From: Anaerolineales bacterium
GTDB taxonomy: Bacteria > Chloroflexota > Anaerolineae > Anaerolineales > UBA11579
DNA length: 51,889 nt
Assembly (NCBI GenBank): GCA_020059485.1
Contig: JAGVCA010000016.1
Span: 1-51,889, forward strand
Direction: 5' to 3'
Shown: positions 1 through 51,889 of the stretch, in pieces
Numbering within the stretch: the stretch's first letter is position 1
Layout of the letters: each line of letters begins with the position of its first letter
The notes under the pieces: model-generated
Database searches by the model: none
What the model saw: the letters and a program-made list of their open reading frames with translations, nothing else
What the model was told of the DNA's origin: nothing
Made by a program: the position numbers and the translations under genes

Positions 1-70
1 GCATTCGGCTCGCTCGGACGGAGCGATCAAGACAGAACGTGGGCGGCTGCGCCGGGCGTGTCTTGAGAAG

Positions 71-99
71 CTGTCGCCTTCAGGCGACAGAGTCGTCAC
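71..99. repeat. Dispersed palindromic repeat, copy 1
   Basis: An 8-bp perfect stem (CTGTCGCC / GGCGACAG) with a TTCA loop is followed by AGTCGTCAC. The whole 29-bp unit recurs, identical and inverted, at 27492-27520. It lies in the intergenic space upstream of the first gene. A second, weaker palindrome (GGCG...CGCC) follows at about 121-135. Identity over 29 bp between sites 27 kb apart shows a dispersed REP-like element rather than a local terminator. Confidence 0.8.
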
Positions 100-289
100 A
101 GTGAAGGATTTTACTACAGGCGGATTAATCGCCGCTAAACTTTTGAGCCGGCTGGGGTCGCCGATGCGGCGGATGAGCGTTTATTTCAATCGATCTGCCT
201 CTCAAGATGCCGGATCTCTCACATTTATCTAATGAATTCACGATCGGTTTCGGACAAAGATGGCATACAATAGGCTTGGAGCAATCGCC

Positions 290-1900
290 ATGAACCTCAG
301 CCGTTTCCGGATCTCATTTTTCACCCTATTAATATTGGTAGCCGCCTGCCGCACCAGCCTGACCCCCCCGCCGGCGCCATCCGTCACAACCTTGCCAGCC
401 ACAGCCACAGCCGCCCCCACGGCTGCACCGACAAGCACTCAGGAACCAACCGCGCCAGCGCGGCTGGAAGAGTTACATTCCCTGATGCCGGGCGGCTGGG
501 AAGACCGCACGATCTTCCTGTCCACTATGACAGAGACGGGACAGTCTAGCCTGGAAGGCTTGCAGGGCGCGTCGGTTTATCTGATCGAACTTGAAATCGC
601 CGCTCCGGACGGCCCGGTCCGCGGGCAGATGCAGGTCCTCTACACCAACCGCGAACCGGCAGCTCTGGATGAGGTCATCTTCCGGCTGTTTGCCAACTAC
701 AACGGCGGGGCGATTGAGGTCTCGGACTTGCTGGCCGATGGACAGCCGGCCGAGAGCCGCCTTGAAGTGGAAGATACTGTCCTTCGGGTGATGCTCGGCG
801 AACCGCTCGATCCCGGAGAGCGCGTGGTCCTTGATCTGGTTTTTAGCCTGGCCATCCCCAACGATTACGGCGGTAACTACGGCCTGTTTGGTTATCTCGA
901 TGGCGTCCTGGTCCTGGATACCTTTTACCCGATGATCCCGGCTCACGATCAAGCGGGCTGGTACACGCGTCTACCGGCGTCCAACGGCGACCATACCTAC
1001 AACGACGCCAGTTTCTACCTGGTACAGGTCTCCGCGCCGGATGACCTGACCCTGGTTTCCAGCGGCTCGCCGGTCTCGGAGCACACAGCTGGCGGCCGTC
1101 AGGTTGTCATCTTTGCGGCTGGCCCGGCCCGCGACTTCTATCTCGCGGCCGGGGCTGAGCTGGTCCCCGGTGAGGAGCAGTCCGGCCAGGTGACCGTCAG
1201 TAGTTATGCCCGTCCTGGCTGGGAGCAAAACCGCCTCGTCGCCCAAAGCACCGCCGTTCAGGCCATCGAGACTTTCAGCCGCCTGATCGGGCCGTATCCC
1301 TACCGGGAATTTGATATTTTCAGCATGCCCATGCTGGCCCTCGGGATTGAGTACCCCGGTGTGACCGGCATCCTCTCGGGGCTGTACGAACCCGGCCAAA
1401 CTGCTTTCGGAGTAGACAACATCCTCGTGCTTGAGAACGTCGTCGCCCACGAGGTTGCCCACCAGTGGTTTTACAACGCGGTCGGTAACAACCAGCAGGA
1501 CCACCCCTGGTTGGATGAAGCTCTGGCGCAATACCTCACTTACCTCTATTTCCAGGAGACGTATGGTCCGGATGTAGCCCTGGCGTATACCGAGGATTGG
1601 CAGCGCCGCTGGGACAGTGTGGCCGAACAACCGATCCCGGTCGGGCTGCCGGTTGAGGACTATTCAGGCGCGGCATACAGCGCTATTGTCTATGGGCGCG
1701 GGCCGCTGTTCTACCTCGATTTGGAACAGCAGCTTGGCCAGGATGTGCTGCTGGCAGGTCTGCGGGCTTATTACGCCTCTCAGCTTTGGGAGACTGGTGA
1801 AACCGGGGAGTTGCGCGCCAGCCTCGAAACCGCCTGCGCCTGTGATCTCTCAGAGAACTTTGAGGAGTGGATCTACCCGGTCGATGGATCTGATAACTGA
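290..1900 (+). CDS. M1-family (gluzincin) metallopeptidase, lipoprotein
   Basis: Predicted surface-anchored zinc aminopeptidase of 536 residues. The ATG at 290 starts a lipoprotein signal ending in LVAAC; an ATG at 260 would overlap a TACAAT -10-like box (266-271) and is less likely. A Pro/Thr/Ala-rich linker follows the lipid-anchoring Cys. The zinc site is HEVAH (His387, Glu388, His391), with the third ligand Glu410 in WLDEALAQYL, 18 residues after His391, which is the M1 arrangement. The N-terminal half resembles the beta-sandwich domain of M1 enzymes. Substrate unknown. The last two codons and the stop come from a short-unit repeat (1891-1917). Confidence 0.88.
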   Translation: MNLSRFRISFFTLLILVAACRTSLTPPPAPSVTTLPATATAAPTAAPTSTQEPTAPARLEELHSLMPGGWEDRTIFLSTMTETGQSSLEGLQGASVYLIELEIAAPDGPVRGQMQVLYTNREPAALDEVIFRLFANYNGGAIEVSDLLADGQPAESRLEVEDTVLRVMLGEPLDPGERVVLDLVFSLAIPNDYGGNYGLFGYLDGVLVLDTFYPMIPAHDQAGWYTRLPASNGDHTYNDASFYLVQVSAPDDLTLVSSGSPVSEHTAGGRQVVIFAAGPARDFYLAAGAELVPGEEQSGQVTVSSYARPGWEQNRLVAQSTAVQAIETFSRLIGPYPYREFDIFSMPMLALGIEYPGVTGILSGLYEPGQTAFGVDNILVLENVVAHEVAHQWFYNAVGNNQQDHPWLDEALAQYLTYLYFQETYGPDVALAYTEDWQRRWDSVAEQPIPVGLPVEDYSGAAYSAIVYGRGPLFYLDLEQQLGQDVLLAGLRAYYASQLWETGETGELRASLETACACDLSENFEEWIYPVDGSDN

Positions 1901-1928
1901 TGACTGACAACTGGCAGCAACTTGCTGC

Positions 1929-3218
1929 TTACTGCCCCACCACCATCATTCGCATGGCCTCATAGATCCTTGTCACCGGATACTCGCCCGCCAGCAGCCC
2001 TGAATACGGTCCTTCTGCCGTCACCGGCACATTTTCACCCGTATGGCTGCCGGTGGACCAATCCACCCAGAAGGTGGTGCCCTGCGGGGTTTGGAACGGC
2101 CCGTCCTGCCGGAAATTGCCGGCTCCATCCTGGTTCAACGACATCCCGCCGGTCTCGTGGTCGGCTGTGACGATCAACAGCGTATCCGGCCGCGCCAGCG
2201 TGAAGATCTTCGTCTGTGTGACGGCCGCGTCCAGCCCGATGGTGAGCTGCATTACCTCTTCGGCCTGATTGTCGTGGGCAGCCCAATCGATCTGCCCGGC
2301 TTCCACCATCAGGAAGAACCCGTCCGGGTCCTGCGAGAGCACCGCCAGGGCGGCCGCGGTCATCTCCTCCAGGCTCGGACTGAATGGCGCGGCCAACTCG
2401 TCCCCGGCAAACAATCCCAGCAGTTTCCCGCCTGGCGGCAGGTCCAGACTCAGCAGTTCTTCCCGGGTGCAAACATGAACATACCCCGTCTCGACCGCCG
2501 GTGAGACCAATCCCTCTCCGGCCGGCTGCCGGCCATTCCCCGTGAAGCAGCCGGCCTCATCCCATCCGAAAAAGTCATCCTCGCCGCCACCCAGCAACAC
2601 ATCGATCTCCAGGGCCATCATTTTCCGAGCGATCTCCGGCTCATCATAACGGGAGTTGTGGTGCACGGCAAAAGCCGCCGGGGTGGCATGGGTCAACGGT
2701 ACAGTTGTCACCAGGCCGACCGCCCAGCCGTGCGCCTGGGCCAGTTCCAGAATGCTTTCCAGCGGCTGCCCGGCCGGGTCCATCCCCAGGACCTGATTGT
2801 TGGTCAGCTGCCCGGTGGCCATGGCAGTCGCAGAGGCGGCCGAATCGGTGACCGGGCTGTCCGCCGAGGCTGTCTGGGCCCAACCATGGATCAGCAGACT
2901 GTCCATCACCAGCGTGCCATCCATACCCAAGGCCAGCCAGGCAGCGGCTTGACGATGCGCCGCGCCCATCCCGTCGCCGATGAACAGGATGATCCCCGGC
3001 GGGCCGGGGTCAGATGTCGGGGTGGGAGGGGTGGTTTCGGTGGGGGATAGCTCAGGCGTTGGCGCAGATACGTCTGTCGGTGGTGGCGCGGTTGGCGCAA
3101 CCGTCGTTGGTTCCGCTGTGGCGGTGATCCCAGGATTGCGCTCAGGGCTGACTTGCGGGCTGCACGCGCCCAGAAAAACCAGCAGCGCCAGCCATGCCAG
3201 GATCGATCTGCGTAACAT
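1929..3218 (-). CDS. Alkaline phosphatase family lipoprotein
   Basis: Predicted exported phosphomonoesterase of 429 residues in the PhoA superfamily. A lipoprotein signal (LLVFLGACSP) is followed by a long Thr/Pro-rich linker. FIGDGMG supplies the first metal-binding Asp (about 82). TDSAASATA carries the nucleophile Ser (about 126) in the DSA context. Later TADHETGG and GSHTGENV supply the metal-binding Asp/His residues. I chose the ATG that begins MLRRS at 3218; an upstream start at 3236 would add six residues before the positive n-region. It is convergent with the M1 peptidase, with only 28 bp between the two stops. Confidence 0.9.
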   Translation of the reverse strand: MLRRSILAWLALLVFLGACSPQVSPERNPGITATAEPTTVAPTAPPPTDVSAPTPELSPTETTPPTPTSDPGPPGIILFIGDGMGAAHRQAAAWLALGMDGTLVMDSLLIHGWAQTASADSPVTDSAASATAMATGQLTNNQVLGMDPAGQPLESILELAQAHGWAVGLVTTVPLTHATPAAFAVHHNSRYDEPEIARKMMALEIDVLLGGGEDDFFGWDEAGCFTGNGRQPAGEGLVSPAVETGYVHVCTREELLSLDLPPGGKLLGLFAGDELAAPFSPSLEEMTAAALAVLSQDPDGFFLMVEAGQIDWAAHDNQAEEVMQLTIGLDAAVTQTKIFTLARPDTLLIVTADHETGGMSLNQDGAGNFRQDGPFQTPQGTTFWVDWSTGSHTGENVPVTAEGPYSGLLAGEYPVTRIYEAMRMMVVGQ

Positions 3219-3278
3219 GGTGCGATTGTACACCATGCCGCCAAAGATGAATGGATCAGCATCGGGTCGGTTTCGGGA

Positions 3279-4040
3279 TCAGGCGATCTCTTGCAGGAAG
3301 GCCAATGCCTCTCTCGCCACCTTCTCCGGCTGCTCGAGCATCACCATGTGCCCGGCCTCCGGGATCACCGCCAATTGCGCCTGACGGATCCCGCTTTCCA
3401 GCTGCCGGTTCAGGTCGAGCGGCGTCATTTTGTCATTATCCCCGGCGATCACCAGCGTCGGGGCTTTGATCTTCTTCAGGCGATCGGTCATATCGAACTT
3501 GCTGCATGCCAGGTAATCACCGTAGAGCACCGCCGAGCGCACTTCGCCCAGTTGGTTTCGCAGCTTATCAAGGAATTTAGTATCTGTGCCTTTCATCCAC
3601 GACCATTTGACGATCTGGTTGATCGCGGCGGGCGTGCCGCCGGGAGTGGAAAGCTTGGCCAGCAGGTCCTGGTTGACCGCCAGCCTAGCCCCGGTTGCCA
3701 CCAGGATCAGCCCTTTAACCATTTTGGGGAACTCCACTGCCAGGGTCTGGGCGATCGCGCCGCCCATCGAATGCCCGGCGATCACAGCCTTTTTAATCCC
3801 CATGGCCTCCATCCAGGCAACCACAGCCCGGGCGTAATTCAGCACCGATTGCTCGCCCAACCCGCCGGATTTACCGTGACCGGGAAGGTCGGGGGCGTAT
3901 ACCTGATAATTGCTCAGTCTGCGGAGGTTGTGTGGCCAGTGGAGATGGTTGCCGCCCGCGCCATGGATCAACACCACAGCAGGCTGTTTGACCCCATTTT
4001 GTTTCGAAGCGAAGTAGTATACATCGCCTTCGGTCGGCAT
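3279..4040 (-). CDS. Alpha/beta hydrolase
   Basis: A 253-residue cytoplasmic alpha/beta-hydrolase-fold protein. Visible are the oxyanion region LIHGAGGNHLHW, the nucleophile elbow GHSMGG (Ser about 91), the acid loop VIAGDNDKMTP and the catalytic His in EAGHMVML. The start follows an AGGAGG at 4047-4052, six bases before the ATG at 4040; the tandem ATG at 4043 is also possible. The frame stays open upstream to 4214, but that part lacks a ribosome site and family similarity. The substrate cannot be read from sequence; esterase or lactonase-like activity is the generic expectation. Confidence 0.88.
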   Translation of the reverse strand: MPTEGDVYYFASKQNGVKQPAVVLIHGAGGNHLHWPHNLRRLSNYQVYAPDLPGHGKSGGLGEQSVLNYARAVVAWMEAMGIKKAVIAGHSMGGAIAQTLAVEFPKMVKGLILVATGARLAVNQDLLAKLSTPGGTPAAINQIVKWSWMKGTDTKFLDKLRNQLGEVRSAVLYGDYLACSKFDMTDRLKKIKAPTLVIAGDNDKMTPLDLNRQLESGIRQAQLAVIPEAGHMVMLEQPEKVAREALAFLQEIA

Positions 4041-4190
4041 CATTTTCCTCCTGGGATAATCCAAGCAGTACCATTGTACCAGTGATTGCTTTTGGCTCAA
4101 AACACCATTCCTAACAGGACTGAAAGGTGATGGGCTTCCCGCTTGCTGGCCGTTGTCCATCTGCAGGTTCGACCACCCGACTGGAATCAA

Positions 4191-4226
4191 CCATCCGTGT
4201 GGTTCTGTGTGCATCTGTGGTTATTT
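4191..4226. repeat. ATCTGTG-type intergenic repeat, left of hisS
   Basis: Short-unit repeat of the form CCATCCGTGT...CTGTGTGCATCTGTGGTT. A close relative lies at 5717-5750, so the two copies bracket hisS. Each copy is paired with a CCGACTACC-type repeat (4246-4270 here). The reverse complement, ACAGATG-AACACGGATGG, is a pattern I recall from intergenic regions of unrelated bacteria, where it is often mis-called as short proteins; that part is recollection, not something shown here. Confidence 0.7.
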
Positions 4227-4245
4227 TCGTCCAGGCCATAAGGAT

Positions 4246-4270
4246 ACCCGACTACCCGACCACCTGACCA
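4246..4270. repeat. CCGACTACC-type short-unit repeat, left of hisS
   Basis: Degenerate 9-bp units (CCGACTACC, CGACCACCT, GACCA). Relatives occur at 5671-5713, 24431-24453 (inverted) and 27568-27607. All sit in intergenic DNA or exactly at gene ends. Confidence 0.7.
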
Positions 4271-4287
4271 CGCGGTTACCCTGTACT

Positions 4288-4298
4288 TATGCTAAAAT
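4288..4298 (+). promoter_or_regulatory. Extended -10 promoter for hisS
   Basis: TATGC at 4288-4292 followed by TAAAAT at 4293-4298 forms an extended -10. No good -35 is visible. A start near 4305 would leave a leader of about 33 nt before the hisS ATG, with AAAGGT as ribosome site. The same TGC-TAAAAT or TGC-TATAAT form recurs at 28809 and 44582 in this window. Confidence 0.6.
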
Positions 4299-4337
4299 GG
4301 TTTGGTTACACCCGATCAGCTACCAAAGGTACCATTT

Positions 4338-5606
4338 ATGGCAAGAAACGTCATCCGTTCCGTCAAAGGCACCCGGGATTACTACCCCGAGGAGATGGGC
4401 CTGCGCGTCTGGCTCTATCAGAAGATGCGCCAGGTCAGCGAGTCTTTCGGCTACAGCGAATACGAAGGCCCGATCCTAGAGACCTTTGAACTCTACGCCG
4501 CCAAATCCAGCGAGGAGATCGTCGAGAAGCAGTCCTATGTCTTTGAAGACCGCGGCGGCGAGAAACTCACCCTGCGCCCGGAACTGACCCCCACGCTGGC
4601 GCGCATGGTCGCTGCCCGACAGCCGCAACTAACCTTCCCGCTGCGCTGGTGGTCATTTGGCCCCTTCTGGCGCTACGAACGGCCGCAAAAAGGCCGCACC
4701 CGCGAATTCTTCCAGTGGAATATTGATATGCTCGGTGATGATTCCCCTGAAGCCGATGCCGAACTCGTCGCAATTGCCGCCACCTTCCTCAAGGCGGTCG
4801 GCCTGAAACCGGATGAGGTTCAGATCCTGGTCAACAACCGCAAGCTGATGGATGCCCGTCTGGCGGCCTTCGGGATCGCCCCGGACAAGCGCCCGGAGGT
4901 CTTCAACCTGATCGACCGCCGCGACAAAATGAGCGCCGAGGACTGGCAGGCCTACGCGCGTGAATTGGGCCTGAATGGCCAACAGATTGCGGATATCACC
5001 GCCCTGATCAGCGACCAGGATCTCTGGCAGCAGTCGGATGAGCTCGTCCGGATGTTTGCCGCCCTCAAAGCCTACGGCATCGATGAGTATGTCAGCTTTG
5101 CCCCGCATATCATCCGCGGGCTGGTGTACTACACCGGCACGGTCTTTGAGGCCTGGGATACCCGCGGTGAATACCGGGCCATCTTTGGCGGCGGGCGTTA
5201 CGACAATCTGGTCGGCGATGTTGGCGGGGACCCGGTCGGCGGCGTCGGATTCGCAGTCGGCGATCTGATCATCGGGCTGCTCCTGCAGGAACTGGAGCGG
5301 CTACCTGTATTTGGCGCAACGCCTGCGCCGGTTTTCTTCACCCTGTTCGACCAAGCGCTGCTGTCTGCTTCGCTGACGCTGGCCAACCGTCTGCGGCAGG
5401 AGGGCCTTGCTGTCACCAGCCAGCTCCAACCGGAAAAACTGGGCAAGCAGTTTAAGTATGCAGACCGTATCGGTGCCCGGATCGCTCTGGTGCTTGGCCC
5501 GGACGAAGACCGGGATGCGACCATTGCAGTCAAGGACCTCAAGACTGGTGAGCAGGAGACCATCCCGCAGGCGCAGTTGATCGAAAAACTCCGCACATTG
5601 ATCTAG
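4338..5606 (+). CDS. hisS: Histidyl-tRNA synthetase
   Basis: Class II aminoacyl-tRNA synthetase charging tRNA-His; 422 residues, normal for bacterial HisRS. Motif 1 lies in the N-terminal TRDYYPEEM region. Motif 2 is WSFGPFWRYERPQKGRTREF. The HisA signatures appear as LVYYTGTVFEAW and GGGRYDNL, and motif 3 as GGVGFAVGDLI. The C-terminal anticodon-binding domain follows (FFTLFDQALL onward). I use the ATG at 4338 (MARNVIRSVKG), which matches the family N-terminus, rather than the upstream ATG at 4302, which would sit at the transcription start. Its cognate tRNA gene lies 198 bp downstream behind its own promoter. Confidence 0.97.
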   Translation: MARNVIRSVKGTRDYYPEEMGLRVWLYQKMRQVSESFGYSEYEGPILETFELYAAKSSEEIVEKQSYVFEDRGGEKLTLRPELTPTLARMVAARQPQLTFPLRWWSFGPFWRYERPQKGRTREFFQWNIDMLGDDSPEADAELVAIAATFLKAVGLKPDEVQILVNNRKLMDARLAAFGIAPDKRPEVFNLIDRRDKMSAEDWQAYARELGLNGQQIADITALISDQDLWQQSDELVRMFAALKAYGIDEYVSFAPHIIRGLVYYTGTVFEAWDTRGEYRAIFGGGRYDNLVGDVGGDPVGGVGFAVGDLIIGLLLQELERLPVFGATPAPVFFTLFDQALLSASLTLANRLRQEGLAVTSQLQPEKLGKQFKYADRIGARIALVLGPDEDRDATIAVKDLKTGEQETIPQAQLIEKLRTLI

Positions 5607-5670
5607 CCGGACAGGACCCCCTCCTGACCTGCCTCGGGATTACCAAACGCGTTAATCTACGGTTTTCCTG

Positions 5671-5713
5671 GTCGACCACCTGACCATCCAACTACCCGGC
5701 TACCCGACCACCC
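5671..5713. repeat. CCGACTACC-type short-unit repeat, right of hisS
   Basis: Same degenerate 9-bp family as 4246-4270, here longer (GACCACCTGACC, ATCCAACTACC, CGGCTACCCGACC). It directly precedes the ATCTGTG-type repeat. Confidence 0.7.
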
Positions 5714-5716
5714 CTC

Positions 5717-5750
5717 CCATCCGTGTTCATCTGTGTTTATCTGTGGTTTC
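5717..5750. repeat. ATCTGTG-type intergenic repeat, right of hisS
   Basis: CCCATCCGTGTTCATCTGTG then TTTATCTGTGG: two and a half degenerate 10-bp units. It is the partner of 4191-4226. Both copies read in the same orientation. Confidence 0.7.
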
Positions 5751-5763
5751 TTAAGAATTATCC

Positions 5764-5792
5764 TTGAATGCCATCCATCTCCATGATAAAAT
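5764..5792 (+). promoter_or_regulatory. Sigma-70-type promoter of tRNA-His
   Basis: TTGAAT (5764-5769), a 17-bp spacer and TAAAAT (5787-5792), with TG one base upstream of the -10. The predicted start is 5-8 bp before the tRNA, so the tRNA gene is transcribed independently of hisS. Confidence 0.75.
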
Positions 5793-5804
5793 ACACCGCA
5801 CTTT

Positions 5805-5880
5805 GGTGGATGTAGCTCAATGGCAGAGCGCCGCACTGTGGATGCGGTGGTTGAGGGTTCGATCCCCTTCATCCACCCCA
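5805..5880 (+). tRNA. tRNA-His (GTG)
   Basis: Complete cloverleaf. The 7-bp acceptor stem pairs 5806-5812 with 5870-5876. The D arm is GCTC...GAGC. The anticodon stem CCGCA/TGCGG encloses loop CTGTGGA with anticodon GTG. The T arm is AGGGTTCGATCCCCT. The extra G-1 expected for tRNA-His is present at 5805 and faces discriminator C at 5877. CCA (5878-5880) is genome-encoded. Confidence 0.97.
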
Positions 5881-5888
5881 AAAAAACA

Positions 5889-5914
5889 GGCCCGGAAAAA
5901 ACTCCGGGCCTTTT
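5889..5914. terminator. Intrinsic terminator between tRNA-His and the BrkB-family gene
   Basis: GGCCCGGA (5889-5896) pairs with TCCGGGCC (5903-5910), followed by TTTT. On the other strand it is followed by T-rich sequence (the A-run at 5878-5886). It ends the tRNA transcript and abuts the stop of the convergent membrane-protein gene, so it probably acts in both directions. Confidence 0.8.
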
Positions 5915-6784
5915 CTATTGCGATTTGGACTGTGCCAGCGTAGCCCGTTTTTCGGCTTTCGTCTTGGCCAGGATCTGCTGCCGCCGCTGAAAGGCCGCCG
6001 CAAACTCCGCCCCGAACAGAATCAAGACCCCCACCATATACACCCACAGCGCCAGCGTCAGGAACCAGGTCAGGCTGCCGTACAGCAAACCCGAAGTCTC
6101 CACCACCACCGCCGTGTACACCCGGAACGCGAACTTGGCCACGATCAGCAGGACTGCCGCCGAGAAAGCCCCGGTGAAGGCCGCACTCCAATGGACATGC
6201 TCGTTCGGGAAGATCCGGTACAGCAGCATCATGACCACCGTCAGGGCGGTCAGCTCCATCACATAGCGTAAGGTTTCGCGGCCAAACCCTGAATTCTCCA
6301 GCAGCATGTTGGCGAACGGGCCGATCACAAACGAGGATACGAACGTCACCACTAGCGCCAGCACCGCCAGCAGGCCCAGCAGCCGCCGGCTGAAGAAATT
6401 GCGCGGCGAACTGTCCCAGATCTTGCTTAGCGAGGTCTCCAGCGTGCTGAAGATCGACGACCCGCCCCACAGCAACCCGATCCCGGAAACCAGGCCGACC
6501 GATCCACGCGCCTGCCAGGTCTGGTCCAGGACCTCGGTCAGGTTTTCTGCGCCATACGGAAAAACCCCTTGCAGGTAACCGGCCAGCGCCTGGCGCGAGG
6601 CCGAGGAAGGAAAGAACAGGCTGGCCGCCGACACCAGGAACAGCAGCAGCGGGAACATTGAGAACAGGGTGTAATACGACAATGCAGCGGCATGTTTGGC
6701 GCAATCATGCTCGGTGAAAGAGGCCATTACTCGCCGAGTGAAGCGGATGATCCCGCTGCCACGGGAGATCAGATATTCAACCAT
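5915..6784 (-). CDS. YihY/BrkB-family inner-membrane protein
   Basis: A 289-residue polytopic membrane protein of the YihY/virulence-factor-BrkB family. Visible are the signature HAAALSYYTLFSMFPLLLF, several further hydrophobic segments and GSSIFSTLETSL. The C-terminus is a Lys/Ala-rich cytoplasmic tail. I prefer the ATG at 6784: the reverse strand has TATAAT at 6791-6796, so transcription would begin at or next to this ATG and the mRNA would be leaderless. A longer reading from a TTG at 6874 adds 30 residues without a ribosome site. Biochemical function of the family is not settled. Confidence 0.85.
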   Translation of the reverse strand: MVEYLISRGSGIIRFTRRVMASFTEHDCAKHAAALSYYTLFSMFPLLLFLVSAASLFFPSSASRQALAGYLQGVFPYGAENLTEVLDQTWQARGSVGLVSGIGLLWGGSSIFSTLETSLSKIWDSSPRNFFSRRLLGLLAVLALVVTFVSSFVIGPFANMLLENSGFGRETLRYVMELTALTVVMMLLYRIFPNEHVHWSAAFTGAFSAAVLLIVAKFAFRVYTAVVVETSGLLYGSLTWFLTLALWVYMVGVLILFGAEFAAAFQRRQQILAKTKAEKRATLAQSKSQ

Positions 6785-6888
6785 AGGGGGTATTATAGCC
6801 CAGATTATCGACCCACTCGCCGACAGCCCGATAGCCGGACCAGCCATCAAACCTTTGGTAAACTTGTCACTCAAGGAGCATAATCACC

Positions 6889-7635
6889 ATGACCACCTCC
6901 CTCTTTATCACAGTCCCGCCGGATGGTTCTCCCGGGATGCCTGTCCCGGCCGTTACCGGGGTACAAATGCGCGAAATTGATCGGATCGCGATGAACGACT
7001 TTAACCTCGGGATCCTGCAAATGATGGAAAATGCCGGCCGCAGCCTGGCTCAGATCGTGATGGAGGTGAATGTGGAGCGGAGCCACGTGCTGGTGGCAGC
7101 CGGGTCCGGCGGCAACGGCGGCGGCGGACTATGCGCGGCTCGGCATCTGCACAACCATGGGCAGCAGGTTGCCATCCTTCTGACCCGCCCTCCCGGAGAA
7201 TTGACCGGCGCGGCAGCCTCTCAGCTGGCTGTCCTCCAGTCGGCCGGAGTAACGGTGATCCCTGAGGAGGATATCTCGGATGCCCTAGCCCAGGCGGGCA
7301 CGATCGTGGATGCGCTGATTGGCTACAGTCTGTCTGGCCCGCCAACCGGCCGCACTGCAGACCTGATCGGGCAGATCAATGCCGCCGGCTGCCCGGTTTT
7401 GTCCCTTGACCTTCCCTCTGGTTTGGACGCAACCACCGGGTCAGCCCCGGGTGTCTCTATCCGGGCGCGCCGCACCCTGACTTTGGCGCTCCCCAAACCG
7501 GGGCTGACCACTCCATCTGCCGGTCAGCTTTTCCTGGCGGATATCGGGATTCCGCCAGAAGTGTACCTCCGGCTCGGTATTCGATTGCCGAGCTTCTGGG
7601 GCCGGTATCATATCCTCCCCCTGCAGCGTGTCTGA
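6889..7635 (+). CDS. nnrE: NAD(P)H-hydrate epimerase (YjeF N-terminal domain)
   Basis: Predicted to epimerise damaged R-NAD(P)HX to the S form so that the partner dehydratase can repair it. The 248-residue protein has only the YjeF_N domain, with no fused dehydratase. Visible are MREIDRIAMNDFNLGILQMM (N-terminal helix), GSGGNGGGGLCAARHL (the family's glycine-rich loop), VDALIGYSL and LDLPSGLDATTG. In the glycine-rich loop the usual Asp of the GGDG pattern is Gly, which is unusual and may affect activity. AAGGAG lies 11 bases before the ATG. Confidence 0.85.
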   Translation: MTTSLFITVPPDGSPGMPVPAVTGVQMREIDRIAMNDFNLGILQMMENAGRSLAQIVMEVNVERSHVLVAAGSGGNGGGGLCAARHLHNHGQQVAILLTRPPGELTGAAASQLAVLQSAGVTVIPEEDISDALAQAGTIVDALIGYSLSGPPTGRTADLIGQINAAGCPVLSLDLPSGLDATTGSAPGVSIRARRTLTLALPKPGLTTPSAGQLFLADIGIPPEVYLRLGIRLPSFWGRYHILPLQRV

Positions 7636-7693
7636 GACCAGGCTTTCAGCTTTGTTACTGGCGTTTGGCATGTTTTTAATGTAAGATTCATCC

Positions 7694-9436
7694 ATGCATC
7701 CCACCAAAGCTGCCGAGCTGTACGACCAGATCAACCTGGTTGTTCATTGGCTGGCCCTGATCGTCCTGGCGCTCCTGCTGGGAGAGGGGGCAGCGGTCAG
7801 CTCGGTTAGCATCTTGTTCCTTGTGCTCTCCACCGCCTGGACCCTGACACTGACGGTTTTTGCCATCTCCAGCCGCCGCCTGCCAAATCATCCGGTCTTC
7901 TGCCTGGCGGCAGATTCCCTGTTAGCGTCGCTGTTTCTGACCATGGTGCTCTATCAAGGGACCGGTTTCTACTGGGCCGGTCTGCTGCCGATCCTGACCG
8001 CCGCGGTGTACTATCGCTTCCAGGGTGGTGGGCTGGCTGCTCTGGTCGTCATCCTGATCAATGGAGTAGTGCTCACCACCCAATTGGGCAACGCTCAGGC
8101 TATCGCGGCGCTGGTGATGCCGGCGGTGGTGTTGGGCCTGACCGGCCTGGCCGTTGGGATGGTCGCGCAGCAGGTTGGCTACCTGGTCCAGCACCGGCAG
8201 GAGATCGTACAGGAGAAAGCAGAACGCAGCCGTCAACAGGAACACGACCGCATCCGGGCGTTGTACAAGGTTACATCCACCCTGACCGCCACCCTGAATT
8301 TCCAGATCGTGCTCGACCGGGCGTTGGATGTCGCCGCAGATGTGTTGATCGAGAAGGGCAAGGACAACCTGTTGGTCAGCGCCGTACTGCTGTTCTCGGA
8401 AGACCAGCTGTACGTTGGGTCTTCCCGCCGCCTGACCCCCTCGGACCAGAAAGTTACTCTCCAGGCCCGAGAAGGCCTGATCTTTGATAGCTTGCGCTCC
8501 GGCCAAGCACGCGCCATGATCGGCCCGGCTGCCGACCCCGAATTGCTCCGGATAGTCGCCTTGCGCAGCTGTGGGTCGGTTTATTGCTATCCTCTGCGTA
8601 ACAACAAGGAGATCTTTGGCGCTCTGGTCTTTGGTCATCCCGAACCTGATTTTTTTGATCCCACCCGGAGTGAGATCCTTGAGATCATCGGCCGCCAGGC
8701 GGTCGTGGCCTTGCAGAATGCCATCTTGTACGGCGATCTGGAGCGGGAAAAGGAACGGATCATCAATATCCAGGAAGATGCCCGCAAGCAGCTCGCCCGT
8801 GACCTCCACGACGGACCCACCCAGTTGGTCGCGGCGATTGCCATGCGGGTCAACTTTGCCCGCCGCATGATCGAGCGCGATATCAACGCCGCTGCCGATG
8901 AGCTGTATAAGGTCGAGGATCTGGCCCGCCGCGCGACCAAGGAGATCCGGCACATGCTGTTCACCCTCCGCCCGCTCTCGCTGGAGACCGGCGGTTTAGT
9001 GCCGGCGCTCGAATCGATGGCCGAAAAATCCTTCGAAACTTACGGCCAGCGAGTCTATATTGAGGCCAGTTCTGAGGCGGTCGCAGCCCTGGAACTGAAC
9101 AAGCAGGGCGTGGTCTTCTATATTGCCGAAGAAGCCATCAGCAATGCCCGTAAGCATGCCGAAGCCGAATCGATCACCGTTCGCCTCAGCCAGCCGGATG
9201 CCGAGATCAGCCTGCTCGAGATTGTCGATAATGGCGTCGGCTTTAACGTCGGTGAGGTCGATGCAGGGTACGCCCAGCGCAGCAGTCTCGGGATGGTCAA
9301 TATGCGCGAGCGTACGGAACTGCTCAACGGCGTTTTTCAGCTCGAATCGGCGATTGGAAAGGGCACCCATATCCGCGTCTGGATTCCGACCACCGAAGCC
9401 GCCGCTCAACGCCTGAAACGTGGGCAGCCCGAATAA
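7694..9436 (+). CDS. Membrane sensor histidine kinase with GAF domain (NarL/DegS type)
   Basis: A 580-residue sensor kinase. Roughly residues 15-180 are hydrophobic (about six membrane segments, MASE-like). A short coiled coil leads to a GAF domain (about 195-345). HisKA_3 has the phosphoacceptor in ARDLHDGPTQL (His372), and HATPase_c has FYIAEEAISNARKHAEA (N box), DNGVGF (G1) and SLGMVNMRER (G2). The HisKA_3 type normally pairs with a LuxR/NarL response regulator, but none is adjacent, so it is an orphan here. It overlaps the next gene by 17 bp. Confidence 0.92.
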   Translation: MHPTKAAELYDQINLVVHWLALIVLALLLGEGAAVSSVSILFLVLSTAWTLTLTVFAISSRRLPNHPVFCLAADSLLASLFLTMVLYQGTGFYWAGLLPILTAAVYYRFQGGGLAALVVILINGVVLTTQLGNAQAIAALVMPAVVLGLTGLAVGMVAQQVGYLVQHRQEIVQEKAERSRQQEHDRIRALYKVTSTLTATLNFQIVLDRALDVAADVLIEKGKDNLLVSAVLLFSEDQLYVGSSRRLTPSDQKVTLQAREGLIFDSLRSGQARAMIGPAADPELLRIVALRSCGSVYCYPLRNNKEIFGALVFGHPEPDFFDPTRSEILEIIGRQAVVALQNAILYGDLEREKERIINIQEDARKQLARDLHDGPTQLVAAIAMRVNFARRMIERDINAAADELYKVEDLARRATKEIRHMLFTLRPLSLETGGLVPALESMAEKSFETYGQRVYIEASSEAVAALELNKQGVVFYIAEEAISNARKHAEAESITVRLSQPDAEISLLEIVDNGVGFNVGEVDAGYAQRSSLGMVNMRERTELLNGVFQLESAIGKGTHIRVWIPTTEAAAQRLKRGQPE

Positions 9437-9836
9437 ACTCCCGCTCTGGCTGCGCTGGTCCGGCCTGGCTTTGGGTGCAGTCACCTTCCTGTGGTTCCCA
9501 ATTGAAGATACGAATACCGCTGTCCTGACCGTGCTGGCCTTGCTGTGGTCCGGCTGGGGGGTGGCCTGGTGGGGCATCCGGCGGCCGGCGACAGTTTCAT
9601 CGGGTGGCCGCGCCGCGGCTGCCGGCGCACTGGCTGGGCTGCTCTCTCTGCCGGCCGGGCTGCTGCTGGTGATCATCAAAGCCGGGCTGCACGCCCACGG
9701 CTTCCTGGATTTCTCAACCACTCAGATGGGTAATTTTGCCACCCGCACGCCGCTGTGGGCGGTGGTCGGCGCGCTGGTCGGTTGGCTGGTGTACCGCCTG
9801 ATCCTTTCCCGGGAAAATCCTTCGACTCGAGAATGA
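9420..9836 (+). CDS. Small membrane protein, unknown function
   Basis: A 138-residue protein starting with GTG inside the 3' end of the histidine kinase gene, so the two are probably translationally coupled. About four hydrophobic segments are visible (LGAVTFLWFPI, LTVLALLWSGWGVAWWGI, AAGALAGLLSLPAGLLLVII, and PLWAVVGALVGWLVYRLIL). No family was recognised. Coupling to the kinase suggests a role in the same signalling process (inference only). Confidence 0.65.
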   Translation: MGSPNKLPLWLRWSGLALGAVTFLWFPIEDTNTAVLTVLALLWSGWGVAWWGIRRPATVSSGGRAAAAGALAGLLSLPAGLLLVIIKAGLHAHGFLDFSTTQMGNFATRTPLWAVVGALVGWLVYRLILSRENPSTRE

Positions 9837-9921
9837 ATTCCACCCTGTCCAGATAAGGGAAGTCCATCGGACTGACAGCCGCGCTGGCACGGCTACTTTG
9901 TTTGCCAGGCTTAGGTCCGCC

Positions 9922-9950
9922 TTGACTTCTCTCCCAACTTTGGCTATACT
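9922..9950 (+). promoter_or_regulatory. Promoter of the bL25 gene
   Basis: TTGACT (9922-9927), exactly 17 bp, TATACT (9945-9950). The predicted start near 9957 gives a leader of about 100 nt that can fold (GGGACG at 9992-9997 with CGTCCC at 10040-10045) just upstream of the ribosome site. Confidence 0.75.
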
Positions 9951-10059
9951 TGCGCCCGCTCTGGTGATCGCACCGGGGATAAATTATCTGAGGGACGAAG
10001 GTAACTGGCAGGCTGGCATTCTGGCCGCTGTGTGAGAGGCGTCCCGAGGGAAGGTAGAT

Positions 10060-10707
10060 ATGGATAGAATCACAGTTAAGGCCACGCGCCGGGATATCAC
10101 CGGCAAGAAGGTCAAAGCCCTCCGACGCGTGGGCAAACTCCCCGCCGTGATCTACGGCCACAATGTCGAACCGCTCGCCATCCTGCTTGACCTGCGCAGC
10201 ACCACCAAACTGCTGCGGGAAGTCAGCCGGGCCACCATCCTGACCATTGATGTGGAAGGTGAGCAATTCACCACCCTGGTGCGCGAGCGCCAGCGCGGGA
10301 TCCTGTCCGGCGCATACGAACACATCGACTTCCTGGCGATCTCGATGACCGAGACTGTCCGGACGATGGTGAATATTTTCGTCGAAGGTGTCTCCCCGAC
10401 GATCGAAGAGTTTGGCGCAGTCATCATGACCGGCGCTGACAGTATCGAAGTCGAGGCCCTGCCGGGCGACCTGCCGGAATCGCTCAAGGTGGATGTCTCC
10501 ACCCTGACCTCCATCGGTGAAACCATCACCGTGGCCGACCTGGTCCTGCCCAAGGGCGTCACCGTGCTGACGGATTCCACCGAGATGCTGGCGGTTGTCA
10601 CTGTCCCGGCGGCTGCTCCTGCCGAGGAAGAGGAAGAAGACCTCGATCTTGATGAGGACGCCGAACCGGAAGTCATCGGCCGCGAGGACGACGAAGAAGA
10701 GGAATAA
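10060..10707 (+). CDS. rplY: Ribosomal protein bL25 (Ctc form)
   Basis: A 215-residue long-form bL25/general stress Ctc protein that binds 5S rRNA. The N-terminal L25 domain (about 1-95) begins with RRDITGKKVKALRRVGKLPA and contains VIYGHNVEPLAI. The C-terminal TL5-type beta domain (about 95-185) contains PGDLPESLKVDVSTL and a family-typical VTVPAAA. It ends in a very acidic tail of about 30 residues. A GGAAGG lies before the ATG. A strong terminator follows 27 bp after the stop. Confidence 0.95.
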   Translation: MDRITVKATRRDITGKKVKALRRVGKLPAVIYGHNVEPLAILLDLRSTTKLLREVSRATILTIDVEGEQFTTLVRERQRGILSGAYEHIDFLAISMTETVRTMVNIFVEGVSPTIEEFGAVIMTGADSIEVEALPGDLPESLKVDVSTLTSIGETITVADLVLPKGVTVLTDSTEMLAVVTVPAAAPAEEEEEDLDLDEDAEPEVIGREDDEEEE

Positions 10708-10733
10708 ACAATCCTTTTCTGCTGTAAAACAAG

Positions 10734-10764
10734 AAGACCCTGCAGGATTTCTGCAGGGTCTTTA
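10734..10764 (+). terminator. Intrinsic terminator after bL25
   Basis: AAGACCCTGCAG (about 10734-10745) pairs with CTGCAGGGTCTT (10751-10762) with a 5-nt loop, followed by a short T run. Confidence 0.85.
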
Positions 10765-10789
10765 TCATTATCACTGTAGTGAGTTGAGG

Positions 10790-11075
10790 GCGTGAAGCGT
10801 CTGAAACAGAAAACCACAACCTATGCCTGTGGAAGCAGAGAGCTTCCAGCCCTGGAATCAATCAATTAGCTATAGTTGTGACAGGCTGCCAAGGTGGTTC
10901 AACCCCCCACCTCCTTCCCGGCCCGGAGCCGCGTGGATCGCAGATCAAGCAGGCGGCTTGGGATGAGGCTAAGCATGATCTAAGCTCGCGGTGCGTGAAA
11001 CAGGCTTGAACAAAGGGAAAGCAGCGCCTTGAGGCGCTGCCAGTAGAAGAGGCTGATAGCCTCAGGGCACCGGCA
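10790..11075. other. Unassigned structured intergenic segment
   Basis: About 340 bp lie between the convergent bL25 and S1-domain genes, without a credible ORF. It holds hairpins CCACA/TGTGG (10814-10832), GGAAGC/GCTTCC (10831-10847), AGGTGG/CCACCT (10892-10912) and AGCCGC/GCGGCT (10927-10958), and a pair of REP-like hairpins GCAGCGCC/GGCGCTGC (11021-11040) and GAGGCT/AGCCTC (11049-11063). I tested it for RNase P, tmRNA, SRP and 6S landmarks and found none. It could be a noncoding RNA of unknown type, or mostly repeat debris. Confidence 0.4.
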
Positions 11076-11111
11076 TAGATGGTAGCCTTGACTTTATTTG
11101 GAATCCCGGGA

Positions 11112-11978
11112 CTAAGCAGCGATGGTTGCCAGATCCTCGATCGGATCGACCAGCGCTTTGCGGCTCAGGCTGACCCGCTGCTGCTCGTGGTCCAGGCTCA
11201 GGACCAGCACCTCGACCTTCTCTCCTATCGTGAACACATCAGCCGGATCTTCCGTATTGCCGTATTCCAGTTCCGAGATGTGCAACAGTCCATCGATCCC
11301 CAGCAGGTCGATAAAGGCACCAAACTCGACCAGATTGACGACATATCCATTGACCGCCTCACCGGGTTCAAGTTCCTCCAGTCGTCGGGCAGCGATCGCT
11401 TCCCGGTTTTCGCGGGCGGAAAGGATCAATTTCTTCCGGCGAGGTTTGGCTTCGATCACGTTCAGGTAGATCTGCTCCCCGATCAAACTTTCCTTGAGTT
11501 CCTCAGCCAATTTGCGGCTGGGCATGCGGGAGACAGCCGGGAAGAGCGAGGCGGGTACAAACCCTTCCAGACGCCCGAAACGCACCAGCAGCCCGCCCTT
11601 ATTCCGGCCGGTCACCTCAAGGGCCACCACTTCCCCGGATTCTTCCAACTGTTTGGCCCGGTCCCAGTCCTGCTTTTCCTGGCCGCGCTGGATCGATACC
11701 CGCGGTTTGTGCAAGAGCGAGGGCGGGCGCAAGACATACACCTGGACCAGATCCCCGACATCCAGATCTTCTACGATATCCGGGTCGGTCTGGCGCAGTT
11801 CGGATGGGGTTACAACCGCATCGGTCTTGGCACCAAGATCGACCAGGATCCTGTCTCTGTCGATCTGCATCACTTCGGCCTCGAGGAAGTCGCCTCGTTC
11901 CGGCCGGCGGTAACTATACTCCTGTAACAGCTGCTCCAGATTGGACCCAGCGGTCCGGGTGGTTTGGTGCTTGGTCAT
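11112..11978 (-). CDS. S1 RNA-binding-domain protein (short ribosomal protein S1-like)
   Basis: A 288-residue protein with three S1/OB-fold repeats: about 24-92 (EVMQIDRDRILVDLGAKTDA), 107-178 (LEVTGRNKGGLLVRFGRLEG) and 191-262 (VNGYVVNLVEFGAFIDLLGI). The third carries the canonical G(A)FID...GLLHISEL motif. Proteobacterial S1 has six repeats; three-to-four repeat versions are usual in this part of the tree, so it probably helps mRNA binding on the 30S subunit. AAAGGAG precedes the ATG. It lies 59 bp downstream of the CarD gene on the same strand and is likely cotranscribed. Confidence 0.88.
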   Translation of the reverse strand: MTKHQTTRTAGSNLEQLLQEYSYRRPERGDFLEAEVMQIDRDRILVDLGAKTDAVVTPSELRQTDPDIVEDLDVGDLVQVYVLRPPSLLHKPRVSIQRGQEKQDWDRAKQLEESGEVVALEVTGRNKGGLLVRFGRLEGFVPASLFPAVSRMPSRKLAEELKESLIGEQIYLNVIEAKPRRKKLILSARENREAIAARRLEELEPGEAVNGYVVNLVEFGAFIDLLGIDGLLHISELEYGNTEDPADVFTIGEKVEVLVLSLDHEQQRVSLSRKALVDPIEDLATIAA

Positions 11979-12037
11979 TTTTCTCCTTTATATCTTGTGA
12001 TATCTTTATCTGGTGGATTTCTTTATCTTCTTTTTAT

Positions 12038-12529
12038 CTAGATTTCCTGAATCGTTTCGTTGATTTTTCGCCGCGCGTCGGTGAGCGGGACATCGTAGCA
12101 GACTGCATATTCGCGGGCAAAACGCTCGGTGATCTTTTCAACCGCGTCCTTCTCGGTCATATTGAGCGCTTTATGTTCGCGGAGGGCCAGCACATCCCGC
12201 AGCAACCGGGCCAATTTGAGGAACGAGCCATCCTGGAAAACTTCCCGGATGAACGCATTCCTGGACTTGTAGTTCTCGGCCATCTCTTCCGGCTTGGACC
12301 TTAGTGCGCGCATCGCGCGGCGCAATTTACGCTTGTTGACCACCCGCCGGATCCGGGAGTTATCGGCTTCCTGGACTGGCAGCCAATAGGTGGCATTTTT
12401 AGTCTTGACCTTAAATGTCTTGACCTTCTCACCGTGGACTGGCCGCTTTTCGATCGATTTGATCTGCCCGACACCATAAGCATTGTGGACGATCCAATCA
12501 CCGACATCATAGATCAGATCACTGGACAT
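12038..12529 (-). CDS. carD: CarD-family RNA polymerase-binding regulator
   Basis: A 163-residue protein. The N-terminal Tudor-like RNAP-interaction domain (CarD/TRCF type) reads DVGDWIVHNAYGVGQIKSIE and continues to about residue 65. The helical DNA-binding C-terminal part follows (RRVVNKRKLRRAMRALRSKP onward). CarD proteins bind the RNAP beta subunit and stabilise open promoter complexes, notably at rRNA promoters. The start is the ATG at 12529, because GGAGGT lies four bases upstream; the ATG at 12541 would overlap that site. A consensus promoter lies about 243 bp upstream, giving an unusually long leader. Confidence 0.92.
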   Translation of the reverse strand: MSSDLIYDVGDWIVHNAYGVGQIKSIEKRPVHGEKVKTFKVKTKNATYWLPVQEADNSRIRRVVNKRKLRRAMRALRSKPEEMAENYKSRNAFIREVFQDGSFLKLARLLRDVLALREHKALNMTEKDAVEKITERFAREYAVCYDVPLTDARRKINETIQEI

Positions 12530-12778
12530 GTTTACCTCCAACTTCGGTAGTTGACTGTCAGATCAGGGGCAATGACTCAGGGACGCAAAAAGGATCTGGT
12601 CGAAAAACCAAATCCCATCAAGCATCAGCAACAACTGATAACTTATTGGCAAAATCGGAAACTTGTGAAACCAACTTCCCCCGTGGCGGCGCTCGTCCAC
12701 CGGACAATTTTAAGTTGATCCTTTCTGATTTTCTGAGGCGCTTCACGATTGAAGCCCTGATTATATGACTATGCGCAG

Positions 12779-12807
12779 ATTATAACACAGCCCCGTTAAT
12801 ATGTCAA
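12779..12807 (-). promoter_or_regulatory. Perfect consensus sigma-70 promoter (TTGACA-17-TATAAT)
   Basis: Read on the minus strand: TTGACA (12807-12802), a 17-bp spacer, TATAAT (12784-12779). All twelve hexamer bases are consensus. The predicted start is near 12772, about 240 nt upstream of the CarD ATG. The remaining space (12530-12770) shows no ORF. Confidence 0.85.
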
Positions 12808-12934
12808 ATTCGCCTCGCCTGGAGCATATTCCCACTATCCAGATGAGCCGTCGATAGGCTGCAGGGTTGATTCTTCCCCCTTTTCCGTTACAATCAGGAG
12901 AACCGGCTGGTACCTATTGACGGAAGGAGGGCCG

Positions 12935-13435
12935 ATGACGGATCAAAAGAGAAGAAATACCTGCCTGCTGGCAGCAATGGGGATCCTGGCAGCCTGTTTG
13001 TGTGCCTCGCTCCTCCTGGGCGGGGGCGGGTACTACCTCTACCGGACCGGCGGGCTGAATCTGAACGAGGTCCTTGGCTTTGTCGGGATGGGGCCAGGTG
13101 AAGTCCAGATCTCCAATTTGTCGGATAGCACCCTGGAAATGGTGATGACCTATATCGACGAAGAGACCGGGGAGGAGCGCAGCGGCGAGTCTGTGCAACT
13201 GGCCCCATACGACATCCGCATCCTGCCCAACCTGACCCCGCGTGAGTACCAAATTGTGATCAATTCAAACCTGGGGCTGCCGCCTGGCGGTGAGTGCCGG
13301 ATCAATTTAAGGGGTGGGGATACGGTCAGCTTTGTGGCCGTGCCAGAGGGCGTATTGGTGTACCGGGATGGCGATAACGTCTCCAGCAGTGATGAGGTCA
13401 ACCTGCTGACATCGCCAGTCTGCCAGGGAGAGTGA
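12935..13435 (+). CDS. Membrane-anchored secreted protein, unknown function
   Basis: A 166-residue protein with an N-terminal Lys/Arg-rich segment, a hydrophobic helix (CLLAAMGILAACLCASLLLG) and an extracytoplasmic domain of about 120 residues. The ATG at 12935 follows AAGGAGG by four bases. The outer domain reads like a small beta-sandwich (ISNLSDSTLEMVMTYIDEET). No family was recognised. It ends two bases before the next ATG, so the pair is an operon; both outer domains begin with similar strand patterns (VQISNLSDS and VIVQNDTAS), suggesting related folds (inference). Confidence 0.75.
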   Translation: MTDQKRRNTCLLAAMGILAACLCASLLLGGGGYYLYRTGGLNLNEVLGFVGMGPGEVQISNLSDSTLEMVMTYIDEETGEERSGESVQLAPYDIRILPNLTPREYQIVINSNLGLPPGGECRINLRGGDTVSFVAVPEGVLVYRDGDNVSSSDEVNLLTSPVCQGE

Positions 13436-13437
13436 TT

Positions 13438-13911
13438 ATGGAGAAGAAAACCCGGAATAAACTATTGTTGATACTGGCTGTGCTGGTCCTGCTGGCACTG
13501 AGCTGCTCCGAAGTGATTGTGCAGAATGACACCGCCAGTCCAGTCAGGGTAATCGTCGCCATGCCAGGGGAAAGCTCTCCAGAGACCACTGTAATATTGG
13601 CAGGTGATGCCGAGATCTTTCTCAGTGATATCTCAGGAACCTATACCATCACGGCTGTCCTGGACGAGGCCTGGCGGGACAATCTGAGAGCCACCCGGGA
13701 TGAGATCACTCTGATCCTGCTCGGCAACCTGAACACTATTGACCAGGAGGAAATCAGCCGCCTGACGAGGGCATTGGGCAAGATCAACGATCTTCTAGAT
13801 AAGGACTTGAACCCGATCTCGTGCTCAGGTGAGGTGAATGATGAGGTCAGCGGCAATGTGACCATCGGGATCCATTTGTCCGGGGTCGGTTTGGCGATCC
13901 GCTGCGATTAA
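13438..13911 (+). CDS. Small lipoprotein, unknown function
   Basis: A 157-residue predicted lipoprotein with n-region MEKKTRNKL, a hydrophobic stretch and lipobox LLALSC. The start ATG at 13438 has GGGAG seven bases upstream; a GTG at 13432 overlaps the previous stop. The mature part begins SEVIVQNDTASPVRVIVAMP, predicted beta-rich, with Cys residues late in the protein (ISCSGEV, AIRCD). No family was recognised. Confidence 0.75.
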   Translation: MEKKTRNKLLLILAVLVLLALSCSEVIVQNDTASPVRVIVAMPGESSPETTVILAGDAEIFLSDISGTYTITAVLDEAWRDNLRATRDEITLILLGNLNTIDQEEISRLTRALGKINDLLDKDLNPISCSGEVNDEVSGNVTIGIHLSGVGLAIRCD

Positions 13912-13955
13912 GCCAGAAAGGCGCAAACATTATTTACCGAACATTGAACACCTCC

Positions 13956-14927
13956 ATGAAAAGATCGCTGATCTGCCTTGTCTTGATGTTAACTGCCTGC
14001 CAGGGACCTGCGGTCACGGCTGTGATCCCAAGCAGCACCCCGTTATCGGCGACAGCCGCGCTGCTGCCAAGCGAAACGCCAGAACCAACGCCTGCCGAGA
14101 CGCCGGTCCCCTCCCCCACGGCGGTGCCGGTGGTGCGCTTCGCGGTGATCGGGGATCTCGGCGAGGCCGGGCCGGCGATGGAGCTGGTGGCGGCGCTGGT
14201 GGATTCGTGGGCGGTGGATTTCATTATCACCACCGGGGACAACAACCCGCCGATTGGATCACCCCAGACGATCGACGCCAACATCGGCCAATATTTCCAC
14301 AATTATATCCATCCGTATTCGGGTGAATACGGCCGCGGGGCGGAAACCAACCGGTTCTTCCCAGCGCTGGGCAACCACGACTGGATCTGGCTGGAGGCCC
14401 AGCCATACCTGGACTACTTCGAACTGCCGGGCAACGAGCGGTATTACAACTTCAGTTGGGAGTTCATTGATTTCTTCGCGCTCAACAGCGATTGGGCCGA
14501 ACCGGACGGGATCGTGGCGGACTCAGTACAGGGTCAGTGGCTGCAGGCCACGCTGCCAGAAGCCGGCGGTTCCTGGCAGGTGGTGTACTTCCACCACCCG
14601 CCGTATTCCTCCGGAGATTACCACGGCCCGACCGCCCATATGCAGTGGCCGTTCCGGGAGTGGGGCGCGGATGTGGTCTTCTCCGGGCACGACCATATCT
14701 ATGAGCGGCTGGTGGTGGATGACCTGACCTATTTCATCGTCGGGCTGGGCGGCGGGTCGCGCTATTTGCTCGGCGAGACCTATCCGGGCAGCCAGTTCCG
14801 CTACCGGGATATGTTTGGGGCGCTGCTGGTGGAAGCGACGCCGGAGAAGATGGTTTTCCGGTTTTACACTGTACAGGGTAATTTGGTAGATGAGAGCGTG
14901 ATCGAACGCCAGAATGGGAACCCATGA
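13956..14927 (+). CDS. Metallophosphoesterase lipoprotein (purple acid phosphatase-like)
   Basis: A 323-residue predicted lipoprotein (LVLMLTACQ) with a Thr/Pro-rich linker and a calcineurin-like catalytic domain. Metal motifs in order are VIGDLGEAG (GDxxx), ITTGDNNPP (GDN), LGNHDWIW (GNHD), VVYFHHPPYSSG and FSGHDHIYER (GHxH). The spacing and FHHPPYS resemble tartrate-resistant acid phosphatases. No good ribosome site is visible; I use the ATG at 13956, and a TTG at 13944 is the alternative. It overlaps the following transporter gene by ATGA, so the two are translationally coupled. Confidence 0.88.
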   Translation: MKRSLICLVLMLTACQGPAVTAVIPSSTPLSATAALLPSETPEPTPAETPVPSPTAVPVVRFAVIGDLGEAGPAMELVAALVDSWAVDFIITTGDNNPPIGSPQTIDANIGQYFHNYIHPYSGEYGRGAETNRFFPALGNHDWIWLEAQPYLDYFELPGNERYYNFSWEFIDFFALNSDWAEPDGIVADSVQGQWLQATLPEAGGSWQVVYFHHPPYSSGDYHGPTAHMQWPFREWGADVVFSGHDHIYERLVVDDLTYFIVGLGGGSRYLLGETYPGSQFRYRDMFGALLVEATPEKMVFRFYTVQGNLVDESVIERQNGNP

Positions 14928-15895
14928 ATAAAAAACTACTTCAACCTGACTCTGCCCCAAAAAGATCCACCCTGAAACGATTCGCCTGGTTATCGTTGGG
15001 GGTTGCTTTCCTGTCAATCCTGTTGAAGCTCGCAGCATACCTGCTAACCGGCTCGGTCGGGCTGCTTTCAGATGCGCTGGAAGGGGTGGTAAATATTTTT
15101 GGGGGACTGATGGCACTGGCCATGATAAACCTAGCCGAGAAACCGGCGGACGACGAGCACGCCTTCGGCCACACAAAAGCAGAATACTTCTCCAGCGCGG
15201 TCGAAGGGCTGCTGATCTGCATCGCCTCGGTCAGCATCATGTACACGGCGGTGGAGCGGATCATCAACCCGCAACCCGTCGAACAATTGGGGATCGGCCT
15301 GGCGGTCTCGGTGGCGGCATCATTGCTGAACCTGGGCGTGGCGCTGATCCTGGCACGGGCTGCCCGGCAGCACAACTCGATCACCCTCAAGGCCAATTCC
15401 CAACACTTGATGACGGATGTATGGACCTCGCTGGGGGTGGTGGTGGCCGTAGGAATGGTCAGCGTGACCGGCTGGCAGATCCTTGACCCGCTGATCGCGA
15501 TCGCGGTCGCCCTGAACATCATCATCTCCGGGGTCCGGATCATCCGGGAGTCCGCTCAAGGGCTGCTGGATACCGCCATCCCGACCGATGATCTGGAAGC
15601 AGTGGCTGAAATTTTCAAACAGGCGGAGGAAGGGATCATTTTCCACGCTCTGCGTTCGCGCATGTCCGGGATGCGGAAGTTCATCTCATTCCATGTGCTG
15701 GTGCCGGGTGAGTGGACGGTGGAGAAAGCACACCTGTATGCCGAAACGATCGAGAGCGCCATCCGCGAAAAGATCAGGAACGTAACCGTTTTTACACACA
15801 TCGAGCCGAACAATGACCCCCGCTCCTGGCACGATATCGAGCTGGATTATCACACCCCGCCGGAGGATGCAAGCAGTACTTCAGATGAACAATGA
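14924..15895 (+). CDS. Cation diffusion facilitator (CDF) transporter
   Basis: A 323-residue CDF/ZnT-family divalent-metal/proton antiporter. About six membrane segments are visible. The site-A metal ligands appear in LLSDALEGVVN (TM2) and in HLMTDVWTSLGVV (TM5, HxxxD). The C-terminal cytoplasmic domain (about 215-300) contains FHALRSRMSGMRKFISFHVL. The likely ion is Zn, Fe or Mn; sequence alone does not settle it. The stop is followed in the same frame by 52 further sense codons (see 15896-16054). Confidence 0.9.
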   Translation: MNKKLLQPDSAPKRSTLKRFAWLSLGVAFLSILLKLAAYLLTGSVGLLSDALEGVVNIFGGLMALAMINLAEKPADDEHAFGHTKAEYFSSAVEGLLICIASVSIMYTAVERIINPQPVEQLGIGLAVSVAASLLNLGVALILARAARQHNSITLKANSQHLMTDVWTSLGVVVAVGMVSVTGWQILDPLIAIAVALNIIISGVRIIRESAQGLLDTAIPTDDLEAVAEIFKQAEEGIIFHALRSRMSGMRKFISFHVLVPGEWTVEKAHLYAETIESAIREKIRNVTVFTHIEPNNDPRSWHDIELDYHTPPEDASSTSDEQ

Positions 15896-16054
15896 ATCAA
15901 ACGATTGGCGGACCACCCCGACAAACTGGTTCAGTCCGGCGGGCTGCCCGAAGAGGACCCGCCAGTTGGGCTGGTGCATCCCACTTTGTTGGAGGTCGAT
16001 ATCTTCCCTGGTGTGATTCCAAATCCAGTCTATCTGTTCCCCCAACATCAGTAA
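15896..16054 (+). other. Open frame continuing after the CDF stop codon
   Basis: Directly after the TGA of the CDF gene the same frame stays open for 52 codons, to TAA at 16052. Its codons look coding (many third-position G/C, CTG, GTG, GAG). The translation includes HPDKLVQSGGLPEEDPPVGL and EVDIFPGVIPNP. There is no ATG, only a TTG at 15905 without a ribosome site. It could be a lost C-terminal extension, the remnant of another gene, or chance in GC-rich DNA. Confidence 0.3.
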
Positions 16055-16170
16055 TAATCCGTACCTATCCGAGGGGATAACGATAAGGATTCTAAATGGA
16101 TGACAGCATAACCTGGCCGACCCGGCAGGGTTATTGGTATCATATGGTCACCCGCACAAGGAGACTCCCG

Positions 16171-16776
16171 ATGCAGGAAACTGCCCTCCAACCGATGATC
16201 GAGTTCCGGCCGCCCAGCCCGTTCTGGCAGAATTTCGGTACCTTTCTGGCGCGGGCGATGGGCTGGCGGATCCTGAACAACCTGCCAGACGACCCCAAGA
16301 TGGTGCTGCTGTTCTTTCCGCACACCAGCAATATGGATGTGCTGGTAGCAATCCCGGCGGCATTTGCGCTGGGGCTGAAACCGAACTGGCTGGTCAAGGA
16401 CGATATCTACAAGGGGATCATGCGGCCGCTGCTGGACCGGGTGGGGGCGATCCCGATCAACCGGCACCGGAGCGAGAACAAGGTCGGCCGGATCGTGGAG
16501 GCGGTGCAGTCCGCCGAACGGGTAATGCTGGCACTCTCGCCGGAAGGGACTCGCCAGCGGACCGAGTACTGGCGCTCCGGCTTTTACCATATCGCCCTCC
16601 AGGCGCAGATCCCGATCCACTTTTCCTATATCGATTACCCCAGCAAGACGATCGGCGGCGAGCCGGGTTTTATCCCCAGCGGGGAGATCGAGGCGGACCT
16701 GGACCGCATCCGAGCCTTTTACCAGGACAAACGCGGCAGGCATCCGGAGCGGGTCGGGCCGATCAGGTTTAGATAG
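16171..16776 (+). CDS. 1-acylglycerol-3-phosphate acyltransferase-like (PlsC superfamily)
   Basis: A 201-residue glycerolipid acyltransferase-superfamily protein. It has the HX4D motif in FFPHTSNMD, the substrate-binding block INRHRSENKVG and PEGTR in LALSPEGTRQR. The short length and weak hydrophobicity resemble soluble YihG/PlsC-like proteins rather than full PlsC. The ATG at 16171 has AAGGAG seven bases upstream; an upstream ATG at 16096 lacks both a ribosome site and homology. It fits with the nearby desaturase as lipid metabolism. The stop coincides with a short ATCAGTCGTCAG-type repeat. Confidence 0.82.
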   Translation: MQETALQPMIEFRPPSPFWQNFGTFLARAMGWRILNNLPDDPKMVLLFFPHTSNMDVLVAIPAAFALGLKPNWLVKDDIYKGIMRPLLDRVGAIPINRHRSENKVGRIVEAVQSAERVMLALSPEGTRQRTEYWRSGFYHIALQAQIPIHFSYIDYPSKTIGGEPGFIPSGEIEADLDRIRAFYQDKRGRHPERVGPIRFR

Positions 16777-16835
16777 TCATCAGTCGTCAGCCGCCAGGGG
16801 GACCAAAGCGAGCTGAAATCATGTAAAATTCAGCC

Positions 16836-17666
16836 ATGAATCTGAAGAACATCCATCCATTTGAAAGCCGGCAGGTGCCGCGGCGCAACGTCGATATCTG
16901 GCTGCCGCCAGATTACGAAGCACACCCGGAGAAACGTTATCCGGTGCTGTACATGCACGATGGGCAGAACCTGTTCAACCCAGCGCTGTCCTTTTCCGGG
17001 GTGGATTGGGGTATCGACCCGGCGCTGCGGAAGTTGATGGCCGAACCCGGGTTCCGCGTGCCGATCGTGGTCGGGATCTGGAATACCTCCAACCGCCTGG
17101 GAGAGTATATGCCGGAAGCACCGTGGGCCGCCCCCGAACACCGGGCTAGGCTGGAGGCTTTCCTGACTAAATTTCGCGGCGAATTCGTGTTCGAGATGGG
17201 CGGGGATGCTTATCTGGCCTTCCTCGTGGAGGAACTGAAACCATGGGTTGATGCCGGGTTCCGCACCCTGGCCGGGCAGGCGGATACCAACATCGCCGGT
17301 TCGAGCATGGGCGGGCTGATCTCGCTGTATGCGGTCTGCCGGTATCCGGCGGTGTTCTGCGGCGCGGGATGCGTCTCGACCGCCTGGCACTTCGATCAGC
17401 AAGCGATGCTGCCCTGGTTCAGGGATCATCTGCCGAGGCCGGAGTCCCACCGGCTGTATTTCGATATGGGCGGCAAGGAAAATGTGTGGCCGAAGGCCAA
17501 CCGCACCCTGCTGCGGCGACAAGCGGAAATGGACGACTACGCCCGGGCGCGCGGCTATCGTGACGATCAAAACCTGCTGACGCGGGTGTTCCAGAAGGCC
17601 AAACACCACGAGTCTGCCTGGCGCGAGCGGGTGGATGAGATGATCGAGTTTTTGGTGGGTCAGTGA
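16836..17666 (+). CDS. Putative esterase (esterase D / Fes-like alpha/beta hydrolase)
   Basis: A 276-residue alpha/beta hydrolase of the putative-esterase family. VLYMHDGQNLFNP is the hallmark N-terminal block. NIAGSSMGGLISLYA contains the nucleophile (G-S-S-M-G-G). The acid is expected in YFDMGGKENVW and the His near the C-terminus in AKHHESAW. No signal peptide, so it is cytoplasmic. The short upstream space contains no clear promoter. Confidence 0.88.
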   Translation: MNLKNIHPFESRQVPRRNVDIWLPPDYEAHPEKRYPVLYMHDGQNLFNPALSFSGVDWGIDPALRKLMAEPGFRVPIVVGIWNTSNRLGEYMPEAPWAAPEHRARLEAFLTKFRGEFVFEMGGDAYLAFLVEELKPWVDAGFRTLAGQADTNIAGSSMGGLISLYAVCRYPAVFCGAGCVSTAWHFDQQAMLPWFRDHLPRPESHRLYFDMGGKENVWPKANRTLLRRQAEMDDYARARGYRDDQNLLTRVFQKAKHHESAWRERVDEMIEFLVGQ

Positions 17667-17808
17667 CTATTTCAATATTTTCGGGTTATACTTAGGTAGA
17701 ATATTGCGTTTTCTTCCCATTTATAGATTATCCAAGTCAATCCGTTCACGCGAAATGCGACTCTGGTTTCGCGCTCATTAACAGTTTCATGCAGAAAGGC
17801 AGGTTTCA

Positions 17809-18828
17809 ATGGAAACGAATTCGATGCAAAAAGCGTGGCGATCGATCGTCACCAAATATCAGCAGCCTGACACGCGCCGAAGCATCTGGCAGTTGGTCAA
17901 CTCGTTAGGACTGTATATCATTGCCTGGGTGCTGATGATCCTCAGTCTGGAAATCTCTTACTGGCTCACCCTCGCCCTGTCGGTCTTTGCCGCTGGGATG
18001 GCGGTCCGGCTGTTCATCATCTTCCATGATTGCGGACACGGCTCGTTCTTCCGGTCGTCCAAAGCCAATCACGTGGTCGGGACGATCACCGGAATTCTGG
18101 TGTTTACGCCATATTTCCTGTGGCGGCAGAGCCATGCCATCCACCACGCCACCGCCGGCAATCTGGACAAACGCGGCGTCGGGGACGTCTGGACAATGAC
18201 CGTCGAGGAATATCTGGCCGCCTCCAAGCTGAAACGCTTTGTGTACCGGGGCTACCGCAACCCGCTCCTGATGTTCATCATCGGACCCGTGGTCATGTTC
18301 GTCATCTCCCAGCGGATTCCCACCCGGAAGTACAAACGCCGGGAACAGAACAGTGTGCACTGGGCCAACCTGGGGATCGCAGTGATTGCGACAGCCATGA
18401 GCCTGCTGATCGGTTTTAAGAGCTATGTGATGATCCAACTGCCGGTGATCTGGATAGCGGCCTCAGTCGGTGTCTGGCTATTCTACGTTCAGCACCAGTA
18501 TGAAGGTGTATATTGGGAGCGAGGCGGGGAATGGGATTTCTCCAAGGCTGGCCTGGAAGGCAGTTCATTCTACAAACTGCCTGTCCTGCTGCAATGGTTC
18601 TCCGGCAATATCGGGTTCCACCATATCCATCACCTCAGCCCGCGGATCCCCAACTATAAGCTGGAAGAATGCCACAAGGAGAACCCGCTGTTCCAGATCG
18701 AGCCGGTCGATTTACGCACAAGCCTGAAGTCGATCCATTTCCGGTTGTGGGATGAAGCCTCCGGACAACTGGTATCTTTCCGGTTTTTGAAAAATCTGAA
18801 AAACAAGCAAATCACGGTTGGGGGTTAA
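17809..18828 (+). CDS. Membrane fatty acid desaturase
   Basis: A 339-residue integral-membrane di-iron desaturase of the omega-6/DesA-like class. The three His boxes are present: HDCGHGSFF, HAIHHA (with the preceding WRQSHAIHH) and GFHHIHHLSP. Hydrophobic segments flank box 1 and lie at about 150-175 and 200-230. It probably introduces double bonds into membrane acyl chains and so adjusts fluidity. It has its own terminator. An upstream AT-rich stretch (17667-17808) likely holds the promoter, but no clear hexamers were found. Confidence 0.92.
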   Translation: METNSMQKAWRSIVTKYQQPDTRRSIWQLVNSLGLYIIAWVLMILSLEISYWLTLALSVFAAGMAVRLFIIFHDCGHGSFFRSSKANHVVGTITGILVFTPYFLWRQSHAIHHATAGNLDKRGVGDVWTMTVEEYLAASKLKRFVYRGYRNPLLMFIIGPVVMFVISQRIPTRKYKRREQNSVHWANLGIAVIATAMSLLIGFKSYVMIQLPVIWIAASVGVWLFYVQHQYEGVYWERGGEWDFSKAGLEGSSFYKLPVLLQWFSGNIGFHHIHHLSPRIPNYKLEECHKENPLFQIEPVDLRTSLKSIHFRLWDEASGQLVSFRFLKNLKNKQITVGG

Positions 18829-18860
18829 TCTCCCCGCAAAACAGACAGCGCCACAACAGT

Positions 18861-18890
18861 AAAGACCCGATATTGCTATCGGGTCTTTCT
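18861..18890 (+). terminator. Intrinsic terminator after the desaturase
   Basis: AAAGACCCGATA (18861-18872) pairs perfectly with TATCGGGTCTTT (18877-18888) around a TTGC loop: a 12-bp stem followed by T-rich sequence. Confidence 0.88.
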
Positions 18891-18944
18891 GATTTCCTTC
18901 GGGCCAGCAGTGCTTCTTGTTGTAGTACTTTGCGCTTTGACGTT

Positions 18945-18953
18945 TGCTACAAT
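18945..18953 (+). promoter_or_regulatory. Candidate extended -10 promoter for the structured leader
   Basis: TGC (18945-18947) followed by TACAAT (18948-18953). The predicted start is near 18960, which would place the three hairpins and the 22-codon ORF on one transcript of about 240 nt. No clear -35 is visible. Confidence 0.45.
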
Positions 18954-19004
18954 GTTCTGAAGTGTAGGGCGATGTCTGGCACTGCCTCAATGTATTCGGT
19001 TGTG

Positions 19005-19107
19005 CTGAAGGAAATCTCCTTCAGTCACAGGGAAACCCTGCCTTCACTCAGGGTTTCTCTGCGATGGCGGCTCCGAGGAGGAATACTTAAGGAGAAGAAG
19101 CCGCCAT
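19005..19107 (+). ncRNA. Three-hairpin leader upstream of a 22-codon ORF
   Basis: Hairpin 1: CTGAAGGA (19005-19012) with TCCTTCAG (19017-19024), loop AATC. Hairpin 2: 13-bp stem 19028-19040 with 19049-19061, one G-T wobble, 8-nt loop. Hairpin 3: ATGGCGGCT (19064-19072) with AGCCGCCAT (19099-19107). The 26-nt interior of hairpin 3 contains two SD-like purine tracts (GAGGAGG and AAGGAG). A third, strong SD follows outside the stem. Consecutive perfect stems ending just before a ribosome site look like a regulatory leader. No known riboswitch class was recognised. Confidence 0.5.
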
Positions 19108-19124
19108 TTGCAAAGGAGGAGAAA

Positions 19125-19193
19125 ATGAAATGGATGGTGACAGTATTCTATCGGTTTGTACCAAATGTAACATTAGACAAGTGTAGGAAATAA
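19125..19193 (+). CDS. 22-residue peptide with very strong ribosome-binding site
   Basis: ATG at 19125, stop TAA at 19191-19193. AAAGGAGGA at 19112-19120 lies four bases upstream of the ATG and is among the best SD sequences in the window. The peptide begins MKWMVTVFYRF and ends VTLDKCRK; it is hydrophobic/aromatic at the start and basic at the end. Codon use is AT-richer than in the neighbours (TAT, TTT, GTA, ACA, TTA, AGG), which suggests transfer. It ends 11 bp before the convergent NACHT gene's stop, with no terminator in between. Function unknown; a leader peptide or small toxin-like peptide are possibilities. Confidence 0.5.
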   Translation: MKWMVTVFYRFVPNVTLDKCRK

Positions 19194-19204
19194 TTGAGAT
19201 CGGC

Positions 19205-21889
19205 CTATCCTTGGAGCGCCACCTGGTTGGCGTCCAGATGCCAGAGCGTGTGGTAGGCGGCCTCTCGCAGTTCGCCTTCTCCCCCGCGCATCAGCTCGAC
19301 CAGCGGTTCCAATACCGGGCGGGCTTCCTCCGGTTTCAGGCGATAAACATACATCGCCGCCAGACGGGCCTCCTCACTGCCTTCCCGCAGGGCAGCAGCC
19401 AGCATATCCCAGGAAGCCTGACCGGGAGATAGTCCCATTCCCTTTTCCGAGGCATAGCGCAGCAGCCAGCCAGTTTCGTGCAGGGGCGGTAATTTGCCCG
19501 GGATGGCGATCTCGTCCAGCTTCAGGTCCTCGTTGATCTGGATAGCGGCATTGCGCACCACCCACTGGTCGTCGGCTGTTTGCAGCTGGAGCAATATCTC
19601 GCGGGCCCAGTCCTCCCGGACGGATGCCAGGCCATAAACCACTGCCCGGCGCACAGCCACATCCTTGACGGTGGCGCCATCCCTGAGCACCGGGTGTCCC
19701 TCATCGGGGTGCAGCGCCAGCGCTTCCGCCGCGGCCCGGCGGACTTCGTCGCTGGCATCCACTAATGCCTGGGTCAACGCTTCGAGGGCGCGCTGTGAGC
19801 CGTAGGTCGCCAGCGCCAGGCAGGCAGCCTGGTTGACATAGGCGGCCGGTTGATACAGCATGTAAGTCAGATCCTCGAGAGCCGCGGGGTCACGGGTCAG
19901 GCCGCAGCCGAGCGCACCGAGCCAGCGGACCGAGTGCTGGGGAGAGTGGAGCAGCTGACGCAGTAGCTTGTTGACGCCGCCAACGCCAGAAAAGACCAAA
20001 TTAACGAGCAAACGCGCCCGCAGCCCAATCGGAAGGGCATCGTCCTGGATGCTGGCTGCCAATGAGCGCATAAAATTAGTGCGCCAGGCCGGAGCACCGG
20101 CAACATGGCGGAGCCAGGTGCTGGCCTCGACCAGTTCTGGCTGCAAGGGGTGGCCGTGGGACTTCTCAAGGGCGCGTGCCAATGAACCTGTCATATCGAC
20201 CTGGTAATGCGGCAGGAAACGCAGCGCCAGCTGACGCCCGGTCCAGGCGGGCTGCCCATCGATGGTCTGGAGGCTTTCGGTTGTCGTCAGACCGGCCCCG
20301 GCCAGATACCCGGCGAGGAGTGGGTGACTGAACCCGATCAGCCCGTTGGGATGCTCGACCAGCAGGCCGGCTTCGATCAGCCGGGGCAGCAGCGACCGCC
20401 CGCTGGGTTTACTGGCAGCCTCCTGCTCGGCAGGGGTTCCAGCCGCCAGCGTCTCGATCTGACCACTTTCCGGATCGATCTCCAGATCTTCCAGTTCTTC
20501 CAGCAGCGAATCAAGGTCATCGTCATCCAGTGGTCCGCCCGTGGCGGATGGTGGTGAGGCCGCAGCCGATGTGGTGCTGACTTCAGCCAGCAGCGCTTCG
20601 ACCTCCTCGAGGGCTTCATCCAGCGCCAGTTCGTCTTGCTCAGCTTCCTCTGCCGGGATTTCCTCAAATGTGGCGATGTATCCGGTGGCATTACGCCGTT
20701 TGAGGAAGGGCGTGGCGTTCAGCGCGCTTTGGGCGGCCAGATTCTCCAGCGCCGGACGGGCATTGCGGATGCCGGCGGACATCCGCTCGAGGTAAGCATC
20801 GATGGCGGCGACCTCGGTCGGGCCGCGGCTGTCACCGGCGTAGGCCGCCCAGGTCTTCAGGGTCAGGTCAAAGGGGGAGGAAAAGGCCGTGTCGGCACTC
20901 AGCCAGGCATTCAGGATCACGGGATCAAAGACCTGATCCAGTTCGGAAGCCCAGGGCTGGTCGGCGGCAATCGACTGCCAGAGTGCGCCCCAGTTGCGGA
21001 TAAAGTGCTGTTTCTGGTCCGGGGTCCAGCCTGCGATGGCAAACGGGAACAACCGCAGCGGGGTCTGGGCAGAGAGGTCGTTCGGGCTGGTGGAGACGAT
21101 GTAGCGGTTGCCGGGGAAGGCTTGCTGCAACTTTTGCAGGAATGCGACCACCCCGGCACGCGCCTCGGGCAGCAGTTCGTCCAGACCATCCACCAGGACC
21201 AGGGCAAGCTGCTTCTCCAAGACTGACTGAATAAATTCCTCCAGCGAGGCTTCCAGCAGGATGCTGACGCGGCTCGCGAAAGCGTGATAAATGACCTGAG
21301 CCGGGCGGTCGCGTTTGGCGAGGTCCAGCCCGCCGGCGTGCAGATAGAACGGCACCAGATCGGCCAGGTCGCCGGCTTGTGGGTCGCGCAGGGCAACATT
21401 GCCGGCGAGAGAGGACATGGCAAAGGTCCGGCCGCTGCCAGCCGGGCCAAACAGCAGCAAATTGGCGCCGCGCGACATGGCCTGCTGGATGGTGAGTGTC
21501 TTGATCTGGAACAGGCCGCCGACCTCCGGGAGATCCGGGAGATAGGGGACGGCCATATCGGTGATCGTTTCGGGCGGGAGGGCTTCTCCAGGCAGGACGG
21601 GGGGCGGCGGCGCGGTCAGTCGCGGCGGGATGGCGACTTGGGCCATGCTGAACAGGGGATCGGCCAGGTGGTTGGTGGCGTACAGGTGATAGGCTTCCAG
21701 GCGGAAGCGGGACTCGACCGAGCCGGTGAACCCCTTGCGCAGGTTGGTGAAACGCGCCCGCAGCGAGCCGAATACCCGGCGCAGGGCCGGCTGGAAGCGC
21801 TGCAGCAGCCAAAAGAGCAGCATCCCGGCGGCCAGACCGAGCAAAAACGAAGCCCACTGGAACTGGAAGCGGGCGAGGAGGTTAGCCAT
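19205..21889 (-). CDS. Membrane-anchored NACHT-type NTPase with HEAT-like repeats
   Basis: An 894-residue STAND-like protein. An N-terminal hydrophobic helix (about 14-30, FLLGLAAGMLLFWLL) should anchor it to the membrane. The NTPase has Walker A GPAGSGRT (148-155) and Walker B ALVLVDGLDEL (229-239, D-x-x-D-E as in NACHT). An acidic, partly repetitive linker (EEAEQDELALDEALEEVEAL and following) separates it from a winged-helix-like region and C-terminal HEAT-type repeats (about 690-890; ALEDLTYMLYQPAAYVNQAA, ALTQALVDASDEVRRAAAEA, DGATVKDVAVRRAVVYGLAS). The start codon overlaps the stop of the upstream zinc-ribbon gene by 8 bp. A sensor/scaffold role is inferred; membership of a defence system is not shown. 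Confidence 0.82.
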   Translation of the reverse strand: MANLLARFQFQWASFLLGLAAGMLLFWLLQRFQPALRRVFGSLRARFTNLRKGFTGSVESRFRLEAYHLYATNHLADPLFSMAQVAIPPRLTAPPPPVLPGEALPPETITDMAVPYLPDLPEVGGLFQIKTLTIQQAMSRGANLLLFGPAGSGRTFAMSSLAGNVALRDPQAGDLADLVPFYLHAGGLDLAKRDRPAQVIYHAFASRVSILLEASLEEFIQSVLEKQLALVLVDGLDELLPEARAGVVAFLQKLQQAFPGNRYIVSTSPNDLSAQTPLRLFPFAIAGWTPDQKQHFIRNWGALWQSIAADQPWASELDQVFDPVILNAWLSADTAFSSPFDLTLKTWAAYAGDSRGPTEVAAIDAYLERMSAGIRNARPALENLAAQSALNATPFLKRRNATGYIATFEEIPAEEAEQDELALDEALEEVEALLAEVSTTSAAASPPSATGGPLDDDDLDSLLEELEDLEIDPESGQIETLAAGTPAEQEAASKPSGRSLLPRLIEAGLLVEHPNGLIGFSHPLLAGYLAGAGLTTTESLQTIDGQPAWTGRQLALRFLPHYQVDMTGSLARALEKSHGHPLQPELVEASTWLRHVAGAPAWRTNFMRSLAASIQDDALPIGLRARLLVNLVFSGVGGVNKLLRQLLHSPQHSVRWLGALGCGLTRDPAALEDLTYMLYQPAAYVNQAACLALATYGSQRALEALTQALVDASDEVRRAAAEALALHPDEGHPVLRDGATVKDVAVRRAVVYGLASVREDWAREILLQLQTADDQWVVRNAAIQINEDLKLDEIAIPGKLPPLHETGWLLRYASEKGMGLSPGQASWDMLAAALREGSEEARLAAMYVYRLKPEEARPVLEPLVELMRGGEGELREAAYHTLWHLDANQVALQG

Positions 21890-22577
21890 GCACGATCCTC
21901 CCGCAGACCACGCAGTTGGTGATCTTGCTGGGGGAGCGGGCGGCCTGGGCCTGGGCGGCGGTCAGTTCTGCGCCGCAGGCGGTGCAGGCGCCATCCTTGA
22001 CGGGGGCGACAGCCAGCCCGAGACGGGCCTTGCGCAGACGTTCGTACTCGGTGATCAGATCCGTTGTGATGCCGGCCGTGGCCGCCTCTCGCTGTTCCTC
22101 AAGGGCAGCCTGTTCGGTCATCAACTGCTGCTGTTCTTTGGAAAGATCGGTATTTTCAGCCGCGGCCTGAGATTTTGTGGACGCCAGGTTTTCCTGGGCA
22201 GCCTGGTCGGCGACCTCGGCTTCCTCTGAGGCGATCAGGGCCTCAAGCTGGCGTTCTTCCAGCGTTTCGAGGTGGCGGGCCAACGCGCCGGATTCCATCT
22301 GCAGTTCTTCCAGTTGTTTGGGGGATTTGCCGCCGCCATAGAGTGCCTGCTGGTTGCGGTCGATCTTGTCCTGCTGGGTCTGGACCTCCTGCTCGGCGCG
22401 CTTCAGGGCCAGCCGGGCGGCGGTCAGGGCGGCGGCGGCTTTCTCGGCGCGGGCGGCGGCCTTGCGGACGGCAGAATGATCGCTGAGGGCCGCGTCAATT
22501 TCTGTCAGCCGATGGCGGATGTTGTCCAGCTGGGTGTCAAGGGTTTGCAGGTTGGCTAGCAGGCGGACCTGGCTCAT
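21882..22577 (-). CDS. Coiled-coil zinc-ribbon protein
   Basis: A 231-residue protein. A long coiled coil (about 10-175: LLANLQTLDTQLDNIRHRL, then Ala/Glu/Gln-rich heptads) is followed by a C-terminal C4 zinc ribbon, CTACGAEL...NCVVCGRIVHG. This is the architecture of the 'zinc ribbon domain-containing' CT398/DUF164-like family found in many phyla, of unknown function. The start at 22577 (MSQVRLLANLQ) follows the family; the frame is open further upstream, but that part overlaps repeats. It is translationally coupled to the NACHT gene. Confidence 0.85.
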   Translation of the reverse strand: MSQVRLLANLQTLDTQLDNIRHRLTEIDAALSDHSAVRKAAARAEKAAAALTAARLALKRAEQEVQTQQDKIDRNQQALYGGGKSPKQLEELQMESGALARHLETLEERQLEALIASEEAEVADQAAQENLASTKSQAAAENTDLSKEQQQLMTEQAALEEQREAATAGITTDLITEYERLRKARLGLAVAPVKDGACTACGAELTAAQAQAARSPSKITNCVVCGRIVHG

Positions 22578-22674
22578 GATTAGATTATAGACTTGGATAG
22601 GGGAATCCGCAAGCGAGGGGAAGGTAAGGAGTGTGGGTATGCAGAGGCAACTGAGCACCTGGAACATCTGCAAC

Positions 22675-22885
22675 GAGGAATGAGTAACTGGTAACGAGGG
22701 AGACCGGGCACCTGTTGAATAGTCACCGAGGTAACTAAGAAGGGCGCACTCCCACGGTCTCGCTGCGCTCTCCACCTCACCCTGATTCAGGGGGGAGGCA
22801 GAGAAAGATTTTTCAGTGGTTCGAAAGTGGTTGCTAGACCTCTCTCCTCGGTGCCTCGTTACTCAGTTACTCGTTACTGATCGTC
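22675..22885. repeat. Intergenic repeat cluster
   Basis: The 365-bp space 22578-22942 has no ORF. It contains degenerate GAGTAACTGGTAACGAGG units (22678-22698) and their inverse, CTCGTTACTCAGTTACTCG (22856-22877). Between them is a CTCACCCTGATTCAGGGGGGAG palindrome (22778-22800) related to 28976-28998 and 29856-29879. A TATAAT at about 22889-22894 is the likely -10 for the following oxidoreductase. Confidence 0.65.
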
Positions 22886-22942
22886 TATTGTATAATCACT
22901 CTCGGCAGGAAAACATCGCATCAAGCACTAGAGGAGAATCAA

Positions 22943-24442
22943 ATGCCCCAGAAATCGATCATCATCATCGGGGCGGGGATTGCCGGACTGTCGGCGGGCT
23001 GCTATGCCCAGATGAACGGCTACCAGACCCGCATCTTCGAACTGCACGACCTGCCGGGGGGACTGTGCACCGCCTGGGTCCGCAAGGGCTATACCTTTGA
23101 CGGCTGCATTCACTATCTGTTCGGCTCGGGGGAGGGCCAGCCGTTCCACCAGATGTGGCGAGAACTGGGCGCAGTCCAGGGCCGGGAGATGATCAACCAC
23201 CAGGAATACCAGCAAGTCACTGACGGGGAGCACTCCCTGGTCGTATACCCGGATCCGGACCGGCTGGAAGCGCACATGTGTGCCCTCTCCCCCGCCGACG
23301 CCCCGCTGATCCGCTCGTTCGTTAAGGGGATACGGCAGTTTGCCCAATTCGATATGTCGGCCATGTATGAGACGCCAAAGGAATTCCTCGACGGACAGGG
23401 CTGGGCGCGCTTAGGAATGAAGATGCTGCCATTCGTGCCGGCGCTGGCGAAGTGGGGGCTGATGTCTTGCAAGGAGTTCGGCGATAAATTCAAGGACCCC
23501 TTTCTCCGCCGGGCGGTGCCGCAGATGTTCTCGTGGGAAGAAGCACCGGTCATGATGGGGATGATGCTGCTGGCCTATATGCACAGCGGCAATGCCAGTT
23601 TCCCGGCCGGCGCGTCGCTGGAATTTGCCCGGGCGATCGAACGCCGCTACCTGGACCTGGGCGGGGAAATCTACTACCAGGGACAGGTCGAGAAGATCCT
23701 GACCGAGAACGGACGGGCAACCGGTGTGCGGCTGTACAACGATGAGATCTACCACGCCGATGTAGTTATCTCCGCCGCTGACGGGCGCGGCACAATCTTC
23801 GATCTGCTGGGCGGTGAGTTCACCAACCGCAAGATCCGCAACCTGTATAACGGTCACATGCCCACCCACCAGATGATGCAGATCTCGCTGGGCGTGGACC
23901 GGGATATGTCCGCCCAGCCGCACTGGGTGACCTATCTGCTGGACGAGCCGATGCTGCTGGTGGGCCAGGAACGGCGGGAGATCGGTGTCAAGCACTACTG
24001 CTTCGATCCCTCGTTGGCCCCAGCGGGCAAATCGGTGGTCGAGATGATCGTGCGGACCAATTATGCCTATTGGCAACGGATCTACGGCCGGCGGTTGTAT
24101 GACACCGAACAGCGCCAGGTGACCGATATTCTGCTGGCACAGCTGGAACGCTGGTATCCGGGCATCAATGGGCAGATCGAGCACAAAGATGAGGCCACAC
24201 CGTTGAGTTACGAACGCTACACCGGCAACTGGCAGGGCTCGACGGTCGGCTGGCTGCTGACCCGGGAGACGCTACCGCTGATGATCCGCGGTATCCCGAA
24301 AACGCTGCCGGGTCTGGAAGGGCTGTACTTGGCCGGTCAGTGGGTGGAGCCGGGCGGGACGGTCACGCTGGCGGCGGCCTCCGGGAAGAACGCGGTGCAG
24401 ATGATTTGTGTGTGGGATGGGAAGCAGTTCGTAGTCGGATAG
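22943..24442 (+). CDS. FAD-dependent oxidoreductase, phytoene desaturase/CrtI-like
   Basis: A 499-residue flavoprotein of the carotenoid-desaturase/retinol-saturase-like NAD(P)/FAD superfamily. The N-terminal dinucleotide motif is IIIIGAGIAGLSAGCYAQ, followed by ELHDLPGGLCTAW. Substrate-domain segments include GASLEFARAIERRYLDLGGE. The C-terminal FAD motif is GLEGLYLAGQWVEPGGTVT. GAGGAGAA lies before the ATG. No other carotenoid gene is adjacent, so the substrate is open; similar lone genes are often annotated only as oxidoreductases. The stop codon lies inside a GTAGTCGG-type repeat. Confidence 0.85.
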   Translation: MPQKSIIIIGAGIAGLSAGCYAQMNGYQTRIFELHDLPGGLCTAWVRKGYTFDGCIHYLFGSGEGQPFHQMWRELGAVQGREMINHQEYQQVTDGEHSLVVYPDPDRLEAHMCALSPADAPLIRSFVKGIRQFAQFDMSAMYETPKEFLDGQGWARLGMKMLPFVPALAKWGLMSCKEFGDKFKDPFLRRAVPQMFSWEEAPVMMGMMLLAYMHSGNASFPAGASLEFARAIERRYLDLGGEIYYQGQVEKILTENGRATGVRLYNDEIYHADVVISAADGRGTIFDLLGGEFTNRKIRNLYNGHMPTHQMMQISLGVDRDMSAQPHWVTYLLDEPMLLVGQERREIGVKHYCFDPSLAPAGKSVVEMIVRTNYAYWQRIYGRRLYDTEQRQVTDILLAQLERWYPGINGQIEHKDEATPLSYERYTGNWQGSTVGWLLTRETLPLMIRGIPKTLPGLEGLYLAGQWVEPGGTVTLAAASGKNAVQMICVWDGKQFVVG

Positions 24443-24453
24443 TCGGGTAGTTG
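24431..24453. repeat. GTAGTCGG short-unit repeat overlapping a gene end
   Basis: GTAGTCGGATAGTCGGGTAG: inverted relative of the CCGACTACC-type repeats at 4246, 5671 and 27568. It supplies the last codons and the TAG of the oxidoreductase gene. The remaining space to 24665 has no recognisable gene. Confidence 0.7.
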
Positions 24454-24665
24454 AAAAGTCCCCGCCGGAGAATGAGTTCGCTTGAAGATACGACAAGTCC
24501 CCACCCGCGGCCGCGTCGCGGGAGAGGGCCATAACGAAAAGAGAGCCGCCAGTGGTCACCCACCCTGCAGCCCTCCTGGTGCTTACCGTTTCCCCCTCAG
24601 CAGTGGCAAGCAATCCCGGTTGTTACTCCCGTAGCAAATTGCAGGCCAGCGTGGCCGCGGCCGCC

Positions 24666-24887
24666 CTACTGACGCACCAGATTGTAGGCCAAGGTCGCTG
24701 CGGCCAGGACCTGAACGACGACCGCCAGGGCCTCGACCCGCTGGTGCAGCGCGCCCAGTTCGCGGCGGCGGTCGTCCCGCTCCTCGCGCAGGGCGATCAG
24801 GATCATCTGGTTGCTGACCCGCTCTGGCGGGCGGGCGTCCTCACGCTCCAGAAAGCGGGCGATGCGCTCGATGGTGTCGCCGTTCAT
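24666..24887 (-). CDS. Holin-like/XhlA-like small membrane protein
   Basis: A 73-residue protein: an amphipathic, highly charged N-terminal two-thirds (RFLEREDARPPERV, RREELRRR-like heptads) and one C-terminal hydrophobic helix (VEALAVVVQVLAAATLAYNLV). Coiled coil plus C-terminal membrane helix is the arrangement of XhlA-type proteins that accompany phage endolysins. The gene overlaps the endolysin stop (ATGA, 24884-24887), which makes a lysis cassette. Function is inferred from context. Confidence 0.6.
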   Translation of the reverse strand: MNGDTIERIARFLEREDARPPERVSNQMILIALREERDDRRRELGALHQRVEALAVVVQVLAAATLAYNLVRQ

Positions 24888-25777
24888 TCCTGCTGGTACT
24901 CCCGGGTGCGCTGCAGATGGACAATCAGTTCGTCCGAGCGGGCTTTCCAGCCGGCACGATAGGCGGCCATCACCTGGCGAACGTCTGCAGATTCGGTCTC
25001 ATCCTGGTGGTAAGCGCCCATCATCTGGTCCACCACCTCGGGCGGATGCAGGATCACGCTCAGGTCGGCCATCTTGGTCATCATCCCGCCGGGGACAAGC
25101 AGGCCGGGCATCGGGAAATCAGCGGCAAACTGCCACATCCAGTAACGTTCGAAGGGGCGCGGCAGGCGCGGGGAGAACGAGCGCGGCACGAACTCGCGGA
25201 GCATGTCGTCGTTCTTTGGACGGCGGTATGGCCACCAGGCCAGCCACAGCCCATCGATGAACGGTTCCTCGGCGATCCAGGACGGGCCGCGCCACAGATT
25301 GGCGGGGGATTCCAGCTTCATATCCTGCCAGGTGGCGGCATTGGTGTACAACAGATCGAAGGCCAGCCAGTTGGACTGGTGCAGGGTGCGGTGGAAGGCG
25401 TGCAGGTCATGGCTCTCGCTGCCCAGGGTCGGGTTGTAGTATTCGCTGGTGCTGGCTGAGCGAGGGCCGCGCTCGAAGTCGTTGGCGCGCAGGTTGACAT
25501 CGTCCCAGTATTGCTGGGTGTGGTGCAGGAAGTACTCGGCCTGGGCCTCGGGCGGCACCCGGCGCCCGCCGATGCTGGTGCGGTAGAAGTGGTACAACCC
25601 GACATGCCGGCCGGAACCAAGAGCGCCCTCGACATGATTGGCCAGGCTGGGATCGACCATGTAATCGCCCTCGGTGGCTTTGATCAGCACCAGCCGAACA
25701 TACTGCGGGATCTTATGCCATTCGACCTCCCACCAATGGGAGATGTCGATGGCATACGTCAGGTTTTGTTCGGTCAT
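24884..25777 (-). CDS. GH25-type lysozyme (phage endolysin)
   Basis: A 297-residue muramidase-like protein. The GH25 fold starts at AIDISHWWEVEWHKIP (catalytic Asp in the ID-S pattern) and continues through LVLIKATEGDYMVDPSLANH and GLYHFYRTSIGG. The central part contains FDLLYTNAATWQDM and LWLAWWPYRRP (typical LWxAxW). The expected QF/Y substrate motif appears as YWMWQFAADF. About 60 residues at the C-terminus are extra and charged. It is coupled by ATGA overlaps to the small genes on both sides. The reading frame is intact. Confidence 0.85.
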   Translation of the reverse strand: MTEQNLTYAIDISHWWEVEWHKIPQYVRLVLIKATEGDYMVDPSLANHVEGALGSGRHVGLYHFYRTSIGGRRVPPEAQAEYFLHHTQQYWDDVNLRANDFERGPRSASTSEYYNPTLGSESHDLHAFHRTLHQSNWLAFDLLYTNAATWQDMKLESPANLWRGPSWIAEEPFIDGLWLAWWPYRRPKNDDMLREFVPRSFSPRLPRPFERYWMWQFAADFPMPGLLVPGGMMTKMADLSVILHPPEVVDQMMGAYHQDETESADVRQVMAAYRAGWKARSDELIVHLQRTREYQQE

Positions 25778-25884
25778 TTCGCCTCCGTCGTCAGCAGAAG
25801 TTTCCTGCGGTTCGCCCGCAGCGTCACCGTCCGGGCCTTCGTCGTCAGCAGCAGTTTGCGCCGTTTCGCTCTCAGATCAGTCAT
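25774..25884 (-). CDS. 36-residue basic repeat peptide in the prophage lysis block
   Basis: ATG at 25884 with GAGGTGA upstream; the stop overlaps the endolysin start (ATGA). The peptide contains an internal duplication: RAKRRKLLLTTKAR near the start and RANRRKLLLTTEAK at the end. It is strongly basic. The coupling, ribosome site and repeat support a real gene. No family was recognised, and its role in the lysis block is unknown. Confidence 0.6.
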   Translation of the reverse strand: MTDLRAKRRKLLLTTKARTVTLRANRRKLLLTTEAK

Positions 25885-25900
25885 ACATCACCTCATGGAT

Positions 25901-25944
25901 GTTTGGGCGCAGCCCAAACTCCCGTTGCAAGCCGCAGGCTTGCA
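25901..25944. repeat. Paired REP-like hairpins
   Basis: GTTTGGGC-GCA-GCCCAAAC (25901-25919) and TGCAAGCC-GCA-GGCTTGCA (25926-25944): two 8-bp perfect stems, both with GCA loops, six bases apart. They sit where the prophage structural gene is cut short. The same paired design occurs at 11021-11063 and 29758-29810. Confidence 0.75.
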
Positions 25945-26199
25945 TCACTCGTCCCCCGGATCAACGATCCGGATCAGGAACTTGCGGATCTCAGTATTCC
26001 CGCCCTCCGGCGCAGCCCCCGCACCGCCGGCGTCCTGCAGCACGATCACCGCCCCGCCTTTCCAGTCGTCGTCCTGGCCCATCCCGGCCAGTTTGGTATC
26101 CACCACCGTGGTCGTGTTCCCCCCCGTCGCCGTCGCCACCTGTAACTGCCCCAGCTCCGCATACGCATCCCGCAGCATCTCTCATAGATAGTACGTCAT
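25945..26199 (-). pseudogene. Phage structural protein remnant with nonsense codon
   Basis: GGGAGGAG followed by ATG at 26199 starts MTYYL, then TGA (26182-26184), then EMLRDAYAELGQLQVATATG in the same frame to 25945. One C-to-T change (CGA to TGA) explains the stop. The region after it, with TATGGNTTTVVDTKLAG and VIVLQDAGGAGAAPEG, resembles the N-terminal part of larger phage virion proteins; it is cut short next to the paired hairpins. An internal start at 26178 could still make a 77-residue product. Confidence 0.6.
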
Positions 26200-26301
26200 C
26201 GTTTACTCCTCCCTTCGGGCCTGTTCCCGGGCAGGTCTGGCCTGCTTACAATGACAGGTGTGTGCCGCAGCGTACCTGCCCGGGAAAACTGCCCCCTCCG
26301 A

Positions 26302-27438
26302 TCAGGTGGTGATGCCGGTGATCTTGCCGTGAGCCTTGTCGTTGGCCAGTAGCAGCGAGAACTCGCCGACCACCTCGCCGCGGATGCTGTCGCCGACCCG
26401 GGCTAGCTCGTAGGCAGAGAACGGCCGCAGGGCGTAGAACCCGACCTTGTCGGACTGCAGCACATAGGCGGTGCCAGTCGGGCACCAGCGGTCTATGACC
26501 AGTTCCAGCTCGCCGTACTGGGTGACGACTCGCTCAATGGCGTTCATCCCGAACTGCAGTTCGTGCTGGCCGATGCGGATGAAACTGGAATTGTCCAGCA
26601 GGGCGCGCAGGTCATTGGCAACACGCGGGTTCATCACCAGCAGGTCGGGGTAGCCGCCGTCCAGGATGATCTCCTCCATCAGGGCATCGACATCCGCTTT
26701 GACGATCGCGCCGCCGGCATCGACGGTGTTGTCGGTGATGAAGGTATCCAGCCCGCCGGCCGAGCGCGGTGCAGTGGCCGAACCTTCCACCCGCTCGCCG
26801 TAGAAGGCCATCCGCTCGACCAGTCGCAGCAGGTGCGGCGCGGCCTTGTTGGCCTGATACATGAACTCATCCTGGATGCCGTGCTGGGAGATGGCATGCA
26901 TCGTACCGGAGACCTTGATGGCCTTCTGGAAGATGCTGGTGTAGTTGTACGGGGCGGTGATGTCGGTCCGCGGGCCGTAGTCGGCGTCGTCGCCTTCCAG
27001 GCGGGCCATGCCGACAATGTAGATGATCGTATCGTCGGCGTGGGCGGCCGGGCTGGTGCCGCCAAAGCCGCGGGCATAGACCTCGATGGTATTGGCGGCA
27101 GCATCGGCGGACTTGACGACCAGTTTCTCGCTCCCCACCAGCAGAATGTGGCCGTCCTGGAACTTGCTGGCATCGTCCACGGCCAGGCCGGTGGTGGCAG
27201 AGTTGTCCCAGCCGGCGGCGTTGTCGATGGCATCATCCAGCGGGTCGAGTTCGTCTTCGAGCAGTTCGATCTTGTAGCCATTCAGGCTGAGCTGGAACTT
27301 CTCGCGGGCGCTGTCAAGGCCAAACTTGGCCAGCAGCGGGGTGTCGCGCGGGTCGATCATCGAGATCACATCGCTGATCACCCGGGCCTGAGCAGTGGCG
27401 TCGCTGTAAACGGTTTTTGGTTGGTCAAGAATTGTCAT
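26302..27438 (-). CDS. SU10-type (DUF5309) phage major capsid protein
   Basis: A 378-residue HK97-fold major capsid protein of the SU10/DUF5309 family. Recognisable blocks are SDVISMIDPRDTPLLAKFGL (N-terminus), VSGTMHAISQHGIQDEFMYQ, AFYGERVEGSATAPRSAGGL, MNPRVANDLRAL, ERVVTQYGELELVIDRW and GEFSLLLANDKAHGKITG (C-terminus). The length is normal and there is no internal stop, unlike other parts of this prophage. It lies downstream of a scaffold-like gene in the usual order. GGAGAG precedes the ATG. Confidence 0.85.
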   Translation of the reverse strand: MTILDQPKTVYSDATAQARVISDVISMIDPRDTPLLAKFGLDSAREKFQLSLNGYKIELLEDELDPLDDAIDNAAGWDNSATTGLAVDDASKFQDGHILLVGSEKLVVKSADAAANTIEVYARGFGGTSPAAHADDTIIYIVGMARLEGDDADYGPRTDITAPYNYTSIFQKAIKVSGTMHAISQHGIQDEFMYQANKAAPHLLRLVERMAFYGERVEGSATAPRSAGGLDTFITDNTVDAGGAIVKADVDALMEEIILDGGYPDLLVMNPRVANDLRALLDNSSFIRIGQHELQFGMNAIERVVTQYGELELVIDRWCPTGTAYVLQSDKVGFYALRPFSAYELARVGDSIRGEVVGEFSLLLANDKAHGKITGITT

Positions 27439-27491
27439 AACTCTCTCCTGTTTAGTAGGTTTTGTTCAGGAGTCAAATAGTCCTTAGTCGG

Positions 27492-27520
27492 GTGACGACT
27501 CTGTCGCCTGAAGGCGACAG
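27492..27520. repeat. Dispersed palindromic repeat, copy 2
   Basis: Inverted, identical 29-bp copy of 71-99 (GTGACGACT then CTGTCGCC-TGAA-GGCGACAG). It sits between the capsid and scaffold-like genes, a spacing not expected in a working phage. Confidence 0.8.
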
Positions 27521-27567
27521 TCCCCTTGGAGATTTTTATGGACGGATAGTCAGAGTCAAAAACATGA

Positions 27568-27607
27568 GGACTATCCAACTACGCGACTGCGCGACCACCT
27601 GACTACC
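27568..27607. repeat. CCGACTACC-type repeat at the scaffold gene end
   Basis: GGACTATCCAACTACGCGAC then TGCGCGACCACCTGACTACC. It overlaps the stop codon of the scaffold-like gene, so it may have replaced the original 3' end. Confidence 0.65.
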
Positions 27608-28276
27608 AGTTCTCCAACCCTTTCTGGCGGAACTCGCGCTTGAGGGCGGTCAGGGCGTTGACGTTGCCGGGACGTAAGCGGGCCTTGCGCTGCTGGTTGG
27701 CCTGGGTCAGGTCATCGGGCGCGGTGCCCCCGCCCGGGGTAACTGCGCTGGCCGCCGTGACCGGCTGCGCCGGCCGGGCCGGCGGTGTGCCCAGGGTCAA
27801 GCCCAGCAGCCCTTCCACCAGATCGAGATAGCCGGTCATCCCGGCAGAAGGCTTGTGCCACAGCAGCAGGGCGGCGGCGTCCTCGTTGACCCGCAGACCG
27901 GACAGGTCAGCCAGGCGCTTCAGCCGCTGTTCAAGGTCGTGCGGGATTTCCGGCGCGGCGGCCTGTTTTTCCGCACTTCCGGCTGACTCGGCAGTTTCGG
28001 CTGCCGCCGCCAGCTGGCTGAGCCGGCGGTACTGCTTCTCCAGCTGCGCCCAGCGTTTGTCCTTGGCGCTCTGGAAGCGGCGACTGACCCCGCGCTCGAC
28101 CATTTCGGCCAGCACCCCGGCCAGTTCGCCGGGTTCGGCGAGGCCGGCTTCGTCGGGTGAAGTACCAGCCGCAGCGGCCGCTGCGGCTGGGTGTGCTGAT
28201 CGCGGCGCGGCTGTGAAATCCGGTCGTTTTCGGCCGGTTCCGGATGCGCTCCGCTGCTCTCCACATTTGGTTTCAT
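27603..28276 (-). pseudogene. Scaffold-like prophage gene, frame-disrupted
   Basis: The ATG at 28276, preceded by AAGGGGGG, begins MKPNVESSGAHPEPAENDRI. The credible downstream protein (AEMVERGVSRRFQSAKDKRW, ending REFRQKGLENW) is in another frame, offset by one base. The switch falls at or near 28167-28192, a 26-bp perfect palindrome inside an Ala codon run. The helical, charged C-terminal part upstream of the capsid gene suits a phage scaffold (inference). Possible explanations are a real frameshift mutation, programmed frameshifting, or a sequencing error at the palindrome. The in-frame part alone would start at GTG 28115. Confidence 0.5.
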
Positions 28277-28385
28277 TGGCAGTCCCCCCTTGGATAGATT
28301 GGTTGCGATCATTTTAGTACATTTGTTCCAAACCCAGAATGAGGGATGCAAAACGTCAAGACAGTTGGTGGCCAAAACCTGGGGA

Positions 28386-28414
28386 TTGACGGTTGGGACA
28401 GACTCATGTAAAAT
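28386..28414 (+). promoter_or_regulatory. rpsU promoter
   Basis: TTGACG (28386-28391), a 17-bp spacer, TAAAAT (28409-28414). The predicted start is near 28421, giving a leader of about 60 nt. Confidence 0.75.
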
Positions 28415-28420
28415 CGGCTG

Positions 28421-28480
28421 GTCATCGAGTTGCTCGATGCCAATCACCGGCTGGGTGCCGTACGAAAGGAGGTGATTTCC
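28421..28480 (+). promoter_or_regulatory. Folded rpsU leader with SD-sequestering segment
   Basis: Hairpin CATCGAG/CTCGATG (28423-28439). Then ATCACC (28443-28448) can pair either with GGTG (28454-28457) or with GGTGAT (28471-28476), which is part of the ribosome site AAAGGAGGTGAT. The leader thus carries its own copy of the 5' half of the anti-SD (ATCACC), a design suited to translational control. Confidence 0.5.
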
Positions 28481-28696
28481 TTGGCCAAGGTCACCATACG
28501 ACCTAATGAATCGCAGCAGCAGTTGTTCCGCCGTTTCCGCAAAGTTGTCACCAGCGCGGGCACACTCAGCGATGTCCGTCGCAAACGCTGGTTCGTCTCT
28601 AAATCTGAAGAGCGCCGGATCGCCAAGAAGAAAGCCATTCGCCGCGCCCGCCGCCGTACGTTCGAAAACCGCGGGAAGAGACAACAGCAACAATAA
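28481..28696 (+). CDS. rpsU: Ribosomal protein bS21
   Basis: A 71-residue bS21 with N-terminus AKVTIRPNESQQQLFRRFRK and a long Arg/Lys-rich helix. The start is TTG at 28481, giving the family-typical (M)AKV; the frame is open upstream, but those residues lie in the leader. The SD is nearly the full complement of the 16S tail (AAAGGAGGTGAT), eight bases from the start. In the 30S subunit bS21 sits beside the anti-SD. It lies between two arms of a prophage remnant. bS21 is also common in large phages, but host origin is more likely. A strong terminator follows. Confidence 0.93.
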   Translation: MAKVTIRPNESQQQLFRRFRKVVTSAGTLSDVRRKRWFVSKSEERRIAKKKAIRRARRRTFENRGKRQQQQ

Positions 28697-28722
28697 CCGC
28701 AGACGCGAAGAATGCAAAGCAG

Positions 28723-28754
28723 ACACCTGCCGGGAGATTCGGCAGGTGTTTTTT
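28723..28754 (+). terminator. Intrinsic terminator after rpsU
   Basis: ACACCTGCCG (28723-28732) pairs with CGGCAGGTGT (28740-28749), followed by TTTTT. Confidence 0.9.
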
Positions 28755-28808
28755 ATCAAAATCCTCTAATAAAATATTAACAAAAACTCGTACCAATTCG
28801 GTAAGATT

Positions 28809-28819
28809 TATGCTATAAT
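28809..28819 (+). promoter_or_regulatory. Extended -10 promoter for the anti-SD-mimic RNA
   Basis: TATGC (28809-28813) directly followed by TATAAT (28814-28819): a complete extended -10. The predicted start is the A at 28826. The -35 region (TACCAA, 28791-28796) is weak, as is common with extended -10 promoters. Confidence 0.65.
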
Positions 28820-28825
28820 CTCATC

Positions 28826-28905
28826 AGATAGATAACTCCGTAGTGCACATCTCCTCCTTGTGCCGAACTGCCCGACAGACCTCCTCCTGTTGGGCAGTTC
28901 ACCTT
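28826..28905 (+). ncRNA. Candidate small RNA with two anti-Shine-Dalgarno loops
   Basis: Hairpin A: GCAC (28845-28848), loop ATCTCCTCCTT, GTGC (28860-28863). Hairpin B: a 14-bp stem 28865-28878 with 28887-28900 (one G-T wobble), loop ACCTCCTC. The loop of A matches the universal 16S 3' tail ATCACCTCCTT at 10 of 11 positions. No ORF fits this space. A weak T tract (CCTTTAAG) follows hairpin B, so the 3' end is uncertain. It is transcribed from its own extended -10 promoter, just after the rpsU terminator. No known RNA family was recognised. Confidence 0.5.
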
Positions 28906-28945
28906 TAAGCAGTTTGAGCCGTCAGTCACCAGTAACCCCCACCTG

Positions 28946-28977
28946 GCCTGCGGCCTGCCTCGCCTGCGGCCTGCCTC
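28946..28977. repeat. Perfect 16-bp tandem duplication
   Basis: GCCTGCGGCCTGCCTC occurs twice in direct succession. It immediately precedes a CCTCCCCCTGACTCAGGGG palindrome (28976 onward). Confidence 0.8.
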
Positions 28978-29020
28978 CCCCTGACTCAGGGGTGAGGAGG
29001 GCAACACGATCGCTGGAGGG
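28976..29020. repeat. CTCCCCCTGA-TCAGGGG palindromic repeat, copy 2
   Basis: CCTCCCCCTGA facing TCAGGGGTGAGG, followed by a GAGGGCAACACGATCGCTGG block. Related copies lie at 22778-22800 and 29856-29905; the downstream block is partly conserved in the last (AGGCGACGCAGTCGCTGG). Confidence 0.65.
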
Positions 29021-29145
29021 CGTTATTCCAGCGAAAACGATTTTTCACTCCCCGCCGGGGAATAAATTCCCTGACCAGAGAGACAAACCCGGGTGCGGTA
29101 TACTGGGGGTGATTAATGTTGCGCTTACCGATTGGAGTGACTCCC

Positions 29146-29733
29146 ATGGCTGAACGAACCCCACAGGTAGACGGTTATATCCGCAAGAACAAACAGTGGC
29201 GCGACGAGTTCGAAGCGCTGCGCGAGATCGTCCTCGACCTCGGGCTGAAGGAAGAGATCAAGTGGATGTCGCCGTGCTACACCACCGAAGATGGCAACAT
29301 CGTAATCTTCCAGGCCTTCAAGGAGTACTGCGCCATCATGTTCCCCAAGGGCGCTTTGCTGGATGATCCTGAGCACATCCTGATCCAGATGACAGAGAAC
29401 ACCCAGGCCGCCCGCCAGATCCGTTTCACGGGGGTTGAACAGGTCCGTGAGTTGCGCCCTGTGATCCGGGAATACCTGGAGAACGCCATCGAGATCGAGG
29501 CGGCCGGCCTGCAGGTCGATTTCAAGGATACCGACGAATTCGAGGTCCCTGAGGAGTTCCAGACCCGTATGGACGAGGATCCAGCTCTGAAAGAGGCCTT
29601 TGAAGCCCTCACCCCGGGACGCCAGCGCGGCTACTTACTGTATTTTGGCGGCGCCAAGCAGTCCGAGACCCGCTCCCGCCGGGTGGAGCAGTACATCCCC
29701 AAGATCATGGACGGCGAAGGTCTGCGGGACTGA
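29146..29733 (+). CDS. YdeI/OmpD-associated family protein (DUF1801)
   Basis: A 195-residue soluble protein of the YdeI/DUF1801 family. The N-terminal part (VDGYIRKNKQWRDEFEALRE through KWMSPCYTTEDGNIVIFQAF and YCAIMFPKGALL) is the DUF1801 fold. The C-terminal AFEALTPGRQRGYLLYFGGA with following Arg-rich residues matches the YdeI tail. The start is ATG 29146 with GGAG upstream; an in-frame ATG at 29116 is possible. The biochemical role of the family is not established. Confidence 0.88.
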   Translation: MAERTPQVDGYIRKNKQWRDEFEALREIVLDLGLKEEIKWMSPCYTTEDGNIVIFQAFKEYCAIMFPKGALLDDPEHILIQMTENTQAARQIRFTGVEQVRELRPVIREYLENAIEIEAAGLQVDFKDTDEFEVPEEFQTRMDEDPALKEAFEALTPGRQRGYLLYFGGAKQSETRSRRVEQYIPKIMDGEGLRD

Positions 29734-29757
29734 GGCAACAGGCAGCGCTCTTACTCC

Positions 29758-29810
29758 AGTCCGCCGTAGGGCGGACTTCGTTTGGGTAGCCGGCGGCTTT
29801 AGCCGCTGGC
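29758..29810. repeat. Paired REP-like hairpins
   Basis: AGTCCGCC/GGCGGACT (29758-29777) and GCCGGCGGC-TTTA-GCCGCTGGC (29789-29810, one wobble). Same architecture as 25901-25944 and 11021-11063. It follows the YdeI-family gene and could also serve as a weak terminator. Confidence 0.7.
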
Positions 29811-29855
29811 GGATAAATCAAACCCCATCCTGACTGCTGCACAGCCAGACGATGA

Positions 29856-29935
29856 GCCTCCCCCTGGATCAGGGGGAGGAAGGCGACGCAGTCGCTGGTA
29901 GGGGTCTCACTACCTACTATCTACTCCCTACTTCC
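29856..29935. repeat. Palindromic repeat copy 3 plus CTACC-type short units
   Basis: CCTCCCCCTGGATCAGGGGGAGG (related to 28976 and 22778), then a degenerate tetranucleotide-like run CTACCTACTATCTACTCCC (about 29910-29930). No gene lies between 29734 and 30032. Confidence 0.65.
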
Positions 29936-29965
29936 CAAAAAACTTGACACTCTCACTTTTCCCCC

Positions 29966-29994
29966 TTGCCTTTTTCCCCTTCCCGCTGTAAAAT
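29966..29994 (+). promoter_or_regulatory. Promoter of the phage HTH gene
   Basis: TTGCCT (29966-29971), a 17-bp spacer, TAAAAT (29989-29994). The operator palindrome begins at the last base of the -10. Confidence 0.7.
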
Positions 29995-30009
29995 AGAACA
30001 AAAGTTCTA
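29994..30009. promoter_or_regulatory. LexA-type operator (inverted repeat)
   Basis: TAGAAC-AAAA-GTTCTA, a perfect 16-bp inverted repeat containing GAAC-N4-GTTC, the core of the Gram-positive-type SOS box. It overlaps the transcription start. It predicts DNA-damage control of the prophage packaging genes. A phage repressor with a similar site is the alternative. Confidence 0.5.
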
Positions 30010-30032
30010 GCACCCTAAAAAAAGGAACTGCC

Positions 30033-30428
30033 ATGAACACAGACCCCACCCTGCAAGCCCGGCGCGCCGTCGCCGATATCGTCTATGCCTACCGCTACCT
30101 GGCCGGCGAGGACGGCAAACCGCTCTCGCTGCGGGCCTTTGCCGAGGCCTATAACGAAGTCCTGGCCCCGTTCGGCGAGTCCGTCTCGCACCAGACGATC
30201 AAAAACTGGGAAGAGCGCATCCACCTGCCGCGGGTGCCCTTCGTGCTGATGGCCGAGATGTCCTCGCCGCCCGACTGGCGGCGCGACTTCAGCCAGGACC
30301 TGCTCTCCGCCCTGCGCCCCAAACTGTACCGCCCGGCCACCGAGATCGGCCGCTCGGCGATGGAGCGCAGCGTGGTCGATACCGGGCCGTTCAAGCCGCG
30401 CTACGATACCCGCTGGGCGCGCACTTAA
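30033..30428 (+). CDS. Prophage HTH protein, small-terminase-like by position
   Basis: A 131-residue basic protein. The middle has a helix-turn-helix-like segment (FAEAYNEVLAPFGESVSHQT followed by IKNWEERIHLPR). The C-terminus is Arg/Pro-rich. It is directly upstream of the large-terminase fragment on the same strand, where a small terminase or packaging regulator is normally encoded. The frame is intact. AAAGGAA precedes the ATG, and the gene has a strong promoter with an SOS-like operator. Confidence 0.6.
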   Translation: MNTDPTLQARRAVADIVYAYRYLAGEDGKPLSLRAFAEAYNEVLAPFGESVSHQTIKNWEERIHLPRVPFVLMAEMSSPPDWRRDFSQDLLSALRPKLYRPATEIGRSAMERSVVDTGPFKPRYDTRWART

Positions 30429-30520
30429 TTCAGGAGCACGCGGTCCCCGGGTCAATGCGCAAATTGTTCTCGCGGCCGCTTCCAAACATCCGCCCCTGAC
30501 CGCCCTTCAGGGGCACGCCA

Positions 30521-30562
30521 AACGACCGGGACGGCCCTGGTTGGAGGGCCGTCCCGGTCGTT
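30521..30562. other. 18-bp perfect hairpin between phage genes
   Basis: The arms 30521-30538 and 30545-30562 are perfectly complementary (AACGACCGGGACGGCCCT and inverse), with loop GGTTGG. A smaller hairpin GCCCCTGA/TCAGGGGC lies at 30492-30514. There is no T tract, so neither is a standard terminator. Processing or pausing is possible. Confidence 0.75.
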
Positions 30563-30588
30563 GACACGCACATCAGGGAGGATAGACC

Positions 30589-30845
30589 ATCGCCGACTTT
30601 CAGGGGGTCAGGAAATGGGTCAGCCAACTCGACAAACAACAGATCACCCACCTCAGGGACTGGTGCCGGGCAGAGATCGCCGGGCAGGACGACGGCCCGC
30701 ACGGTTTTGCCTGCTTCTACCGGCTGGTCTTCGGGCGTCCGCTGCCCGCCCATGCGCGGGACGAATGGCTCCCGCTGATCCACGCCGCCCGGCGGCATGG
30801 CAAAGGCGCCCTGATCGAAGCCTTCCGCGGATCGACAAGTCCACC
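30589..30845 (+). pseudogene. Large terminase N-terminal fragment
   Basis: The frame starting at 30589 reads IADFQGVRKWVSQLDKQQIT and later FYRLVFGRPLPAHARDEWLP and HGKGALIEAFRGS. AFRGS followed, one base out of frame, by KST (30837-30845) is the terminase Walker A context (RGSxKST). The start codon is missing: a TAG stands directly before and no ATG fits, although AGGGAGG is present. About 85 residues remain of an expected 450-500; the rest, including the nuclease, is gone. At about 30846-30851 the sequence changes to portal protein. Confidence 0.6.
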
Positions 30846-30850
30846 ATCCC

Positions 30851-31281
30851 GCGATCCTGCAAACCGGCGATTATCCCGCCGGGACAGCCTACGCCACCCT
30901 CAACCTGGCGACCCAGTCCGGACTGAAGAGCCTCGCTCCGTGCAAAGAACTGGCCCTGAGCGGGATCTTCAGCCAGATGCTGGACTGGATCGCGCTGGAT
31001 GGCCGCCCGGTGCTGGCCCACCGGCAGGTCCAGGGCAACCACGGAGAACAGATCGTCTTCGACCCGGTCGAGGTCGATCCCGGGCAGTTGTATATCGAGG
31101 TGGAGTTTAATGCGATGTCCCGGCGGACCGGGCAGCGCGCATCGAGGCGGCCGCGGTGGCCGTACGCGAACTGGGATACTCCCGGACCCGGGCGCTGGAG
31201 TTCATCGGCGAGACCGACCCGGCCCAGATCCTGGAAGAAGCCCAGCGGGAAAAGGAAGCAGATCCCGATCTGGCCGGATAA
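30851..31281 (+). pseudogene. Portal protein C-terminal fragment
   Basis: The frame from 30851 reads AILQTGDYPAGTAYATLNLA, SLAPCKELALSGIFSQMLDW and DPGQLYIEVEF. At about 31110 the frame slips by one base, and CDVPADRAARIEAAAVAVRE, GYSRTRALEFIGETDPAQIL continue to TAA at 31279-31281. The 'DVPADR...RELG...ALE.IGETDP' ending is characteristic of phage portal proteins. It is fused to the terminase fragment by an internal deletion of the intervening sequence. Confidence 0.6.
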
Positions 31282-31306
31282 CGCTACTGTCTGGAAACTC
31301 AGACAA

Positions 31307-31333
31307 AACCGCCCCCGGCGTTCGGGGGCGGTT
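31307..31333 (-). terminator. Terminator of the selenoprotein gene
   Basis: AACCGCCCCCG (31307-31317) pairs with CGGGGGCGGTT (31323-31333). On the minus strand it is followed by TTTTG. It lies eight bases after the peroxiredoxin stop. Confidence 0.8.
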
Positions 31334-31341
31334 GTTTGGAC

Positions 31342-31896
31342 CTAATTCAGGTTTTGCTGGACAAAACTCGTGAGCTCATCGACCGGCACATACATGGTCC
31401 GGTTTGGGTTGTCCGGCGCGCCGTAATCCTTGACCCACACGACCTTGCCGGTTTGATCGACCAGCACAAAGGTATGGGACGGTTCACCGTTGTCGATGGC
31501 AAACTGCAGCACATCATAAGCCGCCGACACCGACAGGTCCGGGTCCGAGAGCATCGGCACTGCGGAGATCCCCAGCGTATTAATATCCGGGGTTTGTTCG
31601 GCGGTTGAGTCACGGGCGATGCTGATCAATTGCACGCCGAGGGATTGGAATTCGTCATCATTTTGCAGATCAACGATCTGCTGCATGCAAGGCGGTCAAC
31701 CGACCGCCATATGGAAGTACAGCAGCACCGGTTGGCCGGAAAAATCCGCCAGCGAGGTCTGCCCGCCGAGGGCGTCGTCAAGCGTGAAGCCGGGCGCGTC
31801 CTGCCCGACTATACCTTGCTCGACCGGGGCTGGGCTGCCGCAAGCGGCCAGCAGCAGAGCCAGCAGTAATACACCAACAATTGTGAATCGTTTCAT
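31342..31896 (-). CDS. Selenocysteine-containing peroxiredoxin-like lipoprotein
   Basis: 184 residues when the in-frame TGA at 31696-31698 is read as Sec67. The lipoprotein signal is MKRFTIVGVLLLALLLAAC. AhpC/TSA-type thioredoxin fold follows: VGQDAPGFTLDDALGG, PVLLYFHMAVG, then U-P-P-C (Sec67, Cys70), QQIVDLQ, LISIARDSTAEQ, AVPMLSDPDLSVSAAYDV, FVLVDQTGKVVWV. The TGA replaces the first redox Cys of a CxxC, and family conservation continues on both sides. A stem-loop lies 14 nt downstream of it. Conventional calling splits this into two ORFs of 66 and 114 residues. A -10 (TATAAT, 31985-31980) lies upstream. Confidence 0.82.
31665..31681 (-). promoter_or_regulatory. Candidate bacterial SECIS hairpin
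   Basis: On the mRNA strand GCAGATC (31681-31675) and GATCTGC (31671-31665) form a perfect 7-bp stem with loop GTT. It starts 14 nt after the UGA, within the distance range used by SelB-dependent bacterial SECIS elements. The small GU-containing apical loop fits the known preference. Confidence 0.65.
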
Positions 31897-32039
31897 TCAG
31901 TATCCTCTCATAGTCTGGCTGCCATCCTGGCCGATCAGGTCAATCGGAAAACTGACAACCAGAGGAATTATTTAGACAAATTATACCTAATTAGTTGCCA
32001 AGACAGATTGCCAATCCAACCCTGAGGGAGATTAATAGC

Positions 32040-32064
32040 AAAAAACGCCCGCAGGTACGGGCGT
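32040..32064 (-). terminator. Terminator after the DUF167 gene
   Basis: Minus-strand ACGCCCG-TACCTG-CGGGCGT followed by T5. It lies 20 bp beyond the DUF167 stop. Confidence 0.85.
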
Positions 32065-32084
32065 CGGGCTTTGAGACTGATTTC

Positions 32085-32393
32085 CTATGCCAGGCTGTTC
32101 AGGATCTTCTTGTGGACTTCCTCGCTGGTCACATCCAGGATCGAGACCAGCTTGTCGCGGCCAGTGCTGCCGGCTACGATTTCCATCTTGGCCGCCGGGA
32201 TGCCCAACAACTGCGAGAGGAAACCGATCAACTCGGCGTTGGTCTCCTTATCGCCGGGCGGAGAGACCAGGCGGATCTTAACGGTCTGATCGCTGAGGAT
32301 CTCGACCACCTGGTTGTGGCTGGCCCGCGGGATGACCCGCACGGGCAGCGCTGCGCCGAGTTTGCCATTCGTGAATTTGGGTGATTTAGCCAT
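32085..32393 (-). CDS. DUF167/YggU-family protein
   Basis: A 102-residue small alpha/beta protein with the family pattern LPVRVIPRASHNQV, VKIRLVSPPGDKETNAELI and AAKMEIVAGSTGRDKLVSI. The function of the family is unknown. The ATG at 32393 has a weak GAGGG upstream; a GTG at 32405 is the alternative. It is the last gene of the YggS-YggT-DUF167 series on this strand, a common bacterial grouping, and ends in a terminator. Confidence 0.9.
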   Translation of the reverse strand: MAKSPKFTNGKLGAALPVRVIPRASHNQVVEILSDQTVKIRLVSPPGDKETNAELIGFLSQLLGIPAAKMEIVAGSTGRDKLVSILDVTSEEVHKKILNSLA

Positions 32394-32416
32394 GCTATCC
32401 CTCACGGTGTTGATCG

Positions 32417-32665
32417 CTACACAAGCGACAGGACCAACATTTCGAGCAATTGTACCAGAACGATCAATACCAGGGGACTGAAATCGATCATCCCGGTTTG
32501 CGGCAGCAGCCGCCGGATCGGGCTGAGCAGCGGTTCAAACAAACGAGTCGTCACCTCGCGGGCTGGATGGTACGGGCTGAGGAAATACCCCAGCAGTACG
32601 TGGATGATCACGCCCCAGGTGATCAGGTTGGAGAGCAAACGCACCATTGCAACAAAAGCACTCAT
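32417..32665 (-). CDS. YggT-family membrane protein
   Basis: An 82-residue protein with two membrane helices and the family motif FEPLLSPIRRLLPQTGMIDFSPLVLIVLVQ split around a loop. The first helix (LLSNLITWGVIIHVLLGYFL) leads to the PYHPAREVT loop. YggT proteins are linked to cell-envelope and osmotic functions, but the mechanism is unknown. It lies between the YggS and DUF167 genes. Confidence 0.9.
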   Translation of the reverse strand: MSAFVAMVRLLSNLITWGVIIHVLLGYFLSPYHPAREVTTRLFEPLLSPIRRLLPQTGMIDFSPLVLIVLVQLLEMLVLSLV

Positions 32666-32730
32666 AAGTCCAGATAACTCCTTCCTTCAGATATTCGCCA
32701 ATTATATCAAGAACGCCGTCCATTCGCCTC

Positions 32731-33438
32731 TCAGCGAGTGCCCATAATGGCTGTCCCGATCCGCAGCAAGGTCGCCCCTTCTTCGATCGCCGGGATGAAG
32801 TCGCCACTCATCCCCATCGAAAGCTGCGACCAGTCCGTCTGAGGAAGTTTGCCGGCCAGGTACTCCCGCAGGCGGCGCAGGCGGGCGAAGCTCGGGCGGG
32901 CGGCTTCGGGGTCGGGAGAATAAGGCGCCATCGTCATCAGGCCGCGCACCTGCAGGTGCGTCAGCGCCGCAATCTGCTCGATCTCGGGGAGCAAACCATC
33001 CCACTCGTTTTCCCGACTGGCCTCATAACCATATTTACTTGCCTCCCCGCTGACATTGATCTGCAGCAAGACCGGCTGCACCACCCCGGCTTCTCCGGCA
33101 GACCGGTCCAGCCGTTCGGCCAGTTTGACGGAATCGACCGAATGCACCAGCGAAAACCTACCGGCAACATCCGAGGCTTTGCGGCTCTGCACATGGCCGA
33201 TCATATGCCAGGCCAGCCCGGTCAATTCATCGAGCATGGCCTGTTTTTCCAGCGCTTCGCCCACCCGGTTCTCGCCGATCTCGGCGGCACCCAGTTCATG
33301 GATGTCGGCGATCTCCTTCAGACCATGCCCTTTCGTCACCACCACCAGGGTGATCTCCTCCGGCCGGCGGCCGGCGGCGCGGGCGGCTTGTTCGATCTGT
33401 TCCTGGACTACATGATACCGTTGAGCCAGACTTTCCAT
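32731..33438 (-). CDS. YggS/PROSC-family PLP-binding protein
   Basis: A 235-residue PLP homeostasis protein (YggS/PLPBP): TLVVVTKGHG contains the PLP lysine (about 36), followed by GENRVGEALEK, WHMIGHVQSRK, VHSVDS, LLQINVSGEASKYG, GLMTMAPYSPDPEAAR and the phosphate-binding LSMGMSGDFIPAIEEGATLL. The ATG at 33438 overlaps the stop of the upstream pgeF-like gene (TGATG), so the two are coupled. The frame is open further upstream but overlaps that gene. Confidence 0.93.
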   Translation of the reverse strand: MESLAQRYHVVQEQIEQAARAAGRRPEEITLVVVTKGHGLKEIADIHELGAAEIGENRVGEALEKQAMLDELTGLAWHMIGHVQSRKASDVAGRFSLVHSVDSVKLAERLDRSAGEAGVVQPVLLQINVSGEASKYGYEASRENEWDGLLPEIEQIAALTHLQVRGLMTMAPYSPDPEAARPSFARLRRLREYLAGKLPQTDWSQLSMGMSGDFIPAIEEGATLLRIGTAIMGTR

Positions 33439-34226
33439 CACTCCTCCAATGCCAGCAGGACACCAAAACGGCCGGTGCGGCCGTCCTCCGACCGGTGCGA
33501 GTACCAATCCTGGTTGTGTTCGGCCGTACACAGTCCGGAAACCTCGATCTGCTCCACTCCGGCCCAGGCCAGCGTCAGCCGGTTGGCCGCCCACAGGTCC
33601 AGATGCGTGGATGCCCCGAAGCGCGGCAGCAGTTCCTCGGCCTGGCTGCCGAAAGCATCGTGCACAGCCCGAACCACTTCAGGACCGATCTCATACCGCT
33701 CCGGGCCGATCGCCGGGCCAATCCCGGCCAGCAGATCCTGCGGACGGGAACCATACCGTTCCTGCATCGCCCGGACAGCATGTCCGGCCGCGTGTTGGAC
33801 CGTCCCGGCCCAGCCTGCATGCGCCAGCGCGATCGCCCGGCGGACTGGGTCCACCAGCACGATCGGGACACAGTCCGCATACCGCATGAACAGGGTCACC
33901 TCAGAGTTATCGGTCAGGATGATATCGGCTTTCGGCGGGGTTTTCTGTCCGGCCGGGCGCGGCTGGTCGTAGATCACGGCGTCATGACCGTGAACCAGCC
34001 AACTGTCCGAAAGCGTCTCGGGGGCGCGCCTAACGGCAGCAAAGGCCAGTTCACGGTTGCGGATCACGTGCTGCGGGTCGTCTCCGACGGTCAGGCCGAC
34101 GTTCAGGCTGTCCCACGGCTCCGGGCTGACCCCGCCCCGGCGCGTGAAAACAGCCTGGACAACGCCAGTATTTTGGAACAGGTCAAAAGAAAAATAACGG
34201 ATCGAGCCGGATTGGTGATAGGCCAT
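33438..34226 (-). CDS. pgeF: Polyphenol oxidase/laccase-domain protein (YfiH family)
   Basis: A 262-residue CNF1/YfiH-like protein: TRRGGVSPEPWDSLNVGLTV (N-terminal block), TLFMRYADCVPIVLVDPVRR (Cys of the zinc site), IALAHAGWAGTVQHAAGHAV (His site), AGIGPAIGPERYEIGPEV and LCTAEHNQDWYSHRSEDGRT. Members act on misincorporated peptidoglycan precursors or on purine nucleosides; the in vivo role here is open. Start ATG 34226; a TTG at 34235 overlaps the upstream stop. Confidence 0.92.
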   Translation of the reverse strand: MAYHQSGSIRYFSFDLFQNTGVVQAVFTRRGGVSPEPWDSLNVGLTVGDDPQHVIRNRELAFAAVRRAPETLSDSWLVHGHDAVIYDQPRPAGQKTPPKADIILTDNSEVTLFMRYADCVPIVLVDPVRRAIALAHAGWAGTVQHAAGHAVRAMQERYGSRPQDLLAGIGPAIGPERYEIGPEVVRAVHDAFGSQAEELLPRFGASTHLDLWAANRLTLAWAGVEQIEVSGLCTAEHNQDWYSHRSEDGRTGRFGVLLALEE

Positions 34227-34231
34227 GCGAT

Positions 34232-35221
34232 TCAATCGAGGCTGGCTTTGTTGCTCACCCGGGCTTTCTTATCGCTGAGGTGCTGGCGGGTATCGGCCAT
34301 GCTCTCCTCGATCACCGGGAAGCCAAACCAGCCGGTGGTGAACCCAAACAGCAGGCCGGTGATCGTCCGCAGCAGCGGTGTGCTCTCCCGGTACGGGATC
34401 ACCGGTATGAACTGGCTGACCAGCTGGCTGCCGCCATCCAGGGCGATCGGCAGAATGCCAATCACCACCCACACCACGAACGGCAGCGGGCGGAATCTGC
34501 GCCCGGTAACCGCGAACAGCAAGCCGAAGCCTAACATCGCCAGGTAAATGGCGATATCCCGCTGGCAGAAGGCCACTTTATAACCCAACTGCTCATTCCC
34601 GACGAAGTTCCGGGCGGTCACCAGGTCGTTCTCATTGTTCCCGGTAACCTCGCCATAGGTCAGATACCCCTCGATCCCGGCGGATTCACGCGGGTAGATC
34701 GGCTGCTCGCCGAACAGGAACCACGAGCGGAAGGCCAGTTCGTGACAGGAGACCTTGTAGACCGAGTAGATCGGTTGCGCCGCCCCAGGCAGACCGGCTT
34801 TCATCAACACCGGAGCCAGGAAAGGCAGCCCGACATAGATTGCCAGGAACAGGTTGATCATCGCAAGAAAATATCGACTGATGAAATGGGACAGCCGGTC
34901 CCCCTGGCTGAGCGTATCCTTGCGGGCCAGCCGCTTTTGATACCCCTCCTGCTGGTCCTCAAGGCGCTGGGTGTGGCTGTCGCGGGCAGCGCCCAGGGTC
35001 ATCCGGAGCTTGCGGCGGTCGAATGGGGCGGTCAGTGTGAACGGTCCGGCTGCCACCACCGGTACCCGGTGACCATACAGCGTCACCAGGTCGGAGTCCT
35101 GATCGATATCCACAACCACCAGTTTATGCGGGAGTTCGCTTTGCAATGCTTCCAGGTCGACGAACGCCTGGTCGCACAGCACGCAGTCTTTGCGGGTATA
35201 AAAAGTAACTTCCAGATCCAT
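34232..35221 (-). CDS. Glutaredoxin-like domain fused to DUF2085 membrane domain
   Basis: A 329-residue protein. Residues 1-80 form a DUF836 glutaredoxin-like fold (EVTFYTRKDCVLCDQAF with CVLC; VVDIDQDSDLVTLYGHRVPV). A charged linker follows. Residues about 120-310 form a DUF2085-like membrane domain with IYSVYKVSCHELAFRSWFLF, VAFCQRDIAIYLAMLGFGLL and IALDGGSQL, the conserved CHE/CQRD/DGGSQ motifs. The fusion suggests a thiol-linked membrane function; the partner and substrate are unknown. It is next to TlpA- and CcdA-like genes, which points to extracytoplasmic thiol redox. Confidence 0.85.
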   Translation of the reverse strand: MDLEVTFYTRKDCVLCDQAFVDLEALQSELPHKLVVVDIDQDSDLVTLYGHRVPVVAAGPFTLTAPFDRRKLRMTLGAARDSHTQRLEDQQEGYQKRLARKDTLSQGDRLSHFISRYFLAMINLFLAIYVGLPFLAPVLMKAGLPGAAQPIYSVYKVSCHELAFRSWFLFGEQPIYPRESAGIEGYLTYGEVTGNNENDLVTARNFVGNEQLGYKVAFCQRDIAIYLAMLGFGLLFAVTGRRFRPLPFVVWVVIGILPIALDGGSQLVSQFIPVIPYRESTPLLRTITGLLFGFTTGWFGFPVIEESMADTRQHLSDKKARVSNKASLD

Positions 35222-35239
35222 GCGGTCCTAATCCAAACT

Positions 35240-35770
35240 CTAATTCGAGGTAGTGTCGGTGCTCAAGCCCATCTGGCTGAGATAATCGTCCAGTTGGGAT
35301 TCGGTCATCAGGCCGATATGCACGAACTGAATGATACCATGCTCGTTCACGAACAAACTGGTCGGGTAGGCGCGCACCAGGTAAAGCATCTGGACCCGCG
35401 CGGCTGGATCAAGCAGCGGCTCGAAAGTCAGGCCAAGCTCATCCCGGAAGGCGGCCACCTGATCGAGCGGTTCATCATTGTCAATTGCCAGCACTACCAG
35501 ATCGCCGCCATGCCGCTCATAGCGGTCCTGGATCCCGGGCATCTCCAGCCGGCAGGGGGGGCACCAGGTGGCCCAGAAATTGATCAGAACCACCGAGCCG
35601 CGCAATTCGCTCAGAGTGACTTGCTGACCGGCAGTATCGGCCAGGGTAAAGTCCGGCGCGTACGCACCGATCTCCGGGGCGGTTCGGATGCCTTCCTCCG
35701 GGGATGTCCGGCAGGCCGCTGCAGTCAGGAAGATCAGAATAAAAACAACAAGGGTACGGAAATGAGTCAT
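35240..35770 (-). CDS. TlpA-family thioredoxin-like lipoprotein
   Basis: A 176-residue predicted lipoprotein (LIFLTAAAC) with a thioredoxin fold: YAPDFTLADTAGQQVTLSEL, VVLINFWATWCPPCRLEMPG (active-site CPPC), LVVLAIDNDEPLDQ and AYPTSLFVNEHGII (cis-Pro). It probably reduces extracytoplasmic disulfides with electrons from the CcdA-like protein encoded 18 bp upstream. Confidence 0.92.
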   Translation of the reverse strand: MTHFRTLVVFILIFLTAAACRTSPEEGIRTAPEIGAYAPDFTLADTAGQQVTLSELRGSVVLINFWATWCPPCRLEMPGIQDRYERHGGDLVVLAIDNDEPLDQVAAFRDELGLTFEPLLDPAARVQMLYLVRAYPTSLFVNEHGIIQFVHIGLMTESQLDDYLSQMGLSTDTTSN

Positions 35771-35788
35771 CGATGCTCCCGGGGAAGG

Positions 35789-36700
35789 TCAGGCGAAGAT
35801 TGCCGCCAGGGGTGCAAGCACCCCCAGCACATACAGTACAATCAATACCACCACGCTGATGCCCGTGCCGAGGAACCACCAGTCCATAAACTCCCCGCCG
35901 CGCCGGCGGGCAATCAAGGCCGGGATCAAACCGATCAGCAGCGAGGCGAAGAAACCGGCCACCAGCATGCGGCCGATCATGACCTCATCGCCGCTCTCGA
36001 TAAAATTGCCTAGCGTTGCCAGCTGTTCGAACCGGCCGAGGAACAGGAGCACGCCAATGCCGATCAGTACCACACCCATAATGATCTCGGTGTAGTGCAT
36101 CACCTTGCCGTAACGGCGGATGATGGTCGTGACCCAGCCGATCTGGGTGGCAGCCACCAGGAAGGGGATCGCCAGCCCGGCGGAATATGCCGCCAACAGC
36201 AAAGCGCCTTGCCCCGACCCGCCCTGGTTGAAGGACAGTGTCAGGATCGCCCCCAACACCGGTCCGACACACGGCGCCCAACCGGCTGAGAAGAATACGC
36301 CCATCAGAGCGGAAGAGATATAACCTCGCTTGCGGTCCGGCTGGGACTGCGGACGCAGGTCATAATCCAGAAAGGGGATCCTCAGAATGCGGGTCATATG
36401 CAGGCCGAACAGGATTACGACCACGCCGCCGACCTTGACCAGCACCTCGGTCAGCTGGTAGCGGAAACCGCCCAACGCCCCTGCCAGCGCGCCCAGAAAG
36501 ACAAATACCACGCTGAATCCCAGCACGAAGACCAGGCCGTGTGAGAAAGTTTCAAGCGTGGAAGTGGCTTTATTCTGGCCGCCGGCCACCGAACGACCGC
36601 TGAGATACCCGATATACGCCGGAACCAGGGCAAATACGCAAGGCGAGAGGAATGAAGCCACCCCGGCGAAGAATGCGATCCCGAAATTGATGTTGCTCAT
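35789..36700 (-). CDS. ccdA: CcdA-like cytochrome c biogenesis/thiol-reduction membrane protein
   Basis: A 303-residue polytopic protein of the CcdA/DsbD-beta family. The first helix carries FFAGVASFLSPCVFALVPAY and a middle helix has FSAGWAPCVGPVLGAILTLS; the two Pro-Cys motifs are the redox pair that moves electrons across the membrane. Eight or so hydrophobic segments. Directly upstream of the TlpA gene, which is its probable electron acceptor. Confidence 0.92.
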   Translation of the reverse strand: MSNINFGIAFFAGVASFLSPCVFALVPAYIGYLSGRSVAGGQNKATSTLETFSHGLVFVLGFSVVFVFLGALAGALGGFRYQLTEVLVKVGGVVVILFGLHMTRILRIPFLDYDLRPQSQPDRKRGYISSALMGVFFSAGWAPCVGPVLGAILTLSFNQGGSGQGALLLAAYSAGLAIPFLVAATQIGWVTTIIRRYGKVMHYTEIIMGVVLIGIGVLLFLGRFEQLATLGNFIESGDEVMIGRMLVAGFFASLLIGLIPALIARRRGGEFMDWWFLGTGISVVVLIVLYVLGVLAPLAAIFA

Positions 36701-36734
36701 GCTGTGCTCCTGATGTCTGGCCGGGGTGCGGCCG

Positions 36735-37883
36735 TTAGTATTCGACTACCTGGATCTGGGTGCCAACAAACCCCTGCACGGTCTGGTCTCCGGGCGTGGC
36801 ATTGTCGTAAACCGAGACATGCGGGGTGGTCCAGCGCCAGATCCATTTGGCGTCTTCCGGCCTCAGGTTGACGCAGCCATGCGAACGCTTGGCGCCGTAA
36901 GAATTGTGCCAAAAAGTGGCATGGAAGGCTACCCCATCCGATGTGAACAGGGTCGTCCAGCCGATGCCGGGAGTATCGTAACCCTGGGCAGTGTTCCCGC
37001 CCATGTGGATGGAGACCGCTTTACGCCAGATGCGGTGCCACAGACCGGGCGGCGTGGCTGTCTCTTCACCATCCAACCCGGTAGAACAACGGGCAAAGAA
37101 CACTTCCCGCCCTTCCTCAAAGGCCTGGACCGTCTGGCGGTGCAGGTTGACCACAACCAACTTGTCCTCGATCTCCGGCGAGATCGGCGGGACTTCGTCC
37201 GCTTCGATCTTGCGGAAGGCCTCGGCCGGCCCCCAGAAGACATCGCCGGGCGAGCCATACAGTTCAGACAACCGGTAGAACACCCGTCCATCCGATTCTG
37301 TGCGGGTCTGATCAACCCAGAAGATCTGTTCGTAGACCAGGTACGGCGGCTTGAACTCTTCCTGCATGCGGTACTGCAGCCAGGGCGCGATCGGCTGGGC
37401 GAATTCCAGCTCCACCTGCACCCACGGCACACACACCTGCACCCACATGCCCGGCCCGACCGCGGTTGGCACCAGTTCGGTCACCGGCTGAGCGGGCTGG
37501 TTTTTGACCGGCTGCATGAAGGGCGACCAGACCCAACCGACCGGGGTTTCCACCCAGCGGCGGACAGCCGCCTGGGGGAACTCGCCCGAGACTTCGCGCA
37601 GCCAGGGCACGACATCATCCTCCCGGACAACGCCGACGATCTCGCTGTTAATGTCCGGACGGGCGCGCACATTTGAATCGCTGGTTACCCGCGCCAGAAA
37701 TTCGGCCTCCGGGAAATCTGCCAAACGGGGCAGACCAGCCAGGTCGGGGCGGACCAGGCCCGATGACAAGCCAGCCGGCAGCATCACCGCGCCGGCGGCC
37801 GCCGCACTTAACTTCAGAAAGTCCCGGCGGGAGATCTCCCTGCGGAACAGATCGTCACTTTGGGGCAGTAATTTACCACTCAT
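36735..37883 (-). CDS. Tat-exported L,D-transpeptidase (YkuD) with SH3-like domain
   Basis: A 382-residue protein. The twin-arginine signal is SRRDFLKLSAAAAGAVMLP. An SH3-type domain (RVTSDSNVRARPDINSEIVG) is followed by a long middle region and the YkuD catalytic domain (about 245-360), which starts LVVVNLHRQTVQAFEEGREV and has HATFWHNSYGAKRSHGCVNL with nucleophile Cys337. It probably makes 3-3 peptidoglycan cross-links or attaches proteins. In this family a reduced catalytic Cys is needed, which suits the adjacent CcdA/TlpA thiol system (inference). Confidence 0.92.
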   Translation of the reverse strand: MSGKLLPQSDDLFRREISRRDFLKLSAAAAGAVMLPAGLSSGLVRPDLAGLPRLADFPEAEFLARVTSDSNVRARPDINSEIVGVVREDDVVPWLREVSGEFPQAAVRRWVETPVGWVWSPFMQPVKNQPAQPVTELVPTAVGPGMWVQVCVPWVQVELEFAQPIAPWLQYRMQEEFKPPYLVYEQIFWVDQTRTESDGRVFYRLSELYGSPGDVFWGPAEAFRKIEADEVPPISPEIEDKLVVVNLHRQTVQAFEEGREVFFARCSTGLDGEETATPPGLWHRIWRKAVSIHMGGNTAQGYDTPGIGWTTLFTSDGVAFHATFWHNSYGAKRSHGCVNLRPEDAKWIWRWTTPHVSVYDNATPGDQTVQGFVGTQIQVVEY

Positions 37884-38086
37884 CTTTGGTTACCTTTATC
37901 CACTAGACGCAGGCGTATCTGCCTGTCTTACAGACCTGGATCTATCCCAATAAGCATAACCAGACCGGCGGGAATGGTCAAGTGTTGGAATTTGATCATT
38001 TCCGGTCAAGCAGCTTGTCCTGGCGGTGCAATTCGGATATGATTGGGTCAGATAACGTCCGCCATTTCCCGGAACAGGAGGGAACG

Positions 38087-38785
38087 ATGCCAAAAGAGAA
38101 GCCAGGCCCTGATCGCCCACTCAATTGGATGACCAAAGCGCTGCTATTCCTGATCTACCTGCCATTTGCTTATGCCTTCATTCACATCATCGTCACGGCA
38201 TCGGACGGTGACTTCACCGCCAGCCAGGTTGTCGTGCTCGGTTTGTTGATCTTTGGCATGATCGTGCTGCTCGTTTCCGAGCGGCTGGTCGAACTGCGCT
38301 TCTCGCGGGATGGCGTCATCGCATCCATGGCTCCGCTCAAGGCAGACGTCCTGGCGAACATTCCTTACCTGACCGAAGACCCGGACATTGCCGAAACAGT
38401 CAGCAAGGAAGTCGTCCAGGCTCAGAACGTCCGGGAAGTCAAGTCAGCCGTGGAAAAGGCGCGGGGACTCAACATCACCAAGAACCTGAAGATCGCTGAG
38501 CAAGCCATCCAGGAGAAGAAAAAAGTCTTTATCCGCTACCGACCGGTGGACGATTCCGAGATCAAGAACTATTTAGAGATCCCGGTAGACCTCAAGCCCG
38601 GCGACACGGTCAAATCTGCCCCGTATGACTATTTTGTCACCTATTCCGAGGAGGACGGGCATCCCAAAACTTTCCGGGTGGACCGGATCATCAGTCTGGC
38701 GATCAGCGATCAAAGTTTCGACCGGGCATCCTTCCACGGCCAGGACGAGATACTGGCAAACCCGCACATCGCCCGGGATTGGTAA
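38087..38785 (+). CDS. Membrane protein with WYL-like C-terminal segment
   Basis: A 232-residue protein. Two N-terminal hydrophobic helices (ALLFLIYLPFAYAFIHIIV; VVVLGLLIFGMIVLLV) are followed by a cytoplasmic region. The C-terminal 80 residues, with KVFIRYRPVDDSEIKNYLEI, APYDYFVTYSEEDGHPKTFR and VDRIISLAI, follow the strand pattern of WYL domains, which bind ligands or nucleic acid and are usually attached to a helix-turn-helix rather than to a membrane anchor. AGGAGGG precedes the ATG at 38087. The assignment is tentative. Confidence 0.6.
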   Translation: MPKEKPGPDRPLNWMTKALLFLIYLPFAYAFIHIIVTASDGDFTASQVVVLGLLIFGMIVLLVSERLVELRFSRDGVIASMAPLKADVLANIPYLTEDPDIAETVSKEVVQAQNVREVKSAVEKARGLNITKNLKIAEQAIQEKKKVFIRYRPVDDSEIKNYLEIPVDLKPGDTVKSAPYDYFVTYSEEDGHPKTFRVDRIISLAISDQSFDRASFHGQDEILANPHIARDW

Positions 38786-38838
38786 CCCCGATTCTCTTTT
38801 TACTTCCTGGGAACACTCACGTCTGCTGACGGCCGGAC

Positions 38839-39750
38839 CTAGTCCCGGTAGACAGCCACGCGCACCGGCTGATCCAGCGCTGCGGCCTGCACCAGCGCGG
38901 CATTGGCCTGGTTGATCAGCTCGTAAAGCGGCAGGCCGACAGCAGGGTTGACGCAAGTGTAACCGGCTGCCACTTCCAGGGAGACCAGCGACATATCCGG
39001 CAGCCGCAGGTTGACCGACAGCACCGCCCCCAGGATCCGCTCGATCACCCGCTGGCCGGAATCATCCGCCAGCCCTGGCAGCAGCACCATGAACACAGAC
39101 GGCATCCACCGCCCCACCAGGTCGTACATCCGCAGATTGGCGCGCAGCGCCCGGGCAGTGAAACGGATAGCCAGGTCGGCAGTCTCGTTGCCATGCTGCT
39201 CACGGATCCGGGCAGCATTCAGGATCTCGACTACAGCAAGGCAGACCGACTGCTTTTCGCGCTGCGAGCGGCTCAACTCAGCCAGGGCGTGTTCGTAGAT
39301 CGCCTGTCGGTTGAACAGGCTGGTCAGATCGTCGTACATGGCGATATCGGTGGCGGGCTGCTGCTGGGCAGCCAGATGATTTTGCAGCGCGATCGTGCGT
39401 TCCGCCACAGTCACCCGGGCACGAAATTCCTGCTCCCGGATCGGCTTGACCAGAAAATCCCCCGGGATCGGACCAAGACAATCGACTGCAAACTTCTCGT
39501 TTTTTTCATCGGTCAGGAACAGGACATAAGGAAAAGGCGGCCGCTGCAGCGCCAGCAGACTGTTCACCAGATCGACACCGCCGCCTTCAAGGTCAAAGTT
39601 GGATATAACCAGTTCCGGTGGTTCGTCCTTCAGTACACCAGCCAGGACGGCGGGGTCATTGACAACCGTCAGCTGATAATCGCTCTCGTCCAGACATTCC
39701 TGCGCCAGGTTGATCTGCCCGGCATCATGATCAAATAACAGCACTCGCAC
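38839..39750 (-). CDS. Response-regulator/GGDEF-like protein, both domains degenerate
   Basis: A 303-residue protein. Start GTG at 39750, six bases after GGGAGG, giving (M)RVLLFDHDAG. The receiver (about 1-115) keeps the acidic pair (FDHD) and the Lys (LVKPI), but the phospho-acceptor position reads LVISNFDL, with Asn where Asp is expected. The C-terminal domain (about 145-300) begins YDDLTSLFNRQAIYEHALAE, as in GGDEF cyclases, but the signature loop is GRWMPSVFMVL, so it should not make c-di-GMP. It may act as a binding or scaffold protein. No partner kinase is adjacent. Confidence 0.8.
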   Translation of the reverse strand: MRVLLFDHDAGQINLAQECLDESDYQLTVVNDPAVLAGVLKDEPPELVISNFDLEGGGVDLVNSLLALQRPPFPYVLFLTDEKNEKFAVDCLGPIPGDFLVKPIREQEFRARVTVAERTIALQNHLAAQQQPATDIAMYDDLTSLFNRQAIYEHALAELSRSQREKQSVCLAVVEILNAARIREQHGNETADLAIRFTARALRANLRMYDLVGRWMPSVFMVLLPGLADDSGQRVIERILGAVLSVNLRLPDMSLVSLEVAAGYTCVNPAVGLPLYELINQANAALVQAAALDQPVRVAVYRD

Positions 39751-39867
39751 GCGCTTCCTCCCGATCCGAAGCACAATCAACCGACTGTGCTTCCAAATTA
39801 TAGGGAAGAATCGGACGGTAAAACGTGTAACTTACATCACAAATCTATGAACAGTGTCGTATTCTTA

Positions 39868-42300
39868 TCAGACCGATAGAGAGAGCTTCCGCAGCCGCAA
39901 ACTGTTGGTGACCACGAACACACTGCTGAAGGCCATCGCGCCTGCCGCCAGCATCGGCACCAGCAATCCGGCCGCTGCCGCCGGGATCAGGATGACATTG
40001 TAGATAAAGGCCCAGAACAGGTTCTGGCGGATGGTCTTCAGTGTCCGGCGGGAAAGCGCGATCGCTTTCGGCACACCCATCAGATCACCGCCCACCAGCA
40101 CCACCGGTGCAGCCGCCATGGCCACATCCGTCCCTGTCCCGATCGCGATCCCAACCTCCGCCTGGGCTAGCGCCGGGGCATCATTGATCCCATCCCCGAC
40201 CATTGCCACGACTTCATCCTGCTGCTGCAGGCGTTGGATGGCTTCCGCCTTTGCACCCGGAAGCACCTCAGCGATCACCTCGTCGATCCCGGCCTGCTTC
40301 GCAATTGCCTCAGCCGTCAGGCGGTTGTCTCCTGTCAGCATCACGACCTTGAGCCCCATTTGCTTCAGTTGGGCAACGGCCTGAACAGAATTCTCTTTCA
40401 AAGTGTCGGCCACGGCGATGATCCCCCCAATGCGGTCATCCACTGCACACAGCATGGCGGTTTTGCCTTCCGACTGCAGCCGGGTGACATCTTCGCGCCA
40501 TTGGCTGGCATCCAGACCGAATTTTTCCATCATGGACGGCGAACCAACCAGCACGCGCCGGCCTTCCACCTCAGCCCGGACGCCGAAACCAACCTCAGCC
40601 TCAAAGCCATCCGCAGGCGATAGCGCCAGCCCATGGGCATTCGCCCTCGCCAGGATCGCCTCTCCTAGCGGATGCTCGCTGCTGCCTTCCACGCTGGCGG
40701 CCAGGCGGAGCAGGTCATCCTCGGTCAGGCTGCCATTCTCACGGCCGATCAAAACATCGGTCACCGCCGGCTGGCCGCGCGTCAGGGTGCCGGTCTTGTC
40801 GAGCACCACGGTTGTGATCTGCCCGGCCTGTTCCAGCGCTTCGCTGGACTTGAGCAAGATCCCCATTTCAGCGCCCCGCCCGGTCCCGACCATCACAGCC
40901 GTCGGCGTGGCCAGTCCCATCGCGCACGGGCAGGCGATCACCAGCACGGCGACCATATTGATCAGCGCGCGGGTAAACGGGGAAACATCCGCTGCGGTCG
41001 GTGCAGGGATGATGAAGTACCAGACCAGGAAGGTGGTAAGGGCGATCCCGATCACTATCGGCACAAATACAGCCGAGACCCGGTCGGCCAGCTTCTGGAT
41101 CGGAGCTTTGCTGGTCTGCGCCTCTTCCACCAGCCGGATGATCTGCGCCAGAGCAGTCTCTTTACCAACCTTGGCGGCCTCAAACACAAAGCGGCCGGTT
41201 TTGTTCAATGTTGCCCCGATGACATCATCACCCTCACGTTTCGGCACGGGCATCGACTCGCCGGTCAGCATGGATTCATCCACGGTCGAACGGCCTTCGA
41301 CCACCACCCCATCCACCGGGACACGCTCACCCGGGCGAACGACCACCAGATCGCCCACCGACACTTCTGCCGCCGGGATCTCTGCTTCCTTGCCGTCCCG
41401 CATCACTGTGGCGGTCTTGGGCTGCAGGCCAATCAGCTTCTTGATCGCTTCACTGGTCTCGCCTTTGGCGCGCGCCTCCAGGAACTTGCCCAACCGGATC
41501 AGCGTGATGATCACCGCGCCGGTCTCAAAATAAACGTGGCCGGGGATCAGGCCGAGGAGTACCGGGATCGAGTAAAAATACGCCGCGGAGGACCCCATGG
41601 CGATCAACACATCCATGTTGGCCGAACCGTTGCGCACGGATTTGTAGCCGCCGACATAGTACTGCCAGCCGACATAGAACTGCACCGGCGTCGCCAGGGC
41701 CAGCATCAGCCAATTGACCCAGGGAGCGTGTGCCCACATCCCCCACAAGCCCAGATCACGGCCCATCGCCAGCAGAAACAGCGGGACAGTGAAGATCAGC
41801 CCGGTGATCAGCAAACGGCGCTGCTCAGCCATCTCCCGCTGGCGCGCCTGGCGCTCGGCATCTTCAGCCTCGCCGCCGATCTCGACGGCTGTGAAACCGG
41901 CCTTTTCCACCGCCTGACGCAGGTCATTCTGGCTGATGATCGTGGGGATATACCGGACGCGGGCCCGTTCCTGTGCGAAACTGACACTCGCTTCCAGTAC
42001 GCCCTCTAATCCCGTCAGTGCCCGTTCCAGGCGGCGAGCATCGTTATCATCGCTCATCCGCTGGATCACCAGATCGGCTTCGCCAGCCGCGATCCCATAC
42101 CCGGCACGTTCGATCCGCGAGACCATTTCAAAAAGGTTGGCCGCCGCCGGGTCATACGAGACTGCCGCGCGCTCGGTCGTCAGGTTCACGTTGGCCTCCT
42201 GCACACCGGAGACTTTCTTCAGGTTGCGTTCAACTGCCGAAACGCAGTTGGCGCAGGTCATACCGGTGACAGGTAAGCTGATCTGTTTGTGTTCGGGCAT
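39868..42300 (-). CDS. copA: Cu(+)-exporting P1B-type ATPase
   Basis: An 810-residue copper-efflux ATPase. The first HMA domain has GMTCANC (Cys16, Cys19); the second HMA-like domain (about 80-150) has lost its CxxC. In the core are TGES (MLTGESMPV), CPC (457-459, [13 protein letters not shown]), the phosphorylated Asp501 in [11 protein letters not shown] in [25 protein letters not shown] and terminal helix residues NLFWAFIYN and MAFSSVFVV. These residues indicate Cu(I)/Ag(I). It is the third gene of the csoR-copZ-copA operon. Confidence 0.96.
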
Positions 42301-42313
42301 GGATTGCTCCTTC

Positions 42314-42529
42314 TTAGATTGATAAACCGGCGGCCGGGTAATTGATCTCTTTCAGCAACGCCTTGATCTGCTCTTCGGTTGCCGGAGCATCGAAATTGAT
42401 CTCCACGGACTTGGTCTCGTTGGAGGCTTTCACCGCCTGCACACCGGCCAATTCGCCCACCTCGGTCTGGATGGTGTGGACGCAGTGTCCGCACGAAATA
42501 TTCGGTACCTGATATTTGACAGTGGTCAT
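42314..42529 (-). CDS. copZ: Copper chaperone, HMA domain
   Basis: A 71-residue single HMA domain with [18 protein letters not shown] (Cys13, Cys16). It delivers Cu(I) to CopA or CsoR. It lies 13 bp upstream of copA and 24 bp after csoR. Confidence 0.95.
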
Positions 42530-42553
42530 GTTGTTCTCCTTGAAAAAGTTTGT

Positions 42554-42823
42554 TTAGGATTTACGCGAGGTCTCATACACGTCCATGATCTCTTGCAGCA
42601 CCCGCTCTCGTTCGGCTGGGTCCTCGCCCTGCACCGCCGTGATCACGCACGAATGCAGGTGCTCATCGAGGATCAGCTTGCTGACCCGGGTGAGCGCCGA
42701 CTGAACGGCGTGGATCTGGCGGATGACGTCCACACAATAGGCATCCTCATCCACCATGCGGCGGATGCCGGCGATATGGCCCTCAACTGTTTTGAGACGT
42801 TTGGCTGCATCTTCATGTTTCAT
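42554..42823 (-). CDS. csoR: CsoR-family copper-sensing repressor
   Basis: An 89-residue all-helical DUF156 repressor. The Cu(I) ligand set Cys30-His55-Cys59 matches the C-H-C spacing of CsoR (25 and 4 residues). MKHEDAAKRLKTVEGHIAGI is the canonical helix 1. Copper binding releases it from the operator 13 bp upstream, derepressing csoR-copZ-copA. GAGG lies five bases before the ATG. Confidence 0.95.
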   Translation of the reverse strand: MKHEDAAKRLKTVEGHIAGIRRMVDEDAYCVDVIRQIHAVQSALTRVSKLILDEHLHSCVITAVQGEDPAERERVLQEIMDVYETSRKS

Positions 42824-42835
42824 GTGGTCCTCGCT

Positions 42836-42861
42836 TACCCCTCCCCCTATGGGGGGGGTAT
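42836..42861. promoter_or_regulatory. CsoR operator
   Basis: TACCCCTCCCCCTATGGGGG followed by GGGTAT: a G-tract/C-tract palindrome matching the known CsoR operator type. It lies between the -10 and the csoR ATG. Confidence 0.85.
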
Positions 42862-42865
42862 CCTA

Positions 42866-42894
42866 ATAATAACAAAGGTCACCACATTTGTCAA
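42866..42894 (-). promoter_or_regulatory. Promoter of the copper operon
   Basis: Minus strand: TTGACA (42894-42889), a 17-bp spacer, TATTAT (42871-42866). The CsoR operator follows directly, covering the transcription start. Confidence 0.85.
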
Positions 42895-42963
42895 CTCGCT
42901 CGCAATCTGCCCCCGAAAACCAACCAGCACTAATAGAAATGGCAGACAATAAAGAATACGGGT

Positions 42964-43137
42964 ATGGCCACTAAATCAAGACTGACTGGCGAACTAATCG
43001 TCAACAAACTGCAGGAAGCAGAAGTACTTCTCAACCAGGGAAAGCCCCAGAAAGCGGTCTTCAAGTCACTGCAGAACAGCAAGCAATCCCATGATCATTG
43101 GCGAAAAGAATTCGGCGGGCTGGCAGGTCATCCATAG
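42964..43137 (+). pseudogene. IS3-family transposase orfA remnant
   Basis: A 57-residue frame: MATKSRLTGELIVNKLQEAE, VLLNQGKPQKAVFKSLQNSK, ending HDHWRKEFGGLAGHP. It keeps the start (KLxEAEVLLxxGK) and end (WRKEFGGL) of IS3-type OrfA helix-turn-helix proteins, with a scrambled middle and a truncated C-terminus. No orfB or terminal repeats are visible nearby. It marks an old insertion next to the AT-rich beta-lactamase-family gene. Confidence 0.6.
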
Positions 43138-43235
43138 ATTTTGATTGAATGAACACAATGGTGATAATATTTGTAAACCATATCTGATATTAATCGAGTA
43201 GATCTTCCAATCAAAAATTGCTAGGAGAAATCCCC

Positions 43236-44405
43236 ATGAAACATTTGATTGTCATCGGAATTATTGTAGTAATACTTGTCGCCACATACTTCATTCTTGC
43301 CTCAAAAACAGATACGTTTACTGGCCGATGGGTTGCCTGGAAATCGTCCGATGTGGGAGATTATTACCGCTTCCCCAAATTGTCTATTGACAATGCGCCT
43401 CCAACCTTCTATTTCAAGGAAGATCTAAGAAGTTTTGAAGGAATTACTTATTCCTATAAGGGGAAAACCCAAACCTCAGATCTAAACGCTTTGCTCGAAT
43501 CTACCGGGACGTTAGCTTTTATCGTTGTCAAAGATGACACGATCCTTTATGAAGGTTACTTTGGTGGAAACCAGCGGGATTCTATCGTCACATCCTTTTC
43601 ACTTGCCAAATCTGTGACTTCCCTGATCGTGGGTCGGGCGATTGATGATGGCTTGATCGGAAGCCTGGATGATCCCGTCACCACTTACATTCCAGAACTC
43701 CTGAAAACCAATCCGGCATACCAACATATCACTATAGGTGATCTCCTTTCAATGAAGTCTGGAATCGCATTCAAAGATACCGATATCCCCTGGCACGATA
43801 AGTCACGGGCTTATTATCATCCTTTCCTTCGAGAGGTTGTAACAAATCTCCCTATCGCGAGTGATCCCGGAGAAGAATTCGTTTACAACACATTCAATCC
43901 AATTATTCTGGGAATCGTAGTCGAAAGAGCTGCCGGTCAATCTGTTGTTGAATATTTTGAATCTAGCTTTTGGCAGCAACTGGGGATGGAATTTAATGCC
44001 TCATGGAGTATTGATAGTGAAGAAGACAATATGGCAAAGATGGAAAGTGGCTTGAATGCCCGCGCAATAGATTTTGCTAAAATCGGACGTTTGCTTTTAC
44101 TCCAAGGGAATTGGGATGGCAAACAGATTATTTCTGAAGACTGGATCTCAGCCTCAATGGCAATTGACTCTAGTAATCTTGTTTCCAAATTTGGGGATAA
44201 TATTTACTATCAAAACGGCTGGTGGGTTTATGGGCCAACTGAGGAAAGTCTGTATACAGTCTCAGGATGGGGGCATTTAGGCCAGTATCTTTACATTTTT
44301 CCAGATGAGAATATGCTCGTCCTGCGCTTTGGAACACAAACTGGTAAGGTTGATTCCTGGCATCAAATAGCTCAAGAAATAGTCAGGATTACCCACTCTG
44401 AATAA
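43236..44405 (+). CDS. Beta-lactamase-family serine hydrolase (class C/EstB-like)
   Basis: A 389-residue protein with an N-terminal hydrophobic signal-anchor (HLIVIGIIVVILVATYFIL). The serine-hydrolase fold has SxxK in SFSLAKSVTSL and YxN-like YNTFNP; the third motif is around SGWGHLGQY. Such proteins are esterases, peptidases or beta-lactamases; the substrate cannot be told. GGAG lies before ATG 43236. Codon use is visibly AT-rich (ATT, GAA, AAA, TTT, TCT) unlike the neighbours, and an IS3 remnant lies upstream, so recent transfer is likely. Confidence 0.88.
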   Translation: MKHLIVIGIIVVILVATYFILASKTDTFTGRWVAWKSSDVGDYYRFPKLSIDNAPPTFYFKEDLRSFEGITYSYKGKTQTSDLNALLESTGTLAFIVVKDDTILYEGYFGGNQRDSIVTSFSLAKSVTSLIVGRAIDDGLIGSLDDPVTTYIPELLKTNPAYQHITIGDLLSMKSGIAFKDTDIPWHDKSRAYYHPFLREVVTNLPIASDPGEEFVYNTFNPIILGIVVERAAGQSVVEYFESSFWQQLGMEFNASWSIDSEEDNMAKMESGLNARAIDFAKIGRLLLLQGNWDGKQIISEDWISASMAIDSSNLVSKFGDNIYYQNGWWVYGPTEESLYTVSGWGHLGQYLYIFPDENMLVLRFGTQTGKVDSWHQIAQEIVRITHSE

Positions 44406-44589
44406 CAATTTTGAGGATTCCAATTTGACCTACGCCACCCACAGCCACCTCGTCTCACCCTGATACCGATCCTTCCATTTGATCCCTGCGCCGGCCTTGC
44501 GCGCCGGTGGAAGCAGCACCGATCATACCAGTGCCAAATATACCTGCCCTGAGGTCGGACCCGGTTGACCCCCAGATCAATGCTAAAAT

Positions 44590-44620
44590 TGTAAGACGCA
44601 CGCATGCGGTGCGTCTTACA
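44590..44620 (+). promoter_or_regulatory. 12-bp hairpin in the tlpA 5' region
   Basis: TGTAAGACGCAC (44590-44601) pairs with GTGCGTCTTACA (44609-44620), loop GCATGCG. It follows the extended -10 TGC-TAAAAT (44581-44589) and ends eight bases before the AAGGAG ribosome site. It could be a stabilising 5' stem or another dispersed palindrome. The 230-bp space upstream has no gene. Confidence 0.6.
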
Positions 44621-44637
44621 GTTTAAGGAGCATGCCG

Positions 44638-45198
44638 ATGAATTCTCTGACGGAAAAACAATTCCTGCGTCTTGCCGGCGCGGTGCTGCTGATTAGCGCA
44701 GTGTGGATCGCGATCAGCGCCGGACTGCCGGGCGGCACCGCCAATCCCGGGATCCCAGCCCCGCAGGCAGGCTTTCAGGCCCCTGATTTCACCCTCAACA
44801 CCCTGGATGGCAGCACCATCACGCTGTCCGAGCTGCACGGGCAAGCCGTGCTGGTCAATGTCTGGGCCAGCTGGTGTATCCCCTGCCGCACCGAAATGCC
44901 CGCCATGCAGGCGATCTATGATCAGTATGCCAGCCAGGGATTCACCATCCTGGCAGTCAACGCCACCAGCCAGGACTCGGCTAGCGACGCGGCTGACTTT
45001 GTGAATGAGTACGGCTTCACCTTCCCGATCCTGATGGATGTGGACGGCGCGGTCAGCCGCCTGTACCAGGTCAGCGCGCTGCCCAGCAGCTTTTTCATCC
45101 TGCCCAATGGACAGATCGAGGAAGTAGTCTTCGGCGGACCGATGGCCGAAGCCTTGCTGCGTACCCGGGTGGAACGCCTGTTGCAGGGGGAGGAATAA
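44638..45198 (+). CDS. TlpA-like thioredoxin-fold protein, membrane-anchored
   Basis: A 186-residue protein with an uncleaved N-terminal helix (LRLAGAVLLISAVWIAISA) and a periplasm-facing thioredoxin fold: FQAPDFTLNTLDGSTITLSE, VNVWASWCIPCRTEMPAM (CIPC), ILAVNATSQDSA and VSALPSSFFILPNG (cis-Pro). ATG 44638 has AAGGAG seven bases upstream; an ATG two codons earlier overlaps the ribosome site. The stop overlaps the next start (TAATG). Confidence 0.9.
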   Translation: MNSLTEKQFLRLAGAVLLISAVWIAISAGLPGGTANPGIPAPQAGFQAPDFTLNTLDGSTITLSELHGQAVLVNVWASWCIPCRTEMPAMQAIYDQYASQGFTILAVNATSQDSASDAADFVNEYGFTFPILMDVDGAVSRLYQVSALPSSFFILPNGQIEEVVFGGPMAEALLRTRVERLLQGEE

Positions 45199-45953
45199 TG
45201 TTCCCTTACCTGAACCTGTTTGGGGCCGCCATCGCGGTTTCGCCGTTAGTGATCCTTGTCGCCATCTGGCTGGGGGCCGCCCTGGCTGAGCGCACCTCGG
45301 ACCGCCACGGCATCCCCTCCGAGACGCTTTACAACCTGATCTTCATCGCCTTGCTGGCCTTCATCCTAGGCGGCCGGCTCAGTTATGCCGCCCAATACCC
45401 ATCGGCGTTCATTGCCGACCCCGTCAGCCTGGTCAGCCGCAACCTGGGCTTGTTCGATCCGGTCGGCGGAGCCGCCATCGGGTTGGTCGCGGCCGCGATC
45501 TACGGTCAGCGCAAACAACTGGCACTTTGGCCAACCCTGGATGCCCTCACCCCGGCCCTGGCAGTGCTCCTGACCGCTATCCCCCTGGCCAATCTGGCTT
45601 CCGGTGAAGCCTTCGGCGCGCCTAGCAGCCTGCCCTGGGCGATCGAACTGTGGGGCCAGTCCCGCCACCCGGTCCAGATCTATGAAGCCCTGGCTGCCGG
45701 TCTGATCCTGTGGTGGCTGTGGCCGGGCCGAGCCAAATCTCAGGATCCTGCCGGGACCAACTTCCTGCTGTTCGTTGCCGCCAACGCTTTTTCCCGGCTA
45801 TTCTTCGAGGGACTGCGCGGCAGTTCAGCCCTGACCGTCCTCAATTTGCGGGCCGCCCAACTGGCAGCCTGGGTTATACTGGCAGCCGCGCTGTACGGTC
45901 TGCTGTATTTGCGCCGCAAATCAAAGACAGCCCTCCGCACAAGGAGCATTTGA
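45198..45953 (+). CDS. Lgt-like prolipoprotein diacylglyceryl transferase family protein
   Basis: A 251-residue polytopic protein with the Lgt fold pattern: IFIALLAFILGGRLSYAAQY, DPVGGAAIGLV, LGNLASGEAF-like ANLASGEAFGAP, RHPVQIYEALAA and RLFFEGLRGSS. Lgt transfers diacylglycerol from phosphatidylglycerol to the lipobox Cys. Several classical Lgt motifs are modified (the usual HGG-GI block reads PVGGAAIGLV, without His), so this may be a paralogue with another role, perhaps linked to the coupled TlpA protein. Confidence 0.75.
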   Translation: MFPYLNLFGAAIAVSPLVILVAIWLGAALAERTSDRHGIPSETLYNLIFIALLAFILGGRLSYAAQYPSAFIADPVSLVSRNLGLFDPVGGAAIGLVAAAIYGQRKQLALWPTLDALTPALAVLLTAIPLANLASGEAFGAPSSLPWAIELWGQSRHPVQIYEALAAGLILWWLWPGRAKSQDPAGTNFLLFVAANAFSRLFFEGLRGSSALTVLNLRAAQLAAWVILAAALYGLLYLRRKSKTALRTRSI

Positions 45954-46312
45954 TGGACAAGATCATCATTAAGGACCTGGTAGCACGCGGCATCATCGGG
46001 CTGAATGATTGGGAACGCGACAAACCGCAGGAGATCGTGATTAACCTGACGGTCTTCACCGACATCCGCCAGGCCGCCCGCGAGGATGACATCGCCACCA
46101 GCGTGAATTACCGCACACTGGCCAAGAAAGCCCTGGCACATGCCGAGACGGCTGAACGGCTGACGGTTGAAGCACTGGCGGAAGACCTGGCCCGGCTCTG
46201 TCTCGAGGATCCGCATGCCCTGAAAGCGATCGTGCGGGTCGAAAAGCCCGGTGCAGTCCGCTTTGCCGGGTCGGTCGGGGTTGAGATCGAACGCACCCCG
46301 GCAGACTTTTAG
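45953..46312 (+). CDS. folB: Dihydroneopterin aldolase family protein
   Basis: A 119-residue FolB: IIIKDLVARGIIGLNDWERD (N-terminal block with the pterin-binding Glu), VNYRTLAKKALAHAET and VRVEKPGAVRFAGSVGVEIE (C-terminal catalytic-Lys region). It converts dihydroneopterin to the hydroxymethyl pterin in folate synthesis. The ATG overlaps the end of the Lgt-like gene, with AAGGAG six bases upstream. FolE, the first enzyme of the pathway, is encoded 2 kb away on the other strand. Confidence 0.93.
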   Translation: MDKIIIKDLVARGIIGLNDWERDKPQEIVINLTVFTDIRQAAREDDIATSVNYRTLAKKALAHAETAERLTVEALAEDLARLCLEDPHALKAIVRVEKPGAVRFAGSVGVEIERTPADF

Positions 46313-46445
46313 GCCGCGCTGATCCACTTTTATTGCCGTCGATTCCCTTTCTGGACTATGTGCTCAAAATGGTATAATTTCACGCCAGCAGCAGCAGATC
46401 TGCTTCATCTGTCTGTGGCTGCCCGGGCCTGAAAGGATAACGCCT

Positions 46446-47480
46446 ATGCGCAAACAAAAAAAGACCACTCTGGCGAACCCCTCCGGCGAAACCGGTATGC
46501 CAGCCTATCAGCTCAGCCTGCCGGTCCTGCTGATCCTGTTCGTGTTATTCATCCTGGTCGGCAGCGGGTTGACCTACCTGGCCACCCGCACCCTGGCCAG
46601 CCCGACCGAGATCTCTGGCGAGGTCGCCATGGTCACCGATACCATCCCGGCGGACACCCCGATCCCGTCCGATACGCCCCAACCGACGATCACCAACACA
46701 CCGGAACCGGTGCCAACATTGCCGCCGATCGAATACCGCGTCCAGGAGGGCGACACCTGTGCCGCGATTTCCGGAGCGTTTAACATTTCGACCACCGCGC
46801 TGATCACCAGCAACGGCCTCTCGGTGAATTGTTACCTGGTCGTCGGTCAACTCCTGCTGGTACCGCAGCCCACCCCGCTGCCGACTACCGACGCGATCGC
46901 CACGCAGTCCGCCCGGCAAACCGAAGCCGCCTGCCCGGTCGAGTACGTCACGGTGCAGTCCGGGGATACCATCGAGATCATCTCGCAATACACCCGGGTC
47001 TCGGTTACCGATATCCTGGCTTACAACGGCAAGACCTCCAATCTGCTGTTCGCCGGCGAGGTACTGGCGATCCCGAGCTGCAAGCAGACCAGCGATCTGA
47101 CTGGCGCGACCTACACGCCTTCTCCCGCCCCCACCTACCAGGCTCCGGAAGCCCTGCAGCCCCAGCGCGGCAGTTACTTCCGCACCGGGCAGGAGATCGT
47201 ACTGCAGTGGGCTGCCCCGGCCGAACTGCGTGAGAACGAGTTCTTCCTCCTGACGCTCATCGACAGTACGGATGGCGGCACACTGGTGCTGGAACTGACG
47301 CTCAAAGATACCCGCTACATCCTGCCGGCCGAGCTCCAGCCAACTGGCAGTACCCCGCACATCTACGCCTGGAAGATCGGCGTGGTCGCCCGGATCGGCG
47401 AGGACGGCCAGGGCAACCCGCTTTACAGCACCGCCGCCACCGACAGCGAAACGCTGTACTTCGCCTGGGAAGGGAACTAG
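46446..47480 (+). CDS. Membrane-anchored protein with two LysM domains
   Basis: A 344-residue protein: a cytoplasmic N-terminus, one transmembrane helix (PVLLILFVLFILVGSGLTYL), a Thr/Pro-rich linker, LysM 1 (YRVQEGDTCAAISGAFNIST) and LysM 2 (VTVQSGDTIEIISQYTRVSV), each with two Cys that could form a disulfide, then a C-terminal beta-rich domain (about 235-344). It presumably binds peptidoglycan. A TATAAT at 46373-46378 is the likely -10, and a strong terminator follows. Confidence 0.88.
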   Translation: MRKQKKTTLANPSGETGMPAYQLSLPVLLILFVLFILVGSGLTYLATRTLASPTEISGEVAMVTDTIPADTPIPSDTPQPTITNTPEPVPTLPPIEYRVQEGDTCAAISGAFNISTTALITSNGLSVNCYLVVGQLLLVPQPTPLPTTDAIATQSARQTEAACPVEYVTVQSGDTIEIISQYTRVSVTDILAYNGKTSNLLFAGEVLAIPSCKQTSDLTGATYTPSPAPTYQAPEALQPQRGSYFRTGQEIVLQWAAPAELRENEFFLLTLIDSTDGGTLVLELTLKDTRYILPAELQPTGSTPHIYAWKIGVVARIGEDGQGNPLYSTAATDSETLYFAWEGN

Positions 47481-47506
47481 CCCAGCAGACTCCTCCAGAT
47501 ATTGCA

Positions 47507-47537
47507 ACAGGCGCTCACATGAGCGCCTGTTTTTTTT
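47507..47537 (+). terminator. Intrinsic terminator after the LysM gene
   Basis: ACAGGCGCTC-ACAT-GAGCGCCTGT followed by T7: a 10-bp perfect stem. Confidence 0.93.
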
Positions 47538-47566
47538 GATCAATGAGATAGGATATTACAAAATAA

Positions 47567-48322
47567 CTAATCCTGCCCGTGGGTGAGTTTCAGCAGACGC
47601 AACCCGATAAGGATATGCCAGACCATGTACCCCAGACCGGCTGCCGGCAGGAACAGTAGCCCGATCATTTCTCCATGCACGGCCGGAGTAAAAATATATG
47701 CCAGGCAGTAAGCCAGGTCGAGCCCGGCAGTGATCAGGCCCACGATCCCGGACGCCCGGCCGAGGACCTTGCTCCGCAGCAATGCCAGCGAGACGATCAA
47801 ACCGGACAGGGCGATCAGCAGCAGGCTGAAATAGCCGGCCGTCCCAGGATGCGCACCTGAGAGGCCAAAACGATGGGCGGCCAGCAGTGCCTGCCCGGCA
47901 GCCAGGATCTGCGCCTGGACTTCGGTGCTGGAGGTAACGAGGTACTGCTCGCTGAGCGGGACCATCGCCAGGGCCGGGTTGGCGGCGATCGAAAGCCCGA
48001 TCCCCAGCAGCCCCACAGCCAGGGCAGCCAGCGCTGCGCCGGGATTACTCCGGCGGAGTGCAGCAAACAAACCCAGCAGCACCACCGCCACCAGCAAGTA
48101 ATTGATGATATCGAACAGATCGAGATAGGTCAGGGCCAGCAGGCGGTTCGATACCAGCAGTGAATACCAGCCTTCGACCGATTCCGGTGGCTGAACCGGA
48201 CTGAACAGCGAGACCTCAGCGGACAGGTTGCGCCGGAAGACGACCCCGGCCAGCAGCGATGCCACCCCACCAAGGCGCAGCAAGCCGCGCCAGGCATGAG
48301 CGCCAGTCGAACCAGTTTCCAT
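47567..48322 (-). CDS. DUF4386-like membrane protein
   Basis: A 251-residue protein with about six membrane helices, resembling the DUF4386 family: LALTYLDLFDIINYLLVAVV, NPGAALAALAVGLLGIGLSI, GYFSLLLIALSGLIVSLALL and ASGIVGLITAGLDLAYCLAY. The conserved 'LLxLxxLDLxxIxxYxLLxL'-type block and late Leu/Gly-rich helices suit that family. Function unknown. It lies 21 bp downstream of folE on the same strand. Confidence 0.7.
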   Translation of the reverse strand: METGSTGAHAWRGLLRLGGVASLLAGVVFRRNLSAEVSLFSPVQPPESVEGWYSLLVSNRLLALTYLDLFDIINYLLVAVVLLGLFAALRRSNPGAALAALAVGLLGIGLSIAANPALAMVPLSEQYLVTSSTEVQAQILAAGQALLAAHRFGLSGAHPGTAGYFSLLLIALSGLIVSLALLRSKVLGRASGIVGLITAGLDLAYCLAYIFTPAVHGEMIGLLFLPAAGLGYMVWHILIGLRLLKLTHGQD

Positions 48323-48343
48323 CTCTCCTCCTCTATTATCAGG

Positions 48344-48979
48344 CTATAAACGCATCAGGCCCGATCCGCGCGAGATGCTGTCCAGAAACTCCTGCCGGGA
48401 GGCGGGGTTCTTGCGGAACGCACCGTGCATGGCCGAGGTGGTCATCCGGGCATCGTGTTTCTTGACCCCGCGCATCACCGAGCACAGGTGAACCGCCTCC
48501 AGCACCACCGCCACGCCGTGCGGGTTGAGCAGTTCCATCAGCAGTTCGGCGATCTGCGAGGTCATCCGTTCCTGCACCTGCAGCCGGCGGGCAAACAGGT
48601 CCACGATGCGCGGGATCTTGGAAAGGCCGATCACCCGGCCGCGCGGGAAGTAAGCCACATGCGCCTTGCCAATGAAAGGCAGCATGTGGTGTTCGCACAG
48701 GCTGTAGAACTCGATATCCCGGACCACCACCATCTCGTCATACGAGACCTCAAAAATGGCATCGTTCAGGATCTCCAGCGGGTCCTCGCGGTAACCTGCG
48801 AGCAGTTCTTCGTACATCCGAGCCACCCGCTCCGGGGTCCGGACCAGTCCTTCCCGCTCCGGGTTTTCGCCGATCGCAGCGATGATCTCCGCTACCGCCG
48901 CGCTCACCCGGGCCTTGTCGATCTCGCTCCCCCGGATAAGATTGGCTGCCCGGTACAACTTTTCGTGATTGTCGCTCAT
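48344..48979 (-). CDS. folE: GTP cyclohydrolase I, FolE type
   Basis: A 211-residue enzyme making dihydroneopterin triphosphate from [41 protein letters not shown] (zinc Cys and catalytic His), [20 protein letters not shown], and [20 protein letters not shown] (second zinc Cys) are all present. Start ATG 48979 by family length; the ribosome site is weak, and an ATG at 49009 is possible. It works with FolB for folate. Confidence 0.96.
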
Positions 48980-49073
48980 AGTGGTCCATGCCTTTGCTGA
49001 ATTGCGCATATAATGAGAACAGGGACTTTATTTTACCGCTAACACCACCTCCGGGCAAAGGCAAAGGTGCGAG

Positions 49074-49520
49074 ATGGAACTGGCAGAACTGCTCTCAACG
49101 GTCGAATTGTTCGATGGACTGAACCCCGCCGAGCTGGAAAAACTTGCGGCTATGTGTTTCCGCCGCACCTTCCAGCAGCATGAGGTGATCGCCCGGCCAA
49201 ACAATTACAGCGATGAATGTTTTATCATCCAGGAAGGGTTTGTGGAGGTGGAGATCGAAGGCCCGGCCGGCCGTCGGGTGCAGCTCAACCTTGGCCCCGG
49301 ACAAACGATCGGCGAGATCGCCCTGGTGGACGAAGGCCCTCGGCTGGCAACCCTGCGGGCAGCCTCCGCACCGGCAGTCGTCCAGATCATCCCCCAGCCA
49401 GAGTTCGCTGCCCTATGCGAGCAGGAATGCCGGATCGGATATATCGTGATGCGCAATATCGCCGCCGACCTGGCGTTTCGTCTCCGGCAGCGGAGGCCGA
49501 ACGATCTGCTGAGCGGGTAA
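49074..49520 (+). CDS. Cyclic-nucleotide-binding-domain protein without DNA-binding domain
   Basis: A 148-residue single cNMP-binding fold: VELFDGLNPAELEKLAAMCF, FIIQEGFVEVEIEGPAGRRV, LGPGQTIGEIALVDEGPRLA (phosphate-binding cassette; the usual Arg after E-x-A is displaced). There is no C-terminal winged helix, so it is not a complete Crp-type regulator. It may act as a small sensor module. Function unknown. Confidence 0.85.
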   Translation: MELAELLSTVELFDGLNPAELEKLAAMCFRRTFQQHEVIARPNNYSDECFIIQEGFVEVEIEGPAGRRVQLNLGPGQTIGEIALVDEGPRLATLRAASAPAVVQIIPQPEFAALCEQECRIGYIVMRNIAADLAFRLRQRRPNDLLSG

Positions 49521-49525
49521 GAAAC

Positions 49526-49561
49526 AAAAAAAAACGCCGGATGGAAATCCCATCCGGCGTT
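49526..49561. terminator. Terminator between the cNMP-binding gene and hpf
   Basis: AACGCCGGATG (49533-49543) pairs with CATCCGGCGTT (49551-49561). On the minus strand it is followed by a run of eight or more T, so it mainly serves hpf. On the plus strand it ends in TTCG, only weakly suited. Confidence 0.88.
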
Positions 49562-49578
49562 CGATTTCGGTGCGCTGG

Positions 49579-50157
49579 TCAGGCCAGTTCGGTATCGATC
49601 AGGCCGTAACTGCCATCTCGGCGGGTATAGAGCACATTGACCGAGTTGGTCGCCATGTTGAAAAAAATAAAGAAATCTTCATGACCGAGCAGCTTGCTTT
49701 GCTCAACCGCCTCGTCCTCGTCCATCGGGTACAGGGTAAATTTCTTGCGGCGGGCGATCACCGGTTCCTCTTCGGCGGCCAGGTCCTGGGCGATCTCTTC
49801 TTGGATGATCTCCATTGCCGCATCCCCGACAGAAACCCCATCGCCGCGGCCGCGATAGCGTTTGCCCTTGAAGCGTTCGATCCGCCGCTGGATCTTGTTG
49901 AGTGCAGCATCGAAGGCCACATAAATATCGTCAGCACGCTCTTCTGATCGCAGCAGCATCTTTTTCCCGGATAGGGTGATCTGGGCCACAAACCGGTCTG
50001 AAGTCGCTCTGGCAAACTTGGCATGGGTCAGTTCGATCCGGGCCTCCTCAAGCCCATTCACGAATTTTTCCAGCTTTTCAGCTTTGGTCCGCACGTACTC
50101 ATACAGGCGGTCATTCAACTCGAAGCCATTTGTCTTGACATCAATTTGAATCGACAT
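49579..50157 (-). CDS. hpf: Ribosome hibernation promoting factor, long form
   Basis: A 192-residue long HPF. The N-terminal S30AE domain (about 1-100: IQIDVKTNGFELNDRLYEYV, VAQITLSGKKMLLRSEERAD, DIYVAFDAALNKIQRRIERF) plus the C-terminal dimerisation domain (RRKKFTLYPMDEDEAVEQSK, LGHEDFFIFFNMATNSVNVL, YTRRDGSYGLIDTE). It forms inactive 100S ribosome dimers in stationary phase. ATG 50157 follows AGGAG; a GTG two codons earlier is possible. Confidence 0.95.
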   Translation of the reverse strand: MSIQIDVKTNGFELNDRLYEYVRTKAEKLEKFVNGLEEARIELTHAKFARATSDRFVAQITLSGKKMLLRSEERADDIYVAFDAALNKIQRRIERFKGKRYRGRGDGVSVGDAAMEIIQEEIAQDLAAEEEPVIARRKKFTLYPMDEDEAVEQSKLLGHEDFFIFFNMATNSVNVLYTRRDGSYGLIDTELA

Positions 50158-50231
50158 ATTCACTCCTGATTGGGTATTGGATTTTAATTATCTTACCAGA
50201 TAATGCCGGTGGCTCCAAATCTGGCAAACCC

Positions 50232-50893
50232 TCATTCCTTGGCCGGCAGCGCCCGCGAGACCACCAGGGCAAACACCTGGCTGGCCCCGGCTTGTTTCAA
50301 CGCCTGTGCAGCCGCGTCCAGGGTCGATCCGGTGGTCAGCACATCGTCCACCAGCAGTACGCACCGGCCGGCGACCGCCTCCGGGCGGGCCTGGAACGCC
50401 CCAGAGACATTCTCACGCCGCTGGTTAAGGCTCAACCCGACCTGGCTGGTCGTCTCGCGCACGCGGCGCAGTGCCCGCCGGTTGTATGGCAAACCCAACC
50501 ACAGCGCCAGCGGATACGCCAGCAAGGCGGCCTGGTTGTAGCCGCGCTGCCGCTGCCGGCTCGGCGCTAACGGGACCGGCAAAACAAGGTTGATCTGTCC
50601 ATCGAAAGCGGCTGCCAGTTCACACAAATGCACGGCCAACGCATCTCCCAGGGCAATGTCGCGCCGGTATTTCAACCGCAGGATTGCCTTAAGCAGTGGG
50701 TCCTGGTGATACCCCTAGGCCGCGGCCTGGTCGATCGCCTTTACCCGGGCGCATTGCCCCGCCCCCAGTGGAGGCCGCTTCCCGCATAACACACTACTCC
50801 CGCCGCGGACCCGGGCAGAATTCGCGCACAATCCTGGCACCAGCGCGCGCCAAGGCTACCGCAGCCGGCACAGCGCGGCGGAAGCAGCCGATA
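50232..50893 (-). pseudogene. comF-like gene with stop codon and frameshift
   Basis: The C-terminal phosphoribosyltransferase part is intact from KYRRDIALGDALAVHL to the end, with the PRPP loop VLLVDDVLTTGSTLD. Upstream in the same frame the sequence is YHQDPLLKAILRLKYRRD, preceded by a TAG at 50715-50717 and then LCGKRPPLGAGQC...KAIDQAAA. In a different frame further upstream lies LPPRCAGCGSLGARWCQDCA, the ComF zinc finger. One in-frame stop and at least one frameshift therefore break a normal ComF (DNA uptake). A TTG at 50675 could still start the 147-residue C-terminal part. Confidence 0.75.
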
Positions 50894-50967
50894 CAGCGCC
50901 GTGTGGACGGCGCGGTATCGGCGGTAAGGCCGGAGCTCAGTTTTTTGAAGCGGGGGTTCCGGGTCGG

Positions 50968-51889
50968 CTATAGCCCGACCCCGATCATCTCGCCGATCGG
51001 TCCGTTCAGCACGATCAGCACCGCCGGACCCATCATAATGATCAAAATCGTCGGGAAGATCAGAAAGGCCATCGGCAGCAGCATCAACACCGGGGCGCGT
51101 TGGGCTTTTTGCTCTGCCCGCTGCCGCCGCCGGACGCGCATATCATCAGACTGGATGCGCAGGATCTTGGCCATACTGACACCCAACTGTTCGCTCTGGA
51201 TCACGGCGGCCACAAAGCTCTCAAATTCGGAGGCCCCGATACGATCAGCCATATCCCGCAGCGCTTCCCGCCGCAGTTTGCCCAGTTGGATCTCTTGCAG
51301 GGCACGGCCAAAAGCAATCGACAGCTCGTTATCCCATTTGTCGGCCACTTTGCGCATGGCGGCATCAAAACCCAGGCCAGCCTCAACACAGATCGTCAGC
51401 AGATCCAGCGCATCAGGCAGCGCTTTACGGACAGAATCCTGCCGGCGGTTGATGCGCGAGTCCAGCATCAGATTGGGGATCACAAAGCCAAAGGCTGTCA
51501 CTGCGATAGTCAACACAAAGAACAGCAGGTCTGAGAACATGTTTGGCCCAAACAGCAATACCATCAAGCCGCCGAACAGGAACATGGTAACGAAGCGGGA
51601 AGCAAAGAACACCGTGGGCTGCAGTCCACGCGGGTTGCCGGCCATCTCAAGTTTGCGGTGGATCGTATCCAGGGCTTTTTGCGGTGTGATCCGCAGCGCC
51701 ATTTCCCCCAGCCGGTTAGCGATCGGCAGTAGGATCCGGTCCACGAACGGCTGGGACATCTCGATCTCATGCAGAGAGGCCAATTCGCCACGTTCTGCAA
51801 AGGCCGCCAGACGCTCTTCCAGCGGGTCTCTGGACTGATTCTCGCGCAGACCGAGCGCAACCAGCACGCCAGCGATGACGATGACGACA
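50968..51889 (-). CDS. TadC-like type II/IV secretion F-domain protein (5' part beyond window)
   Basis: At least 306 residues; the gene continues past the window end. T2SSF-type membrane protein: RKLEMAGNPRGLQPTVFFAS, MFLFGGLMVLLFGPNM, PNLMLDSRINRRQDSVRKAL, PDALDLLTICVEAGLGFDAA, VIQSEQLGVSMAKILRIQSD and a C-terminal double hydrophobic segment (LMLLPMAFLIFPTILIIMMG). These are hallmarks of TadC in Tad/Flp pilus systems. The partner genes (TadA, TadB) are expected beyond the window's right end (inference). Confidence 0.9.
   Translation of the reverse strand, partial: VVIVIAGVLVALGLRENQSRDPLEERLAAFAERGELASLHEIEMSQPFVDRILLPIANRLGEMALRITPQKALDTIHRKLEMAGNPRGLQPTVFFASRFVTMFLFGGLMVLLFGPNMFSDLLFFVLTIAVTAFGFVIPNLMLDSRINRRQDSVRKALPDALDLLTICVEAGLGFDAAMRKVADKWDNELSIAFGRALQEIQLGKLRREALRDMADRIGASEFESFVAAVIQSEQLGVSMAKILRIQSDDMRVRRRQRAEQKAQRAPVLMLLPMAFLIFPTILIIMMGPAVLIVLNGPIGEMIGVGL

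Follow-up and report, generated by a model that had tools for sequence, protein, structure and literature searches.

A predicted lipid-anchored redoxin selenoprotein with a UxxC site and a covarying SECIS-like hairpin in an Anaerolineales bacterium and its relatives

Selenoproteins built on peroxiredoxin-like domains have already been catalogued. A 2026 review lists Prx-like thiol:disulfide oxidoreductase selenoproteins, which carry the PF00578 domain and a UxxC or UxxU site (reference WP_010940744.1; PMC13188914, table 1), as well as "Redoxin family protein" selenoproteins with the PF08534 domain and a UxxC site (PMC13188914). The name "Prx-like 1" was given to Prx-like selenoproteins in PMC2398784. 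Almost all selenoproteins are said to possess many Cys homologues (PMC12013277), and the published description of the bacterial SECIS element includes a small apical loop with a G (PMC1088965). Secreted selenoproteins are also listed, among them DsbA/DsbG-like, BtuF, TonB-receptor and MucD-like forms (tables of PMC13188914 and PMC2398784). The view, put forward in a first-pass annotation of the locus described here, that selenocysteine (Sec) is uncommon in a lipid-anchored extracytoplasmic protein should therefore be softened, as secretion of selenoproteins has precedents.

The window analyzed here, that is, the whole stretch of 51,889 nucleotides from an Anaerolineales bacterium, carries on its minus strand a gene that, read from its ATG to its TAG, is interrupted only once, by a TGA followed by CCG CCT TGC, giving G-U-P-P-C if the TGA is read as Sec (Table 1). 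An ordinary ORF caller yields two ORFs at this place, which lie in one frame and are split by TGA-CCG-CCT-TGC, as the first-pass annotation had described; its warning that standard gene calling would lose the protein was thus justified. The same two ORFs could also be taken to mean that the TGA is a real stop, in which case the locus would be a pseudogene, a sequencing error or the source of two short proteins with a restart at Met71. The domain matches do not stop at the TGA. Both PF00578 (AhpC-TSA, E 3e-23, residues 30-154) and PF08534 (Redoxin, E 1.9e-18, residues 30-158) cross it in a single stretch, which places the putative Sec at the redox site of a thioredoxin-fold domain, as had been claimed. 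The in-frame UGA is located at a redox-active residue and has sense homology before and after it, as in selenoproteins. The lipobox signal reported ahead of the domain was also found: an N-terminal hydrophobic segment runs up to the lipobox Cys (LAAC-19), as in bacterial lipoproteins, and a lipobox pattern is present at a comparable position in 55 of 64 relatives.

Table 1. Features of the predicted selenoprotein gene and its surroundings (positions in the window).
Feature	Position	Strand	Remarks
Predicted selenoprotein gene	31342..31896	minus	184 aa + TAG stop; single internal UGA
Lipoprotein signal peptide and lipobox LAAC	31840..31896	minus	predicted lipidation site Cys19 at 31842-31840
AhpC/TSA-redoxin (thioredoxin-fold) domain	31345..31809	minus	residues 30-184
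Predicted Sec67 codon, UGA	31696..31698	minus	TGA in 64/64 readable distinct relatives; Cys in 15/15 sisters
Cys70, UxxC partner of Sec67	31687..31689	minus	Cys in 62/64 relatives; second TGA (UxxU) in 2
Putative bacterial SECIS stem-loop	31665..31681	minus	7 bp GCAGATC/GATCTGC, loop GUU
Shine-Dalgarno-like AGAGGA	31903..31908	minus	from sequence; precedes ATG 31896
Probable intrinsic terminator	31305..31331	minus	9-bp GC stem then TTTT; z -4.17; absent from consensus scan
ResA/TlpA-like CxxC lipoprotein	35240..35770	minus	candidate redox partner (inferred)
CcdA/DsbD_TM electron-transfer membrane protein	35789..36700	minus	candidate reductant supply (inferred)
Copper-type P-type ATPase (CopA-like)	39868..42300	minus	8 kb from the predicted selenoprotein gene

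Relatives were collected by a class search and by scanning bacterial and archaeal genomes, and neither search pattern contained the Sec codon. The resulting 64 distinct sequences, window included, belong to Chloroflexota, Actinomycetota and Thermodesulfobacteriota. A partial Tectomicrobia locus (L143) was excluded, its N-terminal half being absent in every frame of the strand read, and a search for a viral relative of the gene found none. One copy on a contig labelled Acidimicrobiia (L120, FR_1) is very near the Thermoflexus/Anaerolinea copies L110/L113, suggesting transfer or mis-binning. Results showed that codon 67 is TGA in every distinct sequence with a readable site and never a sense codon; likewise, each of eight orthologues in related genomes contains a single TGA, placed at this codon. 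The condition that had been named as fatal to the selenoprotein reading, absence of all Sec machinery together with a lack of homologues with Cys or UGA at the site, is contradicted by these sequences and by the Cys sisters and the machinery described below. The double-Sec sites are located in L135 (4992-5546) and L138 (2552-3097), with the motifs UGAU and UPPU; the hairpins of both are kept apart from the outermost pair.

A real stop is hard to reconcile with a TGA that independent assemblies, that of the isolate Pelovirga terrestris among them, never show as TAA or TAG, and that is flanked by conserved sequence on both sides and followed by a covarying hairpin; we regard this explanation as extremely improbable. 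The frame would also be open if TGA were recoded as Trp or Gly throughout the genome. However, among 35 window ORFs with a length of at least 200 aa, chosen greedily (some maybe spurious), 16 end in TGA, and the 15 sisters without TGA all have Cys at the homologous position, so that recoding can be set aside as next to impossible.

These Cys relatives, full-length and without a stop, were found by tblastn against plasmids and by a phylum search. They show 35-42% identity (tblastn) and conservation of the segment GHTFVL...W..DYGG..MY. In a profile alignment, both site columns are Cys in all 15 examined sisters, whose motif reads F[QHN]EGxxCxxC. The U/C exchange at residue 67, which the first-pass annotation had proposed to look for and which is typical of selenoproteins, was thus observed. 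A tree built with a quick method, and of moderate support, sets the 64 Sec rows apart by a branch with an SH-aLRT of 90 and the 15 Cys rows by one with 85, while Sec and Cys rows together are separated from other redoxins with an SH-aLRT of 99. No Cys member was found inside the Sec clade among the 64 distinct sequences, which is unusual since nearly all selenoproteins are said to have many Cys homologues (PMC12013277). All 15 Cys genes are adjoined by ccdA, and 13 of them also have a glutaredoxin gene. This recurring ccdA - CxxC redoxin - glutaredoxin group (L144-L149, L151-L159) is carried by plasmids of Streptomyces, Paraburkholderia, Microvirga and Rubrobacter, and in some of the groups lgt, DUF2933 or multicopper oxidase genes are located nearby.

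A stem-loop just past the UGA with a G in a small apical loop, as in the published SECIS description (PMC1088965), is present in the window: the SECIS-like stem begins 14 nt past the UGA. Taken by itself, the window hairpin does not stand out (z -1.39; 17 of 200 shuffles equally stable), and Rfam models gave no match to it. Because the single-sequence stem is unremarkable, the case for the hairpin rests on comparison. Across the 64 sequences, the share of stem cells that pair is 96% in register and 10-41% after a slide of 1-3 nt, and stem covariation exceeded that of 1000/1000 column shuffles. The loop is GUN in all sequences, with an invariant G. Pair 20-30, which is G-C in 49 sequences and A-U in 15 with no mismatch, changes via Gln and Leu codons without altering the residue; pair 21-29 is A-U in 55 and G-C in 9, again with no mismatch, via Ile/Val and synonymous Asp codons. 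Covariation of the hairpin pairs therefore arises mostly by synonymous or conservative changes. GC or codon bias as its cause was tested and rejected on CTG/TTG usage: genes with CAA at the stem site have TTG in 15/15 cases, while they encode Leu elsewhere by a mixture of codons, and the gene-wise chance of this from CTG/TTG usage, ignoring relatedness, is about 1e-5 for the CAA genes and about 1e-14 for all 64. The tree implies at least four separate changes at pair 20-30 and at least five at pair 21-29; a formal tree-based covariation test is underpowered, since the starred branches permit one independent pair each. The 7-bp stem-loop that had been proposed from a single sequence is thus borne out beyond chance across relatives, and the suggested search for a SECIS element returned a covarying SECIS-like hairpin at 31681-31665.

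The source genome (G000; 70% complete, 63 contigs) encodes three of the four components of the Sec machinery: a tRNA-Sec with anticodon TCA (73.4 bits, above the Rfam cut-off), selA (517 bits) and selD (366 bits), the latter with its own in-frame TGA at the catalytic GUxxK site (G000:C47:3722-4657, L053). No selB was found in this incomplete assembly, where the sole matches were translation GTPases well below the cut-off; the two best of them, read at full length, resemble LepA and TypA. The search for Sec machinery proposed in the first-pass annotation was thus successful for tRNA-Sec, selA and selD and not for selB. The gene order in the relatives G001 and G003 is selB, an amidohydrolase gene, parB and parA. 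In the source genome, parA, parB and the first 120 amidohydrolase residues occupy contig C45 from base 2272 to base 7, and then the contig ends. Since it breaks off within the gene next to which relatives have selB, an assembly gap is the most likely reason why selB is missing, and its absence was rejected as a disproof of Sec. Above-cut-off selB was detected in 8/8 orthologue-carrying relatives and in 5/5 named carriers, i.e., in all 13 other carriers tested. Judging from the sequence evidence, which comprises the frame, the Sec/Cys exchange, the hairpin, the machinery, the fold and the lipobox, we infer that the gene at 31342-31896 is a selenoprotein gene.

Other redoxin genes with in-frame TGA were noticed. 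The source genome carries a second one, for a TxxU peroxiredoxin fused to a glutaredoxin-like tail/domain (G000:C24:42081-42494, L003). At G456:C11:506449-509617 and at similar loci in G501, G544 and G565, two or three redoxins with in-frame TGA lie in tandem within a few kb; the TGA occupies one site in them, which reads FYRAFWUxxCRxQL in the copies examined for it.

AlphaFold (47 sequences) predicted a thioredoxin fold with a pLDDT of 93, in which residue 67 is located just ahead of a helix. In a Foldseek search against the PDB, peroxiredoxins came top (TM about 0.67-0.70 by query length) with ResA close behind, while in sequence profiles a thioredoxin family protein and ResA rank first. A true peroxiredoxin-type peroxidase, which at the cell surface would use its selenolate to reduce H2O2 or alkyl hydroperoxides, would agree with these top PDB folds and with the AhpC-TSA profile match. 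However, typical peroxiredoxins have Thr or Ser three residues before the peroxidatic Cys/Sec (TxxC/TxxU), and this pattern is not conserved here: in the profile alignment, U67 is located in the peroxiredoxin Thr column and Cys70 in the peroxidatic Cys column. The site is therefore a thioredoxin-like UxxC on a peroxiredoxin-like scaffold. None of the NCBIfam models of June 2026 reaches its cut-off for the window protein, with all peroxiredoxin models far below theirs, and the association of the Cys sisters with CcdA and glutaredoxin suits disulfide exchange. We consider a peroxidase unlikely. Because of the UxxC site, a lipid-anchored selenol-disulfide oxidoreductase appears more likely than a peroxidase from the sequence. 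The earlier label "peroxiredoxin-like" thus holds for the scaffold and not for the site, and thiol/selenol-disulfide oxidoreductase is the better name.

Analysis of the gene environment could give clues to electron supply and biological role. The window gene appears to stand alone: besides the probable terminator behind it, a terminator-like hairpin lies ahead of it (32065-32044), and a promoter scan found nothing. Elsewhere in the window, genes for a GH25 lysozyme-like protein and an SU10-type major capsid protein (24884-27438, minus strand) are phage-derived and lie beside a chromosomal region. The ResA/TlpA-like lipoprotein and CcdA are encoded 3.3-4.8 kb from the window gene (ccdA at 4 kb); ccdA was found in only 1/63 Sec loci, despite its strong link to the Cys relatives. 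Conserved neighbours were clustered on the basis of non-overlapping genes. A CopA-like gene lies within 5 kb in 12 of 63 relative loci, and CsoR in five. With about two or three copA genes above the cut-off per genome, we estimate that well under one such locus would be expected by chance, a figure uncorrected for shared ancestry. The gene is immediately preceded by copA, on the same strand and at a distance of tens of nt, in L096, L097, L100 and L139; copA also lies directly upstream in G030, G410 and G795, and a Met-rich CxxCH lipoprotein is encoded directly downstream in L073, L074 and L139.

These associations would also suit a copper-handling redoxin of the Sco/TlpA type, which reduces copper-site cysteines or binds Cu(I) through its selenol and is not a general disulfide reductase. 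The protein shows a weak match to the SCO1 model, but one below the cut-off (13.4 against 22.8 bits), and the copper link is not universal, since most loci have no copper gene nearby. Such a function is possible, though doubtful.

The reading that we hold with high confidence is that of a lipid-anchored extracytoplasmic selenoprotein acting as a disulfide reductase through a CcdA-type relay, with a likely role in copper or oxidant stress. The ribosome would read UGA 67 as Sec, aided by SelB, tRNA-Sec and the hairpin located 14 nt downstream. The mature domain would be a thioredoxin-fold redoxin on a peroxiredoxin-like scaffold, with Sec-Pro-Pro-Cys at the start of a helix. For catalysis, substrate, redox partner, electron donor and copper role, we infer the following. 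Outside the membrane, the Sec67 selenolate would attack a substrate disulfide, possibly a hydroperoxide, Cys70 would resolve the intermediate as a selenenylsulfide, and re-reduction would proceed through a CcdA-type membrane thiol relay and a ResA/TlpA-like partner. Protection or repair of surface thiols in copper or oxidant stress would be the likely role, given the copper-stress neighbourhood in many relatives. More tentatively, the family could be a non-reverting clade of surface selenol redoxins, spread over three phyla, co-transcribed with copper export genes and in some members forming a diselenide UxxU site, in which Sec serves extracytoplasmic copper and oxidant defence.

What emerges is a selenoprotein subfamily with good support, present mostly in uncultured bacteria, whose genes are shortened by ordinary gene calling. 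Its new aspects are a Sec clade in which no Sec-to-Cys change was found, the UxxU site of two members and copper genes as frequent neighbours. It offers testable claims, namely a surface selenol thiol reductase, a link to copper, and an operon in which the Cys sister goes together with ccdA and glutaredoxin. The open-access papers searched describe neither this lipoprotein subfamily nor a connection with copper, which speaks only weakly for their absence from the literature; by domain and motif, the protein may already be catalogued as a PF00578/PF08534 selenoprotein.

Compared with known systems, the window protein has the extracytoplasmic thioredoxin fold and xPxC site of ResA/TlpA (PDB matches 2h1b/1su9) but differs in its peroxiredoxin-like scaffold, and it scores 39.2 bits against a cut-off of 170 with NF002854. 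It resembles SelL and SelL-related proteins in its redoxin fold and, in two relatives, in UxxU, yet reaches only 37.4 bits against the NF040769 cut-off of 120. The CcdA-linked "peroxiredoxin family proteins" (WP_331753139.1 of Streptomyces, WP_042275173.1 of Paraburkholderia) have CxxC at the same two columns, with Cys for Sec and an operon with ccdA and glutaredoxin; the two read at full length have a transmembrane-like N-terminal segment in place of the lipobox. With the "Redoxin family protein" selenoproteins it shares the PF08534 match and UxxC, and by this domain and motif its subfamily may be identical with them. The Prx-like thiol:disulfide oxidoreductase selenoproteins are alike in the PF00578 domain, in UxxC and, for two members, in UxxU, whereas the window family has in addition a lipoprotein signal, a copper-gene neighbourhood and a Sec clade with no Cys member found. 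By domain and motif, the window protein fits this known PF00578 UxxC/UxxU class, as part of a distinct subfamily.
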